The position numbers were made by a program, and so were the translations under genes. From Candidatus Enterococcus ferrettii (GTDB lineage: Bacteria > Bacillota > Bacilli > Lactobacillales > Enterococcaceae), in the NCBI RefSeq assembly GCF_017377655.1, contig NZ_JAFREL010000041.1:46823-110822 (forward strand): 64,000 nucleotides of DNA, read 5' to 3'. The notes beneath the pieces were generated by a model. It saw only the letters and a list, made by a program, of their open reading frames with translations. It ran no database searches and had not been told where the DNA came from. Below are positions 1 through 64,000 of the stretch, piece by piece; the stretch's first letter is position 1; each line of letters starts with the position of its first letter.

Positions 1-1327
1 CTGTCATCGACAACCAAGGCTTTTGATCTGAAAAACCACCATACTGACTATCGTTCCAAGGCATAGGTGTTCTAGAATTATCACGACTTCTTTGATTAAC
101 AAAGCGCAATGCTTCTTTTTCAGAGAAACCTTCCTTTATACTACGAGCATAGTTATCAATGCTTGAGATATCATCAAACTGTGAAATAGATGTTCTTTCG
201 GCATTCACCATCCCCAGTTCTTGACCTTGATAAATGAAGGGAGTTCCTCTCAAGAAAAAGTACATGGCCCCTAAACCTAAAGCAGAATCTGCTGATTGGA
301 ATTCTTGTGCAACGAATTTCGACAAAGCTCGAGGTTGGTCATGATTTTCAATAAAATTCGCTCCCCAACCGGCATTTTGCAGTGCTGCTTGTGATTGCAT
401 CAGCAGGTCCTTAAACTCGACTGTAGTCCAATTCGTTCGTTTAAACCAATCAGAACCTGATTCCACATCAATGTCGGCATAATGAAAATCAAAGATCATT
501 GAAAAATACCCGTCTTCTCCGACATAGGTTGGAAATTCTTCATAGCTAACACCTGGCGCTTCGCCAACCGTAACGCAATTGTGTTTATCAAAAGTTTCCC
601 TTCTTAGCTCGTGCAGAAAGTTCTCAATTCCTGGACGATTTCGGGTTTTTTCTTTACAGGAAACTAATCCATCTACTCCATCTGCTGGCAGACTACCGTA
701 ATCTTGATCCTTTTTGATAAAAGTAATAGAATCAATACGGAAACCAGCGATTCCTTTTTCCAGCCAACGATTAATCATAGCATACAACTCTTGGCGCATC
801 TCACGATTTTCCCAGTTTAAATCTGGCTGACGTTTGTCGAAAACATGCAGATAATAGCACTCTTCATTAGGTACCTTTTCCCATACTGAACCACCAAAGA
901 TCGAGCGCCAATTGTTCGGCGGCTCCTTACCTTCCTTGAAAATGTAATAATCGCGATAAGGGCTGTCCTTATCAGCTAAGGCTTTCTGAAACCAAACATG
1001 TTCATCCGACGTGTGATTAATCACTAGGTCCAGCATTACTTTCAAATCAAACTTCTTAGCCTCAGCCAGCAGAAAATCCACATCCTCCATCGTGCCAAAC
1101 TGAGGATTGATGTCTTCAAAATCAGCGATGTCATACCCATTATCCACCATCGGCGAAGAGAAAATTGGACAAATCCACAAAGTTGTTACTCCTAGTTCTT
1201 TTAAGTAAGGCAGCTTTTCGATAATTCCTTTTAGGTCACCAATTCCATCATGATTAGAATCCTTAAAACTCTTCGGATAAATCTGATAAATGATTTCCTT
1301 TTTCCACCAATTCTTTTCTTTTTCCAT
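1..1327 (-). CDS. alpha-glucosidase, GH13 family (partial, 3' end beyond window)
   Basis: Hydrolyses alpha-linked gluco-oligosaccharides, probably oligo-1,6-glucosidase-like, in the cytoplasm. The first 442 residues are present; family members have about 550, so the C-terminus lies left of the window. GH13 regions are visible in order: NHTS near residue 105, GFRIDS with the likely nucleophile Asp199, VGEAP with the likely acid Glu256, and ENHDQPR with Asp330. There is no signal peptide. The ATG at 1327 follows a good ribosome binding site, GTGGAGGACG. Three copies of an imperfect palindrome lie upstream and suggest control by a LacI-family repressor. The exact substrate (isomaltose, trehalose phosphate, sucrose) cannot be fixed from the motifs. 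Confidence 0.9.
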   Translation of the reverse strand, partial: MEKEKNWWKKEIIYQIYPKSFKDSNHDGIGDLKGIIEKLPYLKELGVTTLWICPIFSSPMVDNGYDIADFEDINPQFGTMEDVDFLLAEAKKFDLKVMLDLVINHTSDEHVWFQKALADKDSPYRDYYIFKEGKEPPNNWRSIFGGSVWEKVPNEECYYLHVFDKRQPDLNWENREMRQELYAMINRWLEKGIAGFRIDSITFIKKDQDYGSLPADGVDGLVSCKEKTRNRPGIENFLHELRRETFDKHNCVTVGEAPGVSYEEFPTYVGEDGYFSMIFDFHYADIDVESGSDWFKRTNWTTVEFKDLLMQSQAALQNAGWGANFIENHDQPRALSKFVAQEFQSADSALGLGAMYFFLRGTPFIYQGQELGMVNAERTSISQFDDISSIDNYARSIKEGFSEKEALRFVNQRSRDNSRTPMPWNDSQYGGFSDQKPWLSMT

Positions 1328-1343
1328 GATCGTCCTCCACTCA

Positions 1344-1357
1344 GTGATATCGATACC
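1344..1357. promoter_or_regulatory. LacI-type operator copy 1
   Basis: The 14-mer GGTATCGATATCAC (minus-strand reading) contains an imperfect palindrome with a central CG, the usual form of LacI-family operators. It lies 17 bp before the alpha-glucosidase start, within the leader. The same 14 bases recur exactly at 1452-1465. Confidence 0.55.
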
Positions 1358-1451
1358 ATAAAAAATCTTACTTTAATCCGCTTTTTTATTAACAGATCTT
1401 TGAGAATCCTATTTCTCAATATAATTCACCAAAAGTTCTCGTGTGATTTTT

Positions 1452-1465
1452 GTGATATCGATACC
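1452..1465. promoter_or_regulatory. LacI-type operator copy 2
   Basis: Second exact copy of GGTATCGATATCAC, 108 bp upstream of copy 1. Exact recurrence in an AT-rich leader is unlikely by chance and fits DNA looping by a repressor. Confidence 0.55.
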
Positions 1466-1551
1466 AGTTTAATGTTTAAAAAATTTGACTTTACTGTTAC
1501 GTTTAGCTTAGGTATTTTTTTACTTAGAAATAAAAATTTTTCAAAAACATA

Positions 1552-1561
1552 TGATATCGAT
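1552..1561. promoter_or_regulatory. LacI-type operator copy 3 (core only)
   Basis: The core ATCGATATCA recurs here, with a diverged flank. It falls about ten bases downstream of the predicted -10 box at 1571-1576, where a bound repressor would block transcription start. Confidence 0.45.
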
Positions 1562-1570
1562 TTCACCACT

Positions 1571-1599
1571 AATGTACTATGTAAAAATCATTCTGTCAA
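1571..1599 (-). promoter_or_regulatory. predicted promoter of the alpha-glucosidase gene
   Basis: On the minus strand TTGACA (1599-1594), a 17-bp spacer and TACATT (1576-1571) form a good SigA promoter. It would give a leader of about 235 bases that contains operator copies 1 and 2; copy 3 overlaps the start region. Confidence 0.6.
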
Positions 1600-2015
1600 G
1601 ATTTTTTTGATGTTTCTTGTTAAGTCCTCAAGCTAGAATAATGTTAAAGTGAACTGCCTCATCTACTGTCCGGACTTTTTCCTGTGTATTATTAATTCAA
1701 AATGAATACCTCTCAATTGTTTTATTCTAAGGTACCAACAGACACAGAGTCATCATTTAAATAAAATTTAGGTGCTTACCATAAAGCTTCTCATTAAATC
1801 CCCCTGTATTGAACTTTGAATCTATCTCTAAACAGAATCGGAGATGATTGCTTTACCCACAATGTTTAGTTTTATTTTATCGTCTTCTTTCATGTACTTC
1901 TCTGGTACTCAACATTGATTTGGGACAAGCTGAAATTTGAAATCAATACTATGCAGATGTCTTTAAAAAAGTAACTAAAAAACCGATTAATTTTAGCTGG
2001 TAAGATAAAGTTTGC
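1600..2015. other. non-coding stretch
   Basis: No convincing gene is visible. Around 1650-1675 the bases TGAACTGCC...CTGTCCGGAC look faintly like an IS3-family terminus, but no transposase or second end is present. Confidence 0.4.
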
Positions 2016-2043
2016 AAAAAAAAAGAAGCTTCTCAGCTTCTTT
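2016..2043 (-). terminator. terminator of the LysM autolysin gene
   Basis: Stem AAAGAAGCT (2022-2030) / AGCTTCTTT (2035-2043) with a four-base loop, followed on the minus strand by a run of T. Confidence 0.75.
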
Positions 2044-2047
2044 CAGA

Positions 2048-2905
2048 TTATACTGCTAATTGTTGTCCTGGCATAAGAGTGGAATCCAAACTTAGTCCAT
2101 TGTTTGCTAACAACTGATCTACACTAATTCCGAAATGCTGGGCGATTGCCCAAAGAGAATCACCATTTTGAACAGTATAAGATTGTCCAGTAGCTTGGGT
2201 AGTTCCTTGAGTTTGCGTTTGAGCCACCTGAACTTGCTGCGTTTGCGCTTCAGCAACTGCGGATGTTTGAACGGCAGTACCAGCTCCTGGAGTGTCGAAA
2301 CGTGTTAAGTTGTACATTTGAATTAAGGAAATCAGCTTACCAGCATAGCCTGGATCAGTTGCATAGCGACCTGTTAAATAGGCAGCTGCATCCTGATAGC
2401 TTGATGTATGGCTCTTCCAAGCTCCTGCATAATAAGAATTACGCATAATATTGGCATGATCTAAAAATGATTCTGCATAACTGCCATATACTGCAAAAGG
2501 CTCTGACATAGTTACCCATTGCCCATTTAGGTATTCTTGTGTATTCATATAAACGCTTGGTCCGCCATTGTATTCCTTCACACCAAAAAGATTATAATAA
2601 GGTGCTGCAGATAAAGTTGAAGAGCCGAAACCCGTTTCAACTAATGCTTGCGCGATCATAATTGACGCATATAAGTCATTTGATGCAGATACTTGCATAG
2701 CTGAGGCACCTAGTTGCTCAATAAAGGCTCCTTGATCTTGCGTTTGCCCTGTTTCAGCTGCTGCAGCTTTGACAGTATTCATTCCCATTGCCACTGGTGT
2801 TACAGCCAAAGCTGTACCCAATACAGGCATGATACGTTTCACTCTCTTTTGTCGTTGCTGCTTTTCATATGTATGTCTTTCACTGCGAGTCTTAAATTGG
2901 CTCAT
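2048..2905 (-). CDS. N-acetylglucosaminidase (GH73) with one C-terminal LysM domain
   Basis: Secreted peptidoglycan hydrolase expected to cut glycan strands during wall turnover or cell separation. After a charged N-terminus there is a hydrophobic segment (about residues 26-48, ending near VKAAAA) that looks like a signal peptide. The glucosaminidase domain covers about 55-205, with AQALVETGFG and YNLFGVK typical of the family. A Gln/Thr-rich linker leads to one LysM wall-binding domain (about 240-285, SYTVQNGDSLWAIA). The 285 residues are short for the family, because enterococcal AtlA-type enzymes carry several LysM repeats. Start: ATG after GGAGGTAAATA. It is transcribed alone, with its own terminator. 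Confidence 0.9.
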   Translation of the reverse strand: MSQFKTRSERHTYEKQQRQKRVKRIMPVLGTALAVTPVAMGMNTVKAAAAETGQTQDQGAFIEQLGASAMQVSASNDLYASIMIAQALVETGFGSSTLSAAPYYNLFGVKEYNGGPSVYMNTQEYLNGQWVTMSEPFAVYGSYAESFLDHANIMRNSYYAGAWKSHTSSYQDAAAYLTGRYATDPGYAGKLISLIQMYNLTRFDTPGAGTAVQTSAVAEAQTQQVQVAQTQTQGTTQATGQSYTVQNGDSLWAIAQHFGISVDQLLANNGLSLDSTLMPGQQLAV

Positions 2906-3038
2906 TATTTACCTCCAAATATCCCTTGCTTCAATTCTTCAGATCTGGTCACAATAAAATTATACGCTATAATATTTTCTTAAACAATTTAAACATAGCT
3001 TCTTCACTCATTTGTTAAATCAGCGTAATATGTGTAAC

Positions 3039-3073
3039 AAAAAAACAAAGTGCAGAAATAAATCTCTGCACTT
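3039..3073 (-). terminator. transketolase terminator
   Basis: Stem AAGTGCAGA (3048-3056) / TCTGCACTT (3065-3073), followed on the minus strand by a T-rich tail. Confidence 0.75.
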
Positions 3074-3090
3074 GATCATTTTATTAATTC

Positions 3091-5085
3091 TTACAGTTCG
3101 TTGTAAGTAGAAACCACGTTCTCTACTGTGAAGCCAAATTGTTCTAAAACAAAATCACCAGGCGCTGAAGCACCAAAATGATCAATGCTAATCATTTTAC
3201 CTGCATCGCCAATGTAACGTTCCCAACCAAATGATGAACCAGCCTCCACTGCTACTCGGTTAGTTACTGCTTTTGGCAGCACAGATTCTTTGTAAGCTTC
3301 ATCTTGTGCTTCAAATAAATCAAAGCTAGGCAGAGAGACCACTGAAACATCTTTACCTTGTTCTTTCAAGATTTTTTGTGCCTCAACCGCTAGATTCACT
3401 TCTGAACCAGTAGCAATCAGGATACCATCTGGTGTGTCAGATGCAGCTTTAGAAATGACATACCCACCCTTAGCAACGCCTTCTACTGCAATCTCTTTAC
3501 TTCCTGGCAATACTGGCAAATTTTGACGACTTAAGACAAGTAAAGTTGGTTTGTCAGTTGATTCTAATGCAACTTTCCAAGCAGCAGAAGTTTCATTGCC
3601 ATCTGCAGGACGGATCACTTGAACATTCGGCATGCAGCGTACACTAGCTAATTGTTCGATTGGTTCGTGAGTTGGTCCATCTTCCCCAACCGCAACAGAA
3701 TCGTGAGTTAACACATAGGTTACAGGTAAGTTTTGGATTGCAGACATACGAATTGCTGGACGAAGATAGTCAGTAAATACAAAGAATGTTCCGCCATAAA
3801 CACGAGTGCCACCGTGCAATTGAATCCCGTTCATTGCCGCAGCCATAGCGAATTCACGAACTCCGAACCAGATGTTACGACCTTGGTAAGAACCAGGTTG
3901 AAATTCTTCTTCATCTGCAATTGTTGTATTGTTAGAACCAGATAAGTCAGCGGAGCCGCCCCAAACTGTTGGTACAGCTTTAGCAACTGCTTGGATAACT
4001 TCTTTACTTGATACGCGGCTCGCTTGGCTTGAACCCTCTTCATAGACTGGTAAACTTTCTACCCAGTTTTCTGGTAATTTATCAGCAAAAGCGTCTTTGA
4101 ATTGTTTCGCCAATTCCGGATGCGCATTTTCGTAGTTCTTGAACATGTCATTCCATTGACCCTCTACTTCAGCACCCTTATCAAGCATGTCTGCTTTAAA
4201 GCGTTCAGCAACTTCATCAGGCACTGTAAAATCAGGATATTCCCAACCATAAACTGCTTTAGCAGCTGTGATACCATCGTCCCCAATTGGCGCTCCATGA
4301 ACAGCAGAAGTTCCTTCTTTTGGTGCACCAAAACCGATTACAGTCTTAACTTCAATCAAAGTCGGCTTTTCAGTTTCAGCCTTTGCTTCTTCGATCGCTT
4401 GGCTGATTGCTTCTAAATCATTACCATCTTTTACAAGAATGTGTTGCCAGCCATATGCTTCATAACGCGCACCTACATTTTCAGTAAAGGCTTTATTCGT
4501 TGGTCCATCTAAAGAAATGTCATTTGAATCATATAAAACAACCAATTTACCAAGTTTCATATGTCCAGCCATTGAGCTAGCTTCTTGAGAAACACCTTCC
4601 ATTAAGTCTCCATCACCGACGATTGTATAAGTGTAATGATCCATTACATTGAAGCTGTCACGGTTGTAAGTTGCAGCTAAATGTGCTTCAGCCATTGCCA
4701 TACCTACTGCCATCGAAATACCTTGTCCTAATGGTCCAGTTGTTGCTTCAACACCATCTGTATGTTGAAATTCAGGATGTCCTGGCGTTTTACTTTCCCA
4801 CTGACGAAAGCTTTTCAAATCATCAATCGTTACCTGGTAACCTGCTAAATGCAACAGGCTATATAACATTGCAGAACCATGACCTGCAGATAGGATGAAA
4901 CGATCTCGGTTAGGCCAGTTTAATGACGTAGCCGGATTTACATTTAGATGCTTGGTCCAAAGAGCGTAGGCCATTGGCGCAGCCCCCATGGGTAAACCTG
5001 GATGCCCAGAGTTAGCCTTCTGTATTGCTTCAATACTTAATGTACGGATCGTGTTAACACCTAACTGATCAATTTTATCAAACAA
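3091..5085 (-). CDS. tkt: transketolase
   Basis: Thiamine-diphosphate enzyme of the non-oxidative pentose phosphate pathway that moves two-carbon ketol units between sugar phosphates. The ThDP motif begins at [13 protein letters not shown] and ends near the asparagine of [10 protein letters not shown]. The pyrimidine-binding and C-terminal domains follow, with [16 protein letters not shown] chose a TTG start at 5085, giving 664 residues, the usual size. AAAGGAGG lies ten bases before it and the protein then begins [11 protein letters not shown] like its relatives; the frame stays open upstream to 5130. The gene is monocistronic between two terminators. Confidence 0.95.
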
Positions 5086-5183
5086 AATAATTCGTCCTCC
5101 TTTTCGGTGATAAATACTTTTATTCCACATTCATTGTAACCGATTTAATTATCGTTTTCAATCAGAAATAGCAAATATTCAAA

Positions 5184-5426
5184 TTATTTTCGATTGTGTA
5201 AGCCTTTTTGCTGCTGAATTTTCTTCAGCTTGTCTGGTGTGACGTCTTTTCCATCAGGATCAACGATTTTCATTCCTTCAATGTGATGGCGCATGCCGCT
5301 GCGAAAAGTTGATAAATATTCTTCTCGTAAAACCTTTTGTTCCTTTTCTTCAGCATTTGTCAGTCCTTCAGACTTCTTCTTTTTTGCCAATTCATTGATA
5401 CGAGCAATTTTTTCATCCGAAATCAT
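5184..5426 (-). CDS. DUF896 family protein (YnzC-like)
   Basis: Small charged cytoplasmic protein of 80 residues, mostly helical in appearance ([17 protein letters not shown]...). It matches the DUF896 family, whose Bacillus member YnzC sits in the SOS operon beside lexA; its function is not established. Start: ATG at 5426 behind GAGGTG; the in-frame GTG at 5435 lies inside that ribosome binding site. It is divergent from lexA, and the LexA box at 5492-5505 lies between the two genes, so SOS control is plausible. A TATAAT -10 box lies about 25 bases upstream. Confidence 0.8.
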
Positions 5427-5491
5427 TTTATGCACCTCGCTTCCGTTCCCTATTATACCTTAAAATGTCTAGGAAAAAAAAGAAAAAAAAG

Positions 5492-5505
5492 CGAACGCTT
5501 GTTTG
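5492..5505. promoter_or_regulatory. LexA (SOS) box between DUF896 gene and lexA
   Basis: CGAACGCTTGTTTG matches the Gram-positive SOS consensus CGAAC-N4-GTTCG at all but one outer base. It overlaps the start of the lexA -35 box, as expected for autoregulation. Confidence 0.85.
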
Positions 5506-5531
5506 ATTTATCAAAAAAATTATGCTAAACT
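5503..5531 (+). promoter_or_regulatory. lexA promoter
   Basis: TTGATT (5503-5508), 17-bp spacer, TAAACT (5526-5531). The LexA box overlaps its upstream edge. Confidence 0.6.
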
Positions 5532-5558
5532 GAAAAAAAAGAAAAGAAGGTGAGCGCA

Positions 5559-6182
5559 TTGGCAAAACGAACCGAAACAAAACAATTAGAAGTTCTGCGT
5601 TTTATTCATGAACGCGTTGAAAATAAAGGCTATCCCCCAACTGTTCGCGAAATAGGTGAAGCTGTAAATCTTTCATCTACCTCCACTGTTCACGGACACT
5701 TAGCTCGTTTAGAGAAAAAAGGCTTGATTTTACGAGATCCAACAAAGCCCCGAGCGATTGAATTAACGATTACTGGGCTTGAAAAAATTGGTGCTCAACC
5801 TCAGGTAATTCCCATGCTGGGAGTTGTTACAGCTGGTGAACCAATTTTAGCTGTTGAAGAAGCTTCTGATTTCTTCCCAGTACCACCAGATTTATCTAGT
5901 GAAGAGGGCAGCCTTTTCATGCTAACAATTCGCGGTGAAAGTATGATTAACGCTGGCATCTATGACGGAGATCACGTTATTGTCAAAAAACAAGCAACTG
6001 CTATTAATGGTGAAATTGTCATTGCCATGACCGATGAAAACGAAGCGACTTGTAAAAGATTCTATCACGAAACAGATCATATTCGTTTGCAGCCTGAAAA
6101 TGACCAGATGGAACCAATCATTTTAGATAATGTTTCTATCCTCGGCAAGGTTGTCGGTTTGTATCGAAACCACGTTTATTAA
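5559..6182 (+). CDS. lexA: LexA repressor
   Basis: SOS repressor and RecA-stimulated self-cleaving protease. The N-terminal winged helix (residues 1-65) contains [17 protein letters not shown]. The cleavage site is Ala-Gly in GVVTAGEP. The catalytic serine lies in RGESM and the lysine in [11 protein letters not shown] at 5559 is chosen because AGAAGG stands eight bases before it, which gives 207 residues, the usual size. The alternative GTG at 5550 overlaps that site. The gene has its own SOS box, and the next gene downstream is also under SOS boxes. Confidence 0.96.
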
Positions 6183-6209
6183 TCGGATTTTATCCGGTTA
6201 ATTTTTTTC

Positions 6210-6259
6210 TTTACAAATCGAACAAACATTCGTATAATACATATACAAACATTTGTTCG
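6210..6259 (+). promoter_or_regulatory. SOS promoter with two tandem LexA boxes
   Basis: TTTACA (6210-6215), 17-bp spacer, TATAAT (6233-6238): a near-consensus promoter. One LexA box, CGAACAAACATTCG (6219-6232), fills the spacer. A second, CAAACATTTGTTCG (6246-6259), sits across the transcription start. Each has one or two outer mismatches to the Gram-positive consensus. The arrangement predicts tight repression and strong induction by DNA damage. Confidence 0.85.
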
Positions 6260-6285
6260 CATATTCTATTAGGGGTGAATTATTT

Positions 6286-6555
6286 ATGAAAGCAGTAAGA
6301 AGATTTGGCTTAATCATTGGTTTTTTGTTAGTTGGATTGTTGATCGGCAAACTTGGTTCCTTAGCTACGATTGTTGTCTTCTCTGGTTTGTTCATCGTTT
6401 GGTTCATGCTATGGGATGAAAAAAAATACGCCCAAAAATACGAGCAAGAAGAAGACTATTGGGAAGACGACTATTACGACAATGGAGAACCTGAAGAGGT
6501 TTACTATATAGACTCTTACGATTACTACGATCATCACTATCACAAATCCGCATAA
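6286..6555 (+). CDS. small SOS-controlled membrane protein, function unknown
   Basis: 89 residues. The first half is hydrophobic (about 8-43, GLIIGFLLVGLLIGKLGSL then VVFSGLFIVWFML) and fits one hairpin or two membrane segments. The second half is a strongly acidic, tyrosine-rich cytoplasmic tail with DYYDNGEPEEVYY, ending HHYHKSA. I do not recognise a family. ATG at 6286 follows AGGGGTGA; an upstream in-frame TTG at 6253 lies inside a LexA box and is not used. Its position directly behind lexA and its two SOS boxes match where other Firmicutes encode the division inhibitor YneA. This protein has no LysM domain, so any equivalence of role is only inference. Confidence 0.85.
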   Translation: MKAVRRFGLIIGFLLVGLLIGKLGSLATIVVFSGLFIVWFMLWDEKKYAQKYEQEEDYWEDDYYDNGEPEEVYYIDSYDYYDHHYHKSA

Positions 6556-6556
6556 A

Positions 6557-6590
6557 AAAAGCTCGAAAATCAAATGATTTTCGAGCTTTT
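6557..6590. terminator. bidirectional terminator
   Basis: Long stem GCTCGAAAATC / GATTTTCGAGC with A- and T-runs on both sides, shared by the convergent small membrane protein gene (+) and apt (-). Confidence 0.85.
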
Positions 6591-6596
6591 TTCGTT

Positions 6597-7109
6597 TTAA
6601 TAATTCATTAAGGTTAAGATATCGTATTTTTCAATCTTGTCTCTGCCGTGTAATTCTTCTAATTCGATCAAAAATGCACAACCAACCACGATTCCGCCTA
6701 GTTTTTCAACTAAGTCAATAGTTGCTTTGACTGTACCTCCCGTTGCTAATAGATCATCGGTTACGAGCACACGTTGGCCAGGTAGGATTGCATCTTTATG
6801 GATCGACAAGATATCTGTGCCGTATTCCTTATCATACTCAACGTCAATTGTTGCTCTTGGTAATTTATTTGGCTTACGGACTGGCGCAAAACCTACCCCT
6901 AGTTCAAAAGCTACCGGACATCCTACAATAAATCCGCGTGCTTCAGGCCCTACTACCATGTCGATTTCTTTTTTGCTAGCATACTCGACAATTTGTCGAG
7001 TTGCTTCACGATAAGCAGCTCCATCCGCCATTAAAGGTGAAATATCACGAAAGATAACTCCTTTTTGCGGGTAATCAGGAATACTGGCAATATAATCTTT
7101 TAAATCCAT
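6597..7109 (-). CDS. apt: adenine phosphoribosyltransferase
   Basis: Purine salvage enzyme that makes AMP from adenine and PRPP in the cytoplasm. Its 170 residues are the usual length. The PRPP-binding loop [13 protein letters not shown] (about residues 114-126) is intact, as are the N-terminal signature [17 protein letters not shown] and GPEARGF. It lies 13 bases behind recJ on the same strand, the recJ-apt order common in Firmicutes, and is probably cotranscribed. Confidence 0.97.
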
Positions 7110-7122
7110 CTTGCATTTCCTC

Positions 7123-9411
7123 CTAGCTTTTCAGCCAATTTCTTATAGTTTGAATGTCACTCATCAATAAAAATTCTTCACTCTCGATTTGCTTCAAACG
7201 CTCTTTGTAACTGTCGCTTTCTTCAATCGATTGATTTTGCGGGTTTGGCACGATTTCCAAAACACCGTCATCTATTGTAACAAATTTCAATTCAGAAAAC
7301 ACGCGAATCATAAAGACTAATAGCTTTTCTGATATTCTTAAATAATTTGAAATATTTTTCAACTTGTAGCGAATGTCCACACGCTGTTGTTTGATGCAAA
7401 ATTGATACAAGCTTTTAAACTGATCACGATTTGGCATTCCATTCAGATACGCTTCATCAGCACTGTAAAGAAACAGGTAAACTCGTTCAAACTTACCATG
7501 GTTCACTAAAGACTTAATGGTTTCTTGATCGCTTGGGCAATCAACAATTACCAACTGCCGATATTCCGCATACTCAGAAAGACGTGTTTCTTGATAGAGC
7601 TGCACCTGTTGTTGCAACGAACTTGAAAGCACCTCCCGACTTCTCTCATGAAAAGCCAAATACAGCGTACTAACTGTTTCTAAGGGCTGATTCCAGCTAT
7701 GCTTCGCTCGACGGTCAATAACCTGTAAGCCTTCTGTTGCAAAATCAAGCAGCTTCATTTGAACTTTCTTTTGTCCATTCCATTCGTTAACTTCTAAGTC
7801 ACCGACAAAGCGAGTATTCTCCTGTTGTAATTCTTCAGATTTCAAACCAAAGCCGAAACCAATAACATCTAGCTGTTTGTCGCCATTTGTCAGCATGAAT
7901 TTCACATGTTGCTGCTCAGCACCAATAGTTTTCAACTGGGCAACTTTTGCTTCCTCCAATAAAAAATGTGGTGCTGGATTATCTGTTCCAAAAGGTGCCA
8001 ACTGTTTTAGCTCTTCGACAAAAGCTAAATTCACTTCATTAAAGGAAAGCTCTTGATCGATGGACAGCGTGGCTCCCTGCTGAACGTCGATCTGATTTTC
8101 ATCAATATAAATGGCAATTTGCTGTTTCAAGCTTGACAAGTTTTCACTGGGTAAAGTGACACCAATTGCTGCCTCATGACCACCAAAGTGTGTGAAATTT
8201 TCGCGCATAGTCGTCAGCATACCGTATAAATCTAGAGATTCATTACTACGACCGGAGCCTTTTGCTGTTCCATCTTCATTAATGGATAAAACAATCGCTG
8301 GCTTCCCAGTTTGTTTTAAAACATTTCCTGCCACAATTCCCAATACACCAAGATTCCAACCTTCTTTAGCTAATACATGAACTGGTGCATCTTCTGAAAG
8401 CATGCCAGCTGCTTCTTGAGTAATCGTTTGTACGATTAGTTTTCGCTCATTATTGATCTTGTCTAATTTATTCGCTAGTTCATGAGCATAGGCATCATCA
8501 AAAGTAGTCATGAGTTCTACTGCTGGGTTAGGATCGCCTAACCGCCCAATCGCATTTAAGCGTGGACCGATCCCAAAACCGATGCTAACTTCATCCAACT
8601 TCTGAACATCGACTCCGCTGACCTTTAACAGGTGATTTAAACCCATACGTTGATTTTGCTTCATTATTTCCAGCCCTAGCTGAACAATCGTCCGATTTTC
8701 TCCAGTCATTGATACTAGATCCGCAACTGTTCCGATACAAGCTAAGTCTAACAATTCCAAAGGTGGCTCTTCCAGCAAAGCCGTTGCCAACTTAAAGGCT
8801 ACCCCTGCTCCAGCCAATTCACCAAAGGGATATGCTCCTTCAGGGTGTCTTGGATGGACAATACAGTATGCCTCTGGTAAAACTGGCGGCATTTCGTGGT
8901 GATCTGTCACGATTACATCTACCTGTCGTGAATTCGCATAAGCAATTGCTTCGTTTCCCGCCACACCATTATCGACTGTCACAATCAATTGAATGCCTTC
9001 GTTGATCTTTTCTTCGAACAATTCTTTGTTCGGACCATACCCGTGGATGAAGCGGTTTGGCAAGACATACCTCACATCCGCTCCCAACATTTCAAGGGTC
9101 TCTTTCATAATTGAGGTACTGGTAATCCCATCTGCATCATAATCCCCGTAGATTAGGATCGCTTCACCTTCCAAAATAGCCGCCTGAATCCGCTCTACCG
9201 CTTTTTCCATATCATGCATTAGAAAAGGGTCATTCAAATTATCAACACTGGCGTAGATCATACCCTCAAATTGTTCTTTCGTTTGAATACCTCGCTGCCA
9301 TAACAGATTAGCGAAGGTTTGGCTATGTCCCATCCCCATAATTTCTTCTGAAAACTCATGAGAGACAGAAGTGCTTTCTTTTAGTTGCCACTTAAAGTTT
9401 GATTTTTTCAA
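7123..9411 (-). CDS. recJ: single-stranded-DNA-specific exonuclease RecJ
   Basis: 5'-3' single-strand exonuclease in recombination and repair. DHH-phosphoesterase motifs are present: [27 protein letters not shown], then the DHHA1 motif FGGHEAAIG, an OB-fold region and a C-terminal Firmicutes-specific extension of about 190 residues. I chose TTG at 9411 (762 residues), where the protein begins [11 protein letters not shown]. The frame is open to an ATG at 9486, but that would add 25 residues encoded across the neighbour's terminator. The ribosome binding site is weak (GGGAAGTGATG). Forms an operon with apt. Confidence 0.93.
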
Positions 9412-9455
9412 AACATCACTTCCCAACCGTATCAGTATAGCAAAATTTTCCAGAC

Positions 9456-9513
9456 AAAAAAAGAAATGAAAGAGAATGATCCTCATTTTTTAAAGAATCA
9501 CTCTCTTTCATTT
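9456..9513 (-). terminator. terminator of the LapA-like gene
   Basis: Imperfect stem AAATGAAAGAG (9464-9474) / CTCTTTCATTT (9503-9513), with an inner TGAT/ATCA pairing and a minus-strand T-run beyond 9463. Confidence 0.65.
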
Positions 9514-9946
9514 AATCGTAATAATCCAAAGGTGGATTATTGGGGTCACTTTTTGGAGCTTCCTCGCCGGTCAGTTGCTGTATATAGCCATCCTTTTCGT
9601 TCAACAAGCGTTCATACTCTGCTTTTAAAGCTGCAAGTTCATTTTCTTTTTCTCGCTGATAACGCGCCTTGTCTTCTGCCAATTTTTCTTGATTATTAGT
9701 TTCAAACTCGTCAATTTGACTTTGCAGCTGTTTTACCTGACGCTTTTGTTGAAACATCGTCGCGCTAGAGGTAAGAAAAATCACTAAAGCACCTATAATT
9801 GCCGAACCAATAATAATCAAAATCAGTGGACTGTACAGTTTACTAAAGCCAAAGTTCACTGGTACCTCTTGATTGTTTAACACCGCGAATACTACGATGA
9901 TCAGGACTAACACAAATCCTAAAATAACCTTCCACTGTCTTTTCAA
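9512..9946 (-). CDS. LapA-domain membrane protein
   Basis: Lipopolysaccharide assembly protein A (DUF1049) fold: two membrane segments (about residues 7-26 and 38-60, LGFVLVLIIVVFAVL and LILIIIGSAIIGALVIF), then a cytoplasmic coiled coil rich in Gln, Lys and Glu and a Pro/Asn/Asp tail. In Gram-positives the family has no settled role. TTG at 9946 is preferred because AAGGGTGA ends shortly before it; GTG at 9955 is the alternative. It is last in a run with the short-chain dehydrogenase and rnz, the spacing to the dehydrogenase being about 11 bases. Confidence 0.8.
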   Translation of the reverse strand: MKRQWKVILGFVLVLIIVVFAVLNNQEVPVNFGFSKLYSPLILIIIGSAIIGALVIFLTSSATMFQQKRQVKQLQSQIDEFETNNQEKLAEDKARYQREKENELAALKAEYERLLNEKDGYIQQLTGEEAPKSDPNNPPLDYYD

Positions 9947-9957
9947 ACTGCTCACCC

Positions 9958-10746
9958 TTATTTTTTATTGAATATACTACTAGCTAAAAAATCACCAACA
10001 TGTGGGAATAGCGTGTACAATCGTGACGCTGCTTCCATCGCCCGTGGCCGATTAATTTCTCTAGTTGGTTCACCCATACGTTTAACAATTGCCTTTGCCA
10101 GTTTTTGCGGATCTAAAACGATACTACTCAAATTAGCTAAATAACTACCGCTTGGATCAGCAAGATCAAAAAAGTTGGTTTCAATTGGACCAGGGTTAAT
10201 AGTAGTTACATATACATTGGCAGGTTTCAATTCTAAGCGTAATGCATTTGAAAAGCCTAAAACCGCAAATTTAGTAGCTGAATAAATAGTGGATTTTGCC
10301 GTAGCCATTTTTCCGGCCATGGATGCAACATTAAAGATATGTCCATTTTTGCGTTCAACCATTTCCATTGCAATTCTTTGAGTGAAGTAAATCATTCCTA
10401 AAACGTTCACTTCAAACATTTTTCGGGTTGTTTCGAAGTCAATTTCAAAATAGTCCTTGAATAAGCCGAAACCAGCATTATTAACCAACACATCAACATT
10501 GCCGACTTCTTCAGCAATTTTTTCTAAAACACCGTCAACACTGTCTGGGTCAGAGATATCTAATTGAAAAGCAAAAGCTTCCTTGCCACTTAATTCTTTG
10601 CAGCGTTCCTTTACTTGCCCAATCAACTGAATTCGACGGGCACAAGTAACGACAATCGCCCCTTTCTTAGCAGCTTCGTAACAAATTTGTTCGCCTAATC
10701 CGGCCGAACCTCCGGTAACCACTACCACTTTATTGGTTAAATCCAT
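9958..10746 (-). CDS. short-chain dehydrogenase/reductase
   Basis: NAD(P)-dependent oxidoreductase of the classical SDR family, 262 residues. Cofactor motif TGGSAGLG near residue 12, NNAG near 87, the catalytic serine in NVASMAG and the YSATK tetrad motif are all present. The substrate cannot be inferred. The ATG at 10746 is chosen, with AAAGGAG eight bases upstream; GTG at 10755 lies inside that site and would overlap rnz. It directly follows rnz on the same strand, an arrangement often seen in lactic acid bacteria. Confidence 0.88.
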   Translation of the reverse strand: MDLTNKVVVVTGGSAGLGEQICYEAAKKGAIVVTCARRIQLIGQVKERCKELSGKEAFAFQLDISDPDSVDGVLEKIAEEVGNVDVLVNNAGFGLFKDYFEIDFETTRKMFEVNVLGMIYFTQRIAMEMVERKNGHIFNVASMAGKMATAKSTIYSATKFAVLGFSNALRLELKPANVYVTTINPGPIETNFFDLADPSGSYLANLSSIVLDPQKLAKAIVKRMGEPTREINRPRAMEAASRLYTLFPHVGDFLASSIFNKK

Positions 10747-10751
10747 TCTCT

Positions 10752-11678
10752 TCACTCCTTCAAAGGAATTTCTATAATATCAAAATCCTTAGCTATTTTT
10801 GTATCTTTGAACACATCTTGCGCTTCCTTTTCCAGCTCTTGAATATCCCTAGCTAGATAACGAGCTGAAATATGCGTTAACATCAACTGCTTCACTTGCG
10901 CTTGTTTAGCAATTTTAGCTGCTTGCTTGGTAGTCGCATGATAATAAGAGTGGGCCATTTTTTCTTCGTCTCTTTTGAAAGTACTCTCGTGAACCATAAC
11001 ATCACTATTTTTGGCCAATTCCACAGAAACGGGTGTATAGCGGGTATCTCCAAAAATGGTAACAACTCGACCACGCTTCTTCTCACCAATGAAGTCCTTA
11101 CCGTCAATCACCTGGCCGTCCTTTAAAGTGATCGTTTTACCCTGCTTGATCTTTCCATACACTGGACCAGCCGGAATGCCTAGCGCTTCCAACTTTTCTA
11201 CTTGAAGTGTTCCTTCAAGATCAGCTTCCATAACACGGTAACCATAACTGTCAATTCCATGATCCAGCAGACGACATTCCACAGAAAATTGTTTATCCTT
11301 GAAAATAATACCTTCTTTTACCTCAATATATTTAATCGAGTATGAAAGGCGTGTCTGAGAAACCTGTAACGCAGTCTTTACAAAAGACTCGACACCAGCT
11401 GGCCCATAAAGTTCCAGTTCTTCGTCGCCTCCTTGGAAAGAACGACTACTTAATAAGCCTGGCAAACCAAAAATATGATCTCCATGCAAATGCGTAATAA
11501 AAATCTTTTCAATTTTGCGCGGACGAATACTGGTACGCAAAATCTGCATTTGCGTACCTTCGCCGCAGTCGAATAGCCAGATGGCATTTCGTTCTGCTAA
11601 TAATTTTAAAGCAATACTGCTGACATTTCGATGTTTAGCCGGAACACCTGCTCCGGTCCCTAAAAATTCTAATTCCAT
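10752..11678 (-). CDS. rnz: ribonuclease Z
   Basis: tRNA 3'-processing endonuclease of the metallo-beta-lactamase superfamily, 308 residues. The zinc motif THLHGDH is near residue 60, with [24 protein letters not shown] and HISARY following. It begins [15 protein letters not shown], the usual N-terminus. The ATG at 11678 is preferred over one two codons earlier, because the earlier ATG overlaps the AGGA binding site. It heads a leftward run with the short-chain dehydrogenase and the LapA-like gene. Confidence 0.95.
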
Positions 11679-11750
11679 AATCATCCTGACTTTCTATCAA
11701 ATTATCTTTATTCTAGAAGAAAGTCAGACTTTCTGCAAACAGAAATCGGA

Positions 11751-12296
11751 TTATTTCTCATCATTTGTGCTATCAGCAGTCTGTTTACCTTCTTTTTTAG
11801 CCATTTCTTGAGCCTTCTTAACGTCTTCTTCAACTTCTTCATAGCTTAAACGGGTAATTTCTCCACCTAGCTCATTCATTACCAATTGATTTAATGCGCG
11901 ATTGTCATCTTCCTCCGCAATTAAAAGTAATCCCGTATCGTCTTCCTTAATCTTATTGATTAGAAAGGAAAATACACCTTGAGCATCTCGAATTTCTTTA
12001 ACGTCTCGTGAAGCACCAATCATACCGCCGGTAAACCAACCCAATAAAATCCCAATTGGGCCGCCTAGAATTCCTACCAGCATCCCAATTAGACCACCAG
12101 TAGCACTCTTATTATTGCCGGTAAAGTCCAAGAAATCTTCAATTTGAAATTGATGCCCACCGTCATTTGAATGATGAACCACTGCCATCTGTTCTCCTTT
12201 GAAAGCTTGGGTTGCCTGCAATTTCTTGACCTTTGAAAAAGCCTCATATGCTTGAGACGGAATCTCAAAGTTCATAATTATTACTCGTTTTTCCAC
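11751..12296 (-). CDS. DUF1269-family protein with glycine-rich hydrophobic core
   Basis: 181 residues. The N-terminal half is a ferredoxin-like stretch; the centre (about 68-97, GGLIGMLVGILGGPIGILLG) is a Gly-zipper hydrophobic hairpin. An acidic, lysine-rich tail follows. The layout fits DUF1269 (TerB-region or stress-related) membrane-associated proteins of unknown function. Start GTG at 12296, nine bases after AAAGGAG. It lies between obg and rnz on the same strand, with its own ribosome binding site. Confidence 0.75.
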   Translation of the reverse strand: MEKRVIIMNFEIPSQAYEAFSKVKKLQATQAFKGEQMAVVHHSNDGGHQFQIEDFLDFTGNNKSATGGLIGMLVGILGGPIGILLGWFTGGMIGASRDVKEIRDAQGVFSFLINKIKEDDTGLLLIAEEDDNRALNQLVMNELGGEITRLSYEEVEEDVKKAQEMAKKEGKQTADSTNDEK

Positions 12297-12411
12297 AAAA
12301 ATCAGCTCCTTTATGATTAATCCAAGTTTATCAGTAAATAGAGCTTTTGTGAACTAGTCACTCTTTTTCGAAACACAATAACTTTTTTATGTTAACTAAA
12401 TACACGAAAAC

Positions 12412-12434
12412 AAAAAAGAAGCAGAAATTCTGCT
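12412..12434 (-). terminator. obg terminator
   Basis: Short hairpin AGCAGA / TCTGCT just after the obg stop codon, followed on the minus strand by TTCTTTTTTG. Confidence 0.6.
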
Positions 12435-12436
12435 CC

Positions 12437-13750
12437 TTATTCAACGAATTCAAATTCATATTTATCAATTCTTACGATATCACCATCTTTAGCTCCACGG
12501 GCACGCAGTGCTTCATCGACACCCATCGCACGTAATTGACGGGCAAAACGCATCACGGTTTCATCATGATCAAAATTAGTCATCTTGAATAATTTTTCCA
12601 GCTTCTCACCAGACAATACCCAAGTTGTATCTGGATCACGGGTAATCGTAAAGCCAGGATCTTCGCTTTGGAAACCGTATTGAACGGTTTCTTCTTCAAT
12701 TTCCTCTTCATACAGCGGAAATTCTGGAGTTGTTTCCAACAAATCAGCTGTTGCACTTAAAAGGTTGTCCATTCCTTGTTTTGTGATAGCAGAAATTGCA
12801 AAGATTGGCAAATCATCCGCAAATTCATCTTCTTTGTCCTTCGCCAACTGCTCCTTGAATTTCACCAGATTCTCTTCAGATTCTGGCATATCCATTTTGT
12901 TAGCTACGATAATTTGTGGACGTTCCAATAAACGCAGGTTGTGAGAGCCTAGCTCTTTGTTGATTGCCACATAATCTTCGTAAGGATCTCGGCCTTCCAT
13001 GCCGCTCATATCAATGACATGCAAAATAACTCGAGTACGCTCAATGTGTCGTAGGAATTGGGTTCCTAGACCGACACCTTGAGAAGCTCCTTCGATTAGT
13101 CCGGGCAAATCAGCAGCCACAAAACTACGGCCATCATTGGTAGTTACCATGCCCAGATTAGGTACTAAGGTCGTAAAATGATAAGCACCAATTTTAGGTC
13201 TAGCAGAAGATATTACTGACAATATAGTTGATTTACCTACTGAAGGAAATCCAACCAAACCGACATCAGCCAACACTTTTAATTCCAGCTCAATCTTGCG
13301 TTCCTGACCTGGTTCACCATTCTCAGCAATTTCCGGTGCTGGATTTCTTGGCGAGGCAAAACGAATATTTCCCCGTCCGCCACGTCCACCTTTAGCTACC
13401 CGCAGTTCTTGACCATTTTCAATTAAGTCGCCAATCAATACACCTGTTTCAGCATCTCGAACGGTTGTCCCTGGAGGCACCTTAACAAAAGTATCTTCGG
13501 CTCCACGACCGTGCATCCCTTTACTCATCCCGTTTTCACCAGGAGTTGCTCTGAAATGACGATTGAAGCGAAAGTCCATCAAGGTACGCAAACCTTCTTC
13601 AACGACTAAAATGACATCTCCGCCACGTCCGCCATCACCACCAGCAGGTCCACCATCCGGTACATATTTTTCACGACGAAAAGCAACCATGCCGTCGCCG
13701 CCCTTGCCGGCTTTAACGTCAATTGTTACCTGATCTAAAAACATAGACAT
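12437..13750 (-). CDS. obg: GTPase Obg
   Basis: Essential ribosome-associated GTPase, 437 residues. The glycine-rich Obg domain (1-158) contains [14 protein letters not shown]. The G domain has G1 [10 protein letters not shown]3 [10 protein letters not shown]4 NKMDMP and G5 SAI. The C-terminal OCT domain ends EFEFVE. ATG at 13750 follows AAGGAGGACGAAAA; a start seven codons upstream would lie across that site. It is alone between its terminator and a 278-base gap before gap. Confidence 0.97.
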
Positions 13751-13934
13751 TTTTCGTCCTCCTTGTATCATTTATTTTCTGACTACTGAATCTCCACACA
13801 AACAAAGTCTCCTTATTTTAGCGGTATTTCTCCCTATTGTCCATTGCTGACGGCGAATCTAATAAATTTTTATGCTTCCTATATAATAGAAGCTAGCAGC
13901 TAGTGAACCGATTACCAATTTGAAGTGCAATCTT

Positions 13935-13963
13935 TTGACAAAAAAAAACATCCGATGCAAAAT
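13935..13963 (+). promoter_or_regulatory. predicted gap promoter
   Basis: TTGACA (13935-13940), 17-bp spacer, CAAAAT (13958-13963). The -35 is perfect and the -10 weak. Another possible -10, TATAAT at 13882-13887, has no good -35. Confidence 0.5.
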
Positions 13964-14028
13964 AAATATGTAAGGAATAAGTGCGTTTCGTACTTCATTT
14001 CTCTAAAACAAAGGAGGAACTTTTGGTT

Positions 14029-15039
14029 ATGACAGTAAAAGTAGGTATTAATGGTTTTGGACGTATTGGTCGTTTAGCCTTCCGTCGTATCAAAGAAGTA
14101 TCAGATGATATTGAAGTCGTAGCAATTAACGACTTAACAAGCCCTACAATGTTGGCTCAATTATTACAGTTCGACTCAACTCATGGCACCTATCCAGGAA
14201 CTGTTACTGCAACAGAAAATTCAATTATAGTTGACGGTGAAGAAACTCGCGTTTACGCAGAACCTGATGCAAGCAAAATTCCTTGGGCAAAAGAAAACGG
14301 TGTAGACATCGTTTTAGAATGTACCGGTTTTTATACTTCTCAAGAAAAAGCACAAGCTCACTTGGATGCCGGCGTGAAACGTGTAGTTATATCAGCACCG
14401 GCTGGTCAAATGAAAACTATTGTTTATAATGTAAATGATGACACTTTAACTCCAGACGACAAGATTATTTCAGCTGGTTCATGTACAACTAACTGCTTGG
14501 CACCAATGGCTTACTTCTTAAATGAAGACTTTGGAATTGAAGTTGGTACCATGACTACTGTTCATGCTTACACTTCAACACAAATGTTGTTAGACGGACC
14601 GGTTAAGGGTGGCAATTTGCGTGCTGCTCGCTCAGCTGCTGATAATACTATTCCACATTCAACTGGTGCTGCTAAAGCAATCGGCTTGGTTATTCCAGAA
14701 TTAAAGGGCAAATTGCAAGGACATGCACAACGTGTTCCTGTTGTTGACGGTTCACTAACCGAGTTGGTTTCAGTATTAAAAACAAAAGTTACTGCTGACG
14801 AAGTTAACGAAGCAATCAAAAAACATACAGTTGACAACCCTTCATTTGGCTACGATGATCGCGAAATTGTTTCTAGCGATGTTATTGGCACAACTCAAGG
14901 TTCAATTTTCGATCCAACTCAAACAGAAGTAACTTCTGCTGGAGACTACCAACTGGTTAAAACTGTTGCTTGGTATGATAACGAATATGGTTTCACTTGT
15001 CAGATGATTCGATTGTTGGAAAAATTCGCCAACTTATAA
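14029..15039 (+). CDS. gap: glyceraldehyde-3-phosphate dehydrogenase, type I
   Basis: Glycolytic NAD-dependent enzyme, 336 residues. The NAD motif NGFGRIGR is at the N-terminus and the catalytic cysteine lies in [19 protein letters not shown] and the C-terminal [12 protein letters not shown] are typical. The ATG at 14029 follows AAAGGAGGAAC; upstream in-frame codons to 13981 lie before that site. Strong promoter, ribosome binding site and terminator fit a highly expressed gene. No cggR, pgk or tpi genes flank it here, so it is monocistronic. Confidence 0.97.
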
Positions 15040-15067
15040 GAAACTGCATATTTAATTGTTTAGATGT

Positions 15068-15098
15068 AAGAGGAGATTTCGATCTCCTCTTTTTTTAT
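15068..15098 (+). terminator. gap terminator
   Basis: Stem AGAGGAGAT (15069-15077), TTCG tetraloop, ATCTCCTCT (15082-15090), then seven T. A textbook intrinsic terminator. Confidence 0.92.
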
Positions 15099-15179
15099 AG
15101 GAAAAATCAAATTATTTTCATAGGAAGCGACGACTTTTTTTGTTATGATAGAAAGGAAAGAATTTGAAGGGAGATTTTT

Positions 15180-15932
15180 ATGCAACTAAAAAAAGTATTA
15201 TTAAGCAGCTCATTAATCTTATCGATCGGAATTTTTGCTGCCTGCAACACTGGCAATAACGCCGGTGATAGTTCTTCAGAAAGTACCGCCAGCTCAACGC
15301 AGAAATCGAGCGTCGACCTAAGTAAAGTAGATCTTCCACAGCTTTCCAATGAAGTAACTGACGATGAATACTTAGTGGAAATGGATACCACTGCAGGCAA
15401 CATCAAGATTAAACTGTTTCCTAAAGAAGCACCAAAAACAGTAGAAAACTTCGTTACTCATGCTAAGGATGGCTATTATGATGGAACTACCTTTCATCGT
15501 GTAGTAAATGACTTCATGATTCAAGGTGGCGATCCTAAGGGCGATGGAACCGGTGGTGAAAGTATTTGGGGCGATCCATTTGAGGATGAAATTTCACCAA
15601 GTCTTTACAACATTCGCGGGGCACTTTCGATGGCTAACGCTGGTGAAAATACTAATGGTAGTCAGTTCTTCATCGTACAGAATAAAGATGATCAAAGTGA
15701 TGGTCTAGCGATTCAGTATACACCAGAAAAAATGATCGAGGCTTACAAAAATGGTGGTACACCAAGTTTGGATGGCAAACATGCTGTATTTGGTCAAGTG
15801 ACTGAAGGTATGGATATTGTGGACAAGATTGCAGGAGCTGAAACCGAAGCTAACAGCCAAGGTGAAAATTCTACTCCAGTCGAACCTGTGAAGATCAACG
15901 AGATAAAAATTTTACAAGAACCTAAAAAATAA
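15180..15932 (+). CDS. cyclophilin-type peptidyl-prolyl isomerase lipoprotein
   Basis: Extracellular membrane-anchored foldase of 250 residues. Signal peptide with lipobox IFAAC (Cys about residue 21), a Ser/Thr-rich spacer, then a cyclophilin domain (about 60-245). FHRVVNDFMIQGGDP carries the catalytic Arg; NTNGSQFFI and HAVFGQV are the other signature pieces. Start ATG at 15180 after AAGGGAG. A probable extended -10 (TGTTATGAT) ends at 15149. Monocistronic, with a bidirectional terminator shared with fabZ. Confidence 0.93.
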   Translation: MQLKKVLLSSSLILSIGIFAACNTGNNAGDSSSESTASSTQKSSVDLSKVDLPQLSNEVTDDEYLVEMDTTAGNIKIKLFPKEAPKTVENFVTHAKDGYYDGTTFHRVVNDFMIQGGDPKGDGTGGESIWGDPFEDEISPSLYNIRGALSMANAGENTNGSQFFIVQNKDDQSDGLAIQYTPEKMIEAYKNGGTPSLDGKHAVFGQVTEGMDIVDKIAGAETEANSQGENSTPVEPVKINEIKILQEPKK

Positions 15933-15945
15933 TCTTTAAGTTTTC

Positions 15946-15986
15946 AATAAGCCGAAGTCGATGGATTCATCTGACTTCGGCTTATT
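15946..15986. terminator. bidirectional terminator
   Basis: Perfect 14-bp stem AATAAGCCGAAGTC / GACTTCGGCTTATT between the convergent cyclophilin (+) and fabZ-like (-) genes. Confidence 0.85.
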
Positions 15987-15990
15987 TGCG

Positions 15991-16437
15991 CTATTTTTGT
16001 TCTTTGTCTCCTACAATAAAGGTGAATTCGCAATCAGTTACGGTAGTATCCCCTACTGTCGCCCATGCTTTCGCTGTACCGACTGGTCCCTTCATTTTTT
16101 CGATATCAAAGTTCAAATAGAGAGAATCCCCTGGCTTTACTTTTTCATGAAAAACGGCTTTATTGATTCCACCAATGTAGGCTGTCTTCCCTTGGAAAGC
16201 TTCAGATTTTAAAATTAGCAATGAACCTGCCTGGGCCAACGCTTCAACGATCAGTGTGCCTGGCATCATTGGTTCATTTGGAAAATATCCTTGAAAAAAA
16301 TCTTCATTCATTGTTAGATTTTTTACAGCAGTAATATGTTTTTGGTCTTCAAATTCTACAACAGCATCTAAATAGTAAATTGGAAAACGATTGGGAATAA
16401 TTTCCATGATTTCTTCAACATTCATTAATTTTTCCAT
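15991..16437 (-). CDS. fabZ: 3-hydroxyacyl-ACP dehydratase, FabZ/FabN type
   Basis: Hot-dog-fold dehydratase of type II fatty acid synthesis, 148 residues. The family frame is clear: LMNVEEIMEIIP, then FFQGYFPNEPMMPGTLIVEALAQAG, then YIGGINKA. Two family histidines differ. The usual GHFP, which holds the catalytic His, reads GYFP here, and PHR reads PNR. The second change may be normal for FabN-like proteins; the first is unexpected. It is divergent from fabI with a FabT box in between, and in enterococci FabN is encoded near FabI. ATG at 16437 follows GAGGTG. Whether it is active as a dehydratase is uncertain. Confidence 0.82.
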   Translation of the reverse strand: MEKLMNVEEIMEIIPNRFPIYYLDAVVEFEDQKHITAVKNLTMNEDFFQGYFPNEPMMPGTLIVEALAQAGSLLILKSEAFQGKTAYIGGINKAVFHEKVKPGDSLYLNFDIEKMKGPVGTAKAWATVGDTTVTDCEFTFIVGDKEQK

Positions 16438-16460
16438 GGTTGCACCTCGGTATCTTATTT

Positions 16461-16475
16461 GTTTGATTATCAAAC
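16461..16475. promoter_or_regulatory. FabT-type operator, fabZ side
   Basis: Palindrome GTTTGATTATCAAAC, matching the TTTGANNATCAAA form bound by the MarR-family fatty-acid repressor FabT. It lies 24 bp before the fabZ-like start. Confidence 0.75.
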
Positions 16476-16525
16476 TATCATAGAATCTCTTTTTTTTCAA
16501 GCACTATTAGATTGATAAAAAAATA

Positions 16526-16540
16526 GTTTGACAATCAAAC
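16526..16540. promoter_or_regulatory. FabT-type operator, fabI side
   Basis: Palindrome GTTTGACAATCAAAC overlapping the fabI -35 box. Together with the copy at 16461 it predicts co-repression of both genes by FabT with acyl-ACP. Confidence 0.78.
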
Positions 16541-16556
16541 AATTTTCCAACATAAT
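16528..16556 (+). promoter_or_regulatory. fabI promoter
   Basis: TTGACA (16528-16533), 17-bp spacer, CATAAT (16551-16556). The -35 lies within the FabT palindrome. Confidence 0.75.
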
Positions 16557-16595
16557 GTGTTCATACGAAAATTTAAGTAGGAGTGTGTCAACCGC

Positions 16596-17351
16596 ATGTC
16601 ATTTTTAACTGGAAAGAAAATACTGGTGACAGGTGTCGCTAATAAACGAAGTATTGCTTGGGGCTGTGCGAAAGCTATTGCCGATCAAGGAGCAGAAGTC
16701 ATTTATACTTACCAAAACGAACGCATGAAAAAGGGATTAGTTAAACTAGTTGGTGAAGATGCACCCATGGTTGAACTGGACGTTTCCAAAAATGAGAATA
16801 TTGAAACTGCTATGAATACAATTAAAGACTTAGTAGGAAACATCGATGGCTTTGTTCATTCGATTGCTTATGCTAATAAAGAGGAGTTATCAGGGAGTGT
16901 TTCCGAAATCTCTAGAGACGGTTTCAGCTTAGCTCAAGACGTAAGTGCTTATTCCTTATTAGCATTGACTAAATATGCTTTGCCGATTATGAATCCTAAT
17001 AGCAGCATTGTTACTATGACTTACATGGGATCAGAGCGTTCAATTCCTAACTACAACATGATGGGAATTGCTAAAGCTGCTTTAGAAGCTGAAGTTCGCT
17101 ATTTAGCGACTGAATTAGCACCTAAAGGAGTTCGAGTAAATGCCATTTCAGCAGGTGCAATTAAAACCTTAGCAGTAACTGGTGTAAAGGATTATCAATC
17201 TCTGCTTTCGCTTTCAGAGGAACGTACTCCTGATAAAGTCAGCGTTACAATCGACGAAGTTGGTCAATCTTGTGCCTTCTTAATCAGCCCATTAGCAAGT
17301 GGAATCGTTGGCGACATTATTTATGTCGACAAGGGCGTTCACTTGAGCTAA
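16596..17351 (+). CDS. fabI: enoyl-[acyl-carrier-protein] reductase FabI
   Basis: NADH-dependent reductase of the last step in each fatty-acid elongation cycle, 251 residues. The atypical SDR nucleotide motif is GVANKRSIAWG. The Y-x6-K catalytic motif is YNMMGIAK (about residues 155-163). The SIVTMTYMGS strand is typical of triclosan-target FabI. Start ATG at 16596 after GTAGGAGTG. Controlled by its own promoter with a FabT box; the partner fabZ-like gene is divergent. Confidence 0.96.
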   Translation: MSFLTGKKILVTGVANKRSIAWGCAKAIADQGAEVIYTYQNERMKKGLVKLVGEDAPMVELDVSKNENIETAMNTIKDLVGNIDGFVHSIAYANKEELSGSVSEISRDGFSLAQDVSAYSLLALTKYALPIMNPNSSIVTMTYMGSERSIPNYNMMGIAKAALEAEVRYLATELAPKGVRVNAISAGAIKTLAVTGVKDYQSLLSLSEERTPDKVSVTIDEVGQSCAFLISPLASGIVGDIIYVDKGVHLS

Positions 17352-17368
17352 GCAAAATTTTAGAAATA

Positions 17369-17429
17369 AAAAAGATCCTAGCAATCTCTCACCGAGCTTT
17401 TACTCGGCAACTGATTGTTAGGATCTTTT
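17369..17429. terminator. bidirectional terminator
   Basis: Long stem AAAAGATCCTAGCAATC / GATTGTTAGGATCTTTT enclosing a second hairpin (CCGAG/CTCGG), between the convergent fabI and bcaT genes. Confidence 0.85.
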
Positions 17430-17438
17430 TATGTTTGC

Positions 17439-18455
17439 TTAATTCACTTCGTAAATCCATCCTTTTGGTGCTTCCACATCACCAAATTGAATACCGACTA
17501 ATTCTTCGTAAAGCTTTTTAGTTACTGGGCCAACTTCTGTTTCACTATAAAAGACGTGGAAATTATCTCCGTTTTGAATACCGCCAATTGGCGAGATAAC
17601 TGCTGCTGTACCGCACGCCCCTGCTTCCGCGAATTGATCTAATTCGTTTAGATACACATCTCCTTCAACAGTTTCCATACCAAATCGTTCCTTTGCCAAG
17701 TGTAACAATGAATACTTAGTGATACTTGGTAGAATTGATGGAGAAATTGGTGTAATAAACTTGTTGTCTTTCGTAATCCCAAAGAAATTGGCTGAGCCAA
17801 CTTCCTCAATCTTAGTATGAGTCGCGGGATCTAAATAGATACAGTCAGAATAATTCCCCTTATGAGCTTGATACCCAGGTAGAAGGCTCGCTGCATAATT
17901 CCCCCCCACTTTGGCTGCCCCAGTACCTTGAGGTGCTGCACGGTCGTATTCAGACACAATAAAGTTAGTTGGTGCCATTCCACCTTTAAAGTAAGGCCCT
18001 ACTGGCATACAGAAGACTGAGAATAAATACTCAGGAGCTTCTACTACACCGATGTTATCGCCTATTCCGATCAGATATGGACGAATATACAAAGTTGCCC
18101 CAGTTCCATAAGGAGGCACATATTCTTCATTAGCCAAAACAACCTGTTTAATTGCATCAATGAATTTTTCTTCTGGAACCTCAGGCATGCACATTCTTTC
18201 AGCACTGCGATTCAAGCGTTTGCTATTTTCATCTGGGCGAAAAAGATTAATTTTACCATCCTTGCGTCGGTAAGCTTTTAATCCTTCAAAACATTCTTGT
18301 CCATAATGCAGACAAGTTGAGCCTTCACTAATCGTAATTTTATTATCTTCAGTTAAATGGCCTTCATCCCATTCACCATTTTTCCAATTTGAGATATAGC
18401 GATAAGGAGTTTTCATATAGTTAAACCCCAGCTCTTCCCATTTTATGTTAACCAT
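17439..18455 (-). CDS. ilvE: branched-chain amino acid aminotransferase
   Basis: PLP-dependent class IV (fold-type IV) aminotransferase that interconverts Leu/Ile/Val and their keto acids, 338 residues. The PLP lysine is in GAAKVGGNYAAS. EVGSANFF and AGACGTAAVI are the other signatures, and YFKGGMAPTNFIV and YIRPYLIG are typical of BCATs. Start ATG at 18455 after AAGGAGATGGTAGA. Monocistronic. In lactic acid bacteria the enzyme often works in catabolism or in balancing branched-chain fatty-acid precursors. Confidence 0.95.
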   Translation of the reverse strand: MVNIKWEELGFNYMKTPYRYISNWKNGEWDEGHLTEDNKITISEGSTCLHYGQECFEGLKAYRRKDGKINLFRPDENSKRLNRSAERMCMPEVPEEKFIDAIKQVVLANEEYVPPYGTGATLYIRPYLIGIGDNIGVVEAPEYLFSVFCMPVGPYFKGGMAPTNFIVSEYDRAAPQGTGAAKVGGNYAASLLPGYQAHKGNYSDCIYLDPATHTKIEEVGSANFFGITKDNKFITPISPSILPSITKYSLLHLAKERFGMETVEGDVYLNELDQFAEAGACGTAAVISPIGGIQNGDNFHVFYSETEVGPVTKKLYEELVGIQFGDVEAPKGWIYEVN

Positions 18456-18623
18456 TCTACCATCTCCTTCTTATATAAAAGTTAGTCTACCACTTTGTTG
18501 GAAGCTTGTCATGAATATTTTCATACTTTTTGGAATTTTCTGGATATTTATCTTTAGCGTGACTATCGACATATTTTTTAAAACTTGTTAGAATAAAATT
18601 CAGCAAAAGAAAGGAAGTCCTTT

Positions 18624-19532
18624 ATGCTTTTTTTAGCAATACAAACAACCGACTCTACAGGCCTTGATGTAGTCGATCAAGCCACTGAAAAATTATCAGC
18701 CTGGCAACGCTACTGGCAATCAATTGATTGGGATACTGTCTTTTCGACCTTCATTCAAAAAGGAATTACTTTAATTATTATCTTAGTACTCTTTGGCATT
18801 ATAAAAAAGGCCGGGAATTTCTTAATTACCCGATCTTTTGAACGACAAAAGCGGAAGGTTGCAGGTAACACTACACGAATTGAAACGATTCATACATTGT
18901 CCGCTAATATCTTTTCTTATACCTTGTTTTTTTTCTTTCTTTATTCAGTCCTAGATACGATTGGTATTCCAGTAGGATCACTTCTGGCAGGTGCCGGGAT
19001 TGCTGGGATTGCTATTGGTCTTGGTGCTCAGGGTTTTATGAACGATATCATTACCGGTTTCTTTATCATTTTGGAGCAACAAATTGATGTAGGGGATTAT
19101 ATAAAACTTGTGAATTTGCAAATTGAAGGTACAGTGACCTCCGTGGGTATTCGTATGGTTCAGCTAAAGGCTGCTGACGGAACTGTACATTTTATCCCGA
19201 ACCGAAACATCACGACGATCAGTAATTTGTCTCGGGCTCATATGCAAGTCTTAATTGACGTAAGGATTCAGCCTAATGAAGGCTATGAAGAAATAAACCA
19301 GTTAATTCAAACAGTAAATAACCGTTTAGGCGAAAACTATAAAAAGGATATTTTTGATGGCCCTAATCTTTTTGGGATGGTGGATCTGGGTAACGGTAAT
19401 TTTGCTATTCGAACCGTCATGTATGTAACCAATGGTAAACAGCTGCTGTTAAAGGAAGAATTCTTAGCTGCTTATGTTAAGGAGCTTACGGAGCATGGCT
19501 TTACCATTCCTAATAATCCAATTAAGATCTAA
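18624..19532 (+). CDS. small-conductance mechanosensitive channel, MscS family
   Basis: Osmotic safety-valve channel of 302 residues. Three membrane segments are visible: about 47-65 (ITLIIILVLFGII), 92-115, and the Gly/Ala-rich pore helix at 118-150 (SLLAGAGIAGIAIGLGAQGF). The beta domain (GDYIKLVNLQIEGTVTSVGIR, then IPNRNI) and the C-terminal alpha/beta domain follow. The start at 18624 has AAAGGAAGTCC nearby. Monocistronic with a strong terminator. Confidence 0.93.
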   Translation: MLFLAIQTTDSTGLDVVDQATEKLSAWQRYWQSIDWDTVFSTFIQKGITLIIILVLFGIIKKAGNFLITRSFERQKRKVAGNTTRIETIHTLSANIFSYTLFFFFLYSVLDTIGIPVGSLLAGAGIAGIAIGLGAQGFMNDIITGFFIILEQQIDVGDYIKLVNLQIEGTVTSVGIRMVQLKAADGTVHFIPNRNITTISNLSRAHMQVLIDVRIQPNEGYEEINQLIQTVNNRLGENYKKDIFDGPNLFGMVDLGNGNFAIRTVMYVTNGKQLLLKEEFLAAYVKELTEHGFTIPNNPIKI

Positions 19533-19534
19533 CT

Positions 19535-19576
19535 AAAGAAGGTGACTTGGAAACAATAGTGTAAGTCACCTTCTTT
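19535..19576. terminator. bidirectional terminator
   Basis: Stem AAAGAAGGTGACTT (19535-19548) / AAGTCACCTTCTTT (19563-19576) between mscS (+) and rpsN (-). Confidence 0.85.
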
Positions 19577-19595
19577 TTGATTAATAATTGTTTAA

Positions 19596-19865
19596 CTACC
19601 AGCTAGCTTTCTTCACACCTGGAATTTGTCCCTTGTGAGCTAACTCGCGGAAATGAATTCTAGACATGCCAAACTTACGCATATAGCCTCTAGGGCGTCC
19701 GTCAATTAAATCTCTTTGCTTTAAACGATTTGGATTTGACTCTTTAGGTAACTTAGCTAAGCCTTCATAATCGCCTACTCTCTTTAGAGTCTGACGTTGT
19801 TCTGCATATTTTTCAATGATTGCTCGTTGCTTCCGAGCTTTCACAATTTTTGATTTTTTTGCCAC
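19596..19865 (-). CDS. rpsN: 30S ribosomal protein S14, zinc-independent paralogue
   Basis: 89-residue S14 of the long type: no CXXC zinc ribbon, and the signature [23 protein letters not shown]. Firmicutes usually have a 61-residue zinc-binding S14 in the main ribosomal operon and keep this version for zinc shortage. Start GTG at 19865 after AGAGGAAG. It is encoded alone and preceded by a probable Zur box, which supports that role. Since the main ribosomal locus is not in the window, the presence of the zinc form is inferred. Confidence 0.95.
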
Positions 19866-19883
19866 CCTTATACTTCCTCTTAA

Positions 19884-19905
19884 TTAGTCTTCTTACGGAT
19901 TAAAT
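19884..19905. repeat. 22-bp direct repeat, copy A
   Basis: The 22 bases from TTAGTCTTCTTACGGATT to AAAT recur at 20012-20033 with two C/T differences. This copy is in the rpsN leader and overlaps the Zur box edge. Role unknown. Confidence 0.6.
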
Positions 19906-19923
19906 CGTAATGATTTCTTTTAA
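19901..19923. promoter_or_regulatory. Zur box of rpsN
   Basis: One half, TAAATCGTAAT, matches the Firmicutes Zur consensus half-site perfectly (11 of 11); the other half matches about 7 of 11. On the minus strand it lies across a possible -35/-10 region (TTGTTA, 17 bp, TTAATC) of rpsN. Confidence 0.72.
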
Positions 19924-20011
19924 CAACTAAAAACAAAATACTCATTTGTTGAAAAAAGTCAACTATTGTGTATTTATCATGTCATGGAAAACAAAATAAG
20001 TCGTTCATTTC

Positions 20012-20033
20012 TTAGTTTTCTTACGGACTAAAT
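20012..20033. repeat. 22-bp direct repeat, copy B
   Basis: Matches copy A at 20 of 22 positions, 128 bp further upstream of rpsN. It is also an imperfect inverted repeat (TTAGT / ACTAA). There is no Zur half-site next to this copy. Confidence 0.6.
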
Positions 20034-20040
20034 AAGCTCA

Positions 20041-20073
20041 AAAAAGAAGCAACCTTAAATTGGCTGCTTCTTG
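20041..20073 (-). terminator. terminator of the murI-to-cbpB operon
   Basis: Stem AAGAAGCA (20045-20052) / TGCTTCTT (20066-20073) with a T-run on the minus strand. Confidence 0.7.
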
Positions 20074-20080
20074 ATTTGAT

Positions 20081-20572
20081 CTATTTTGATGCTGTTGGCT
20101 GCAACACGAATTTTCCAGAGACAGGTCGTTTCTTATCTAACTCATGGAAGGTATGGTTAACAGCTTTTAAAATCTCACGCCGTGTTACAATTCCTTTGAA
20201 TACGCCGTCATCATCTAAAACTGGGATAAACGCAGCATCTACCAACAAGTGCATAATATCTTCCAATTCACAATTTTCTTTTACCACATCGATTTCGGTA
20301 TTCATAACATCTGCTACAGTATACTTACTTAAATTTTTAGTGTCTATTCCGTTAAGATCCATCATTTTGTTGACTACATCATTTAGGCTTAGTAGACCAA
20401 TAAAGCGATCACCTTTATCAAGTACCGGAATCTTTGAATATCCAACTTTTGAGAGTACTAATAAAGCATGCTCTAAAGGATTGCCCACCATGACATTCGC
20501 TACATTTTCAGCCGTAATCATCATTGCGTCTTTCTTTTCAGACATTAATTCTTCGATTGCACGACTAATCAT
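20081..20572 (-). CDS. CBS-domain protein, CbpB/DarB-like
   Basis: 163 residues made of two CBS domains (about 20-75 and 85-145; VGYSKIPVLDKGDRFIGLLS and FIPVLDDDGVFKGIVTRRE). Size and layout match Listeria CbpB and Bacillus DarB (YkuL), which bind cyclic di-AMP and signal to the stringent-response enzyme Rel or to pyruvate carboxylase. Binding here is inference. ATG at 20572 follows GGAGGCTGTTGT. It is the last gene of a run with murI, rph/rdgB and a metallophosphoesterase. Confidence 0.8.
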   Translation of the reverse strand: MISRAIEELMSEKKDAMMITAENVANVMVGNPLEHALLVLSKVGYSKIPVLDKGDRFIGLLSLNDVVNKMMDLNGIDTKNLSKYTVADVMNTEIDVVKENCELEDIMHLLVDAAFIPVLDDDGVFKGIVTRREILKAVNHTFHELDKKRPVSGKFVLQPTASK

Positions 20573-20665
20573 ACAACAGCCTCCGTTTCTACTTTCCAAT
20601 TCTATTTTACTGAAATATCTAAAAAGTAAGGGCTTTTTCGCTCAATGTTAAGCAAAAATTAGAAA

Positions 20666-21178
20666 CTATTTTACAAATTCTGCTGACAGCTCTTCTATCG
20701 GTCGATGTGCCCGATTATAATATTGAACAGTATAGGTTGATTCTGTGCTGTTAATAAGTGCATAGCTGGGTACTTGAATCGGTCCCCGCGGCTGAGAAAT
20801 ACTTCCAGGATTCACGAAAAGAATTTCTTTATCCATTTCAGCAACTGCTTGATGGATATGACCAAACAAGGCTATAGTCGCGGCTTCTTCTTGTGCCTGT
20901 AGTGAAAGCATCGTTAAACCAAACCGAACATTTGAGCGGTGACCATGCGTCATGAAAATACGATCTTGTCCAATTGTTACTACCTGCTCTTGTGTATAGC
21001 CAGGATCGTAATCACAATTCCCAGCCACTACGATAAAGGAATCCCAAAGGACATCTTTAGCCTCCAATTCTGAATCGCCACAATGGAACATGGCATCTAC
21101 TTTTCCATCATAACGATTCAATAAATCGACTAAAATCTGACGATCCCCATGATTGTCACTAACTACCAAATATTTCAT
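20666..21178 (-). CDS. metallophosphoesterase, YfcE/MJ0936 family
   Basis: 170-residue calcineurin-like phosphodiesterase. Metal ligands are seen in order: SDNHGD near residue 7, HCGDSE, GNCDYD, THGH and GHIH. The physiological substrate is not known for this family. It starts five bases after the rph/rdgB stop, with GGAGGGATAAGCAA before the ATG, so translation is probably coupled. The murI - rph/rdgB - yfcE order is widespread in lactic acid bacteria. Confidence 0.9.
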   Translation of the reverse strand: MKYLVVSDNHGDRQILVDLLNRYDGKVDAMFHCGDSELEAKDVLWDSFIVVAGNCDYDPGYTQEQVVTIGQDRIFMTHGHRSNVRFGLTMLSLQAQEEAATIALFGHIHQAVAEMDKEILFVNPGSISQPRGPIQVPSYALINSTESTYTVQYYNRAHRPIEELSAEFVK

Positions 21179-21182
21179 TTGC

Positions 21183-22520
21183 TTATCCCTCCAACCAATT
21201 TTGCCATACTTTTTCCATTTTTTTCACTGCTTTTGCTCGATGACTTACTTCATTTTTTTCAGCCGCCGTCATTTCAGCTGCTGTTTTGTTAAATTCGGGA
21301 ACAAAAAACAATGGGTCGTAGCCAAAACCATTATCTCCCTGCGGAATACGTGCAATCCTCCCTGGCCAATCAGCTTCCACAACTAGACTTTCTCTATTGG
21401 GTGCAGCGAAAACCAATGTACAATGAAAATGTGCCGTACGCTTTTCATCTGATACTTCTGTCAATTCATGTAACAGCTTTGCATTATTGGCTGCATCACT
21501 TTTACGTTCCCCAGCAAAACGTGCTGAATAAACTCCTGGCATCCCGTTTAAGGCATCTACAGCCAAGCCTGAATCATCTGCTAAAACTGGCTGTTGAAGG
21601 ATCTGAGCAATAGTTTCAGCTTTCAAACGTGCATTTTCTTCAAAGGTTGTACCCGTCTCCTCAACATCTGGCAAATTGGGAAAATCTGCCAGTGTTTTGA
21701 TCTGATAGCCGGCTGTTGCAAATAAAGCGGCAAATTCCTTCGCTTTTCCTGGATTACCGGTAGCTACAACAATTGTTTTCTCTGGAGCCTCTTCAGATTC
21801 ACTAGTATACAGCGATTCTTTTTGATAATTAATCAATTCTTCTATTCCAGCTTTACCATGTAAAATCAAAGCATTTAGTTCATTATCATTAAAAGTTGCT
21901 TTTTCACCAGTTCCTTGAATCTCAACGAAACGACCGGATTCAGTCATTACAATGTTCATATCAACAGCAGCTGAGGAATCTTCGACATAATCTAAGTCAG
22001 TTACTACCTCACCCGTTGGTAAAATACCGACACTGATTGCTGCTAGATGTTCTTTAATTGGATCCTCAGTTAATTCACCAGCTGCCAATAATTTATTAAT
22101 TGCCAAGCGCAAAGCAACGAAGCCGCCAGTAATACTAGCTGTGCGTGTTCCACCATCAGCTTGTATCACATCACAGTCAATCACAATACTGCGCTCACCT
22201 AATTTAGCCAGATCAATAACAGCCCGTAATGCTCGACCGATTAATCGTTGAATCTCCATTGTTCTTCCTGAAAGTTTACCTTTAGCGCTTTCTCGGCGAT
22301 TACGAGTATTTGTTGCTCGAGGCAACATACTGTACTCAGCAGTTACCCAACCGGTTCCTTTACCTCGCAAAAAAGAGGGAACAGAATCTTCTACAGTTGC
22401 GGAACAAATAACTTTAGTATCTCCAAAAGAAATAATTACAGAACCTTCTGGATGTTTAAAAACATTTGTTTCAATCGTCACTTCTCTTACTTGTTGTTGA
22501 CTTCTACCGTCATGTCGCAT
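21183..22520 (-). CDS. rph: bifunctional ribonuclease PH / XTP-dITP diphosphatase (RdgB) fusion
   Basis: 445 residues with two enzymes in one chain. Residues 1-240 are RNase PH, the phosphorolytic tRNA 3'-end trimming enzyme ([42 protein letters not shown]). Residues 250-445 are the Ham1/RdgB pyrophosphatase that removes non-canonical purine triphosphates ([43 protein letters not shown]). The frame is continuous, with a short linker rich in Ser and Glu. In many bacteria these are separate, adjacent genes. The ATG abuts the murI stop, with GGAGG inside murI. Confidence 0.95.
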
Positions 22521-23336
22521 TTATTTTCCTCCCAAATGTATATGTTCAACCTCTAATGTTTTAAGTCCCAACCACTCACCAGCAATGTCCTGAAACATCT
22601 TAGGAGAACCCGTTGTATAAAATTTACAGGTTTTTGCTTCTTTACGATCATAGTTATTCAAACTAAAATAATCCAACAATGTGCTTAAATCATTGACTGT
22701 TTCTGCACCAGAATCAATTAGTGTTACCTCACTGCCCATTACATTTTGGATGATTGGGCGTAATAATGGAAAATGGGTACAGCCCAAAATTAGAGTGTCG
22801 GGTTTATCGTATAAGAAAGGTGTAAGAGTTTCAGCCACAACCTTTTTGGCAACTGGACTAGCCGATTGATTACTCTCTACCAAGGCGACGAATTTAGGGC
22901 AAGGTAGACTGTGAACTTTGACTTCAGGAGATTTCTCCTGTAATTCCTGTTCATACATCGCACTTTTTACCGTTCCCTCAGTGCCAATTACACCAATTAA
23001 TCCAGTTTTACTGACCTTCAAAGCTGAGCGTGATCCAGGCTGAATTACGCCAATGACGGGAATATCTACTTTTTCTCTTATTTCTTCTAATGCGACTGCT
23101 GTTGCTGTATTACAGGCAATTACCAACATTTTTATTCCTTGCTTAATCAAAAACTGAGTCATTTGCCAAGTAAATTCAATTATTTGCTTGGCCGGACGAG
23201 GCCCGTAAGGACAGCGTGCGGTATCTCCAAAATAAAGAATATGCTCGTTAGGCAATTGTCGCATCGCTTCTTTTACAACGGTTAAACCGCCAACACCAGA
23301 ATCAATAAAACCGATGGGTAATTCATTAGACAACAT
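22521..23336 (-). CDS. murI: glutamate racemase
   Basis: Makes D-glutamate for peptidoglycan, 271 residues. Motifs: GFIDSGVGGLTV at the N-terminus, the first catalytic Cys in ACNTATA, and the second in LGCTHFPLL. GDTARCPYGPR is also typical. Start ATG at 23336 after AGGATGAG. It is the first gene of the leftward operon murI - rph/rdgB - metallophosphoesterase - cbpB-like. Confidence 0.96.
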   Translation of the reverse strand: MLSNELPIGFIDSGVGGLTVVKEAMRQLPNEHILYFGDTARCPYGPRPAKQIIEFTWQMTQFLIKQGIKMLVIACNTATAVALEEIREKVDIPVIGVIQPGSRSALKVSKTGLIGVIGTEGTVKSAMYEQELQEKSPEVKVHSLPCPKFVALVESNQSASPVAKKVVAETLTPFLYDKPDTLILGCTHFPLLRPIIQNVMGSEVTLIDSGAETVNDLSTLLDYFSLNNYDRKEAKTCKFYTTGSPKMFQDIAGEWLGLKTLEVEHIHLGGK

Positions 23337-23488
23337 TTCTCATCCTATCTTTTACAAGTTTCATCTTATTTTGTACTTTTTAGGCGTTTTTTTCAAGTCC
23401 TAGATTTTTTATCGGCTTCTTCCTTAAGAAGCCGCTTTCTTTGGTAGAATACTCCCTTGATGGTAAAATAAGACAAGAGGTGATTCAA

Positions 23489-23728
23489 ATGAAAAAAGAA
23501 GAATTAGCGGAAAACCTGAGAAAAACTTCTGCTGGAAATATCAATGAAGATCCTACCGCTAAGAAAAATAGCGAGATTTTAAAGAAAAAGCATCCTAAGA
23601 ATTCTACTGAAAAAGATTTCAATTTTACCGAACGCTTAGGTAAAACCGTCGCCGGTGCCATGTATGAGGATCCTGCTATGGAAAAAACACAAGAGGAAAC
23701 TGAAGAACAAATGGACAATAATAAATAG
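23489..23728 (+). CDS. small hydrophilic protein with two internal repeats
   Basis: 79 residues, highly charged, with no membrane segment. A motif occurs twice: LRKTSAGNINEDPTAKK near residue 9 and LGKTVAGAMYEDPAMEK near 53, giving L-x-K-T-x-A-G-x3-E-D-P-x3-K. I do not recognise a family. ATG at 23489 follows AGAGGTGATTCAA; an in-frame start at 23441 has no binding site. It stands alone, divergent from murI, with its own terminator. Confidence 0.75.
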   Translation: MKKEELAENLRKTSAGNINEDPTAKKNSEILKKKHPKNSTEKDFNFTERLGKTVAGAMYEDPAMEKTQEETEEQMDNNK

Positions 23729-23734
23729 TAAATT

Positions 23735-23770
23735 GAAGGTGCTGATATAAATTTTATTAGCACCTTTTTC
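23735..23770 (+). terminator. terminator of the small repeat protein gene
   Basis: Stem AAGGTGCT (23736-23743) / AGCACCTT (23759-23766), then a T-run. Confidence 0.75.
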
Positions 23771-23774
23771 TGCA

Positions 23775-23810
23775 AAAAAAAGCCAGAGAAGCTAGTAGCT
23801 TTCTCTGGAT
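23775..23810 (-). terminator. terminator of the amino-acid ABC transporter operon
   Basis: Stem CCAGAGAA...CT / AG...TTCTCTGG, followed on the minus strand by eight T. Confidence 0.8.
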
Positions 23811-23815
23811 ATTGT

Positions 23816-24472
23816 TTAATAATTATACTTGCTGTTTTCCAAATAACGGGAAGCCAAAGATAAGGCATAACAAACTACAAAATACATCGCTGTCATCACA
23901 ATAAACATGGGAATGACATAGTTGGTATTTTGACCGTAAACAATTCTGGCATTATGCATCAGTTCTGGCAATGAGATAATGACTGCCAACGAAGTGTCCT
24001 TGATTAAAGAAATCAATTGGCTTAAAATTGCTGGAAGCATTGATTTAAAGGCCTGTGGAATAACAATAATTGTCAAGGTTTGGACATAGGTTAATCCAGA
24101 TGACAAGCCTGCTTCTGTTTGTCCTTTTGGTACAGCGTTTAAACCCGCCCGAAAGATTTCAGACAGCATCGCCGACTCAAAGATAGTTAAAGCTGCTACC
24201 GCTGCCCAAAAAATGTTCAGCTTAATCCCAATTTGTGGTAACGCAAAGTAGGTAAAAAAGATAATTAAGAGTAACGGAAGATTCCGGATAATATCAACTA
24301 CTACTCCAACTATCTTTGATACAATTGGAATATCACTGTAGCGCACCGTTCCGGCAATCCCGCCTAAAATCATACTAAAAATAATTGAAACAATTGATAC
24401 TTGAATCGTAACCCAAAGCCCGTCTAAAAGGAATCGGATATTGATCCAAGAAAATGCACCGCTAAAGTCCAT
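23816..24472 (-). CDS. amino-acid ABC transporter permease (second subunit)
   Basis: HisM/GlnP-type inner-membrane permease, 218 residues, with about five membrane segments. The EAA loop that docks the ATPase is RAGLNAVPKGQTEAGLSSG (about 107-125). It lies 15 bases downstream of the other permease gene. With the binding lipoprotein and ATPase it makes a complete uptake system for a polar amino acid, by family most likely glutamate, glutamine or aspartate. Confidence 0.92.
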   Translation of the reverse strand: MDFSGAFSWINIRFLLDGLWVTIQVSIVSIIFSMILGGIAGTVRYSDIPIVSKIVGVVVDIIRNLPLLLIIFFTYFALPQIGIKLNIFWAAVAALTIFESAMLSEIFRAGLNAVPKGQTEAGLSSGLTYVQTLTIIVIPQAFKSMLPAILSQLISLIKDTSLAVIISLPELMHNARIVYGQNTNYVIPMFIVMTAMYFVVCYALSLASRYLENSKYNY

Positions 24473-24487
24473 TACTTTCCTCCCTTT

Positions 24488-25132
24488 CTAGACGCTTGCC
24501 CAATGTTTATCCAAATAATTCATTAGATATGACAATGGCAAGGTTAATATTAAATAGAACAATCCAACAATGATATACGTACCGAATGTATTAAAGGTTG
24601 TGCTGGCAATCAGATCCCCTTGATACATCAAATCCAATCCAGCTACCATTGCCAAAATTGAAGAATTTTTAATCAGGTTAATAAATTGATTTCCTAATGG
24701 TGGAACCACAATCTTAAAAGCTTGTGGTAAGACAATGTAACGCATTGTCTCCGCGTAAGAAAAACCTGAGGACAGACCAGCTTCCATTTGTCCTTTTGGT
24801 ACAGTTTGAATCCCAGAACGAACTGTTTCTGCAATAAAGGCTGAGGTATAAATGGTCAAGCCAATTGTACCAGCCTGAAAACCATCAAAACTGTAAAAAT
24901 ACATCGGTGCTACTACATAGAAAAACATCACGATGATTAACAATGGAATATTTCTAAAGAAAGCTACATAGGCCTTTGCTAGGTTCCGAATCACACTGTT
25001 ATGTGACAATTGCAAAATTGCCATCAGTGTACCGATAAGTAAACTAAAAATTAATGCCAGAAAACTGGCATACAGGGTAAATTTAAACCCTTCAAAAAAC
25101 TCGCTGGAATAACTACTAAATAACTCAGCCAT
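24488..25132 (-). CDS. amino-acid ABC transporter permease (first subunit)
   Basis: HisQ/GlnP-type permease, 214 residues, with about five membrane segments and EAA loop RSGIQTVPKGQMEAGLSSG. The ATG at 25132 is chosen because AAAGGGGGCTAAG precedes it. It overlaps the binding-protein stop by eight bases (ATGGCTGA), typical of translational coupling. Longer readings upstream would run through the binding-protein gene. Confidence 0.92.
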   Translation of the reverse strand: MAELFSSYSSEFFEGFKFTLYASFLALIFSLLIGTLMAILQLSHNSVIRNLAKAYVAFFRNIPLLIIVMFFYVVAPMYFYSFDGFQAGTIGLTIYTSAFIAETVRSGIQTVPKGQMEAGLSSGFSYAETMRYIVLPQAFKIVVPPLGNQFINLIKNSSILAMVAGLDLMYQGDLIASTTFNTFGTYIIVGLFYLILTLPLSYLMNYLDKHWASV

Positions 25133-25961
25133 TAAACTTAGCCCCCTTTGCTGCTTTTCCATCTGGATCATTAGGGAACCATTTGTCGTAAATCTCATCA
25201 TAGGTGCCATTATCGTGCATTTTTCTTAGTGCACTATCCACTTCATTAAGAAAATCTTCTTGACCCTTATTGATCGCGATTCCGTAAGGTTCTGTAGTAA
25301 AGGTACCACCAACCAAACCATAATTATCATTCTCAGAAGCCATTCCCAGCAAAATTGCATTATCAGTCGTCATAGCATCTCCTTGGCCCGATTGCAATGC
25401 TGTAAATGCTTCTGCATAATTTTCAAGCTCCAGAATATTGGCCTGAGGTGCGTGTTCACGAATGTTTACCGCAGAAGTTGACCCTTTTACCACTAAAACA
25501 GTATCCTGATCTGTTAAATCTGTGATACTTTTAATGTGACTTTCTTTTTTTACTAGTAGAGACTGACCGGCATCAAAATAGATATCAGAAAAATCAACTT
25601 GACCTAGCCGCTCTTCAGTGATTGTCATAGTCGCAATAATCCCATCAATATTTCCATTTTTTAATAAAGGAATTCGTGTTTTGGAAGTTACTTCGACGAA
25701 TTCCGCTTTGCCTTCCTTACCAAGAATTTCTTTAGTGATTGCTCGGGCAATATCAATATCAAAACCTTCAACTTCTCGAGTTTTAATGTTCATCATTCCA
25801 AATAACCGTGTATCATATTTGACTCCCCAAGTAATGACCGGATCTTTTTTAATCCGCTCTGCAATATTTTCGTTTGCAACACTGTCCCCTTTACAGGCTG
25901 ATAATCCAAAGACTACCAATATTAAGAGAAAGAAGGAGACAATTTTTTTCACTTTTGACAT
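25125..25961 (-). CDS. amino-acid ABC transporter substrate-binding lipoprotein
   Basis: Extracellular family 3 solute-binding protein, 278 residues. Lipobox LSAC follows a hydrophobic signal. VEGFDIDIARAI, VDFSDIYFDAGQSLLV and KWFPNDPDG are the usual blocks of polar amino-acid binding proteins. The ligand is not clear from the sequence; the pattern is close to glutamate/aspartate/glutamine binders. ATG at 25961, six bases after GGAGG; an ATG two codons earlier touches that site. Follows the ATPase by ten bases. Confidence 0.92.
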   Translation of the reverse strand: MSKVKKIVSFFLLILVVFGLSACKGDSVANENIAERIKKDPVITWGVKYDTRLFGMMNIKTREVEGFDIDIARAITKEILGKEGKAEFVEVTSKTRIPLLKNGNIDGIIATMTITEERLGQVDFSDIYFDAGQSLLVKKESHIKSITDLTDQDTVLVVKGSTSAVNIREHAPQANILELENYAEAFTALQSGQGDAMTTDNAILLGMASENDNYGLVGGTFTTEPYGIAINKGQEDFLNEVDSALRKMHDNGTYDEIYDKWFPNDPDGKAAKGAKFNG

Positions 25962-25971
25962 AGTCATCCTC

Positions 25972-26709
25972 CTAGTGATTAATTACTTTACTTACAAATT
26001 GTTGTGCTCTAACCTCTTTAGGTTTTTCAAAGAATGCTTGAACGTCACGAGTATCCTCTAAAACTTCTCCTTCAGCCATGAAAATGATCCGATCGGCTAC
26101 TTCGCGGGCAAAGCCCATTTCATGCGTAACGACGATCATAGACATTCCATCTTTAGCGATTTTTTTCATAACGTTCAATACATCACCAATCATTTCCGGA
26201 TCCAAAGCAGAGGTTGGCTCGTCAAATAAAAGCAAATCCGGATTCATTGCTAATCCTCTGGCAATTGCGATACGCTGCTGTTGACCACCAGATAACATGG
26301 ACGGGTGAGAGTCCTTTTTATCCAACATATCTACCCTGTCTAATAGTTTTTCAGCAGCTTTATTAGCCTCAGCTTCTGGTTGCTTCAGAACCTTGATCGG
26401 TGCTAAAGTAATATTTTCTAACGCTGTTTTATTAGGATACAAATTAAAGTGCTGGAATACCATCCCAATATTCTTACGGATGTCTTTTAACTTAACATCC
26501 TTGCTATGTAAATCTTTCCCATTTACTAATAAGTGTCCGGATGAAATCTGCTCCAATCCATTGATACAGCGAAGCATCGTGCTTTTTCCGGATCCAGAAG
26601 GACCAATCACCACAACTACCTCACCTTTATCAAAAGCCAAATTGATATTTTTCAAGGCATGAAACTTTCCATAGTATTTCTCAACCTCTTTAAATTCGAC
26701 CATTGCCAT
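25972..26709 (-). CDS. amino-acid ABC transporter ATP-binding protein
   Basis: GlnQ/GltL-type ATPase, 245 residues. Walker A GPSGSGKST (about 34-42), Q-loop VFQHFNLYP, signature LSGGQQQR, Walker B LLLFDEP and the switch histidine in VVTHEMGFA are all intact. It is first in a four-gene operon: ATPase, binding lipoprotein, permease, permease. Start ATG at 26709 behind AGGGGTG. Confidence 0.94.
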   Translation of the reverse strand: MAMVEFKEVEKYYGKFHALKNINLAFDKGEVVVVIGPSGSGKSTMLRCINGLEQISSGHLLVNGKDLHSKDVKLKDIRKNIGMVFQHFNLYPNKTALENITLAPIKVLKQPEAEANKAAEKLLDRVDMLDKKDSHPSMLSGGQQQRIAIARGLAMNPDLLLFDEPTSALDPEMIGDVLNVMKKIAKDGMSMIVVTHEMGFAREVADRIIFMAEGEVLEDTRDVQAFFEKPKEVRAQQFVSKVINH

Positions 26710-26952
26710 GTATGAACACCCCTACTCTTCCTAATTTAATTCTAATTTTTCAGACCTAGCTCTAATTATATGCTAAGTTTTTTTTGTTTGTAAAGAAAAA
26801 AATCTCATGCTTATGAAAAACAATTTCAAAACATCACCAAACCATGTAAAGTTTTCTCACATAAATGATCTGGCATAATAATCACTTTTACGAATTAGCA
26901 GTTGTTTAAATGGTGAAAAAAAGGTACTATTTTAAAGTAGGTTGAAGACTAA

Positions 26953-27987
<1,035 letters not shown>

Positions 27988-27999
27988 AATAAAAAGATT

Positions 28000-28042
28000 A
28001 AAAAACCGATTTGGAAGAATTGCTCTTCTAGATCGGTTTTTT
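28000..28042. terminator. bidirectional terminator
   Basis: Stem AAAAAACCGAT (28000-28010) / ATCGGTTTTTT (28032-28042), extended by GGAAGA/TCTTC inside, between convergent trpS and pheT. Confidence 0.85.
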
Positions 28043-28047
28043 ACTGT

Positions 28048-30468
28048 TTAGCGAATAACCGCTGACAATTCTTTTTCTAAGCCTTTTGCTACCTTACTCA
28101 TCCATTGATTGATTTCTTCATCAGTCAAGGTTGCTTCAGGATTGACAAAAGTTAGGCTGTAAGCCATAGATTTCATCCCATTTTCAATAGAATCACCTTG
28201 ATATACGTCAAAAACACGAACATCTGACAAGAAACGACTAGCTGAATCACGAATAACTTGACTGATCTGTGCATTCGAGATTGATTCCTCTACTAAAATC
28301 GCAATATCCCGACTAACTGCTGGATATTTAGAAACTGGTGAGTAAACTAATGGTTCTTTTTCAACGTTTAGCAACGCATCCAGGTTCAATTCAGCAACAA
28401 AGGCTGATTTTAATTCATAGTTTTTAGTTACTTTGGGATGAACTTGTCCCACAAAGCCAACCACTTTATCCTTTAGATAGATGGCTGCCGTTTGTCCAGG
28501 GTGCATATCTGGCATTGCTGAGCTGGCCTGATAGCTGACTTTTTCACTCAAACCTAAACCATCAATTAATTCTTCAACAATTCCTTTAGCAGTATAGAAA
28601 TTAACCAGTTCGGCTTTTTCCGCCCAGGTCCTGTCTACAAAATTACCCATTAAAGCAATTGCTACGTGTTTTTCCTCCAAAGGCAAATCCTTTTTCGGAT
28701 CATTGTCTTGATAAAATACTCGACCGATTTCATACATTGCTACATCATTATTTCTACGAGCTGCATTGTAGGATAAATCTTCCAATAAACCACTGACTAG
28801 ATTCAAACGTAATACTGAACGTTCTTCACTCATTGGCCAATCCAGACGAGTAAACTTGCTTTTGCGTATTGTAAACTGCCCAGCCTTTTCTTCGGTTGTC
28901 AACGCATAACTGATTGCTTCATGCAAGCCACTCGCTTCTAATAAAGAACGAACTTTACGAGTATTCTTTTGAGCATCAGTCAATCTGCCCGCAACCGTTT
29001 GTCCACTTGGAAGTGTTGATGGAATATTATTATAGCCGTAAATACGAGCGATTTCTTCCATCAAATCCGCTTCAATCGTAATGTCCCAACGACGCGGAGG
29101 AACACTAACAGTATAATTACCATCTATTTCTTCATAAGCAAAATCCAAAGCAGCAAATACTGCATTGATGTCAGCAATTGTTAATGATGTTCCCAGAAAA
29201 TGATTGACGTTTTCTAAATTGGTAGTGACTGCGACATTTTCCGGGTCAACTTTACTGCCTAAAACGCTACCCTCCAATACCGCTCCTCCAGCTAGCTCAG
29301 CAATCATTGCTGCAGCAACATCGCCAGCCAAACTGATTGTTGCCTGATTGATCCCCTTTTCAAAACGAGCAGAAGATTCACTGCGCAAATTATAAGCTTG
29401 AGAAGTTCGACGAATAGAAACAGTGTCAAACATTGCAGATTCTAGTGCAACAGTCGTTGTAGTATCGGTAATTTCTGAATCCAAACCACCCATTACACCA
29501 GCTAGAGCAACTGGAATTTCACCGTTGGTAATCACGATGTTTTCTGGATTTAGGTTACGTTCAACACCATCTAAAGTAGTCAACACTTCTTGATCCTTCG
29601 CTCGGCGAACCAAAATTTCTTGACTACCCAATTTGCTATAATCAAAAGCGTGCAGCGGTTGACCGAACAACAACAAAATGTAGTTGGTTACGTCTACAAC
29701 ATTGCTAATCGGACGAATGCCTTCGTTCATTAAACGATTCTGCAACCATTGTGGACTTGGGCCAATCTTAACATTCTCAATGATACGAATTTCATAATGA
29801 GGAGCATCCTTTTCGTCAGCTACTGCCACTTTAATATGATCGGCTGCCTTTTCAGCCATCTCCTTTAGTTCAACTTCAGGGAATATTGCTTTTTTACCAT
29901 AAATTGCAGCAATTTCATAAGCCACTCCACGCATACTTAATGCATCGGCACGGTTAGGTGTTACTGATAAATCTAAAATAGCATCATCCATATCTAAATA
30001 AGAAAAGACTGGTTCACCTGTTACCGCATCCTGCGGCAAATAGTAAATGCCATCAGCAAATTCTTTAGGAATTACCGAATCACTATAGCCTAATTCCTGC
30101 AGAGAACAAATCATGCCATTGGATACTTGACCTCGCATTTTACCTTTTTTAATTTTGACATTTCCAGCAATTCGTGAACCTGGTAAAGCTACAATCACTT
30201 TAATTCCAGCTTTTACATTCGGAGCACCACAAACGATTTGTGATAGTTCTTCTTCCCCAATATCCACCTGACAAATTGATAAATGATCGGAATCAGGATG
30301 TGGAATGCACTCTTTTACATCGCCTACCACAATCTTTTTAAGTCCATTTTCAGGGACTTCAACACCTTCAACTTCAATACCAGTTAAGGAAAGACGGTCT
30401 GATAATTCCTGCGGTGTAATTCCTTTTAAATCGACATATTCATTTAGCCATTTATATGATACAAGCAT
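28048..30468 (-). CDS. pheT: phenylalanyl-tRNA synthetase beta subunit
   Basis: 806 residues, the full family length. The N-terminal EMAP-like tRNA-binding fold (about 40-150) contains [13 protein letters not shown] and VCGAPNV. B3/B4 and B5 editing domains follow. [15 protein letters not shown] opens the B5/core region, and a C-terminal FDX-ACB domain begins near [15 protein letters not shown]. Six bases separate it from pheS, so the pair forms an operon under the T-box leader upstream. Confidence 0.96.
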
Positions 30469-30474
30469 GATCTG

Positions 30475-31518
30475 TTATTCCCCCTTGAACTGTTCTAAGA
30501 AACGAACATCATTTAGATAGAAGTTTCGAATGTCGTTAACCCCATAACGCAGCATTGATACACGGTCTGGTCCGATACCAAAAGCAAAACCTGAATATGC
30601 TTCTGGGTCAATACCAGACATTGACAATACATCAGGATGCACCATGCCAGCGCCTAAAATCTCAATCCAACCAGTGTATTTACAAACATTGCAGCCTTTG
30701 CCTCCGCATTTAAAACAGCTAACATCCACTTCAACCGATGGCTCAGTGAAAGGAAAATAGCTTGGACGTAAACGTATCCTGCGATCCGCGCCGAAAATTT
30801 CCTTAATAAAGACTTCCAACGTTCCTTTTAAGTCAGCCATCGTAATTCCTTTATCAATTACAAGTCCCTCAATTTGATGGAACTGATGACTATGAGTCGC
30901 ATCATCAGTATCTCGACGGAATACTTTCCCAGGAGAAATCATTCGCAAAGCCCCCTTTGAAAAATCATGCTTTTCCATTGTGCGAGCCTGTACTGGTGAA
31001 GTATGCGTCCGGATCAGAATATCCTCAGAGATATAAAATGTATCCTGCATATCTCTAGCTGGATGATTTTTCGGCAGGTTCATACGTTCGAAGTTATAAT
31101 GATCGCTTTCAACTTCATAACCTTCTACTACTTGATAACCCATTCCAACAAATACGTCTTCAATCTCTTCCATCACTTGTGTAATCACATGACGGGTTCC
31201 TTGAACCATTTGATTACCAGGCAGAGTCACATCGATTGTTTCTTCCTCCAGGGCCTTCCCTAAAGCAATTTCGGTTAACTCGACTTTGCGAGCCTCGATT
31301 GCTTCAGTCAGCAAATCGCGAATTTCATTAGCAAAAGCTCCAACTTTTGGTCTTTCGTCTTGCGATAAATCACGCATTCCTCGCAAAACTTCTGTTATTG
31401 GCCCTTTTTTACCTAATGTTTCAACCCGAATCTGCTCAACTGTTTGAAGTTCTTCAGCATCGGAAATCTTCACTAAAGTCTGGGTTTTCAATTCTTCTAA
31501 TTGATTTTGTAAACTCAT
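30475..31518 (-). CDS. pheS: phenylalanyl-tRNA synthetase alpha subunit
   Basis: Class II synthetase subunit of 347 residues. An N-terminal coiled coil (1-90), then the catalytic core with [37 protein letters not shown] and [20 protein letters not shown] at 31518 follows AAAGGAAGTAGAAAG. The open frame further upstream to 31584 runs through the T-box terminator and core and is not coding. Confidence 0.96.
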
Positions 31519-31537
31519 CTTTCTACTTCCTTTCCAC

Positions 31538-31755
31538 AAAAAAGAGACCTTGTTCCGTAAAGGAACGAGGTCTCGCGTTACCATCCTAATTCGCCAATTT
31601 TTGGCGCACTCACATTTTTAACGGCCACAGCCGGTCAGTTACGACAAACTCCGGAAGTGAACTTCACCTTTTATCTCCTAATCTGCTTCCAGTCTGTGGC
31701 AGATATTCCCTTAAAAGATCCTAAAAGATTACTCTTTTCCATCAACGCTTTTTAA
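31538..31755 (-). ncRNA. T-box leader (Phe) of pheST
   Basis: The minus strand carries the T-box core AGGATGGTAACGCG (31587-31574), which pairs with the uncharged tRNA 3' end. It is followed at once by a terminator, stem GAGACCTCGTTCC (31574-31562) / GGAACAAGGTCTC (31556-31544), and six T. Upstream lie Stem I-like elements and a TTC triplet (31661-31659) in a loop context that could be the Phe specifier. Uncharged tRNA-Phe would favour the antiterminator and so pheST expression. The 5' boundary is approximate. Confidence 0.88.
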
Positions 31756-31799
31756 CTATTTAATTGACTATTTCATACTACAAGAAAATGACGATTTTA

Positions 31800-32144
31800 T
31801 CAACTACATTCTTGCTCAGTAATCCATTTTTCTCCCCATTCATGAAGTTCCTTCATCACGGTGTCCAACGCTTTACCTTTATTAGTCAAACAATAATCTA
31901 AACGTTTTTGGCCTTCATTACCTGAAATACGTGTGACCAATCCTTCTTGTTCCAACTCTCTTAATCTTTCCGCTAAAACACGATCGCTTACATGAGGAAT
32001 CTTGGCGGCCAAATCAACAAAACGTTGAGGGCCTTCTTCCAATAATACATCGATAATCAAGCCGTTCCATTTTTTCCCTAAAATCGTAAAGCCTTTTTCA
32101 AATTTTGGACATAGAGAAAATTTAGTTTGTTGTATTTGTTCCAT
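31800..32144 (-). CDS. HxlR-family transcriptional regulator
   Basis: 114-residue winged-helix regulator. The HxlR pattern is clear: CPKFEKGFTILGKKWNGLII, RFVDLAAKIPHVSDRVLAERLRELEQEGLV and YCLTNKGKAL. It retains the N-terminal cysteine (about residue 12) that some family members use to sense aldehydes or oxidants. ATG at 32144 follows GAGGTGAGAAAA. No obvious target gene is divergent from it, so it may control itself or a distant gene. Confidence 0.88.
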   Translation of the reverse strand: MEQIQQTKFSLCPKFEKGFTILGKKWNGLIIDVLLEEGPQRFVDLAAKIPHVSDRVLAERLRELEQEGLVTRISGNEGQKRLDYCLTNKGKALDTVMKELHEWGEKWITEQECS

Positions 32145-32210
32145 TTTTCTCACCTCGTTATTGAAAGTATAGCATATTACTTACAAATGATAAGTATAGT
32201 TTGCTTGGGT

Positions 32211-35200
32211 CTAGTGATTTTCTAATAAGTCTATCACCTTTTCTCCTCGCAGAAAAACAATATTTAGGGAACCCACTGGTTTATTTTTAGCATTTTCTAA
32301 CGCTTCTTTATAGAGGAATAATTGTCCTCGATAGCGATCAATTAAGTCTTGCTCTCTTTCAATTGTGTAATAATCCGTTTTGAAATCGTACAAAACTAAA
32401 TAATCGGAGAACTCGATGTAACCATCAATAATCCCGTGGATTAGCAAATCATCCTTAGCTTGATATTCTTTGAATACTTCATTTGCTGGCAGCAGCATGG
32501 CAAAAGGTTCCTCCCGATATACTTGGGTTGAGTTCGCTAAAACCTCTTGTCCCAGCTCACTATTAAAAAATACTAATAATGACTGAATAGAGATCGCTTC
32601 TGCTAATTCCGAAGTTAGGGTTTCGCCTGCAACCAATTCGTCGATTAAGCTTTGAATGCTTTCCTCAGTCGGTTGTTTATCCAACGAAATCAGTTGCATA
32701 ATTAGATGCGTTGCCGTTCCAATTTCTGTTGCTGAAAGTTGACTTTTGGTCTCCAAAAATTTTGGTTTACTTAAGCCTTCTTCAGTAAAACGGTAGATCG
32801 GTTCCGGGGATCCTTTTTCTCCGAAATCAAGAGAAATAGCCTCGCGGTTATCTGGGTCATCATACATACGTTTAAGCTCTGATACAGATTGGTAGCTAGT
32901 TGTTTTGGTTGCTTCTAGGTAAGGATACTGATAAAGCAATCTTTTTTTGACGGCGGAAATATCCACATCGATTGTTTTTTCAATCTCACGCTGCTGTTTC
33001 TTTGGCATAAATTTGGCAATCCGTTTCTCTATTGAATTAGGCGAAATAAAAGAAATCGAAAATCTGGCTGGTTGTTGAGCAACTTCTGGTTGCGAAGCAG
33101 TAGTCCCTGCCAATTGATATCCTTCCATCTCAGGATGACGAATCAATGTCTGCCCTACCCAATCAAAAAAGGTCCCTTTGGTACGAGAAGAAACTGGTAA
33201 AACTAATTCTGGGTTATTAGCAGTAGCTGACCACTTTTTCAAGGCCTCCTCTTGATTACTGTATGAGCCTACCAAAAATAGTTTTTGCTCCGCCCGGGTT
33301 AAAGCAACATACAACTTGCGCATTTCCTCGGAAAGCAGCTTACGTAAATTCACCTGTTGAACAGCATCGAAAGCTAGGGTTGAGAAACGAATACGGCTTT
33401 CAGGAGTTAAATATTTTACTCCCAGCCCTAATTTTTCATCAAACGCATAGCTACGTCGAGTGTCCGCCAAATTGAAGGCTTTGCTCATATCCATGACAAA
33501 TACCACTGGGAACTCCAGCCCTTTGCTGGCGTGGATTGTCATTACCCGAACAGCATTGGTAATTTCTTCGCTCTGCGGTTCAGCTAAATCTTTGTCCTTT
33601 TCCTGCATTTTTTCGATAAAACGAATAAACTGATACAAGCCTCTGAAACTACTTCGTTCATAATCCTTTGCGCGTTCAATCAAAGCTAGAAGATTGGCGT
33701 GTCTTTGCTGACCAGCGGGCATTCCCAACACATAGTCAAGATAGGCCGTTTCATCATAAATTTTCATTACTAAATCAGACAATGCCTCTTGCCGAGAAAA
33801 TTCTCGCCAATCAAGAAAAAGCTGATAAAAGTTCTTTAGTTTTTCACTGGTTCGATCGTCTTTCTCCGCCATATATTGCTTCGTCGCCCGATAAAACTCC
33901 TTCTTTGGCTGCAATAAACGAACTTGTGCGAGTTCTTCCTCTGTCAGGCCGACAATTGGTGAACGAAGCACTGCAGCTAGTGGAATATCCTGATACGGAT
34001 TATCGATGATCTGCAATAATGCAATCATCACTCGCAGCTCTGTTGACTGAAAATAATTTTGCGTATCGTTAATTGACAAAGGGATCTCCAACTGTTTAAA
34101 AATCTCTAAAATTGTTAAGTTATTACTTTTAGTCGGCGTCAGCAAAACAATATCCTGGTAATCAATCGGCCGCATTTTCTTTTGCTTCTTATCATAAATC
34201 TCGAAGCTTTCGTAAACTAACTGACGAATTTTAGCAGCAACCATAACGACTTCACCGGTCGCTTTGTCTTCGATCCATTCCGGAGTTTCTTCGTCTTTTT
34301 CATAAACCAGCAACTCAGTTTTAAAATCTTCGGATGCTGGAAAACCTGTAAAACCATTAATCAACTCTGCTTCGTGATCATAAGCAATTTGTCCTACCTC
34401 TTGATCCATCAGCTGTTTAAAAACTAAATTAGTGAAATCTAGAACTTCTTTTCGAGAACGAAAATTTTCTGCTAAGATAATTCGTCGACCACCGTCTTGT
34501 TGAGCAAAATCATGGTATTTTTGAATAAATAGCGTTGGATCAGCTAAGCGAAATCCATAAATTGATTGCTTCACATCCCCTACCATAAATAAATTCCCAC
34601 GGTCTTCATTTTCTGAAGCTAACGCTCGTAAAATCGTTTCTTGCAGTTGATTAATATCTTGATACTCATCAACTAGAACTTCGTTAAAGCGAGAACGATA
34701 ATAACTTTCAGCTGGAAAAGAATCATCCACCTTAGTCCGTAAAATCTGTAACGTAAAATGCTCTAGATCGTTAAAATCCAGCAAACCTTTTTCCCTTTTT
34801 TTAGCAGAATAACGCTCAATAAATTGTTTCTCAACTCTTACCAGTTCTTCAACAAGTGGTCGGACAGCCTGCAGTCGTTCTACATGTTCTTCAGGAGTGG
34901 CTGCAAAAAATCCGATTTTTAATTGTGTCAGTAAATCTTTAGCTGTTTGACGTTTGTCTTTCAGTCGCTCGATTGTTTCGCCGTATAGTTCCTTCACCTC
35001 TTTTTTACGGGGTGTCGGGAATGTTGGAAAACTGAAGGCTTCCATTAATTGATAAGCATCAGCTAAGCGATTTTCCTTAATTGTCTGAAGTAAATCTACT
35101 GCAAATTGCTTCTCAGTCTCAGCTAAAATAAAGATTTTTTCCAACTCTTTGCTTGTTTCACTTAACTCCAGCATTTCCTGATAAAGCTCACTGGCATCCT

Positions 35201-35906
35201 CTACAGCTTGAACAAGCTGTGGACGCAAACTTTCCTGATAAAGGTTGCTATCAACTAAGTTAGTGATACTGTAGTTTTTTAGTAGTGAATCCAACCAATC
35301 AAAGGGCGACGGATTTGCTCGGGCAAATTCATACATGGCTAGAATTAAATCTTCGAGACCCTGATCACTGCGGTCGTTAGAGAAATTTTCAGTTAATCGA
35401 TAGAAAATTTCTTCGTTTTGTTCGTAGCATTCCTCTCGCAGTTCATCCCAAACATCTTCTTTTAGTAGAATTGTTTCGGTGGCATCCGTTAGCATGCGAT
35501 AACTAGGGTCTAAATCGATCAAATAAAAGAATCGTTGAATTACCTTTGAGCAAAAAGAGTGCAAGGTTGAAATATTCGCCATCGGCAAAAGAGTCAACTG
35601 TCGGGTAAAATGATTCTTGAGGTCTTGATTTGTTTCTTCATTGATTGCTTCTTGCAAAGCACTTTGAACTCGTTCCTTCATTTCACTAGCAGCTGCTTCC
35701 GTAAAAGTAACTACTAACAGTTGGTCTACTGATAACCGTTCTCGCTTCACTTTTTCAATCACTCGCCGAACCAACACTGCTGTCTTACCTGAGCCCGCTG
35801 AAGCGGAAACTAAGAGATTATCTCCTTGATCATAAATTGCTTGCCATTGGGCATCGGTATACATCTCGTTGGGTGCTTTTGGAGGGATCGTAAGTTTATT
35901 CATCAT
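32211..35906 (-). CDS. addA: ATP-dependent helicase/nuclease subunit A (AddA/RexA)
   Basis: 1231-residue helicase-nuclease of the RecBCD-like double-strand-break repair complex. UvrD-type motifs: Walker A SASAGSGKTAVLVRR near residue 35, VDEYQDINQLQ (motif II), VKQSIYGFR, MTIHASKGLEFPVVF and VALTRAEQKLFLVG. The C-terminal RecB-like nuclease shows LVLYDFKTDYY near residue 1180. It overlaps the end of addB by 11 bases, so the two are translationally linked. Confidence 0.96.
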   Translation of the reverse strand: MMNKLTIPPKAPNEMYTDAQWQAIYDQGDNLLVSASAGSGKTAVLVRRVIEKVKRERLSVDQLLVVTFTEAAASEMKERVQSALQEAINEETNQDLKNHFTRQLTLLPMANISTLHSFCSKVIQRFFYLIDLDPSYRMLTDATETILLKEDVWDELREECYEQNEEIFYRLTENFSNDRSDQGLEDLILAMYEFARANPSPFDWLDSLLKNYSITNLVDSNLYQESLRPQLVQAVEDASELYQEMLELSETSKELEKIFILAETEKQFAVDLLQTIKENRLADAYQLMEAFSFPTFPTPRKKEVKELYGETIERLKDKRQTAKDLLTQLKIGFFAATPEEHVERLQAVRPLVEELVRVEKQFIERYSAKKREKGLLDFNDLEHFTLQILRTKVDDSFPAESYYRSRFNEVLVDEYQDINQLQETILRALASENEDRGNLFMVGDVKQSIYGFRLADPTLFIQKYHDFAQQDGGRRIILAENFRSRKEVLDFTNLVFKQLMDQEVGQIAYDHEAELINGFTGFPASEDFKTELLVYEKDEETPEWIEDKATGEVVMVAAKIRQLVYESFEIYDKKQKKMRPIDYQDIVLLTPTKSNNLTILEIFKQLEIPLSINDTQNYFQSTELRVMIALLQIIDNPYQDIPLAAVLRSPIVGLTEEELAQVRLLQPKKEFYRATKQYMAEKDDRTSEKLKNFYQLFLDWREFSRQEALSDLVMKIYDETAYLDYVLGMPAGQQRHANLLALIERAKDYERSSFRGLYQFIRFIEKMQEKDKDLAEPQSEEITNAVRVMTIHASKGLEFPVVFVMDMSKAFNLADTRRSYAFDEKLGLGVKYLTPESRIRFSTLAFDAVQQVNLRKLLSEEMRKLYVALTRAEQKLFLVGSYSNQEEALKKWSATANNPELVLPVSSRTKGTFFDWVGQTLIRHPEMEGYQLAGTTASQPEVAQQPARFSISFISPNSIEKRIAKFMPKKQQREIEKTIDVDISAVKKRLLYQYPYLEATKTTSYQSVSELKRMYDDPDNREAISLDFGEKGSPEPIYRFTEEGLSKPKFLETKSQLSATEIGTATHLIMQLISLDKQPTEESIQSLIDELVAGETLTSELAEAISIQSLLVFFNSELGQEVLANSTQVYREEPFAMLLPANEVFKEYQAKDDLLIHGIIDGYIEFSDYLVLYDFKTDYYTIEREQDLIDRYRGQLFLYKEALENAKNKPVGSLNIVFLRGEKVIDLLENH

Positions 35907-38900
35907 GCAATTCTTCCTCCATTCGTTTCAATACTTCTTCACGAGGCATTTTTTCTAATCGATGATAATTATTTTCCTTTAACATAACATCAAACTTGCA
36001 AACGCTGCGGAAAGGGCAGTACTGGCAAGCAACTCGCTTACTGTCTTTGAACGTTGGATCAAGCTTAATCTCACCAGATAAAATTTCATTCCCTGCCTCT
36101 TGGATTTTCTTGCGATTATAGTCTCGCAATAAATCAATTTCAGCTTGATCATAAAACTTATCTTTCGAAGGTCCAGCTGGTAGAATTTGTCCTTTGGCGT
36201 CTTTTCGCAATGGAAATAATAAAGAATTTTCCTTTTCTTCTAAGCTGTAATCCATCTCTTTAAATAGCTCAGCATCCTTCACAAATAACCCGTCATATTT
36301 ATAGGCTTTTAAAGTTTCTCGCTCCAAGTTTTTCGTATCAGTTAAAACTGGATTGTGTACATGCAGGTAGTAAGCCCCCGCCGGTTTAATTAATTTATCA
36401 CTGGTTAAATTAAAATCACTGACTGCTACATCCAAATAAGTTATTAATTGCATGGCAATTCCGTAGTAAGCATCCACAATATTAAAACTACGATCGCTTG
36501 ATTTATAATCCACAACACTTAGCCAGTCAGCATGATTACCTTTAATTTGATCCAAGCGGTCGATTTTCCCGCGAACTGCTAGCTCACCACCATTCTTCAA
36601 AGGCAGCTGGATACCAGGAATACCTTTTTCTCCAGCTAAAGAACCAAATAAGACTTCCGTACGTTGCGGTCGCAGATTGGTCTTTAAACTTTGCTGAACC
36701 AACCCCCAACTCACTTTTTGAATTGTCTGCGACAACTGATAGCGTATATAGTTCATGCGAGCCGAGCTGGATAAGATTGCAAACTTCACTTCTCCAAAGA
36801 TTTCCTCAAGTACTTGATCAGCTAAAACCGTACGTTGCGCTTCTGTTAAGTCAATCAAAGCTAACCCTTGCTGGTGAATCATCCGGAAAAATCGGTCTAA
36901 GGCTTCATGATAAAAGTCACCTGCTGCTGCGGGTGTTAAACCATAGATTGTTCGCTCCTTTAAACCTAAACCAAATTGGGCAAAATACTTATACTGGCAA
37001 TTATAGAAGTTTTCAATTCGAGAAACTGACACATAAAGATTTTTACCATACAGCTTTTCTGCCGTTTGCGGCTGCAAAAACTGAGGAATATTTAAAGCCT
37101 CTAAGCTCGAAAAAACTCGTTTAGTTAAGCTAGTCAATTCAGTAGTCTCAATAAAATGCATTAATTGCCGCCAACCGGAGCGCATGGGTTCAGTCTGATC
37201 TAATGAAAGACGATTTAAATGAATTAAATCCGACAGCAGCGTTCTTAAGGTTCCAACATAATTTTCTGGTAGAGTAGTAAGGTTCAATCCACTAAATGCT
37301 TTAACTGGAATACCCAAGTTTTCGCTAATTCGTCGTAAAAAAGGCGAAATGGCCAATTGTTTCTCACCATCAATCGTAGTTGCGACTGTTAAATACAGCT
37401 TTTCGCTACCAGATAAAAAAACATGGTAAGCTAAAAATGGTTCCCGATTAACATTAGAACTGTTGTTTTCCGGTAAAAATTTCCCTTCAGTCAATTCAGC
37501 ATTAATTCCTTCACGTTCTTCCGGAGACAACAGACCCCGATCATCAAAACGTGCTGGGAACTCTTGATCATTCAAGCCAATAGCAAAGGTCACTTTAGCT
37601 TGATCAGCCCGAGCCAATTCCAGGTTGTTGACCTTCACTTGATCAATTGCTGTTGGTATTTTTCCATAAGTTAAATTGGTTAAACCTGCCAAAAATATTT
37701 CTTGAAAATCTTCCCAATTAAATCTGCTTTCGCCATAAATCAACGCATACTCATCTAACAAATCCATTAAAGCCTGCCACGTTTGTTCATGGTTTCGCGC
37801 CTTTTCCAGATTTCCTTTTTCCACTTCCTTATCCCGCCAGAATAGGAGCTGTTGTTTAACTCCGGCATCTTCCAAGAATTGATAGAAATATTTAGCAGCA
37901 GAAAATCCATTTTCAGCCTTCTTCATGCTGGAAAAGAAATCTGGCAGGTGTTCCTGAATCATATGTCTAACTTGATTGGTAACAACCTGTAAATCAGTCG
38001 CATCATTGAAGGTTTCTTCCTCAAAATCATAGTCGACAAAAACCCAGTCTTCAACTTTCGTCCAAAAACTACCGCGGAAATTGTATGCTAAGCAAACATT
38101 TTCTGTTTGATCGATCTTCTCTCGCAGTTCAATTAACTTAATCTGACGTTGATCCTTCCAATCAAAAGGAACAAACAATTCTGTTCGCAACAATCGGAAT
38201 ACATCAGTAATTCGATAATTGTAAGAGTCAACCAAAAAAAGTGCCTGTAAAAATTCCACTAATGGATGACTAATCATTCTCTGGGTTTCATCTAAATAAA
38301 ATGGAATATTTAATTGCTCAAATAATGAAGGCAAAACGCTGCTATAACAATCAAAATTACGAATCAAAACTTGAATGTCTTTATAGCGGTAATTTTCTTC
38401 CGAAACCAAGCGGCGAATCTCATTGCCTACATGACGAACTTCATCTGACGGACTGAGCTGTTTCCAAATTGCAATAGTAGAATCCTCATTTATACTCGCT
38501 ATTTTTTTGCCTTGCCAGAACTGACTCAGAAGATTCAATTGTGTATCTGGCCCTTCAGCTTTTTGATCGTGATGAACAGGTAGATGCTGCTGATCAGCCA
38601 ATTGTTTCAATTGAAAATAAGTTTTTCCTGAATCAGCAAACAAATTCAACGGATGCGGTTCTTCGTTGGAATGTCCACGATCCAACTCTAACGACACCAG
38701 TAAATGTCCGCAGTTCATCAGAGTAGACAGAATATTCAATTCACGGGCATTAAAGCGGCTAAAACCGGTTAAAATAAACAAACTATTTTTTATCGATTGA
38801 TCCTGCAGCAAATTGTGCAGCATCAATAATGGGTCTTCATTTTTCACCTGGTAATTTGTTAAAGCTGTTTCATACTCCTGATAGATCAAACGCAAATCCG

Positions 38901-39366
38901 ATAACTTCAGTTGTTCATCCTTGTTTCCAGTTACTTTAGCCAAGTCCTCAACAGTTACATTCCCAACCTGCATTTCCTGATAGAATTGGACTAGCTGTTG
39001 GATGAATCCAGTCTTGTTGGTTTCACCGCGAAAAATAACCAGTTCTTCTCGCTGTTCCTGCAATACTTTTCTTAAAATCATCGCATTACCCGAATCTGAT
39101 AAAACATTGCCAGGAATTTTTCCCTGTTTTTGTAAAAAGTACCAAGCCAATCGTTCAAAACTAAAAACCTGTGCCCGAATGGAACTGTATTCATCCTGAC
39201 TTTTCATCGTTTCCAGCAATTGAATTTCTTGCTCGAATTTATTATAGTTAGGCACAATGAAAAAAACACGATTTTCTGGAGCTTTATCTAACCACTTTCG
39301 TGCAGTGTTAACCATCTTTTCCTGTGCATTATTCTGTCCAGTACCCAATAGAAATTGTAAAGACAT
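35896..39366 (-). CDS. addB: ATP-dependent helicase/nuclease subunit B (AddB/RexB)
   Basis: 1156 residues, partner of AddA. The N-terminus FLLGTGQNNAQEK has a degenerate Walker A, as in the RexB type of lactic acid bacteria. The C-terminal nuclease has VVDYKSSDRSF. Four cysteines for the iron-sulfur clamp are present: one in NFYNCQYKYF and three in ACQYCPFRSVCKF. Order addB-addA is conserved. Start ATG at 39366; lepB lies upstream with its own terminator in between. Confidence 0.95.
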   Translation of the reverse strand: MSLQFLLGTGQNNAQEKMVNTARKWLDKAPENRVFFIVPNYNKFEQEIQLLETMKSQDEYSSIRAQVFSFERLAWYFLQKQGKIPGNVLSDSGNAMILRKVLQEQREELVIFRGETNKTGFIQQLVQFYQEMQVGNVTVEDLAKVTGNKDEQLKLSDLRLIYQEYETALTNYQVKNEDPLLMLHNLLQDQSIKNSLFILTGFSRFNARELNILSTLMNCGHLLVSLELDRGHSNEEPHPLNLFADSGKTYFQLKQLADQQHLPVHHDQKAEGPDTQLNLLSQFWQGKKIASINEDSTIAIWKQLSPSDEVRHVGNEIRRLVSEENYRYKDIQVLIRNFDCYSSVLPSLFEQLNIPFYLDETQRMISHPLVEFLQALFLVDSYNYRITDVFRLLRTELFVPFDWKDQRQIKLIELREKIDQTENVCLAYNFRGSFWTKVEDWVFVDYDFEEETFNDATDLQVVTNQVRHMIQEHLPDFFSSMKKAENGFSAAKYFYQFLEDAGVKQQLLFWRDKEVEKGNLEKARNHEQTWQALMDLLDEYALIYGESRFNWEDFQEIFLAGLTNLTYGKIPTAIDQVKVNNLELARADQAKVTFAIGLNDQEFPARFDDRGLLSPEEREGINAELTEGKFLPENNSSNVNREPFLAYHVFLSGSEKLYLTVATTIDGEKQLAISPFLRRISENLGIPVKAFSGLNLTTLPENYVGTLRTLLSDLIHLNRLSLDQTEPMRSGWRQLMHFIETTELTSLTKRVFSSLEALNIPQFLQPQTAEKLYGKNLYVSVSRIENFYNCQYKYFAQFGLGLKERTIYGLTPAAAGDFYHEALDRFFRMIHQQGLALIDLTEAQRTVLADQVLEEIFGEVKFAILSSSARMNYIRYQLSQTIQKVSWGLVQQSLKTNLRPQRTEVLFGSLAGEKGIPGIQLPLKNGGELAVRGKIDRLDQIKGNHADWLSVVDYKSSDRSFNIVDAYYGIAMQLITYLDVAVSDFNLTSDKLIKPAGAYYLHVHNPVLTDTKNLERETLKAYKYDGLFVKDAELFKEMDYSLEEKENSLLFPLRKDAKGQILPAGPSKDKFYDQAEIDLLRDYNRKKIQEAGNEILSGEIKLDPTFKDSKRVACQYCPFRSVCKFDVMLKENNYHRLEKMPREEVLKRMEEELHDE

Positions 39367-39420
39367 CTTTTTCCCTCATTTCATAAATGAATGGTCTCCG
39401 CTTATTATAACAAAAAAATA

Positions 39421-39448
39421 AAAAAAAAGACTAGCTTTCAAGCTAGTC
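39421..39448 (-). terminator. lepB terminator
   Basis: Stem GACTAGCT (39429-39436) / AGCTAGTC (39441-39448) with a TTCA-type loop and a minus-strand T-run. The lepB stop codon lies inside the stem. Confidence 0.85.
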
Positions 39449-39985
39449 AATAGTTCCGATTCGAGTAATTGGCCAAAAAACAAATTTCACATCGGCCATA
39501 ACATCCTTTTCATTGATCATACCAATAATTCGGCTGTCCTTGGATATTCGGCGGTTATCTCCTAATACGAATAGTTCGCCTTTAGGTACTTCTTCCTTAT
39601 TAAATAGCTGTTTCAAAGTGAAATCAGCTGTTAATGGCTGGCTATCCGTCAGCTCACTCTTATACTCATCAAGATAAGGCTCATCAACTTTATCTCCATT
39701 TATGTATAATTGATCCTCACGATATTCGATTTTATCTCCTGGCAAACCGATTACTCGCTTAATATAGTTCTTACCTGGATCATCGGGTGCTGGAAAAGTA
39801 ATAATGTCAAATCGCTTCACATTCGTATTTTTTAAAGCAATTACTCGTTCACCGTCAATCAATGTAGGATCCATTGAGTCTCCCTTTACTACAACTGGAG
39901 TAAATACAAATTGACGAAGGGCAAATAAGATTGCTGCCAAAATGACAAAATAGAGAATGGTTTTAATTAATTCTTTTGCTTTCAT
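39443..39985 (-). CDS. lepB: signal peptidase I
   Basis: Membrane serine protease that removes signal peptides outside the membrane, 180 residues. One N-terminal membrane anchor (about 9-27). Catalytic Ser37 in GDSMDPTL and Lys76 in YIKRVIGLPGD. The GDNR box is LGDNRRISKDSR. Start ATG at 39985 after a ribosome binding site of the GGAGG type. It probably handles the secreted and WxL proteins in this window among others. Confidence 0.95.
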   Translation of the reverse strand: MKAKELIKTILYFVILAAILFALRQFVFTPVVVKGDSMDPTLIDGERVIALKNTNVKRFDIITFPAPDDPGKNYIKRVIGLPGDKIEYREDQLYINGDKVDEPYLDEYKSELTDSQPLTADFTLKQLFNKEEVPKGELFVLGDNRRISKDSRIIGMINEKDVMADVKFVFWPITRIGTID

Positions 39986-40160
39986 TGCTTTCCTCCAACT
40001 AATTCATAAAATAAGTTTACCATAGTCTTTTAGATTTGCGATCTTTTCGCTCTGCTTTTAGGAAAAATTACTTTTTCTTCCATGAGCATATTCCTTTTCT
40101 TACTTTTTGTAAGGTGATATAGTTCATATTGTGATAACTATAGAAAAGGTGGAATTATTG

Positions 40161-40757
40161 ATGACTACATTTTTAGAAACACTGAAAAATCGCCGTTCCT
40201 TCTACGCTTTAGGACGGGAAGTAAATTTATCAGAAGAGGAAATTTCTGACATTGTGAAAGAAGCAGTAAAACAAAGCCCCACTGCTTTTAATGCACAATC
40301 TCCAAGAGCAGTAATTTTGTTTGGCGATGCTCATGAAAGACTATGGGAAATAGTTGGGGAGGCTTTGAAGCCATTGACACCTCCTGAAGCCTTCCCAAAT
40401 ACCCAAAATAAATTAGCTGGTTTTAAAAGTGGTTTTGGTACTGTACTTTTCTTTAAAGAAAAAGATACTGTTAAGCATTTACAGGAAGAATTCGAATTGT
40501 ATGCTGAAAACTTCCCTGTTTGGGCAGAACAATCAAACGGAATTGCCACTGCAAATACTTGGACAGCTTTAGAAGAAGCAGGATTAGGTGCTAATCTACA
40601 ACATTACAATCCAGTTGTGGACGAAGCTGTTGCTAAAGAATGGGACATTCCTGCTAACTGGGAACTACGTTCTCAATTAGTCTTTGGTTCCAAAGAGGGG
40701 ACTCCTGGTGAGAAAGAATATCTCGCTGACGATGTTCGTTTCCGTGTGATTCGCTAA
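40161..40757 (+). CDS. nitroreductase family protein (Frm2/YdgI-like)
   Basis: FMN-dependent oxidoreductase of 198 residues. FMN-binding pattern: NRRSFYALGR near residue 11, QSPTAFNAQSPRAVIL, then GLGANLQHYNP. The sequence fits the subgroup that includes yeast Frm2 and Bacillus YdgI rather than NfsA/NfsB. Physiological substrate unknown. ATG at 40161 follows AAAGGTGGAATTATTG; an upstream in-frame start at 40131 lacks a site. Monocistronic. Confidence 0.9.
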   Translation: MTTFLETLKNRRSFYALGREVNLSEEEISDIVKEAVKQSPTAFNAQSPRAVILFGDAHERLWEIVGEALKPLTPPEAFPNTQNKLAGFKSGFGTVLFFKEKDTVKHLQEEFELYAENFPVWAEQSNGIATANTWTALEEAGLGANLQHYNPVVDEAVAKEWDIPANWELRSQLVFGSKEGTPGEKEYLADDVRFRVIR

Positions 40758-40763
40758 AACATT

Positions 40764-40812
40764 AAAAAAGCTCTTAAAACCTGCTTAAATGCTGGTTCTA
40801 AGAGCTTTTTAC
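40764..40812 (+). terminator. nitroreductase gene terminator
   Basis: Imperfect stem AAAAGCTCTTA / TAAGAGCTTTT just after the stop codon, then T-rich sequence. Confidence 0.7.
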
Positions 40813-40876
40813 TTTGTTCACTGAAACAACAACATTTTTGTACTACCTATCTATTAAATCAACTCGAGAAATGGTG

Positions 40877-40916
40877 AAAAAAGCTTTTAGCATAAAATCC
40901 TGCTAAAAGCTTTTTT
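40877..40916 (-). terminator. terminator of the tRNA-Gln gene
   Basis: 16-bp stem AAAAAAGCTTTTAGCA / TGCTAAAAGCTTTTTT downstream of the tRNA; symmetrical, so it can work in both directions. Confidence 0.75.
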
Positions 40917-40933
40917 GATTGAGAACCTTATTA

Positions 40934-41006
40934 TTGGGATAACAGGGTTCGAACCTGTAATTGCTCGATTCAGAGTCGAGTGCCTTACCAATTTGGCTAT
41001 ATCCCA
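40934..41006 (-). tRNA. tRNA-Gln (anticodon CUG)
   Basis: A full cloverleaf folds on the minus strand. Acceptor UGGGAUA/UAUCCCA with the U1-A72 pair typical of tRNA-Gln. D stem GCC/GGC, anticodon stem CTCGA/TCGAG with loop CTCTGAA (anticodon CUG). T stem ACAGG/CCTGT with loop TTCGAAC. Discriminator A. CCA is not encoded. It is a single-gene unit with its own promoter and terminator and reads CAG codons. Confidence 0.95.
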
Positions 41007-41021
41007 TTAAGAACAAAAGAA

Positions 41022-41050
41022 ATTATAACGCCGTTTCTTTTATTCTTCAA
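41022..41050 (-). promoter_or_regulatory. tRNA-Gln promoter
   Basis: Minus strand TTGAAG (41050-41045), 17-bp spacer, TATAAT (41027-41022), ending 15 bp before the tRNA. Confidence 0.8.
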
Positions 41051-41055
41051 GCATT

Positions 41056-41454
41056 TTAACTTTTGCCGCTGCTTTGCTTTAAAGCTGTCAGTACTAAATC
41101 ACCATCAGCAAATCCTAAGTTAATTACCACAGTCTCTTTCAAGAATTCCAGCATGAGATAAATACCGTTCATTTTTTTCTGACCAGCGATGGATTTGCAA
41201 TGATACAAATTGTATTGGTATCTTCCTTTGCGGCTGACAGCATAGAGTATGTTTCCTGAAATACCGTAGGACGTCATTCCTTCATGATTTTTAAAGCTTT
41301 TATACTGATGGAAACCAACGAAGGAAAAGACGAAATTTGTTTTAGGATATGCCGTTATCAAGCGTTCAAAAAGTTCAATGCCTTTTTTCTCATTTGTATT
41401 ATAGTTGATTTTGTATTTCTTACTAAAAAGATAAAGTTCAGTTGAAGTATTCAT
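41056..41454 (-). CDS. hypothetical protein
   Basis: 132 residues, cytoplasmic, basic. No family recognised. The middle (YGISGNILYAVSRKGRYQY, then GIYLMLEFLKETVVIN) alternates hydrophobic residues like a small beta-barrel and recalls bacterial PH-like domains, but this is a weak impression. Start ATG at 41454, with GAGGAG eight bases before. It is 17 bases downstream of the DUF308 membrane protein gene and probably cotranscribed. Confidence 0.7.
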   Translation of the reverse strand: MNTSTELYLFSKKYKINYNTNEKKGIELFERLITAYPKTNFVFSFVGFHQYKSFKNHEGMTSYGISGNILYAVSRKGRYQYNLYHCKSIAGQKKMNGIYLMLEFLKETVVINLGFADGDLVLTALKQSSGKS

Positions 41455-41471
41455 TATTCCTAGCTCCTCGT

Positions 41472-42014
41472 TTAAAGTTCAGCTGATTTATCTTTTAGTC
41501 TTCTGGCGTCTCGTATTTCAGCAATGCTCATGGTGATTAACAGAAAACCGAAGATACGAAATAGCAGCATTAAACTATTGAAGGGATTAAACAAAAGTAA
41601 AATACCTGCTAGGACCATCAATCCACTGTAAACTAAACCTCCATTAACAGAGAAACCACGTTTGCGCGCATCCCAATTTTGCATAAACTTTCCGATTCCA
41701 AAGATCAGGACAATAAATCCTAAAAACATTGGCAAGATACTAGCAATACCACGGGCAAAGAACAGAATGAAAAAAGCAACAATCAACATAATGATCCCCC
41801 CTGAAAAACTTGGACCATAGCCTCCTACTTTCTGGCGATTACGTAATCCGTTGATTATCTGTAGGATCCCTAAAATAGCCACATAGAAAAAGATGATGTA
41901 GACTATTCCGTTAAAAACCATTTGTGGTGAAAGTAAGATAGCGATGCCTAATAACAGGTAGACAATTCCTCTGAAATAGCTGTATTGCTTCATTGATTCT
42001 AAGAAAGCACTCAT
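41472..42014 (-). CDS. HdeD/DUF308 family membrane protein
   Basis: 180 residues with six hydrophobic segments in three hairpins (for example GIVYLLLGIAILLSPQMVF, GIIMLIVAFFILFFARGI, GLVYSGLMVLAGILLLFNPF). The repeated G..LL..GI.LL..P pattern is that of DUF308, related to the acid-resistance protein HdeD of enterobacteria. Role in Gram-positives unknown. Start ATG at 42014; the hypothetical gene at 41056 follows closely. Confidence 0.85.
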   Translation of the reverse strand: MSAFLESMKQYSYFRGIVYLLLGIAILLSPQMVFNGIVYIIFFYVAILGILQIINGLRNRQKVGGYGPSFSGGIIMLIVAFFILFFARGIASILPMFLGFIVLIFGIGKFMQNWDARKRGFSVNGGLVYSGLMVLAGILLLFNPFNSLMLLFRIFGFLLITMSIAEIRDARRLKDKSAEL

Positions 42015-42083
42015 ATAAATTCCTCCTTACTTTTTATTTTAACGAATATTAACAAATTTTACGAATATTCTAGTAGTTGATGA

Positions 42084-42112
42084 TTGTAAACTTTTACATA
42101 GTTGGGTATAAT
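42084..42112 (+). promoter_or_regulatory. predicted promoter
   Basis: TTGTAA (42084-42089), 17-bp spacer, TATAAT (42107-42112), in front of the two small genes at 42176 and 42393. Confidence 0.65.
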
Positions 42113-42175
42113 TGCCTTTAACATTGATCCAAAAGGCTAGACCCAAAAATTTTGTCGATACTGGAGGGCTTGTGT

Positions 42176-42379
42176 ATGAAAGAAGAAGAGATTGAATTAG
42201 GTAAAGTTTATCGTTGTCACCCCATCGGATTTGAAAAAACAGTTGAGGGAGAAGTCGTTTCTAAAATGGCAAACTGCGCTGTCATTCGCATTAACGCGTG
42301 CGAACAAATCGATGAGGAACTGCGAGAAGATAAATCTAATATGGTAGTGGCAAAATATTCTAGCTTCACCGCTAAGTAG
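42176..42379 (+). CDS. small hypothetical protein, DUF2187-like
   Basis: 67 residues. The pattern ELGKVYRCHPIGFEKTVEG, then VVSKMANCAVIRI, looks like a small beta-rich fold similar to DUF2187 proteins of lactic acid bacteria. The assignment is tentative and no function is known. ATG at 42176 follows CTGGAGGGCTTGTGT. The next gene starts 13 bases after its stop, so the two form a unit. Confidence 0.7.
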   Translation: MKEEEIELGKVYRCHPIGFEKTVEGEVVSKMANCAVIRINACEQIDEELREDKSNMVVAKYSSFTAK

Positions 42380-42392
42380 AAGGCTGATTTTA

Positions 42393-42869
42393 TTGAGTGT
42401 GTTCACTATGTTGCTGGGGTTGTTTACCCTAGTGTTGCTTGTTTATTTAGTAATGGTTCGTCAGTCGGTGGTTATCCCAACTCACGTTAATAAAAATCGT
42501 TATTGGTTTTACCCCATGATTGCCTTCCTTATTGGTGTGTCCGGTTTTGTTAATTTTACTAACCTCGACGGGAAACTGCAAACAAGTCTGGCAGTACTGA
42601 TTGTACTAAGTTTTCTTCTGGATAAAAAAGGACTGACTGAAAGCCATATTATTTTGAATAGTTTGGATAATCGTGGTATTCCTTATTCAAAAGTTGAAAA
42701 AGTAGTTTTACTGGTGGAAGAAGACCAACCAATCAAAATGAATTTTTTTCGAAACGGACGCCGAGGACCGGTCTTAAACTTTGATCATTCATTGGAAGAG
42801 TTGGCTGTTTTCTTCACCTCCCATCTTAATGATGGCAGTAAATTGGAAATAATTATAAAAGAAGATTGA
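42393..42869 (+). CDS. membrane protein of unknown function
   Basis: 158 residues. Three hydrophobic segments in the first 80 residues (FTMLLGLFTLVLLVYLVMV, YPMIAFLIGVSGFV, SLAVLIVLSFLL), then a soluble domain with ILNSLDNRGIPYSKVEKVVL that resembles PH-like or DUF5673-type domains. Not recognised with confidence. TTG start at 42393 behind AGAAGG. Second gene of the unit begun at 42176. Confidence 0.7.
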   Translation: MSVFTMLLGLFTLVLLVYLVMVRQSVVIPTHVNKNRYWFYPMIAFLIGVSGFVNFTNLDGKLQTSLAVLIVLSFLLDKKGLTESHIILNSLDNRGIPYSKVEKVVLLVEEDQPIKMNFFRNGRRGPVLNFDHSLEELAVFFTSHLNDGSKLEIIIKED

Positions 42870-42889
42870 CTAGGTCAATCTTCTTTTAA
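42858..42889 (+). terminator. terminator
   Basis: Stem AAAGAAGATTGAC (42858-42870) / GTCAATCTTCTTT (42874-42886) with a three-base loop. The stop codon of the preceding gene lies in the hairpin. Confidence 0.8.
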
Positions 42890-43124
42890 TGTTTCACTCC
42901 TTAATCAGAACAAGTGGGAAAGACAATATGTTCAACTCTCCACAGCTGACACTTAATAAAGGGCTTTTTCAATCTCTTTTGATTTAGATGCATGCTCTCA
43001 GCTATTTGGATAATAGACGCAGATATCTCTTTAGAAAATCGTCTCAGGAACTAAAGGCTTCTCCATTAAGATGGCCCTTTTTTAGCCTTAATACGAGCCC
43101 TTATTTGGCTTCTCTTATCAATAA

Positions 43125-43553
43125 TTATTTAACTACCATGACATTACAACTGGCATGATTAACAACATAAGAAGTTGTTGAGCCGATAATCGCTTTTTCA
43201 ATTGCCCCAACCCCTGTTGCCCCGATCATAATGAGATCCATCTCATGTTTTTTTGCATATTCTACAATTCTGCGTTTTGGACTTCCCGATAGAATCGCTG
43301 TCTCATAGTTTTCAGGCAATTCTTCTGTTTTGCTGATTAATGTATCAATTTCGATTTCTGCGTTGTTCAGATGGAATTTCAACGCATCATTAATAAAGGC
43401 AGGATCGCCAACAGAATATTTGTAATCTACCACTGATAATACAGTTAATTTGCTATTGTTTCGTTTAGCAACCTCAATCGCTTCTTCAAAAGCTTTTTTC
43501 GCTTGTTCAGACCCATCTACAGCTACTAAAATATTCTTATATTCTTCCTTCAT
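43125..43553 (-). CDS. universal stress protein, UspA family
   Basis: 142 residues of the nucleotide-binding Usp fold. NILVAVDGSEQAKKAFEEA at the N-terminus and the ATP-binding pattern GATGVGAIEKAIIGSTTSYV at the C-terminus indicate an ATP-binding member. ATG at 43553 follows GAGAGGGGGAATTGACA. A longer frame to 43739 would overlap the promoter region of azlC and lacks a binding site. Monocistronic. Confidence 0.92.
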   Translation of the reverse strand: MKEEYKNILVAVDGSEQAKKAFEEAIEVAKRNNSKLTVLSVVDYKYSVGDPAFINDALKFHLNNAEIEIDTLISKTEELPENYETAILSGSPKRRIVEYAKKHEMDLIMIGATGVGAIEKAIIGSTTSYVVNHASCNVMVVK

Positions 43554-43712
43554 TGTCAATTCCCCCTCTCTTCTATTATAAAACAATGATTCATAAACAA
43601 AAAGTTTTTCTGATCTTTTCCCTCTTTTCTTTTGTTGTGAATAGAAAAAAGCTTGTAAATCCAGTTCTTTTTTATTACTATAATTAGAAATGTATGAGAG
43701 TGGGTGAAGTAT

Positions 43713-44423
43713 ATGGAGGATGAGCTGAAGGGGGTTCAAACTTTCAACGAAGGAGTGAAGGCTTGTGTCCCTACTATTATGGGCTATTTGGGTATTGGAA
43801 TAGCCATGGGAATTGTCGGAAAGGCGATTGGATTATCGGTTTGGCAAGTATTTCTTATGTCACTAATTGTCTACGCTGGCAGTGCACAGTTTATCATTTG
43901 CGGCTTGATAGCCATTAGTGCTCCAATTCCTTCAATTATTTTTACAGTATTTTTGGTTAATTTACGGCATTTTTTGATGAGTCTTTCAGTAGCAAATCAT
44001 TTTAAAAAAGACTCGCTGTTAAATGGTATTGGCATTGGTACTTTGCTGACTGATGAATCTTATGGTGTTTTAATGGCTACACTTGCTCAAAAGCCTGCTG
44101 TATCTAGTCGATGGACGCACGGTTTAAATATCACTGCCTATTTGACTTGGATTTTGGCTACGGTAATTGGAGCCTTGTTAGGGAATTTCATTCCCGATCC
44201 GAATGTTTTAGGGTTAGATTTCGCATTAACAGCAATGTTTTTAGGGTTATTTTTATTTCAGGTCCAATTGCCTTTAAAATTTCAAAAAAGTAAAACAGTT
44301 ATCATATTACTAGTTACTGCTTTTTCGCTTTACCTATTAATGCGTGTTGTATCCGCAGAGCTGGCAGTTATTATTTCTACATTATTGGGCTGCACGATTG
44401 GGGTGGTTATTAAAGATGAATAA
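43713..44423 (+). CDS. azlC: AzlC-type branched-chain amino acid exporter subunit
   Basis: 236 residues, about six membrane segments. The family block GVKACVPTIMGYLGIGIAMG, then YAGSAQFI and LVNLRHFLMSLS, is clear. AzlC pairs with AzlD to export branched-chain amino acids and analogues. ATG at 43713 is preferred with GGTGAAG upstream; GTG at 43704 is an alternative. It overlaps azlD by eight bases. Confidence 0.92.
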   Translation: MEDELKGVQTFNEGVKACVPTIMGYLGIGIAMGIVGKAIGLSVWQVFLMSLIVYAGSAQFIICGLIAISAPIPSIIFTVFLVNLRHFLMSLSVANHFKKDSLLNGIGIGTLLTDESYGVLMATLAQKPAVSSRWTHGLNITAYLTWILATVIGALLGNFIPDPNVLGLDFALTAMFLGLFLFQVQLPLKFQKSKTVIILLVTAFSLYLLMRVVSAELAVIISTLLGCTIGVVIKDE

Positions 44424-44739
44424 TCAGTATTTTCTGTTAGTTATTTTAGGCTGCGGAGTGGTCACTTGGATTCCGCGAATCTTACCTTTTGTCTTAACAC
44501 GGACCATGGTTATACCACCTTTATTTGAAAAATTTTTAAGCTATATTCCGTTAACAATACTAACAGCACTATTATTACAGAGTTTGTTAGTATTTGAAGA
44601 CGGTCATTTTCCTGGATTGAAATTTCCTGAAATTTTTGCATGTATCCCAGCATTAATTGTCGGTATTCGGACCAATGATTTAATGAAAATTGTTATTACA
44701 GGAGTGGTCTCTGTTGCGCTCCTGCGTTTATTATTTTAG
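44416..44739 (+). CDS. azlD: AzlD-type branched-chain amino acid exporter subunit
   Basis: 107-residue small membrane subunit with four hydrophobic segments; WIPRILPFVLTR and FLSYIPLTILTALL are characteristic of AzlD. ATG at 44416 lies in the end of azlC (ATGAATAA), eight-base overlap, so it is translated by coupling. Confidence 0.92.
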   Translation: MNNQYFLLVILGCGVVTWIPRILPFVLTRTMVIPPLFEKFLSYIPLTILTALLLQSLLVFEDGHFPGLKFPEIFACIPALIVGIRTNDLMKIVITGVVSVALLRLLF

Positions 44740-44751
44740 CGAAAATTTATT

Positions 44752-44795
44752 AAGTCAACTGTTTTTATTTAGAAGAACAGTTGACTTTTTTTTAG
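44752..44795 (+). terminator. azlCD terminator
   Basis: Stem AAGTCAACTGTT (44752-44763) / AACAGTTGACTT (44777-44788) and eight T. Confidence 0.88.
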
Positions 44796-44980
44796 GCTTT
44801 ATTAGAACGTCTTATGAAGGAATTTTTTAAGAGATTTTTAATCTCAATTAATGAAATGGCCTTCTTTTTGTCTTTTGCATTTTATATAACACAAGTTATT
44901 GAATAAAACATTAGATTCTCTCCTCTTTTTGTTGTATCCTATAACAAATATCGCTATTAGAATTCAGGAGTGTGATGACA

Positions 44981-45196
44981 ATGAAAAAAATCAGCGGTGT
45001 CTATTTTAAACATCCTTTAGATCTTTCTGGAAAACAATCTTTTGAAGTAGATGTTTCCCATGATTCACTTTATGCTAAAGACTGCTCGGTTGTTGAGAGT
45101 AACCAATTGGTTTTGACCGAAATTGCGGCAAAGTATCAACACCAGCATGAGGATTTGCATAGTTTCTTTATCATTGAAACTATCGATGAATCGTAA
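44981..45196 (+). CDS. small hypothetical protein
   Basis: 71 residues, soluble, begins MKKISGVYFKHPLDLSGKQ, rich in Ser, His and Glu. No family recognised and no motif visible. ATG at 44981 follows AGGAGTGTGATGACA; an ATG two codons earlier is possible. Monocistronic, with a terminator directly after the stop. Confidence 0.6.
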   Translation: MKKISGVYFKHPLDLSGKQSFEVDVSHDSLYAKDCSVVESNQLVLTEIAAKYQHQHEDLHSFFIIETIDES

Positions 45197-45232
45197 AAAA
45201 ACAAAAGCCGTTATGAGCGGCTTTTGTTTTTT
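45197..45232. terminator. bidirectional terminator
   Basis: Stem ACAAAAGCCG (45201-45210) / CGGCTTTTGT (45218-45227) with A-run before and T-run after; shared with the convergent GH73 gene. Confidence 0.85.
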
Positions 45233-45239
45233 TGTCTTA

Positions 45240-46496
45240 TTAATGTCCGTTCCAAGCATGACCTTCATACTGCCAGCCAACTTTAACTAACTGATCTTTT
45301 TCGTAAGTATTAGCCGTGTAATGATGGGAACCAGCTTTAGCATTCGGATTATACAGACGCAACAATTTGATTTCCCCGCCAGAGTACCAGCTTATTCCCT
45401 CATATCTCCATCCTTTCGCAACTAACATATCTTTTTCAGCGGAATTAAGAGTATAGTGGTGATCACCAACGTTTGGATTATACATACGGTAAACAGGTGC
45501 TCCTTTTTTTGGTGCTTGCCAGGCAACTCCTTCGTATTTCCAACCTACAGAAATCAAATTATCCTTTTCACCCGTATTTGCCGTGTAGAAGTGTTCAGAA
45601 CTATTGGGATTGTAAAGTCTGTACATGGCTGTTTTTTCCACAACCGGATTTACAGCGTTCCCACCATTGTTGCTATTTGGAGTATCATATTGAGTTAGAT
45701 TATAGGCTTCAATAACACTGTTCAGAGTTGCGCCATAGCTTGGGGCCGTCGCATATCTACCCGTTAACCAAGCTGTAGCATCTTTATAAGTTTTCGTGTT
45801 ACTCTTCCATGCACCTGAGTAATAGTAAACTCCTGATTGAAAGGAAGTATTTTTAAGAACATAGGCATTATCATTTAATGATTCGCCGAAGGATGGATAC
45901 TTACGGAATTTAGCATCCACTGTTATCCATTTTCCATTGACATATTCCTGAGTTTTCATTGTGACAGACTGTCCGTTATAGTTCCCTTTTACCCCAAATA
46001 GATTGTAATTAGGAGCTTTTGATAACGTACTTTGCCCCCAACCGCTTTCCACAATTGCTTGTGCAATCATTACAGAAGCATACAAATCATTGGCTTGTGC
46101 AACTGTTTTGGCATGGGGAGCCACTTGATTGATAAATACTTGCTGATTATTTGTTGAACGTGCTTGAGCAGCTCTCATAGAGAATTGTTCAAATGGAAAC
46201 GGATGTGTATGTGTTAGTTGACCAGAAGGATCTTCTGGCTCCTCTGTAATTATTTCTTCAGTATCGGTTGTAGTTTCCTCTGAAATCTTAGGCTGCGCCG
46301 ATTCCGTTGATTCTATAGTTGTCTCAGTCGAACTATCGGTGCTCTCAACCGTGCGTTCAATTGTTGCACTGCTTTTTGAACTTAACTCATCAGTCGTACT
46401 TGTCATGGCCTCTTCAGCCAAAACAGTTCCTGGATTTCCTATTGAAACTAACATTCCTAACACTGCAACACTTGAGAAAAGATGTTTAGCTTTCAT
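45240..46496 (-). CDS. secreted N-acetylglucosaminidase (GH73) with three C-terminal repeats
   Basis: 418 residues, wall hydrolase. Signal peptide to about residue 27 (cleavage near VLAEE), then a Ser/Thr/Glu-rich linker to about 95. GH73 domain at about 110-265 with [10 protein letters not shown] and [12 protein letters not shown]. Three repeats of about 42 residues follow, each with LYNPN or MYNPN, HxYT, EKDxL and GWxYEG. They match the DUF5648-type repeat found on many secreted hydrolases, probably for substrate or wall binding. ATG at 46496 follows TTAAGGAGGAAACA. The catalytic domain is similar to that of the LysM autolysin at 2048, so the two are paralogues. Confidence 0.9.
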
Positions 46497-46715
46497 TGTT
46501 TCCTCCTTAAAGTAAAATCTAAATTTAATGTAACAAAAATAGGGATTTAAGTAAATCATTTCTTATCAAATTTTTATTTCAACTTGACCATTCTTCAGTT
46601 TTATCCACAAATATGAGAAATCGTTGTTAGAATTCGACCAAAGCCGTTACTTTAATTATTAATTTTTCCATTCCATATTTTTTTGGTATAATTAGTACTT
46701 CGGAGGTGTTTGATC

Positions 46716-46985
46716 ATGGATTTAGGACTTTTATCCGCGAATATCATTTATATGATTTTTATTTTGATGTCAATTGTCTATTTCTACCTATTTAAAAGAG
46801 ATAGAACCTTTATCCATTTGTATCTTTCGCTGATTCCTACATTCATTTGTATCTTTCTTTTAATTAACTACCATTATTATCAGCCCGCTGAAGGTGCTCA
46901 AGTGATACGAATACTCTTAGCTACCTCGATTATTAGTTGTATGATTTATTGGAGTGTTTACGCTCTACTTCATCGAAAAGATTAA
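46716..46985 (+). CDS. small membrane protein
   Basis: 89 residues with three predicted membrane segments (IIYMIFILMSIVYFYLF, LYLSLIPTFICIFLLI, LLATSIISCMIYWSVYALL). No family recognised. ATG at 46716 follows GGAGGTGTTTGATC, and TATAAT preceded by TGG lies about 24 bases upstream of that. Confidence 0.7.
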   Translation: MDLGLLSANIIYMIFILMSIVYFYLFKRDRTFIHLYLSLIPTFICIFLLINYHYYQPAEGAQVIRILLATSIISCMIYWSVYALLHRKD

Positions 46986-47083
46986 CGACTTCTCAAATTT
47001 TCTTTTGAAAGGTTAATCTTTTAGTTCCAACATGATATAATGTTGAATATTGTTTTCCCAATGCACAATGAAGGAGTCTGTAC

Positions 47084-47398
47084 ATGGCTATTTTACTAAC
47101 GTTACTTATTGATCTTCTAACCGTCATTCTTTTCGTCTTTCGAATAACTACTAGTAACCAAGTAATTCTAATTATAGGTGGAGTCATTCAATTAATGTTT
47201 TTCATTGATCTTGTAGCTATTTTATTATTACGTACTAAATATGTTCCGCTGCCAGCTGCTGAAGCAGTTGACATGGCACGCCGCAGAAGCCGTCGTGAAA
47301 AAAAACGTCCTGGGGGATTATTTATCGGCTTATCCTGCTTAGTCTCTGCTGCAATTCTAATTTTCTACTTAGTTACTCTAGCTTCCCTATTCCTATAA
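47084..47398 (+). CDS. small membrane protein with basic loop
   Basis: 104 residues. Three hydrophobic segments: 2-20, 26-50 and 79-103. Between the last two is a strongly basic stretch (ARRRSRREKKRPGG) expected on the cytoplasmic side. No family recognised. ATG at 47084 follows AAGGAGTCTGTAC. Spaced 98 bases from the previous small membrane gene. Confidence 0.7.
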   Translation: MAILLTLLIDLLTVILFVFRITTSNQVILIIGGVIQLMFFIDLVAILLLRTKYVPLPAAEAVDMARRRSRREKKRPGGLFIGLSCLVSAAILIFYLVTLASLFL

Positions 47399-47518
47399 TT
47401 AAGTAATTATCACTCAAATCTATTTTTTCTTAATAATTGCTTTTACTTTACACTCATTCTCTGATAGAATTTTAATGTCAGTCACCGATTGATAAAAAAT
47501 GAGAAGGAGTTGTTACAC

Positions 47519-47863
47519 TTGGATGAGCAATCATTAGGAATTATCCCAGACGAAATTAAAGGCTGGAACTGGGGAGCCTTTATGTTTAATATTACTTGGG
47601 GCTTTGGGAATCGGAGTTATTTACCACTTTTGTGCTTAATTCCGCTATTCAATATTGTATGGATTTTTGTCTGCGGTTTTAAAGGTAACGAATGGGCTTG
47701 GCAAAAGGGAGACTATGAAGATATTAAAACCTTTTTAGCTGTACAAAGAACCTGGAATCGTGCAGGTTTGGTCGCATTTATTATTGCTATTATTGTGATC
47801 GTTCTTTATTTTGTTTTCTTTGCAGCCGTTATGTCTATGTTAATAAACGGACGTTACTATTAA
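47519..47863 (+). CDS. small membrane protein with GWNWGAF motif (DUF2628-like)
   Basis: 114 residues. GWNWGAFMFNITWGFGNRSY near residue 15 is the signature of a common but uncharacterised group of small membrane proteins, sometimes filed near DUF2628. Two hydrophobic segments follow (LLCLIPLFNIVWIFVCGF and VAFIIAIIVIVLYFVFFAA), separated by KGNEWAWQKGDYED. TTG at 47519 is preferred, nine bases after AGAAGGAG; a TTG at 47489 precedes that site. Confidence 0.72.
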   Translation: MDEQSLGIIPDEIKGWNWGAFMFNITWGFGNRSYLPLLCLIPLFNIVWIFVCGFKGNEWAWQKGDYEDIKTFLAVQRTWNRAGLVAFIIAIIVIVLYFVFFAAVMSMLINGRYY

Positions 47864-47880
47864 CCTGAGGTAACCTGGGG

Positions 47881-47914
47881 CGAACTCCTTGAATTCAAGG
47901 GGTTCGTTTTTTTA
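47881..47914 (+). terminator. terminator
   Basis: Stem CGAACTCCTTG (47881-47891) / CAAGGGGTTCG (47896-47906), AATT loop, then seven T. Confidence 0.85.
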
Positions 47915-47999
47915 CATTTTGCTGTTGATTACGAAGAATTGTTCATCAAAAAAATATCTTTTTTTGCAACCACCATTCTCAAATTGAGGAGGTTTTTGG

Positions 48000-48032
48000 A
48001 TGAACAAACTTCCGATTTTGCTTATTGAATAG
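48000..48032 (+). pseudogene. response-regulator remnant (N-terminus only)
   Basis: A perfect ribosome binding site (GAGGAGG) precedes ATG, and the frame reads MNKLPILLIE then TAG. If read on, EVLLA follows. The first ten residues are exactly how receiver domains begin, and the stop stands where the acidic pair (D-E) is expected. The rest of the gene is missing. The remnant is followed by a 10-bp perfect inverted repeat, AGGAAGTATT (48031-48040) / AATACTTCCT (48098-48107). Confidence 0.55.
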
Positions 48033-48149
48033 GAAGTATTGTTGGCTCCTATCCGTGTGGAGATTCAGCAACAAACGCAGACCATTCACTTAGACAGAAT
48101 ACTTCCTGTGCGATTGTGATGATCTTTTTTTTACGTTTAATTACTAGAG

Positions 48150-48520
48150 CTGGTGATATCCGGTCATTCTGATAAACTACTTTGGCAAGTCAGTAACAAA
48201 GCATACCTTCATCAGAACATGAAGGACTCAATCGGAAATGCTGCAAATATTCCCATCGGGTTGGACAGATTGAAGAACAAATGTCTCAGAACAAGAGCAT
48301 CATTACTTCCATTTCTAGAATAGTGGGAAATGATCTTAGGAAAAAAGGTCATATTTTCAAGCGATTTTATCGTTTGCATTAATCTCACATCAGCACTATT
48401 TCTGGCAATGGGATAGGTTTGGCTATTGCCAAATAGTTGGTTCCTCTCTACCAAGAAACAATTGAAGTCAAAGATCCATAATCTCAGAGAACGTGTTTAG
48501 CATCACATCTCCGACCAATG
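48150..48520 (+). pseudogene. histidine kinase remnant (ATPase domain)
   Basis: One frame reads IFKRFYRLH (48353-48379), stop, GNGIGLAIAK (48404-48433), stop, then TIEVKD, another stop. These are the F box, G2 box and following strand of a sensor kinase ATPase domain, in the right order and spacing. Just before, another frame reads SDKLLWQVSN, like the start of an N box. Several in-frame stops and frame changes show the gene is dead. Together with the response-regulator start at 48000 this is a decayed two-component system. Confidence 0.6.
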
Positions 48521-48651
48521 AAATCTCTGCTTGATAGACATGAATATGATATTTTTTCATTTTTCTCGATGTGAATAAGATGATTTGAGATAGGATTTTT
48601 TCATAAAAGAGTATAAAAAACAGAAACAACCACTGGAAAGGAATGTTTGCC

Positions 48652-49299
48652 ATGAAAAAAAAGATGATTCCAATAGGAGCAATATGCATTTTGGGCATTA
48701 TACTGACGGGGTGTACAACAAATAAAGCTAATTTAGAATCAAATAGTAAACAAGGAAGCGGTATATCGACTTCTAACAACCAATCAATTGAGGAGAACAA
48801 TGCTAGTAGTAGCTCAAACTCTAAGGCGGTTACTAATGCTACTAGCTCCTCAGAAGATTTTGCTATTTCGTTAGCCGATGCCATCACTATCTATCAAAAA
48901 CAATACCCTGATACTGATATTACAAGTATTGATATCAACGATAAATTTGGCACCTACTTTTATGAAATTACTGGTGTGGACGACAATACTGAATATGAAG
49001 TTGATGTAAATGTGACCAATGGCGAGTTTCGTTTAGACCGTGAAGAAGCTCTTGACAATGATGAAAAAGAGGGCGTGAAAAGAAGCCAAAGTAAAATAAA
49101 TTTTGACAATCTGCTTCCACTGTCTGAGATCAACACCATTGCACTTAAGGAAGCGGACGGTACCATTAAAGAATGGTCTTTGGAAAAAGAATTGTCCACG
49201 ACTTATTGGGAAGTAACAGTTAGCAAGGATCATCAGGAAATTAATGTATCAATTGATGCTCAATCAGGTAATGTTTTAGAAACCGAAGTAGACGATTAA
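48652..49299 (+). CDS. lipoprotein with PepSY domains
   Basis: 215 residues. Lipobox LTGC (Cys about 21) after a short signal, then an Asn/Ser-rich spacer to about 70. Two PepSY-type domains follow: LADAITIYQKQYPDTDITSID with YEITGVDDNTEYEVDV, and INTIALKEADGTIKEWSLE with YWEVTVS. PepSY proteins are thought to inhibit or modulate peptidases or sensors at the cell surface. ATG at 48652 after AAAGGAATG. It directly follows the two-component remnant, a pairing often seen intact elsewhere, so it may be the survivor of that system. Confidence 0.85.
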   Translation: MKKKMIPIGAICILGIILTGCTTNKANLESNSKQGSGISTSNNQSIEENNASSSSNSKAVTNATSSSEDFAISLADAITIYQKQYPDTDITSIDINDKFGTYFYEITGVDDNTEYEVDVNVTNGEFRLDREEALDNDEKEGVKRSQSKINFDNLLPLSEINTIALKEADGTIKEWSLEKELSTTYWEVTVSKDHQEINVSIDAQSGNVLETEVDD

Positions 49300-49313
49300 T
49301 CCTATTTACAAAG

Positions 49314-49353
49314 AATCCGCTAGCTAATCCAAATGGGATTACGCTAACGGATT
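49314..49353 (+). terminator. possible terminator of the PepSY lipoprotein gene
   Basis: Interrupted stem AATCCG...TAGC...AATCC / GGATT...GCTA...CGGATT. The tail is only moderately T-rich. Confidence 0.5.
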
Positions 49354-49383
49354 TATTTAATAATATAATATTTTTGACCCGTA

Positions 49384-49426
49384 GTGAGTCTAAAAAGCCT
49401 TCTAATGATCAATCAAGTTAGACTCA
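49384..49426 (-). terminator. possible terminator of the Dus gene
   Basis: Stem TGAGTCTAA / TTAGACTCA around the dus stop codon, with a long loop and no clear T-run. Confidence 0.4.
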
Positions 49427-50390
49427 TTGAATTCTCTTGAAGAAATTCCTTCAGAATTACTCTTACCTCAGCAGTAGATTTTGTATTCATTAATTTCACT
49501 CGCAAATCGCTAGCACCTGGGAAGCCCTTGACATAAATCTTGAAAAAACGATGCAAGCCGACAATTGAACGTGGTACCTGTTCAGCATATTTATCCTGTA
49601 ACTCAAGCTGTAGTTGTAGTAATTCGATTAATTCCTTAGGTTGGTGTTCTTTGGGTTCTTTTTCAAATGCATAAGGATTTTTGAAAATGCCACGACCGAT
49701 CATAATGCCATCCACCTTGTATTCTTTTGCTAATTCTAAACCCATATTACGATCTAAAATATCACCATTAATCGTGATTAGAGTTTGTGGAGCAATCTTA
49801 TCCCGCAGGGCAATAATTCTAGGGATATCCTCCCAATGAGCCTCTACCTTACTCATTTCTTTTCTCGTCCGCATATGAACCGATAGATTTGCGATATCCT
49901 GTCTTAGAAGATGACTGATCCACTCCTCAAGCTCAGAACGCTCATTAAACCCAATTCTAGTTTTCACGCTAACTGGCAGTCCCCCTGCTTTTGCGGATTC
50001 AATCAATTCGGCGGCTACTTCTGGACGCAAAATTAATCCGCTACCTTTTCCTCGCTCGGCTACATTTGGCACGGGACACCCCATGTTTAGATCAATGCCT
50101 TTAAAACCCATTTCAGCTAAACGAATACTCATTTCTTTAAAAAATTTAGGATTATCTCCCCAAATATGTGCCACCATTGGCTGCTCATCCTCAGAAAAAG
50201 TTAACCGGCCACGGACACTTTCTATGCCATCTGGGTGGCAAAAACTATCAGAGTTTGTAAACTCAGTAAAAAAGACATCTGGGGCACCCGCTTTTTTCAC
50301 CACATGTCGAAAAACAACATCTGTTACATCTTCCATCGGTGCCAAAATAAAAAATGGTTTTGGCAACTCGGTCCAAAAATTATCTGTCAC
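49413..50390 (-). CDS. tRNA-dihydrouridine synthase family protein
   Basis: FMN enzyme that reduces uridine in tRNA D-loops, 325 residues. TIM-barrel signature: [15 protein letters not shown] at the N-terminus, [13 protein letters not shown] with the catalytic cysteine, [14 protein letters not shown] and the phosphate site [11 protein letters not shown]. Compared with DusB it is a slightly different subgroup (EDVTD in place of AGVTD, GKGSGLI in place of GAGAAL). Which uridine it modifies is unknown. Start ATG at 50390. Monocistronic. Confidence 0.9.
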
Positions 50391-50568
50391 TATTTATTCT
50401 TCCTTCCATCACATTCCTATACGTAATTTACACTTTCAAAAACATAGTCATTGTACTAATAATAGGAACAAGAGGCAACGGTAAAGTTTTTATAGCTTAA
50501 CTTTATTTTAATAGAGCACTATCACATAAAAAGCCTTTTACCTTATTATACAGCTTAAGAAAACCTAA

Positions 50569-50612
50569 AAAAGCTGGTTATCGGCACAAAATTGAACCAG
50601 TAACCAGCTTTT
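50569..50612 (-). terminator. terminator of the LiaX-like gene
   Basis: Stem AAAAGCTGGTTA (50569-50580) / TAACCAGCTTTT (50601-50612), with inner GGTTC pairing possible; T-rich on both sides. Confidence 0.8.
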
Positions 50613-50641
50613 TTTGAAATGTTTTGAACCAAGCTTATCCA

Positions 50642-52420
50642 TTATTTGTCGAAATCTTTTAGAAAAATATTACCTGTTTTAGAAGAAATATCAATCTGTA
50701 CCGGATTTTCTAATGGCCGTCGGAAATGGAACAGACGTTGTTTCGTGTCATTTCTTTCTCTAACCGTTTGAAAATCAGATAATCGGTAATTGATTTTACC
50801 TAAACTCGTTTTAGCTACACCTTCTAAACCAAGAGCAGTTGGAAAAGAAACTTTAATATTACCGTTAATTGAATTTGCACGAATTTTTTTTAATTCACTA
50901 TTACCGATCGAAAGCTTAATGTCACCATTCACTAATGAAGCATCAACGTTAGCTACATCCGCCGTTGAAACAATAGACCCATTCACTGTTTCGATAATTG
51001 AATCCACAATTACGCCTTTATCGATCTCGACTTCGTTATCCGTTCCTTGAATTTCCAGAACAGCTGTACCAATATTCTTAAATACTAATTCACCGTGAGC
51101 GGATTTAACAAAAAGGTCTTCAGCTTCAACATTTTTTACGGTTAAGTTGCCGTTCAGCATTCGAATCTTGATATGATTATAGGTTTGTTCCGGCAAATGG
51201 AATGTCAATTCAGCACTAACCCGTTTGTTATGAACATGGAATAACAGCTGCTCATCCTCAACGGTAATTTGACTTCTTTCCATAAAGGACTCCATTGGAT
51301 CACCTTCATACATTTTTCCATGAAGCTTAATTTCTGCATCCACCATAATGTACGACCTTGGCCAGGTTTTAAAAATGATCGAACCATTGGCTAATTTTAC
51401 ATCTAAATCCGTAATTATCTCTTCTTTGAAATTGAAACGATGATCAAAACGAGTGTTGCCCGAATTCCCAACCGCCGGTAATTTAATGTCACTCCATTTG
51501 CCATCCACAGTATCGGCAACAGTCTTCAAAGTGCGATTAACTAGTTGATTGATTCGACTGTTGAAATTATCTGGTCTAACAAATGGTTCGTCAACTTCCT
51601 CTTCATGCTCATAGAATTCTTCTGGAGTCTCGTCATGATTCGGCATTTCCGTTTGCCAAACTGGAATGGAATAGAAATCTTTTTCAACAGTTCCTTTTTC
51701 TTGCTTTAGCTGTTTGATTTTTGTTTCCAGCTCAGCTATTTCTTTTTGTGTTTGCTGATACAATACAAGATTTTCTTCCGAAATGATTTCTAGTTCAACT
51801 TCCAGCTTAAGATTTCTAAATGTTTCCTGCTTAGTCTTCAATATCTCGGTGAGAGGTTGAATTTGCTGATCGAGTTGATTGAGCTTCATTAGAGACGCAT
51901 TTTCTTTACTTTCAGCCTTTTTTTCAGAAGCGTCCTTTGGTTTTTCGACAGATTCATTAGTATGCAATTGATGATCATTGGTTTCCCATTCATCAATCAG
52001 GCTGGCGATGTGATCCTTAGTTTTCTCAGGTTCTAATTGCTTTTCCTTTTGCTTGGCAAACTCAGTTTCTTGGAGCTTTTCTTGTTTTGTATCTTGAGCA
52101 GCTTTTGGATCGTCTGTCTTTAGTTCTTGATTTGCTTCATAATCAACTTCCTGTTCAAGCTTCGCTCCAGATTCCTGTGAAGATTCTACTTGGTTTTGGT
52201 ACTTCGCTTCTTTTGCCGATTCTGAAATTACTTTTTGTTCTACTTCTTCCGACTCTTGAACTGATGCTACTTTTAACTCTGTTGCTTCTTTTGCTGATTC
52301 TGTTTTTTTTTCTCCATCTATTGCTTCAGCTTGCTCAATTTCTTCAAGCAAATTTAAGCCCTCTTCAGGGGTAATGGTTCCATCTTTAATTGCTTCTAGA
52401 ATTTCTTTGCGTAGGGTCAT
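50642..52420 (-). CDS. LiaX/YvlB-like protein: helical N-terminus, coiled-coil, DUF4097 beta domain
   Basis: 592 residues. The N-terminus MTLRKEILEAIKDGTITPEEGLNLL matches the short helical module of LiaX and YvlB. A very acidic Gln/Glu/Lys region (about 35-180) and a coiled coil (about 185-245) follow. From about 330 the DUF4097 beta-helix repeat begins (LANGSIIFKTW, VNGSIVSTADVANVDASLVNGDIKLS). LiaX of Enterococcus faecalis controls the LiaFSR envelope-stress response and daptomycin susceptibility. Here no liaY- or liaZ-like PspC gene is adjacent, so the equivalence is not certain. Start ATG at 52420 after AGGAGG. No signal peptide is visible. Confidence 0.75.
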   Translation of the reverse strand: MTLRKEILEAIKDGTITPEEGLNLLEEIEQAEAIDGEKKTESAKEATELKVASVQESEEVEQKVISESAKEAKYQNQVESSQESGAKLEQEVDYEANQELKTDDPKAAQDTKQEKLQETEFAKQKEKQLEPEKTKDHIASLIDEWETNDHQLHTNESVEKPKDASEKKAESKENASLMKLNQLDQQIQPLTEILKTKQETFRNLKLEVELEIISEENLVLYQQTQKEIAELETKIKQLKQEKGTVEKDFYSIPVWQTEMPNHDETPEEFYEHEEEVDEPFVRPDNFNSRINQLVNRTLKTVADTVDGKWSDIKLPAVGNSGNTRFDHRFNFKEEIITDLDVKLANGSIIFKTWPRSYIMVDAEIKLHGKMYEGDPMESFMERSQITVEDEQLLFHVHNKRVSAELTFHLPEQTYNHIKIRMLNGNLTVKNVEAEDLFVKSAHGELVFKNIGTAVLEIQGTDNEVEIDKGVIVDSIIETVNGSIVSTADVANVDASLVNGDIKLSIGNSELKKIRANSINGNIKVSFPTALGLEGVAKTSLGKINYRLSDFQTVRERNDTKQRLFHFRRPLENPVQIDISSKTGNIFLKDFDK

Positions 52421-52525
52421 GATAAAGCCTCCTTATTAGACTACGTTTCTCCATGATACTATTATGCAAGATTTATTTGAATTTTTCATAGGCCAAAAGA
52501 AGTATTTTTGTTAAGTCTTTTTCAC

Positions 52526-52566
52526 GACAAAAAGCTATACTTTTGTTAAAGCCAAAGTATAGCTTT
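52526..52566 (-). terminator. terminator-like hairpin
   Basis: Stem AAAGCTATACTTT (52531-52543) / AAAGTATAGCTTT (52554-52566) followed on the minus strand by a short T-run. It overlaps the end of the small open frame at 52535-52678. Confidence 0.6.
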
Positions 52567-52678
52567 CTTCACTCAGTTTGACGTTTATGACCTGCTTAAC
52601 ACCGTTTTTAGAAAGCTTCATCTTATATGCACCTACTACATTCAATTTTAAAAGAATATCCCAATTCACAAAAAACAA
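52535..52678 (-). CDS. 47-residue open frame, possibly a gene tail
   Basis: TTG start seven bases after GGGAGGAGAGCA and a terminator right behind, so it has the outer form of a gene. The residues (LSKNGVKQVINVKLSEESY near the end) resemble the C-terminus of an LDH/MDH-type dehydrogenase (N-G-V-x-x-V-x-x-x-L-S/N-E-E). More likely a remnant or a spurious frame than a functional peptide; I cannot decide. Confidence 0.35.
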   Translation of the reverse strand: MFFVNWDILLKLNVVGAYKMKLSKNGVKQVINVKLSEESYTLALTKV

Positions 52679-53131
52679 TGCTCTCCTCCCATTATGATAA
52701 TAGAAGTTTCAACTTTAATTTTAGCAATAGTCTCATGAGACGTAAGAATTTCAAGTAAGGTTGTCTTCACGATCCAACAAAACTTCTGTTTCATCATTGT
52801 AGTTTCTATCTAAAATTTAAATAATTTTTCCGATGAACTTGAATACTAGTTGAATAAACGAACATGCTAATGTTTTCTTTTTGGGTCTATTATACGAGTA
52901 TTCCATGGTTAAAAAGAGAACGGTTGTTCCATAAAAAAATGAAACTTAAGATAGAAAAGTTTATAATAGAATATAAACACAAAATAACTAGATAAAGTAA
53001 CTACAAAGGCTATTATCAGCAAGCACTATATTTTTGAACGTTTTGTAATAAAACAAACCGAAGCTGTAATTCGGAAAGTCGGAATTTACTCAATTATTTT
53101 AACCACAATATTTTTAAGGAGGTGTATAACA
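52679..53131. other. non-coding stretch
   Basis: AT-rich, no open frame with a binding site. It holds a TATAAT at 52962-52967 with a weak -35 (ATGAAA) that may serve the nuclease gene, and GAACGGTTGTTC at 52918-52929, a palindrome that resembles but does not match a LexA box. Confidence 0.5.
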
Positions 53132-54325
53132 ATGAGTACGATTTTGATCTTAATGGGGCTTATTTGCTTTGTGCTGAGCTTGATTCACATGTTCCAATCT
53201 TTTTTTAGGAAGATATCTCAGAGAAATGGGCTTGCTATACTTGCTCTAGCGGTTACAATGATAATCACTGGAACAGCCTTGGCACCACCTGTTGAAACAG
53301 TATATGCTGCAAAGAGCAATGCGAAGTCGGAAAAAGTTGTCAAAGAATCCTCCACAAAAAAGAACAATTCAAAAAAGAACCATCAGCAAAAAGCTGATGA
53401 TAAGAAAGTGCCAAGCAAACGGGAAAAAGCTGAACAACAAGAAGCACTTGATGGTATTCCTACCAGGATCAAGCAAGAGAATGATCAACTAGCCGTTCTC
53501 AACTACAGTGGTACCCAGACTATAGCTGTTAATAATAATGTGCCAACTTTTTCAGACGGCGATTTATCTTTAGCAAATAAAGCCTGGGAAGTCTATGGTG
53601 ATTTAGACAATTTAAATCGTGCAAGCTATGCAGAGGCCATGTTAAATAAAAGTTTGATGCCTACGAAAAAACGCGGAGATATTTCCAAAGTTAAACCAAC
53701 TGGCTGGCACAATAAAAAATTAGGAAAAAGTTATCTTTACAACAGATCCCACCTAATCGGCTACACACTTTCTGGTGAAAATGACAACTGGAAAAATTTA
53801 ATTACCGGCACAGCTCAACTCAATAATCCCGAAATGCTACGCCACGAAATGGACATTAAAGCTTATCTTGAAAAAAATAAAAAAAACTATGTACGTTACT
53901 CGGTTACGCCTGTTTTTAGAGGGGATGAACTTCTAGCCCGCGGCGTCCATTTAATGGCTAAATCGATTAACACTGATGCTATCAATTTCAATGTTTATAT
54001 TTTCAATGTCCAAGAGGGGATTACGCTAAATTATTCCGATGGCACCAGCCAGGCTAACAAGGATATCGCGGCACAGCAAAACGAAGTATTTGAGGAATCT
54101 GAGCTTGAAGCTCAGCAAGATGCACAAACACAACAAGAGCAACAATCAGCACCACCCAGCGCACAAGAATACGTTGACGTTAATGGAAATGGGTTAATCA
54201 AAGGTTCTAAAAATGGAATTTATCATATTCCTGGAAGCCAATACTATGGCAGAACTACTAGTCCAGCTGCTTGGTTTAAAACTGTTGAAGAAGCCGAACA
54301 AGCCGGGTATCGTTCTCCTAAGTAA
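53132..54325 (+). CDS. secreted DNA/RNA non-specific endonuclease
   Basis: 397 residues. Two hydrophobic segments at the N-terminus (2-22 and 34-52, followed by an Ala-rich YAAKS signal-like end), a Lys/Ser/Asn-rich basic linker to about 110, then a beta-beta-alpha metal nuclease domain (about 115-310). The catalytic motif reads [19 protein letters not shown], with NRSH in the position of the DRGH motif of S. marcescens-type nucleases; [10 protein letters not shown] follows. A Gln-rich spacer leads to a C-terminal ~45-residue module ([20 protein letters not shown], then [15 protein letters not shown]), the short domain often attached to such nucleases. Start ATG after AAGGAGGTGTATAACA. Confidence 0.9.
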
Positions 54326-54740
54326 TCCGGTTTTAGTATCAATTTACCAGAAAAAATTACTGCTTTAAATAATTTGCCACTTAAAAATTAAGGTAAATAG
54401 TCAGGTGTTAAATTTCAATGGTTTTAAAAAAATACTACTTACTTCTTTAATTGAAGTAAGCTTGAAGGTTTTAAGCACTTCTTTTCATAAACTAGTTGCT
54501 CATTTAGCAATGAATTATGGAATTTTAATAATTTAAATCATCTATAAAACCCTATTAAAACTAGTAGACAAAACAGCAATTAACGCTATCTGTACTCAGG
54601 ACTTTTTGGGAAGTACTTACTACGATAATCATGTATATAGAAATTTTTCACTCTGAAAGTATCTCCTGCTTTTATTGTTATACGGTGGGCCGATTTAACT
54701 TAGATTATGACTTTAGAAGCTTGCATTCAGGTTATTAGAA
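54326..54740. other. non-coding stretch with possible gene remnant
   Basis: No intact gene. The minus strand from 54699 to 54586 is an open frame of 37 codons without start, reading ITIKAGDTFRVKNFYIHDY and more, which looks like protein but which I do not recognise. An inverted repeat, CTTACTTC / GAAGTAAG (54438-54460), is followed on the minus strand by a T-run. Confidence 0.4.
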
Positions 54741-54784
54741 CGAAACAAAAAGGAGCACTTATCTCATCGCTCCTTTTTGTTTCG
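54741..54784. terminator. terminator of the amine oxidase gene
   Basis: 16-bp perfect stem CGAAACAAAAAGGAGC (54741-54756) / GCTCCTTTTTGTTTCG (54769-54784). Confidence 0.8.
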
Positions 54785-54810
54785 CTCCCAACAGCTTTAT
54801 CATCTTTTGA

Positions 54811-56151
54811 TTAAACTAGTTTAACTTCTTTTTTCATCATAATCTTTTGTGCCTCTCGTTCGCCGGACCTAACAGCACCTTCAAAATACCCGTTCCAGAT
54901 CGTCGCGGTTTCTGTTCCAGCAAAGTGAATTCCCTCAACATTTGATTGCAGGAACTCACCATATTTGATAAAGCCACCTGGTGTAAAATGGCCAGAAAAA
55001 CAGCCATTAGTAAACGGTTCTTCATTCCAATCTTGCGTAATAAAGTGCTCCGGATTTCTTGCCTGTTCGCCGTAAAGCTTGACTAGTTCTTCAATCAAGC
55101 GAGCTTTTTGTTCTTCTTCCGACAGCTTGCTCAATTGGATCGAATCAATTCCGTAAACGAAGAAGGTCAGAATGCCCTTCTTTTGATCGACTAAGGAATT
55201 ATCCAGACTCTCGATAATCAGTCCTTCACTCATGTTGCGCTGACCAGATAATCCAGATTCACGCCAAAATGGTTGCTCATAAACAGCATGGTATTTCGAT
55301 GCGCTGCCAGGCAGAATGCTTTGCAATGTCTTTTTCTTCCAAACTGGCAGTTCTGGTGTAAAGGTGATTTTTGAATTCACGACAGTCGGCGGCACGGCTA
55401 TTAGAACTTGTGTTGTTAAGTACAGTTCTCCCACTCTGGTTTCTACAAGGTATCCCTCCTCGTTTTTCGAAACTCCCTTAACTATTTGTTCGAAAAAAAC
55501 CGAGCCATAGTCATCCGCCATTTTTTCAGCGATTGCCTGTGGTCCTCCGACAATTCGATCCTGCTGGGCCCCACCTTTTGCACCTAATAAACTTTGAACG
55601 CCATTACCCGCTTTAATATAATACAACATTTGAAACAGCGAAACCTCACCAGCATCCGAAGCTAACAATCCTCCCGCTAGCATTCGACCGACGAAGCCTG
55701 CGACTTCTTCGTCTTTTGTTTGTAAGTTTAACCAGCTAGCCAATGTCATTCGATCTTGATTGGCAATATTGGGACTTTTGTGTGGATAATCCAAGTTCAC
55801 TTGATCGGCTAGTTCATCAATAACTTCAAATAACTCCAGCATTTCCTCTGGTTCTTGATCATGAACATCATCAAGATAATGGTACTGTCCTTTACCAAAC
55901 AATTGAGAAGGGAAGGTCGGTACGTCATATTGAGCAGCTAGCTCATACATTCGATCCTGTGTTGGTCCTAACCACTGACCTCCTAAGTCAATCTGAGTTC
56001 CATCCTCCAGCCATTTTGTTTCCGTCCGACCGCCTACACGATTACGTGCTTCCAAAATAACTGTTTTAAATCCATTTTTCTTTAAAGATAACCCAGCTGC
56101 CAGCCCAGCAAAACCAGCACCGATAATAACTACATCATATCTTTTCTCCAT
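54811..56151 (-). CDS. flavin monoamine oxidase family protein
   Basis: FAD-dependent amine oxidase, 446 residues. N-terminal dinucleotide motif VVIIGAGFAGLAAGLSLKK with EARNRVGGRTETKW. The substrate-domain entry is LGGQWLGPTQDRMYELA. The C-terminal FAD motif is GIHFAGTETATIWNGYFEGAV. It oxidises primary amines to aldehydes with release of ammonia and hydrogen peroxide; substrate (tyramine, putrescine, phenylethylamine) unknown. No signal peptide. ATG at 56151 follows TTAGGAGGACATATA. Its promoter overlaps the end of the upstream merR gene and has the MerR-type 19-bp spacer. Confidence 0.92.
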   Translation of the reverse strand: MEKRYDVVIIGAGFAGLAAGLSLKKNGFKTVILEARNRVGGRTETKWLEDGTQIDLGGQWLGPTQDRMYELAAQYDVPTFPSQLFGKGQYHYLDDVHDQEPEEMLELFEVIDELADQVNLDYPHKSPNIANQDRMTLASWLNLQTKDEEVAGFVGRMLAGGLLASDAGEVSLFQMLYYIKAGNGVQSLLGAKGGAQQDRIVGGPQAIAEKMADDYGSVFFEQIVKGVSKNEEGYLVETRVGELYLTTQVLIAVPPTVVNSKITFTPELPVWKKKTLQSILPGSASKYHAVYEQPFWRESGLSGQRNMSEGLIIESLDNSLVDQKKGILTFFVYGIDSIQLSKLSEEEQKARLIEELVKLYGEQARNPEHFITQDWNEEPFTNGCFSGHFTPGGFIKYGEFLQSNVEGIHFAGTETATIWNGYFEGAVRSGEREAQKIMMKKEVKLV

Positions 56152-56182
56152 TATATGTCCTCCTAAAATACTTTATAATAAA

Positions 56183-56213
56183 AGTATAGAGGTTATAACC
56201 GTTATAAGGTCAA
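56183..56213 (-). promoter_or_regulatory. MerR-type promoter of the amine oxidase gene
   Basis: Minus strand TTGACC (56213-56208), spacer of 19 bp (56207-56189), TATACT (56188-56183). The spacer contains the perfect dyad TATAACGGTTATA. Overlong 19-bp spacers with a central dyad are the hallmark of promoters that MerR proteins activate by twisting DNA. The -35 overlaps the merR stop codon. Confidence 0.85.
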
Positions 56214-57019
56214 TCCACAAGTCTTACTTGGATTTCGGTTAAAAACTCATCACTGTGCTGGGTTTCATGAAAATCAATCAAATAAAACTCATAGAAAGGG
56301 AGCTCCACTTGATAACCTTGTTGCTTTAGCTGATCTTTCATTTCTTCCAAATGATTACCCGCTTGTTCATAGTCCCCTTGATAAAAATAGCTGGCATAAG
56401 TTCCGGCCTCCAAACAATTACACTCGGTAACTACATCCTCCTTCTCAGAATTCGTTAAAAACAAAATCCCCTCATACGTCATCTCAAAACTATCAGAGAT
56501 AATTCCTGCCACGAAATGGAACTCATACGAACTACTTTGTTCTAAGACTTCTCCATACAATTCTCGCATTGCCGTTTCGAACTCTGCTTCATTTCCATAT
56601 TCAACCTTCTTCCAAAAATATGGGCGTACTACTTTCTCTTCGATTACGATTCTTTCGATCGGCAGTTCCTGCTGCTGCAATTGGTCCAAAATACGATTAC
56701 GCGCAGTCACTCCCGCCAGCTTTTTTTCCATTAAAGCAATCTTTTCTTTTAATAAGCGCTGGTTCTCCCGAAAAATTTCTTGCGTAGTAGCCAACGTTCG
56801 ATCCTTCAAGTATGCTTCAATAGATTCTAACGGTACGTCCAATTCTCGCAAATCCCGAATAATGTTTAATAGATAAATTTCCTTTTCTGAATATAACCGA
56901 TAGTTATTCTCGGTTCTTTCCGGCGTTAATAACCCTATTTTTTCGTAATGTCGAATGATATGAGTCGAGATACCATACATTTCGGCAATCTCCTTAATTG
57001 AAAAAAACTTTGCCTTCAC
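56210..57019 (-). CDS. MerR-family regulator with effector-binding domain
   Basis: 269 residues, BmrR-like layout. The N-terminal MerR helix-turn-helix is IKEIAEMYGISTHIIRHYEKIGLL with NYRLYSEKEI. A dimerisation helix covers about 75-115, and a GyrI/BmrR-like ligand-binding domain of about 145 residues ends LPFYEFYLIDFHETQHSDEFLTEIQV. GTG start at 57019 after GGAGGAGCCATA. It probably activates the amine oxidase gene in response to an amine or cationic ligand; the ligand is inference. Confidence 0.92.
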   Translation of the reverse strand: MKAKFFSIKEIAEMYGISTHIIRHYEKIGLLTPERTENNYRLYSEKEIYLLNIIRDLRELDVPLESIEAYLKDRTLATTQEIFRENQRLLKEKIALMEKKLAGVTARNRILDQLQQQELPIERIVIEEKVVRPYFWKKVEYGNEAEFETAMRELYGEVLEQSSSYEFHFVAGIISDSFEMTYEGILFLTNSEKEDVVTECNCLEAGTYASYFYQGDYEQAGNHLEEMKDQLKQQGYQVELPFYEFYLIDFHETQHSDEFLTEIQVRLVD

Positions 57020-57058
57020 TATGGCTCCTCCTATTCAATAAATCAGTAGTATGATTTA

Positions 57059-57087
57059 AGCATACGTTAGAAAAGTTGGCATGACAA
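57059..57087 (-). promoter_or_regulatory. merR promoter
   Basis: Minus strand TTGTCA (57087-57082), 17-bp spacer, TATGCT (57064-57059), 40 bp before the GTG start. Confidence 0.65.
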
Positions 57088-57234
57088 TATTTTTGGAGAT
57101 GAAAAATAATGGGCATGATTTACTTGTAAAAAGCCTATTTAGCAATTGCAACTTTTTTTATGGGGAATTTAGTTTTCTCTTTTGAGTTAGGTAGTATTCC
57201 CTGGAAATTCAAAAAATAATTGCACCGAGTGAAA
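57088..57234. other. non-coding stretch
   Basis: Between the merR promoter and the WxL-cluster terminator; AT-rich, nothing recognisable. Confidence 0.5.
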
Positions 57235-57271
57235 AAGACTGAACTCATTGGCTACTTTTGAGTTCAGTCTT
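57235..57271 (-). terminator. terminator of the WxL cluster
   Basis: Stem AAGACTGAACTCA (57235-57247) / TGAGTTCAGTCTT (57259-57271), with TTTTTC following on the minus strand. Confidence 0.8.
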
Positions 57272-57328
57272 CATTTTGTTGGAATAGATTAAATTTCCTA
57301 GTAAAATATCTATCTATTCAGATCTCGT

Positions 57329-57553
57329 TTATTTAAAGAATATAAGCTGCTTTTGAATATCAAAATATAAGTATATGACAAATACAATATTTATCATCGA
57401 TAGCAAAAACAGGAATATATCAGGGATAAGAAAACGATAGTTTCTTTGTTGATCTTTTTTGGTACTGGTGTCCTTTATAAAAAAATAAACGAACCCTATC
57501 AAACAAACACCACCGATTAATCCAAAAAATAAAACCCAAGCATACCTTTCCAT
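57329..57553 (-). CDS. small membrane protein at the end of the WxL cluster
   Basis: 74 residues with two membrane segments (WVLFFGLIGGVCLIGFVYFF and FLIPDIFLFLLSMINIVFVIYLY) joined by a short basic loop (KDTSTKKDQQRN). No family recognised. ATG at 57553 follows ACAGGGGGATAGCT. It lies 104 bases after the large WxL gene, on the same strand and before the cluster terminator. Confidence 0.7.
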   Translation of the reverse strand: MERYAWVLFFGLIGGVCLIGFVYFFIKDTSTKKDQQRNYRFLIPDIFLFLLSMINIVFVIYLYFDIQKQLIFFK

Positions 57554-57657
57554 AGCTATCCCCCTGTATAATTTTTTTAGAAAAAATCCTTTTTTCGTTT
57601 GATTCTCTTATCTGTAAGTAAGTGAATAAGTGGTTATATGTTTTTACGTCAGTTTCG

Positions 57658-60600
57658 TTATGGAACATTCTCTAATGTCCATTGTAGTTGCCCGCTGTAA
57701 TCCTGCGTTTCTTTCTCACTATTTCCAGGAATGATCATATTTACAGATTCTGGATCAATATAGTAGACAAAAACACCTGACGATGCCAGTGTTGGAGAAG
57801 CTTTTGCTAAAATATTTGGAGTACCATCAGCGTTCATTGATTGCTGCTTATGAACCTCCCCATAAAACCCATCTGGCGATATTTCCTCTTCATTATTCTT
57901 CTTTAGTTCGCCTTCAAAAGAAATCCTGGCCCCTTCCAATTTGTTCCCAGAGGAGCTCTTTAATTCGGTTAGTGCACCCCGCAATTCCCATCCGGTAGAA
58001 GAAATCCTTGTGTCTTGAAAGACAAGAGGCGTAAAGTGCTTCGCTGTTTCCGTCAAACGATAGGTTTCCAGAATATTCGAGGGCTTTAATTCATTACCGA
58101 AATCAAGTAGGTCAGGAACTGTGCGCAACGCCAAAAGATTATCTAATACTTGAACGGTTGAAAACATTCGGATTGGAGAATCTTGTTTTTCCCCATTTTC
58201 AAAATATACGGTCGAATAAGTTTCGTACAACGTATATTCTTCTAAGTTTTTTAAAGTAAAGGTAAAATTTCCGCTAGATGCATCTGGAACACTTTGATCA
58301 AAGTTTTGCCAAGTCCCCCCGCCATTTGACTGCCGTTTTCTAAAATGATTTTTCGCTGCAATTGGGGCGCGATGACCGATAAAATGATTGTAGTCTACCA
58401 CAAAGGTCGCTGAACTATCAGTAGTAGTAGAAATCAAGGGGGCCAAAACAGTAACATCATAAGTGAATAGTTCATCTGGTTTCATTTTGTGAATTTGCCC
58501 ATCTTTTGTTGTAATTGTCGTAAAGGCCTGATAGTGTGTACCAACAGAGAATTCTTTAGAGCTGAAAGTAATTTTTCCATCATCAATTTTCATCGGGCGA
58601 TTTCTCCAAGGACCAGATGCTCCTTTTTTCCGATAACTTAAAACAGCACTTTCGATTATTGATTTATCTCCATCATATCCCAACTCCAGATCCAATTGAT
58701 CGTTGGAACGATAAGTTGTCTCAAACCTAGGTTGTATAAAGAAATCCTTAGTCTGGAATGTTGCACTTGGGCTTTGAACTAACTCATTATTGTATTCATC
58801 TAATACAGTCACGTAGTATTGGTAAATAGTGTCTTTTTTCAGATTATTCAGTTCTTTTTGATAACTATTTCCAGATAAATCCTTTGAATTAAGTATTACC
58901 GACGACCAGTTGCTTTCAATTTGTTCTTTATATCTTAAAAGAATCTTTTTATTAAACTGATTTGCCGCTCCACTCTTATATCTGCCACTAATAATAGCAG
59001 AGTTAAAAGTTGTCTTAGAGGTTGTTGGCCCTAATTCCAGAAAAGAGTTGTCATAATTCCCCGTTTTAAAATAGGGAATTTCATGACCGAGTACAGCCAC
59101 TCTATTTTTAACAGTCAGGTATGCCCAGTTATAGTCCCAACTCACACTTCCTGTGTCTGGTCCTCCAGCTCTTAAAATAGTAGTCCCATCCTTTAATTTA
59201 AAAACGATTATTACTGAATAGTCAGTATTCTTATTCAAATCACTGATTGTTGCTTCATAAGTTCCACCAGTATCTGATTTTGTCAAAGTCAGCGCAACTT
59301 TAGTCCAACCGTTGCCTCCATTTTTCGTCTTGGGACCTGCATCTGGCTGGTAACTTTTACTTAGTCCTTTTTTGTAATAGGCAACGGCATTTTCTACTAA
59401 ATCGTTCTCACCATAAAGATCGTATGATCCTATAATTTTGGCCGACGTTAACTTAATCTCTGAAAAAGTAGTGTTGGAAACAAATAATCCGCTGGTTACA
59501 AAATATGGTATATCTTTCGGCGGAATATAGGCAATACCTTTTACCGCTACATATTTGTTGTAGTCCCAGTTCAAACTATCCGTATTTTCATTCCCTGCCC
59601 GCAAAACTTTGGACCCATCTTTCAATGTAAAAATAATAATGACAGAATAATCTGTTTGCTTTTCTAATCCAGTTAGAACAGCCTCATAGGTTCCACCATG
59701 TTCGTTTTTATTTAACTTTAAATCAACCCTTGTCCAACCATTTCCACCTGTCAAATTGTCTGGGCCATAAATACTAGCATTGGTAGTGTTTTTACTATAA
59801 CCTTTTATATAATAAGCAGCAGCTTGCTTTACAATATTCTTTTCGTAATGATAGTTTCCAATTATCCGTGCACTATTGGAAGTGATATCAGAAAAAGAAA
59901 CTGAACCTATTTGCCCTTCTTCAGTCGTAAAATTAGGAATTTCAGGTCCAGTGATCCAAGAGGTTCCTTTACAAGTTAAGTATGGATCAGTAAAGTTCCA
60001 CTTCACACTTTCCGTACTTTGATCTCCTGCCCTCAAATAAATTCCATTATTGAATTCAATGACGACAATCACTGAATAAGTAATACTCGGAGAAAGATCT
60101 GTTAAATGAGCGGTATAGTTCCCGCCATTTTCATTGCCAATCAATTCTAAATTAACCTTTGTCCAACCATTACCACCATTTGCACTGACAGGACCTTTAT
60201 CAGATCCGGCTTCCTTAAGCCCAGTTTTATAATAAGCAGCAGCAATCCCATCCTTTTTTTTCAAGCCAGAATAGGAGCCGTTCACAAATGCTGAACCATC
60301 AGTAATTTCACTAAAATTCATTCCAGAAATACTAATTTCTTTTGTTGTAAAAAATGGAATAGTCGCACCAGCAATCCAAGGGGTTCCTTCATAAGTCAAC
60401 CAAGGATACATTACATTGTTATAATCCCACTTCACACTCTCTTTACCCTCTCCACCAGCACGTAAAATTGTTGTTCCATTAGATAAAACGAAAACAACAA
60501 TAAGCGAATAATTATTGCTAGGCTCGAGACCTTCAATTTCTCCATTATAAGTTCCGCTTTTTCCAGTTCCATCATCAGATACACTTAGATCTACTTTTTC

Positions 60601-61545
60601 CCACCCATTTCCCCCTGCTTGTGTCATGGGTCCATGATCCGAATTGCTTCCAACTGAAGAATTGGCATCACTTATACCTGTCTTATAATAGGCGTAGGCT
60701 GTGTTTATCAATGATTGGTCAATCTCATAGTTTCCTGATAAAGCAGCTGTCGTATCGGTGATGCTCGTAAAACTTGCGGCTCCTACTTTGGCCTTTTTCG
60801 TTGTGAAACGAGGAATTTCAGACATTGTTATCCATGGAGTTCCTTTAACTGTTAGATAGGGGTCTGTAAAATCCCAAAAAATGCTAGTTGTAGTTTCTTT
60901 TCCAGCACGCAAAATTTTCTGACCATCAGATAGCAGAAAAACAATAATGACCGAATAACTAGTGTCTATTTCCAAATCATTTATCTGTCCGAGATAATAT
61001 ATTCCATTCGGACTATGATAAAGGTTTAAGTCTATTTTTTCCCAACCGTTTCCTCCTTCCAGCGAACCAGGTCCTTTATCCGAGTTTGCTTCAAGCTCCT
61101 TTGAATACTTTTTGTAGTAAGCCGCAGCCCCAATCAATTCTTTACTATCAATCGCATAGTTTCCATAAAGGCCTACTGAAGTATCAGTAATATTTGCAAA
61201 ATTAACTGGACCTACTTCATCTTCAGTGCTTACTCTGCTGCTGCGGGCAATTTTTCCTATATCAACTTCGGAACTACCGCTTGTATCGAAAGTTTCCTGT
61301 TTTTCTGGTTGTGGTCTTTCTTTTTTATTAGAGCTTTCAGTGGTTTCTTCAGTTGTAGAGTCTTCATCCGTAGAAGAAGGCGATATTTTTGCTTCTTCAA
61401 GCGTATTTGAGAGTGGATCTTTTTGTTCGATTTTAGAGGATAAACTTGTATCGTTGATAGCTTCATCTGCCCAGGCAACTCCTAAGTTAGTGATTGATGG
61501 AATCAATATAAGAAAGGTACCAAGTAATAAAGAAAATTTCCTCAT
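57658..61545 (-). CDS. large WxL-domain surface protein with five ~140-residue repeats
   Basis: 1295 residues, secreted. Signal peptide to about residue 26 (AWADE), then a Ser/Thr/Glu-rich linker to 110. Five repeats follow at about 111-249, 254-401, 407-541, 546-684 and 690-827. Each has SFxxITD.SA, YYKxG, GGNGW, an YSVIIVF-like strand, LRAG and usually GTxWI. FN3-like segments extend to about 1110. The C-terminal WxL domain (about 1120-1295) has GWELRG and QWTLENVP. WxL domains bind the peptidoglycan. ATG overlaps the preceding stop (ATGA), with GGGAGGTAGACAAACA before it. The repeat domain is not one I can name. Confidence 0.9.
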   Translation of the reverse strand: MRKFSLLLGTFLILIPSITNLGVAWADEAINDTSLSSKIEQKDPLSNTLEEAKISPSSTDEDSTTEETTESSNKKERPQPEKQETFDTSGSSEVDIGKIARSSRVSTEDEVGPVNFANITDTSVGLYGNYAIDSKELIGAAAYYKKYSKELEANSDKGPGSLEGGNGWEKIDLNLYHSPNGIYYLGQINDLEIDTSYSVIIVFLLSDGQKILRAGKETTTSIFWDFTDPYLTVKGTPWITMSEIPRFTTKKAKVGAASFTSITDTTAALSGNYEIDQSLINTAYAYYKTGISDANSSVGSNSDHGPMTQAGGNGWEKVDLSVSDDGTGKSGTYNGEIEGLEPSNNYSLIVVFVLSNGTTILRAGGEGKESVKWDYNNVMYPWLTYEGTPWIAGATIPFFTTKEISISGMNFSEITDGSAFVNGSYSGLKKKDGIAAAYYKTGLKEAGSDKGPVSANGGNGWTKVNLELIGNENGGNYTAHLTDLSPSITYSVIVVIEFNNGIYLRAGDQSTESVKWNFTDPYLTCKGTSWITGPEIPNFTTEEGQIGSVSFSDITSNSARIIGNYHYEKNIVKQAAAYYIKGYSKNTTNASIYGPDNLTGGNGWTRVDLKLNKNEHGGTYEAVLTGLEKQTDYSVIIIFTLKDGSKVLRAGNENTDSLNWDYNKYVAVKGIAYIPPKDIPYFVTSGLFVSNTTFSEIKLTSAKIIGSYDLYGENDLVENAVAYYKKGLSKSYQPDAGPKTKNGGNGWTKVALTLTKSDTGGTYEATISDLNKNTDYSVIIVFKLKDGTTILRAGGPDTGSVSWDYNWAYLTVKNRVAVLGHEIPYFKTGNYDNSFLELGPTTSKTTFNSAIISGRYKSGAANQFNKKILLRYKEQIESNWSSVILNSKDLSGNSYQKELNNLKKDTIYQYYVTVLDEYNNELVQSPSATFQTKDFFIQPRFETTYRSNDQLDLELGYDGDKSIIESAVLSYRKKGASGPWRNRPMKIDDGKITFSSKEFSVGTHYQAFTTITTKDGQIHKMKPDELFTYDVTVLAPLISTTTDSSATFVVDYNHFIGHRAPIAAKNHFRKRQSNGGGTWQNFDQSVPDASSGNFTFTLKNLEEYTLYETYSTVYFENGEKQDSPIRMFSTVQVLDNLLALRTVPDLLDFGNELKPSNILETYRLTETAKHFTPLVFQDTRISSTGWELRGALTELKSSSGNKLEGARISFEGELKKNNEEEISPDGFYGEVHKQQSMNADGTPNILAKASPTLASSGVFVYYIDPESVNMIIPGNSEKETQDYSGQLQWTLENVP

Positions 61546-61898
61546 TGTTTGTCTACCTCCCTTTTTATTTTTTTTGAAAGTATCTGATATTTTTTTATGA
61601 TTATCGTCAAAAGAATGCAGAATACTCCCAGAAGAATTGTTATCTGATTAATTGCATCTCCTGTCGTTGGATAATTCTTGTCTCTGATGGTTGGGTAAGT
61701 TTCCTGATCATCTGAAGACAACTTTTCCTCTCTTAGAATAACTGGTTGTATCTTCTCAGTTTTTTCCATGCTAGCACAGAAGGAAACTCTAATTTCAGTG
61801 CTGGGAAACTCACTTGCAAAGGCTGTAGTTGTTCGCAGCAAAACACCGATTCCAAACACAAAGAATACAAACCATACAATTTTAAATTTGCCCTTCAT
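61542..61898 (-). CDS. short wall-anchored protein of the WxL cluster (NYPTTG motif)
   Basis: 118 residues: signal peptide (about 1-29), a short exposed region, a sorting-type C-terminus with NYPTTGDA (about 75-82), a hydrophobic segment (INQITILLGVFCILLTIII) and a basic tail. WxL operons normally encode such a small LPxTG protein; here Leu is replaced by Tyr. ATG at 61898 after GGGGAGAGAAA. It overlaps the large WxL gene by four bases (ATGA). Confidence 0.85.
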   Translation of the reverse strand: MKGKFKIVWFVFFVFGIGVLLRTTTAFASEFPSTEIRVSFCASMEKTEKIQPVILREEKLSSDDQETYPTIRDKNYPTTGDAINQITILLGVFCILLTIIIKKYQILSKKIKREVDKQ

Positions 61899-61913
61899 TT
61901 TCTCTCCCCACTT

Positions 61914-62927
61914 CTAATTTCTTCTGAAAAGTAGATAAGAAAATAAGCCTAAAGTTAGAATGACCATAGCAATGGCTGCGTAGATTACCCATTTAGGATA
62001 AGTTATTTTGTATGCTGCATTTTTCTCTAATTTTTGAGCTTGATCTGCATTTATTGAAAATTCCTTTTCCCATGCCCATTTATTTTCACTTGAACTTGCT
62101 CTAATAGATAAAACGTACGTACCTTTTTTGAATTTATCCAGTCCCCAGTTTGTTAAAAAGCTGAAATGAGAATTAGGAGCCATACGCATATTGCTTACTT
62201 TTTCATGCTTTAAAACTTTATCCTCTCCCTTTTTTTTAAGAACAGTCTCAACAGTTAGTGGTTCTAAAATCTTTGGCTGTGGATTTTGTAATTGCGCTTC
62301 AATAACTTTTCTGCCGTTAATGATATTCGGTCTAACCTGTTGCAAGTTTAAGGCGTTTCCATCTTTGTAAAACGTATCCTCTTCCAATAGAATCATTCCG
62401 ATTCTATAGCCATAGACACTTTGAACTTGTTGATCAGATTCACTTATTTTAGACATAAAGCTTAAAGCGCCAATTCTTGCACCATTTATTTTTTGTTGTG
62501 GTGGTTTTATTTTGAAGCTGCACTTTTTCGTTTCATAGTTTTCAATTTGGATCTCTTTTTGATCGCTAGTCACCAGATCGGTTACAGGCTCAACCAATGT
62601 TTTGTCTTTAGTTTTTTCTGTATCGGTATATACTATTTCTCCTGCATTTGAAGTTCCTGCATTCGAAACTCCAATAGTTACTGTTACAGGTTCTTTTCTT
62701 GTACTAATAACTTCTACCTCAACAGTCTGTTCCATACTGTCCAATAACAAATCAAAAAAAGAACTCGAATGATCGATTTGATTTTCTGGCAAGACAGCTT
62801 GAACTGTAAAGCCTAGCTCTTTAGTCGAAGCTTTATCTTTTTGTACATTTTCCGCATTAACAAAAGCTGGAAAAAACGCAATTGATAAAAACAAAATGGA
62901 AATAATAAATTTGATTTTGAATTTCAT
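61914..62927 (-). CDS. DUF916 and DUF3324 domain-containing surface protein
   Basis: 337 residues, the usual WxL partner. Signal peptide (about 1-25, cleaved near VNAEN). DUF916 covers about 35-155 (LGFTVQAVLPENQID, EVISTRKEPVTVTIGVSNAGTSNAG) and DUF3324 about 165-300 (NIINGRKVIEAQLQNPQPKI, MAPNSHFSFLTNWG). One C-terminal membrane helix (VIYAAIAMVILTLGLFSYLLF) ends in RRN. ATG at 62927 follows AGAGAGGAAAAG; an in-frame start at 62978 is not supported. Fifteen bases separate it from the NYPTTG gene. The protein is thought to tie WxL proteins to the membrane. Confidence 0.93.
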   Translation of the reverse strand: MKFKIKFIISILFLSIAFFPAFVNAENVQKDKASTKELGFTVQAVLPENQIDHSSSFFDLLLDSMEQTVEVEVISTRKEPVTVTIGVSNAGTSNAGEIVYTDTEKTKDKTLVEPVTDLVTSDQKEIQIENYETKKCSFKIKPPQQKINGARIGALSFMSKISESDQQVQSVYGYRIGMILLEEDTFYKDGNALNLQQVRPNIINGRKVIEAQLQNPQPKILEPLTVETVLKKKGEDKVLKHEKVSNMRMAPNSHFSFLTNWGLDKFKKGTYVLSIRASSSENKWAWEKEFSINADQAQKLEKNAAYKITYPKWVIYAAIAMVILTLGLFSYLLFRRN

Positions 62928-63214
62928 CTTTTCCTCTCTCTTCTTTAAAAGTAACTCGACCTTTAGTTGCTGAAACATCGGAAGCTCTTCACAGTGTATA
63001 GTTTTTGCTTCTTATCAAAAAGTACACCTTTCTATCTAAAAAATCGAGATAGTTTGAAAAGCTTCCTGTTAGCTCCCATTGAATTTTTGAGGTCTTTCTT
63101 TCCAGTTTTCAAGATCAGAATGGCCATGATGGAATTTCGTAATCGAGTGTCCTAATGATCTAACCAGAAGTTCTTTATCGATTGTTATGGGATCTTTTTA
63201 AGTTTTTAAGTAGA
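62928..63214. other. non-coding stretch
   Basis: No gene. Probably contains the promoter of the DUF916 operon, but no clear -35/-10 pair stands out. Confidence 0.5.
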
Positions 63215-63254
63215 AAGAAGAAGCACAAGAAACGATACTCTTCTGCTTCTTCTT
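63215..63254 (-). terminator. terminator of the small WxL protein gene
   Basis: Stem AAGAAGAAGCA (63215-63225) / TGCTTCTTCTT (63244-63254); the T-run on the minus strand is weak. Confidence 0.55.
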
Positions 63255-63272
63255 ATACATGTCTATAAATTA

Positions 63273-63953
63273 TTATGGAGCAACTGATAGCATCCAAGTA
63301 ACTGAGCCACTAAACTCTTTGCCGGCATATTCATATTTTGCATTATCCTTAGCAATTTTCAGTGAAGCATTTTTTATTTTTACTGCTCTAGACGAATTGA
63401 TTGAATCATCTTTATAATTACTTGACACAATCTTTTGTTCTGATCCACCCGTTTTTACAGTTATCTTGTTATCTGTTGCGAAATCGGCAGCAAGCTCTTT
63501 ATTTACATGAGTATTTGTTGCATTAGGTGTAGGTATTGTTTTGCCTGGTGTATAATCGAAATCTAACAATTCACCTTCCGTTTCAATCGTCAGCTCTGCT
63601 GGCAGGGTATCGCTGCCTTGTTTTAACTCAGACATAGAAGCAGTAAGATGCCAAGGATTCGTTCGGGATTTGTCTCCATCTCGTAAAGCTACATAAGAGT
63701 CTGTTTTATTTTTTAAATTTACTTCTATTCCTTCACCTACGGTATTCGTTTGACCAAAATCGAACATACGTGGAACACTTAGTAATTCCAATGAATTCCC
63801 TGTAGGATCTGGCAGAGGATTAGTGGAGTTATCTCCTTCAAATCCAATTGTAACATCTGTATTTGGGAATGCTGCGAATGCTTGTGCTGTACCGAAAGCA
63901 ACACTCCCTAAAATTCCGGTTGATGCTAATAAAACTATTAAATGTTTTTTCAT
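63273..63953 (-). CDS. WxL-domain surface protein
   Basis: 226 residues, consisting mainly of a signal peptide (about 1-28, AQAFAAF) and a WxL domain. The two WxL motifs are NPWHLTAS (about residue 97) and VTWMLSVAP at the end. PRMFDFGQ and GDKSRTNPW are also typical. It should attach to peptidoglycan without a covalent link. ATG at 63953 follows AGGAGAGATATTC; an ATG ten codons earlier lacks a site. It heads the WxL cluster on the minus strand. Confidence 0.93.
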   Translation of the reverse strand: MKKHLIVLLASTGILGSVAFGTAQAFAAFPNTDVTIGFEGDNSTNPLPDPTGNSLELLSVPRMFDFGQTNTVGEGIEVNLKNKTDSYVALRDGDKSRTNPWHLTASMSELKQGSDTLPAELTIETEGELLDFDYTPGKTIPTPNATNTHVNKELAADFATDNKITVKTGGSEQKIVSSNYKDDSINSSRAVKIKNASLKIAKDNAKYEYAGKEFSGSVTWMLSVAP

Positions 63954-64000
63954 GAATATCTCTCCTTTTTCTTCTTGGTACAATAAACAGTGTACAATTA

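Follow-up and report, generated by a model that had tools for sequence, protein, structure and literature searches.

The window analysed here is a stretch of 64,000 nucleotides from Candidatus Enterococcus ferrettii (contig NZ_JAFREL010000041.1), and all positions are numbered from its first letter. Directly downstream of lexA, and in tandem with it, the sequence reads as a small gene of 89 codons, with an ATG at 6286 and a stop codon at 6553-6555, which is followed by a convergent apt gene (Table 1). On the other side of lexA, upstream and divergent, lie ynzC (DUF896) and tkt, the latter recognized by eye. Terminator-like hairpins, of which the region contains 8 as compared to 3.1 in shuffles, flank the small gene on both sides, and it would therefore form a transcription unit of its own. 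An Rfam search of the window returned a T-box leader (31558-31754, minus strand) and a tRNA gene (40934-41006, minus strand), with no RNA family match near the small gene.

Table 1. Features of the lexA-apt region of the window
Feature	Position	Strand	Evidence or remark
ynzC (DUF896)	5184..5435	-	PF05979, 110.5 bits; ynzC-lexA interval without yneA
LexA box of lexA itself, CGAACGCTTGTTTG	5492..5505		Sequence reading and own-genome pattern search
lexA	5550..6182	+	TIGR00498, 226.6 bits (cut-off 110.95); Pfam LexA_DNA_bind and Peptidase_S24
Terminator-like hairpin at the lexA end, 5' of the small gene	6178..6202	+	Hairpin scan
Promoter: TTTACA (6210-6215), 17-bp spacer (6216-6232), TATAAT (6233-6238)	6210..6238	+	11/12
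LexA box 1, CGAACAAACATTCG, within the promoter spacer	6219..6232		9/10 to CGAACN4GTTCG
LexA box 2, CAAACATTTGTTCG, immediately 3' of the predicted +1 and spaced 27 bp from box 1	6246..6259		9/10 to CGAACN4GTTCG
Ribosome-binding site AGGGGTG	about 6271..6277	+	Sequence reading
Small putative SOS gene, 89-aa predicted two-helix membrane protein	6286..6555	+	Homologues, purifying selection, model
Terminator-like hairpin 3' of the small gene, 5' of convergent apt	6555..6592	+	Hairpin scan
apt, convergent neighbour, conserved	6597..7109	-	TIGR01090, 226.1 bits (cut-off 185.85)

The first-pass annotation had described a near-ideal promoter with a LexA box in its 17-bp spacer and a second box on the start site. 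The promoter and its spacer box were borne out. The second box is likewise present, but it adjoins the predicted +1 (~6245), starting at or just after it. The promoter of the small gene scored highest among 10 sigma-70-like sites between 4800 and 8400 (3.6 kb), where the number of sites of all grades was at the level found in shuffles (mean 10.2). When the upstream region was shuffled 20,000 times under a Markov model, one 9/10 box arose in 39 shuffles and two boxes in 0. Across the genome, the strict single-box form CRAACN4GTTYG was found at 14 sites, as compared to 19 for the reversed control, so that lone boxes of this form are not informative genome-wide and only the pair is. One further LexA-type box in this genome, CGAACGTACGTTTG (C85; L300:1501-1514), lies near an integrase-like frame and before a frame of 155 aa.

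To follow the gene in relatives, we used the window protein as a query, which gave a match in all 20 genomes of its own genus and in 101 of 105 Enterococcaceae genomes, representing 15 of 17 genera. The family profile added a very diverged member in genome G094, so that 102 of the 105 Enterococcaceae genomes have a homologue. The three genomes without the gene are G066, which is 76% complete, and G057 and G095, both of which are near complete and contain LexA; in these two, only weak matches that are not credible frames were seen (E of 0.05 and 0.04). A profile search at the level of the order found matches in 28 genomes of the vagococcal family. Three weak matches in other families (E about 1e-4) fell inside frames of 410-437 aa and were taken as chance.

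From the 101 Enterococcaceae genomes with a match, 95 loci were fetched, six genomes of genus g13 being left out of the locus counts. Among these loci, 76 hold lexA, 75 hold apt and 94 hold one or both, the sole locus with neither, L113, lying where a contig ends. Of the 76 loci with lexA, 74 have the gene behind lexA in tandem orientation; for L068 and L069, the BLAST step missed the gene and HMMER found it there. The apt gene is convergent in 75 of 75 loci that hold it. Thus, the open frame beside lexA, whose conservation in relatives had been proposed as a test of the first reading, passed that test, and homologues next to lexA in Enterococcus were found by profile search. Three genomes carry a second, unlinked and double-boxed copy (L106-L108). 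In L179, such a copy stands just before frames that resemble an ABC transporter permease and ATPase by frame reading.

We then asked whether the paired boxes accompany the gene, counting as a pair two boxes that each match at least 8/10 and lie 24-36 bp apart. Such a pair was found for 117 of 140 distinct matching frames in the fetched loci, with one box for 3 and none for 20, the background rate being 0.16 boxes of 8/10 per upstream stretch. The spacing was exactly 27 bp in 99 of the 140 frames, and both promoter hexamers matched at least 5/6 in 97 of these 99. The frequency of the pair, its exact spacing and the conserved hexamers rule out chance. By group, the pair was present in 95 of 101 frames from L001-L115 and in 22 of 39 from L145-L184. 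All 3 single-box frames are vagococcal and come from the 25 vagococcal lexA-type loci that were read. The 20 boxless frames comprise 14 prophage-type copies, the distant hairpin matches in L021, L023 and L109, and the frames in L014, L017 and L020. In the avium-type loci L014 (1230-1500) and L017 (reverse strand, about 2040-1765), an internally repeated stretch is inserted between promoter and gene; the box pair is intact further upstream, beyond the inserted stretch. In L020 (genome G017), promoter and boxes are lost and the gene follows 28 bases past the lexA stop, with a box still before lexA. This is apparently a natural change from the gene's own operator to the lexA operon, with apparent co-transcription.

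A reverse test was made by searching 103 Enterococcaceae genomes for the bare pattern of two degenerate boxes at 27-bp spacing. The pattern was present in 79 genomes, once in each. The small gene begins 18-280 bp past every one of the 79 places, within 31 bp for 76 of them; the reversed control pattern occurred once in each of 5 genomes. The six g13 genomes outside the locus counts are all among the 79 places. Three of the 24 genomes without the exact pattern (G057, G066 and G095) are also without the gene, and in the remainder the boxes are weaker, differently spaced or, as in L020, absent. We consider the reverse test to be the strongest evidence for the proposed SOS link. The pair is also kept where the fetched locus is without lexA (e.g. 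L084-L094), at the second, unlinked copies (L106-L108) and at the diverged member in G094. Thus, the link does not depend on proximity to lexA. Judged from these operators, the small gene is very likely under LexA (SOS) control, and we infer that LexA would bind and repress at both boxes. Because nearly all relatives examined keep the gene, it is probably a core damage-response effector.

The 120 boxed members range in length from 58 to 93 aa, with a median of 70. Their conserved part, residues 1-50, consists of a basic N-terminus, two hydrophobic stretches separated by a short turn, and a W-F-x-L-W-D-E-K/R motif. M1, W39, W43 and D44 were invariant in 28 members and conserved in at least 90% of 55 members. 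Over residues 1-50, pN/pS was 0.00-0.17 in six pairs, indicating purifying selection, and it was higher in the tail than in residues 1-50 in three pairs with tails of equal length. A modest AlphaFold2 model built on 55 sequences (mean pLDDT 66, pTM 0.41) placed helices at residues 3-20 and 25-61. The mean number of K+R was 2.5 in residues 1-7, 0.5 in the turn and 4.6 in residues 44-58 (net charges of +2.4, +0.3 and +1.4, respectively), a distribution that, by the positive-inside rule, places both ends in the cytosol. Thus, the product is very likely a two-helix membrane hairpin, as the model predicts. The earlier description of a membrane protein with an acidic, tyrosine-rich tail holds in part: a membrane hairpin is predicted, and the tail of the window protein is indeed acidic (net -12 over residues 51-89) and tyrosine-rich, but the acidic tail is confined to its own genus. 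Across the 120 boxed members, acidic and basic residues in the tails are balanced, and Tyr/His are high. Shorter hairpin proteins of about 52-63 aa with distant similarity were seen in L021-L025 and L109-L110, with a Y/F-D-E motif in L021 and L023; by frame reading, L021, L023 and L025 lie in prophage-like early regions.

Searches of Pfam and NCBIfam gave no family over cut-off for the window protein. Matches to MFS_1 in 12 of 28 members (best E 1.1e-5) were taken as generic helix matches, with a score of 15.4 bits for the window protein against a cut-off of 33.4, and an MFS transporter fragment was rejected. In NCBIfam, there was no match for the window protein and a best E of 8.9e-4 among the other members scanned. 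The sources call the relatives hypothetical or uncharacterized proteins, apart from P0008, which UniRef names a DUF2273 protein. This name was not borne out for the members scanned: DUF2273 is absent among the best 25 of 31 Pfam families for 28 scanned members, which did not include P0008, and the window protein matched MFS_1 only. Consistent with the first description, LysM was found neither for the window protein at E up to 1 nor among the best 25 of 31 families for the 28 members. A PDB sequence search with the family profile gave no match at E up to 1, and a structure search of a viral structure library with the model gave none at E 0.001. The protein does resemble phrog_1270, a phage family with no assigned function: at an E limit of 0.1, all 28 members scanned gave a match (best 1.5e-9), the window protein at 5.6e-7 over residues 5-52. 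When phrog_1270 was searched over 299 genomes of the class, 7 had a match, with 0 of 14 in control genomes. The initial statement that the protein has no known feature is therefore correct as to curated families, none of which fits, and has to be amended for this phage-family match. The protein also proved to be undescribed, as had been stated, in a full-text literature search that covered titles and the starts of abstracts and included few subscription journals.

Relatives without LexA boxes lie in prophage- or satellite-like regions (14 loci among L166-L181, by frame reading), in the neighbourhood of repressor-, Xis- or Rha-type genes and ahead of genes for replication or recombination. None of these 14 copies has a LexA box of 8/10 within 260 bp upstream. 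Among phages, tblastn found relatives in phiFL1, phiFL2, phiFL3 and SEsuP-1 with two queries, and found none with the window protein and two other queries; no relatives were found in viral contigs. The match in phiFL2A (L306, 4703-4895) lies largely between the annotated genes gp11 and gp12; a Rha-like regulator precedes it, RecE/RecT genes follow, and its surroundings show no LexA box. This phiFL2A relative is largely unannotated in the record, and the match is in two pieces. The chromosomal family is thus like phrog_1270 in that all 28 members match these short phage proteins, and unlike it in that the 14 prophage-type copies and the phiFL2A region are without LexA boxes. In a tree of 75 non-redundant rows of the 140, from which distant hairpin matches were left out, boxed and prophage forms stand largely apart (3 changes, as compared to 13.1 in shuffles), with forks that are weakly supported and several long prophage branches. 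A holin was rejected, as the prophage copies lie in early regions, not lysis regions, by frame reading. Genes for host takeover are common in phage early regions.

The first-pass annotation had placed the gene at the position where other Firmicutes encode the SOS division inhibitor YneA, and this was not borne out. We compared 35 lexA loci from outside the Enterococcaceae and the vagococcal family, 20 from the order and 15 from other families of the class. In 9 of the 35, a YneA-type gene with LysM lies upstream of lexA and divergent from it (L212, L213, L218, L222, L224, L225, L226, L229 and L230; LysM by Pfam in 9 of 9), whereas in 74 of 76 loci the small gene follows lexA in tandem. Two further loci, L223 and L227, have divergent short frames that we read as SosA-like, with no LysM by Pfam. 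In 10 of these 11 YneA- or SosA-like loci, the exception being L229, neighbouring boxes are 28-30 bp apart. In Enterococcaceae, the start-to-start distance from lexA to ynzC has a median of 141 bp and is at most 329 (75 loci), which leaves no room for yneA in the interval, and the YneA profile gave no frame under 139 aa among the matches listed. The small gene and YneA were never seen together in the loci compared. Four other families of the order (f2, f4, f6 and f9) contributed 18 lexA loci, in which there was no YneA-type frame and whose genomes were without a match to the family; a lexA-linked inhibitor is thus not obligatory. In one of these loci (L199:2554-2850), an unrelated-looking hydrophobic frame of 99 aa without LexA boxes lies between lexA and apt.

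YneA of Bacillus nevertheless resembles the small gene in being a small membrane-protein gene behind several LexA boxes adjoining lexA, and YneA and mycobacterial ChiZ resemble it in its candidate part in halting division after DNA damage. YneA is reported to have one transmembrane segment and an external LysM domain needed for activity, and its transmembrane domain to bind TM7 of FtsW (PMC13396833). The YneA gene is divergent and upstream, however, and the protein here has two predicted helices, no LysM and, as predicted, almost nothing outside. A comparison by hhalign of the 55-row family alignment with 8 YneA-like rows gave a probability of 0.4 with 1 aligned column. We rejected a YneA orthologue because of the missing LysM, the missing profile similarity and the position on the opposite side of lexA.

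Staphylococcal SosA resembles the family in being a short SOS membrane protein without LysM. SosA has a single transmembrane helix and an external C-terminus. For the enterococcal family, both model and hydropathy give two helices and the charges favour both ends inside, so that the predicted topology is a hairpin with a cytosolic tail, and SosA-like frames, unlike the small gene, are divergent from lexA. The same source calls an extended region of SosA critical for its toxicity and lists SidA, DidA, ChiZ and SosA as small membrane proteins acting late in division, with SidA and DidA of Caulobacter as tiny membrane proteins acting on the septal synthase (FtsW or FtsN); it states that the models for ChiZ, SosA and SidA are not of high confidence (PMC13396833). 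The likeness of our family to SidA and DidA, which belong to a different lineage, can be functional only: in both cases a very small membrane protein would act on the septal synthase. SidA and DidA are single-pass proteins.

We propose that in Enterococcaceae and vagococci the small gene would belong to the core of the SOS regulon, with LexA keeping it silent through two boxes, of which one lies between -35 and -10 and the other at the transcription start, an arrangement that would give tight silencing. Upon DNA damage, self-cleavage of LexA would release the gene. Its product would be a hairpin with the N-terminus inside, two helices, a very short outer loop, the conserved W-D-E-K/R segment and a variable cytosolic tail. 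As almost nothing would be outside, the hairpin must act by helix-helix contact or from the cytosol. It may serve as a membrane-borne SOS checkpoint effector that does the job of YneA or SosA, its helices docking onto those of a membrane complex, for which the septal wall synthase is the most plausible candidate, such that division would stop until repair. By analogy with these systems, inhibition of division is our best single guess for the function, with a chance that we put at a little below even, and the septal synthase is, with similar reserve, the most plausible target. In line with a checkpoint, the divergent YneA- and SosA-like frames in other Bacilli likewise have operators of several boxes, small membrane proteins are known among late-acting SOS division blockers, Enterococcaceae have no YneA gene at lexA, and relatives occur in phage early regions. 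Against it, the predicted topology is unlike that of YneA, the profile comparison with YneA finds nothing, and the near-complete genomes G057 and G095 have LexA and no credible match to the gene. The more specific proposal, that enterococci and vagococci without YneA at lexA took up an early-phage-related two-helix protein and used it, under a double LexA operator, as an SOS division checkpoint, is possible but distinctly doubtful.

A hydrophobic SOS protein of this size would be equally compatible with a toxin or with a phage-related factor. TisB, a single-pass protein, exemplifies SOS toxins that depolarize the membrane and are paired with an RNA antitoxin. If the small protein worked as E. 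coli TisB does, as a membrane toxin or persistence factor induced by SOS, it would perturb the membrane and slow growth and would not target the divisome. Its small size, hydrophobicity and double operator would suit such a factor, as would the relatives in phage early operons. However, a near-universal gene at a fixed site, with its hairpin under strong purifying selection and its W-D-E-K/R motif, fits a specific partner better, and Rfam offered only the T-box and tRNA mentioned above, although an undescribed antitoxin RNA would be outside Rfam; we regard a toxin as unlikely. The conserved hairpin and motif together with a variable cytosolic tail would suit an adaptor, and the protein could instead be induced by SOS to adapt or tether a protease, a sensor or a repair complex at the membrane, as an accessory of envelope or repair that does not block division. 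No partner gene is linked to it, however, the small gene being alone between lexA and apt in the window, and this explanation appears rather improbable.

The match of 28 of 28 members to phrog_1270, together with phiFL1-3 and the boxless relatives found behind repressor-, Xis- or Rha-type genes in prophage- or satellite-like regions, would also be expected if the protein were the host's version of an early prophage protein, modulating the induction of prophages or excluding other phages during SOS. In 94 of the 95 fetched Enterococcaceae loci, the boxed genes share a single chromosomal position, next to lexA, apt or both, and they are largely separate from the prophage forms on the tree, weakly resolved as it is; such a phage-related role seems to us improbable on the whole, and fairly clearly so. 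That the frame and its boxes are fortuitous and the gene functionless has practically no probability in view of its presence in 102 of 105 genomes, the pN/pS of residues 1-50 (0.00-0.17 in six pairs) and the operator places, all 79 of which precede it, and a chance frame is ruled out by its conservation.

Enterococcus includes important hospital pathogens. A full-text literature search, in which few subscription journals were included, returned no account of an SOS division inhibitor from Enterococcus and no expression or phenotype data for the gene. SOS-controlled small membrane effectors are known as a class; the enterococcal family and its architecture are not described in the literature searched, and the gene that bears this distinctive LexA operator in Enterococcaceae has no name or function in the libraries searched. 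Should the protein be a checkpoint effector, it would mean that, from one lineage to the next, such effectors give way to small membrane proteins unrelated to them, and it would tie them to phage early genes; the gene, its operator and its homologues would give a ready handle on DNA-damage survival in enterococci. If the checkpoint were also related to an early phage protein, it would represent an effector class that acts within the membrane and below it with no external domain, and the phage relatives may act likewise on the host during induction. A separate observation concerns a 3.6-kb unannotated record for Listeria phage LM 4-11-1 (OR847331.1:1760-1975), which encodes a protein 87.5% identical to an Enterococcus member; this sequence may be host DNA.
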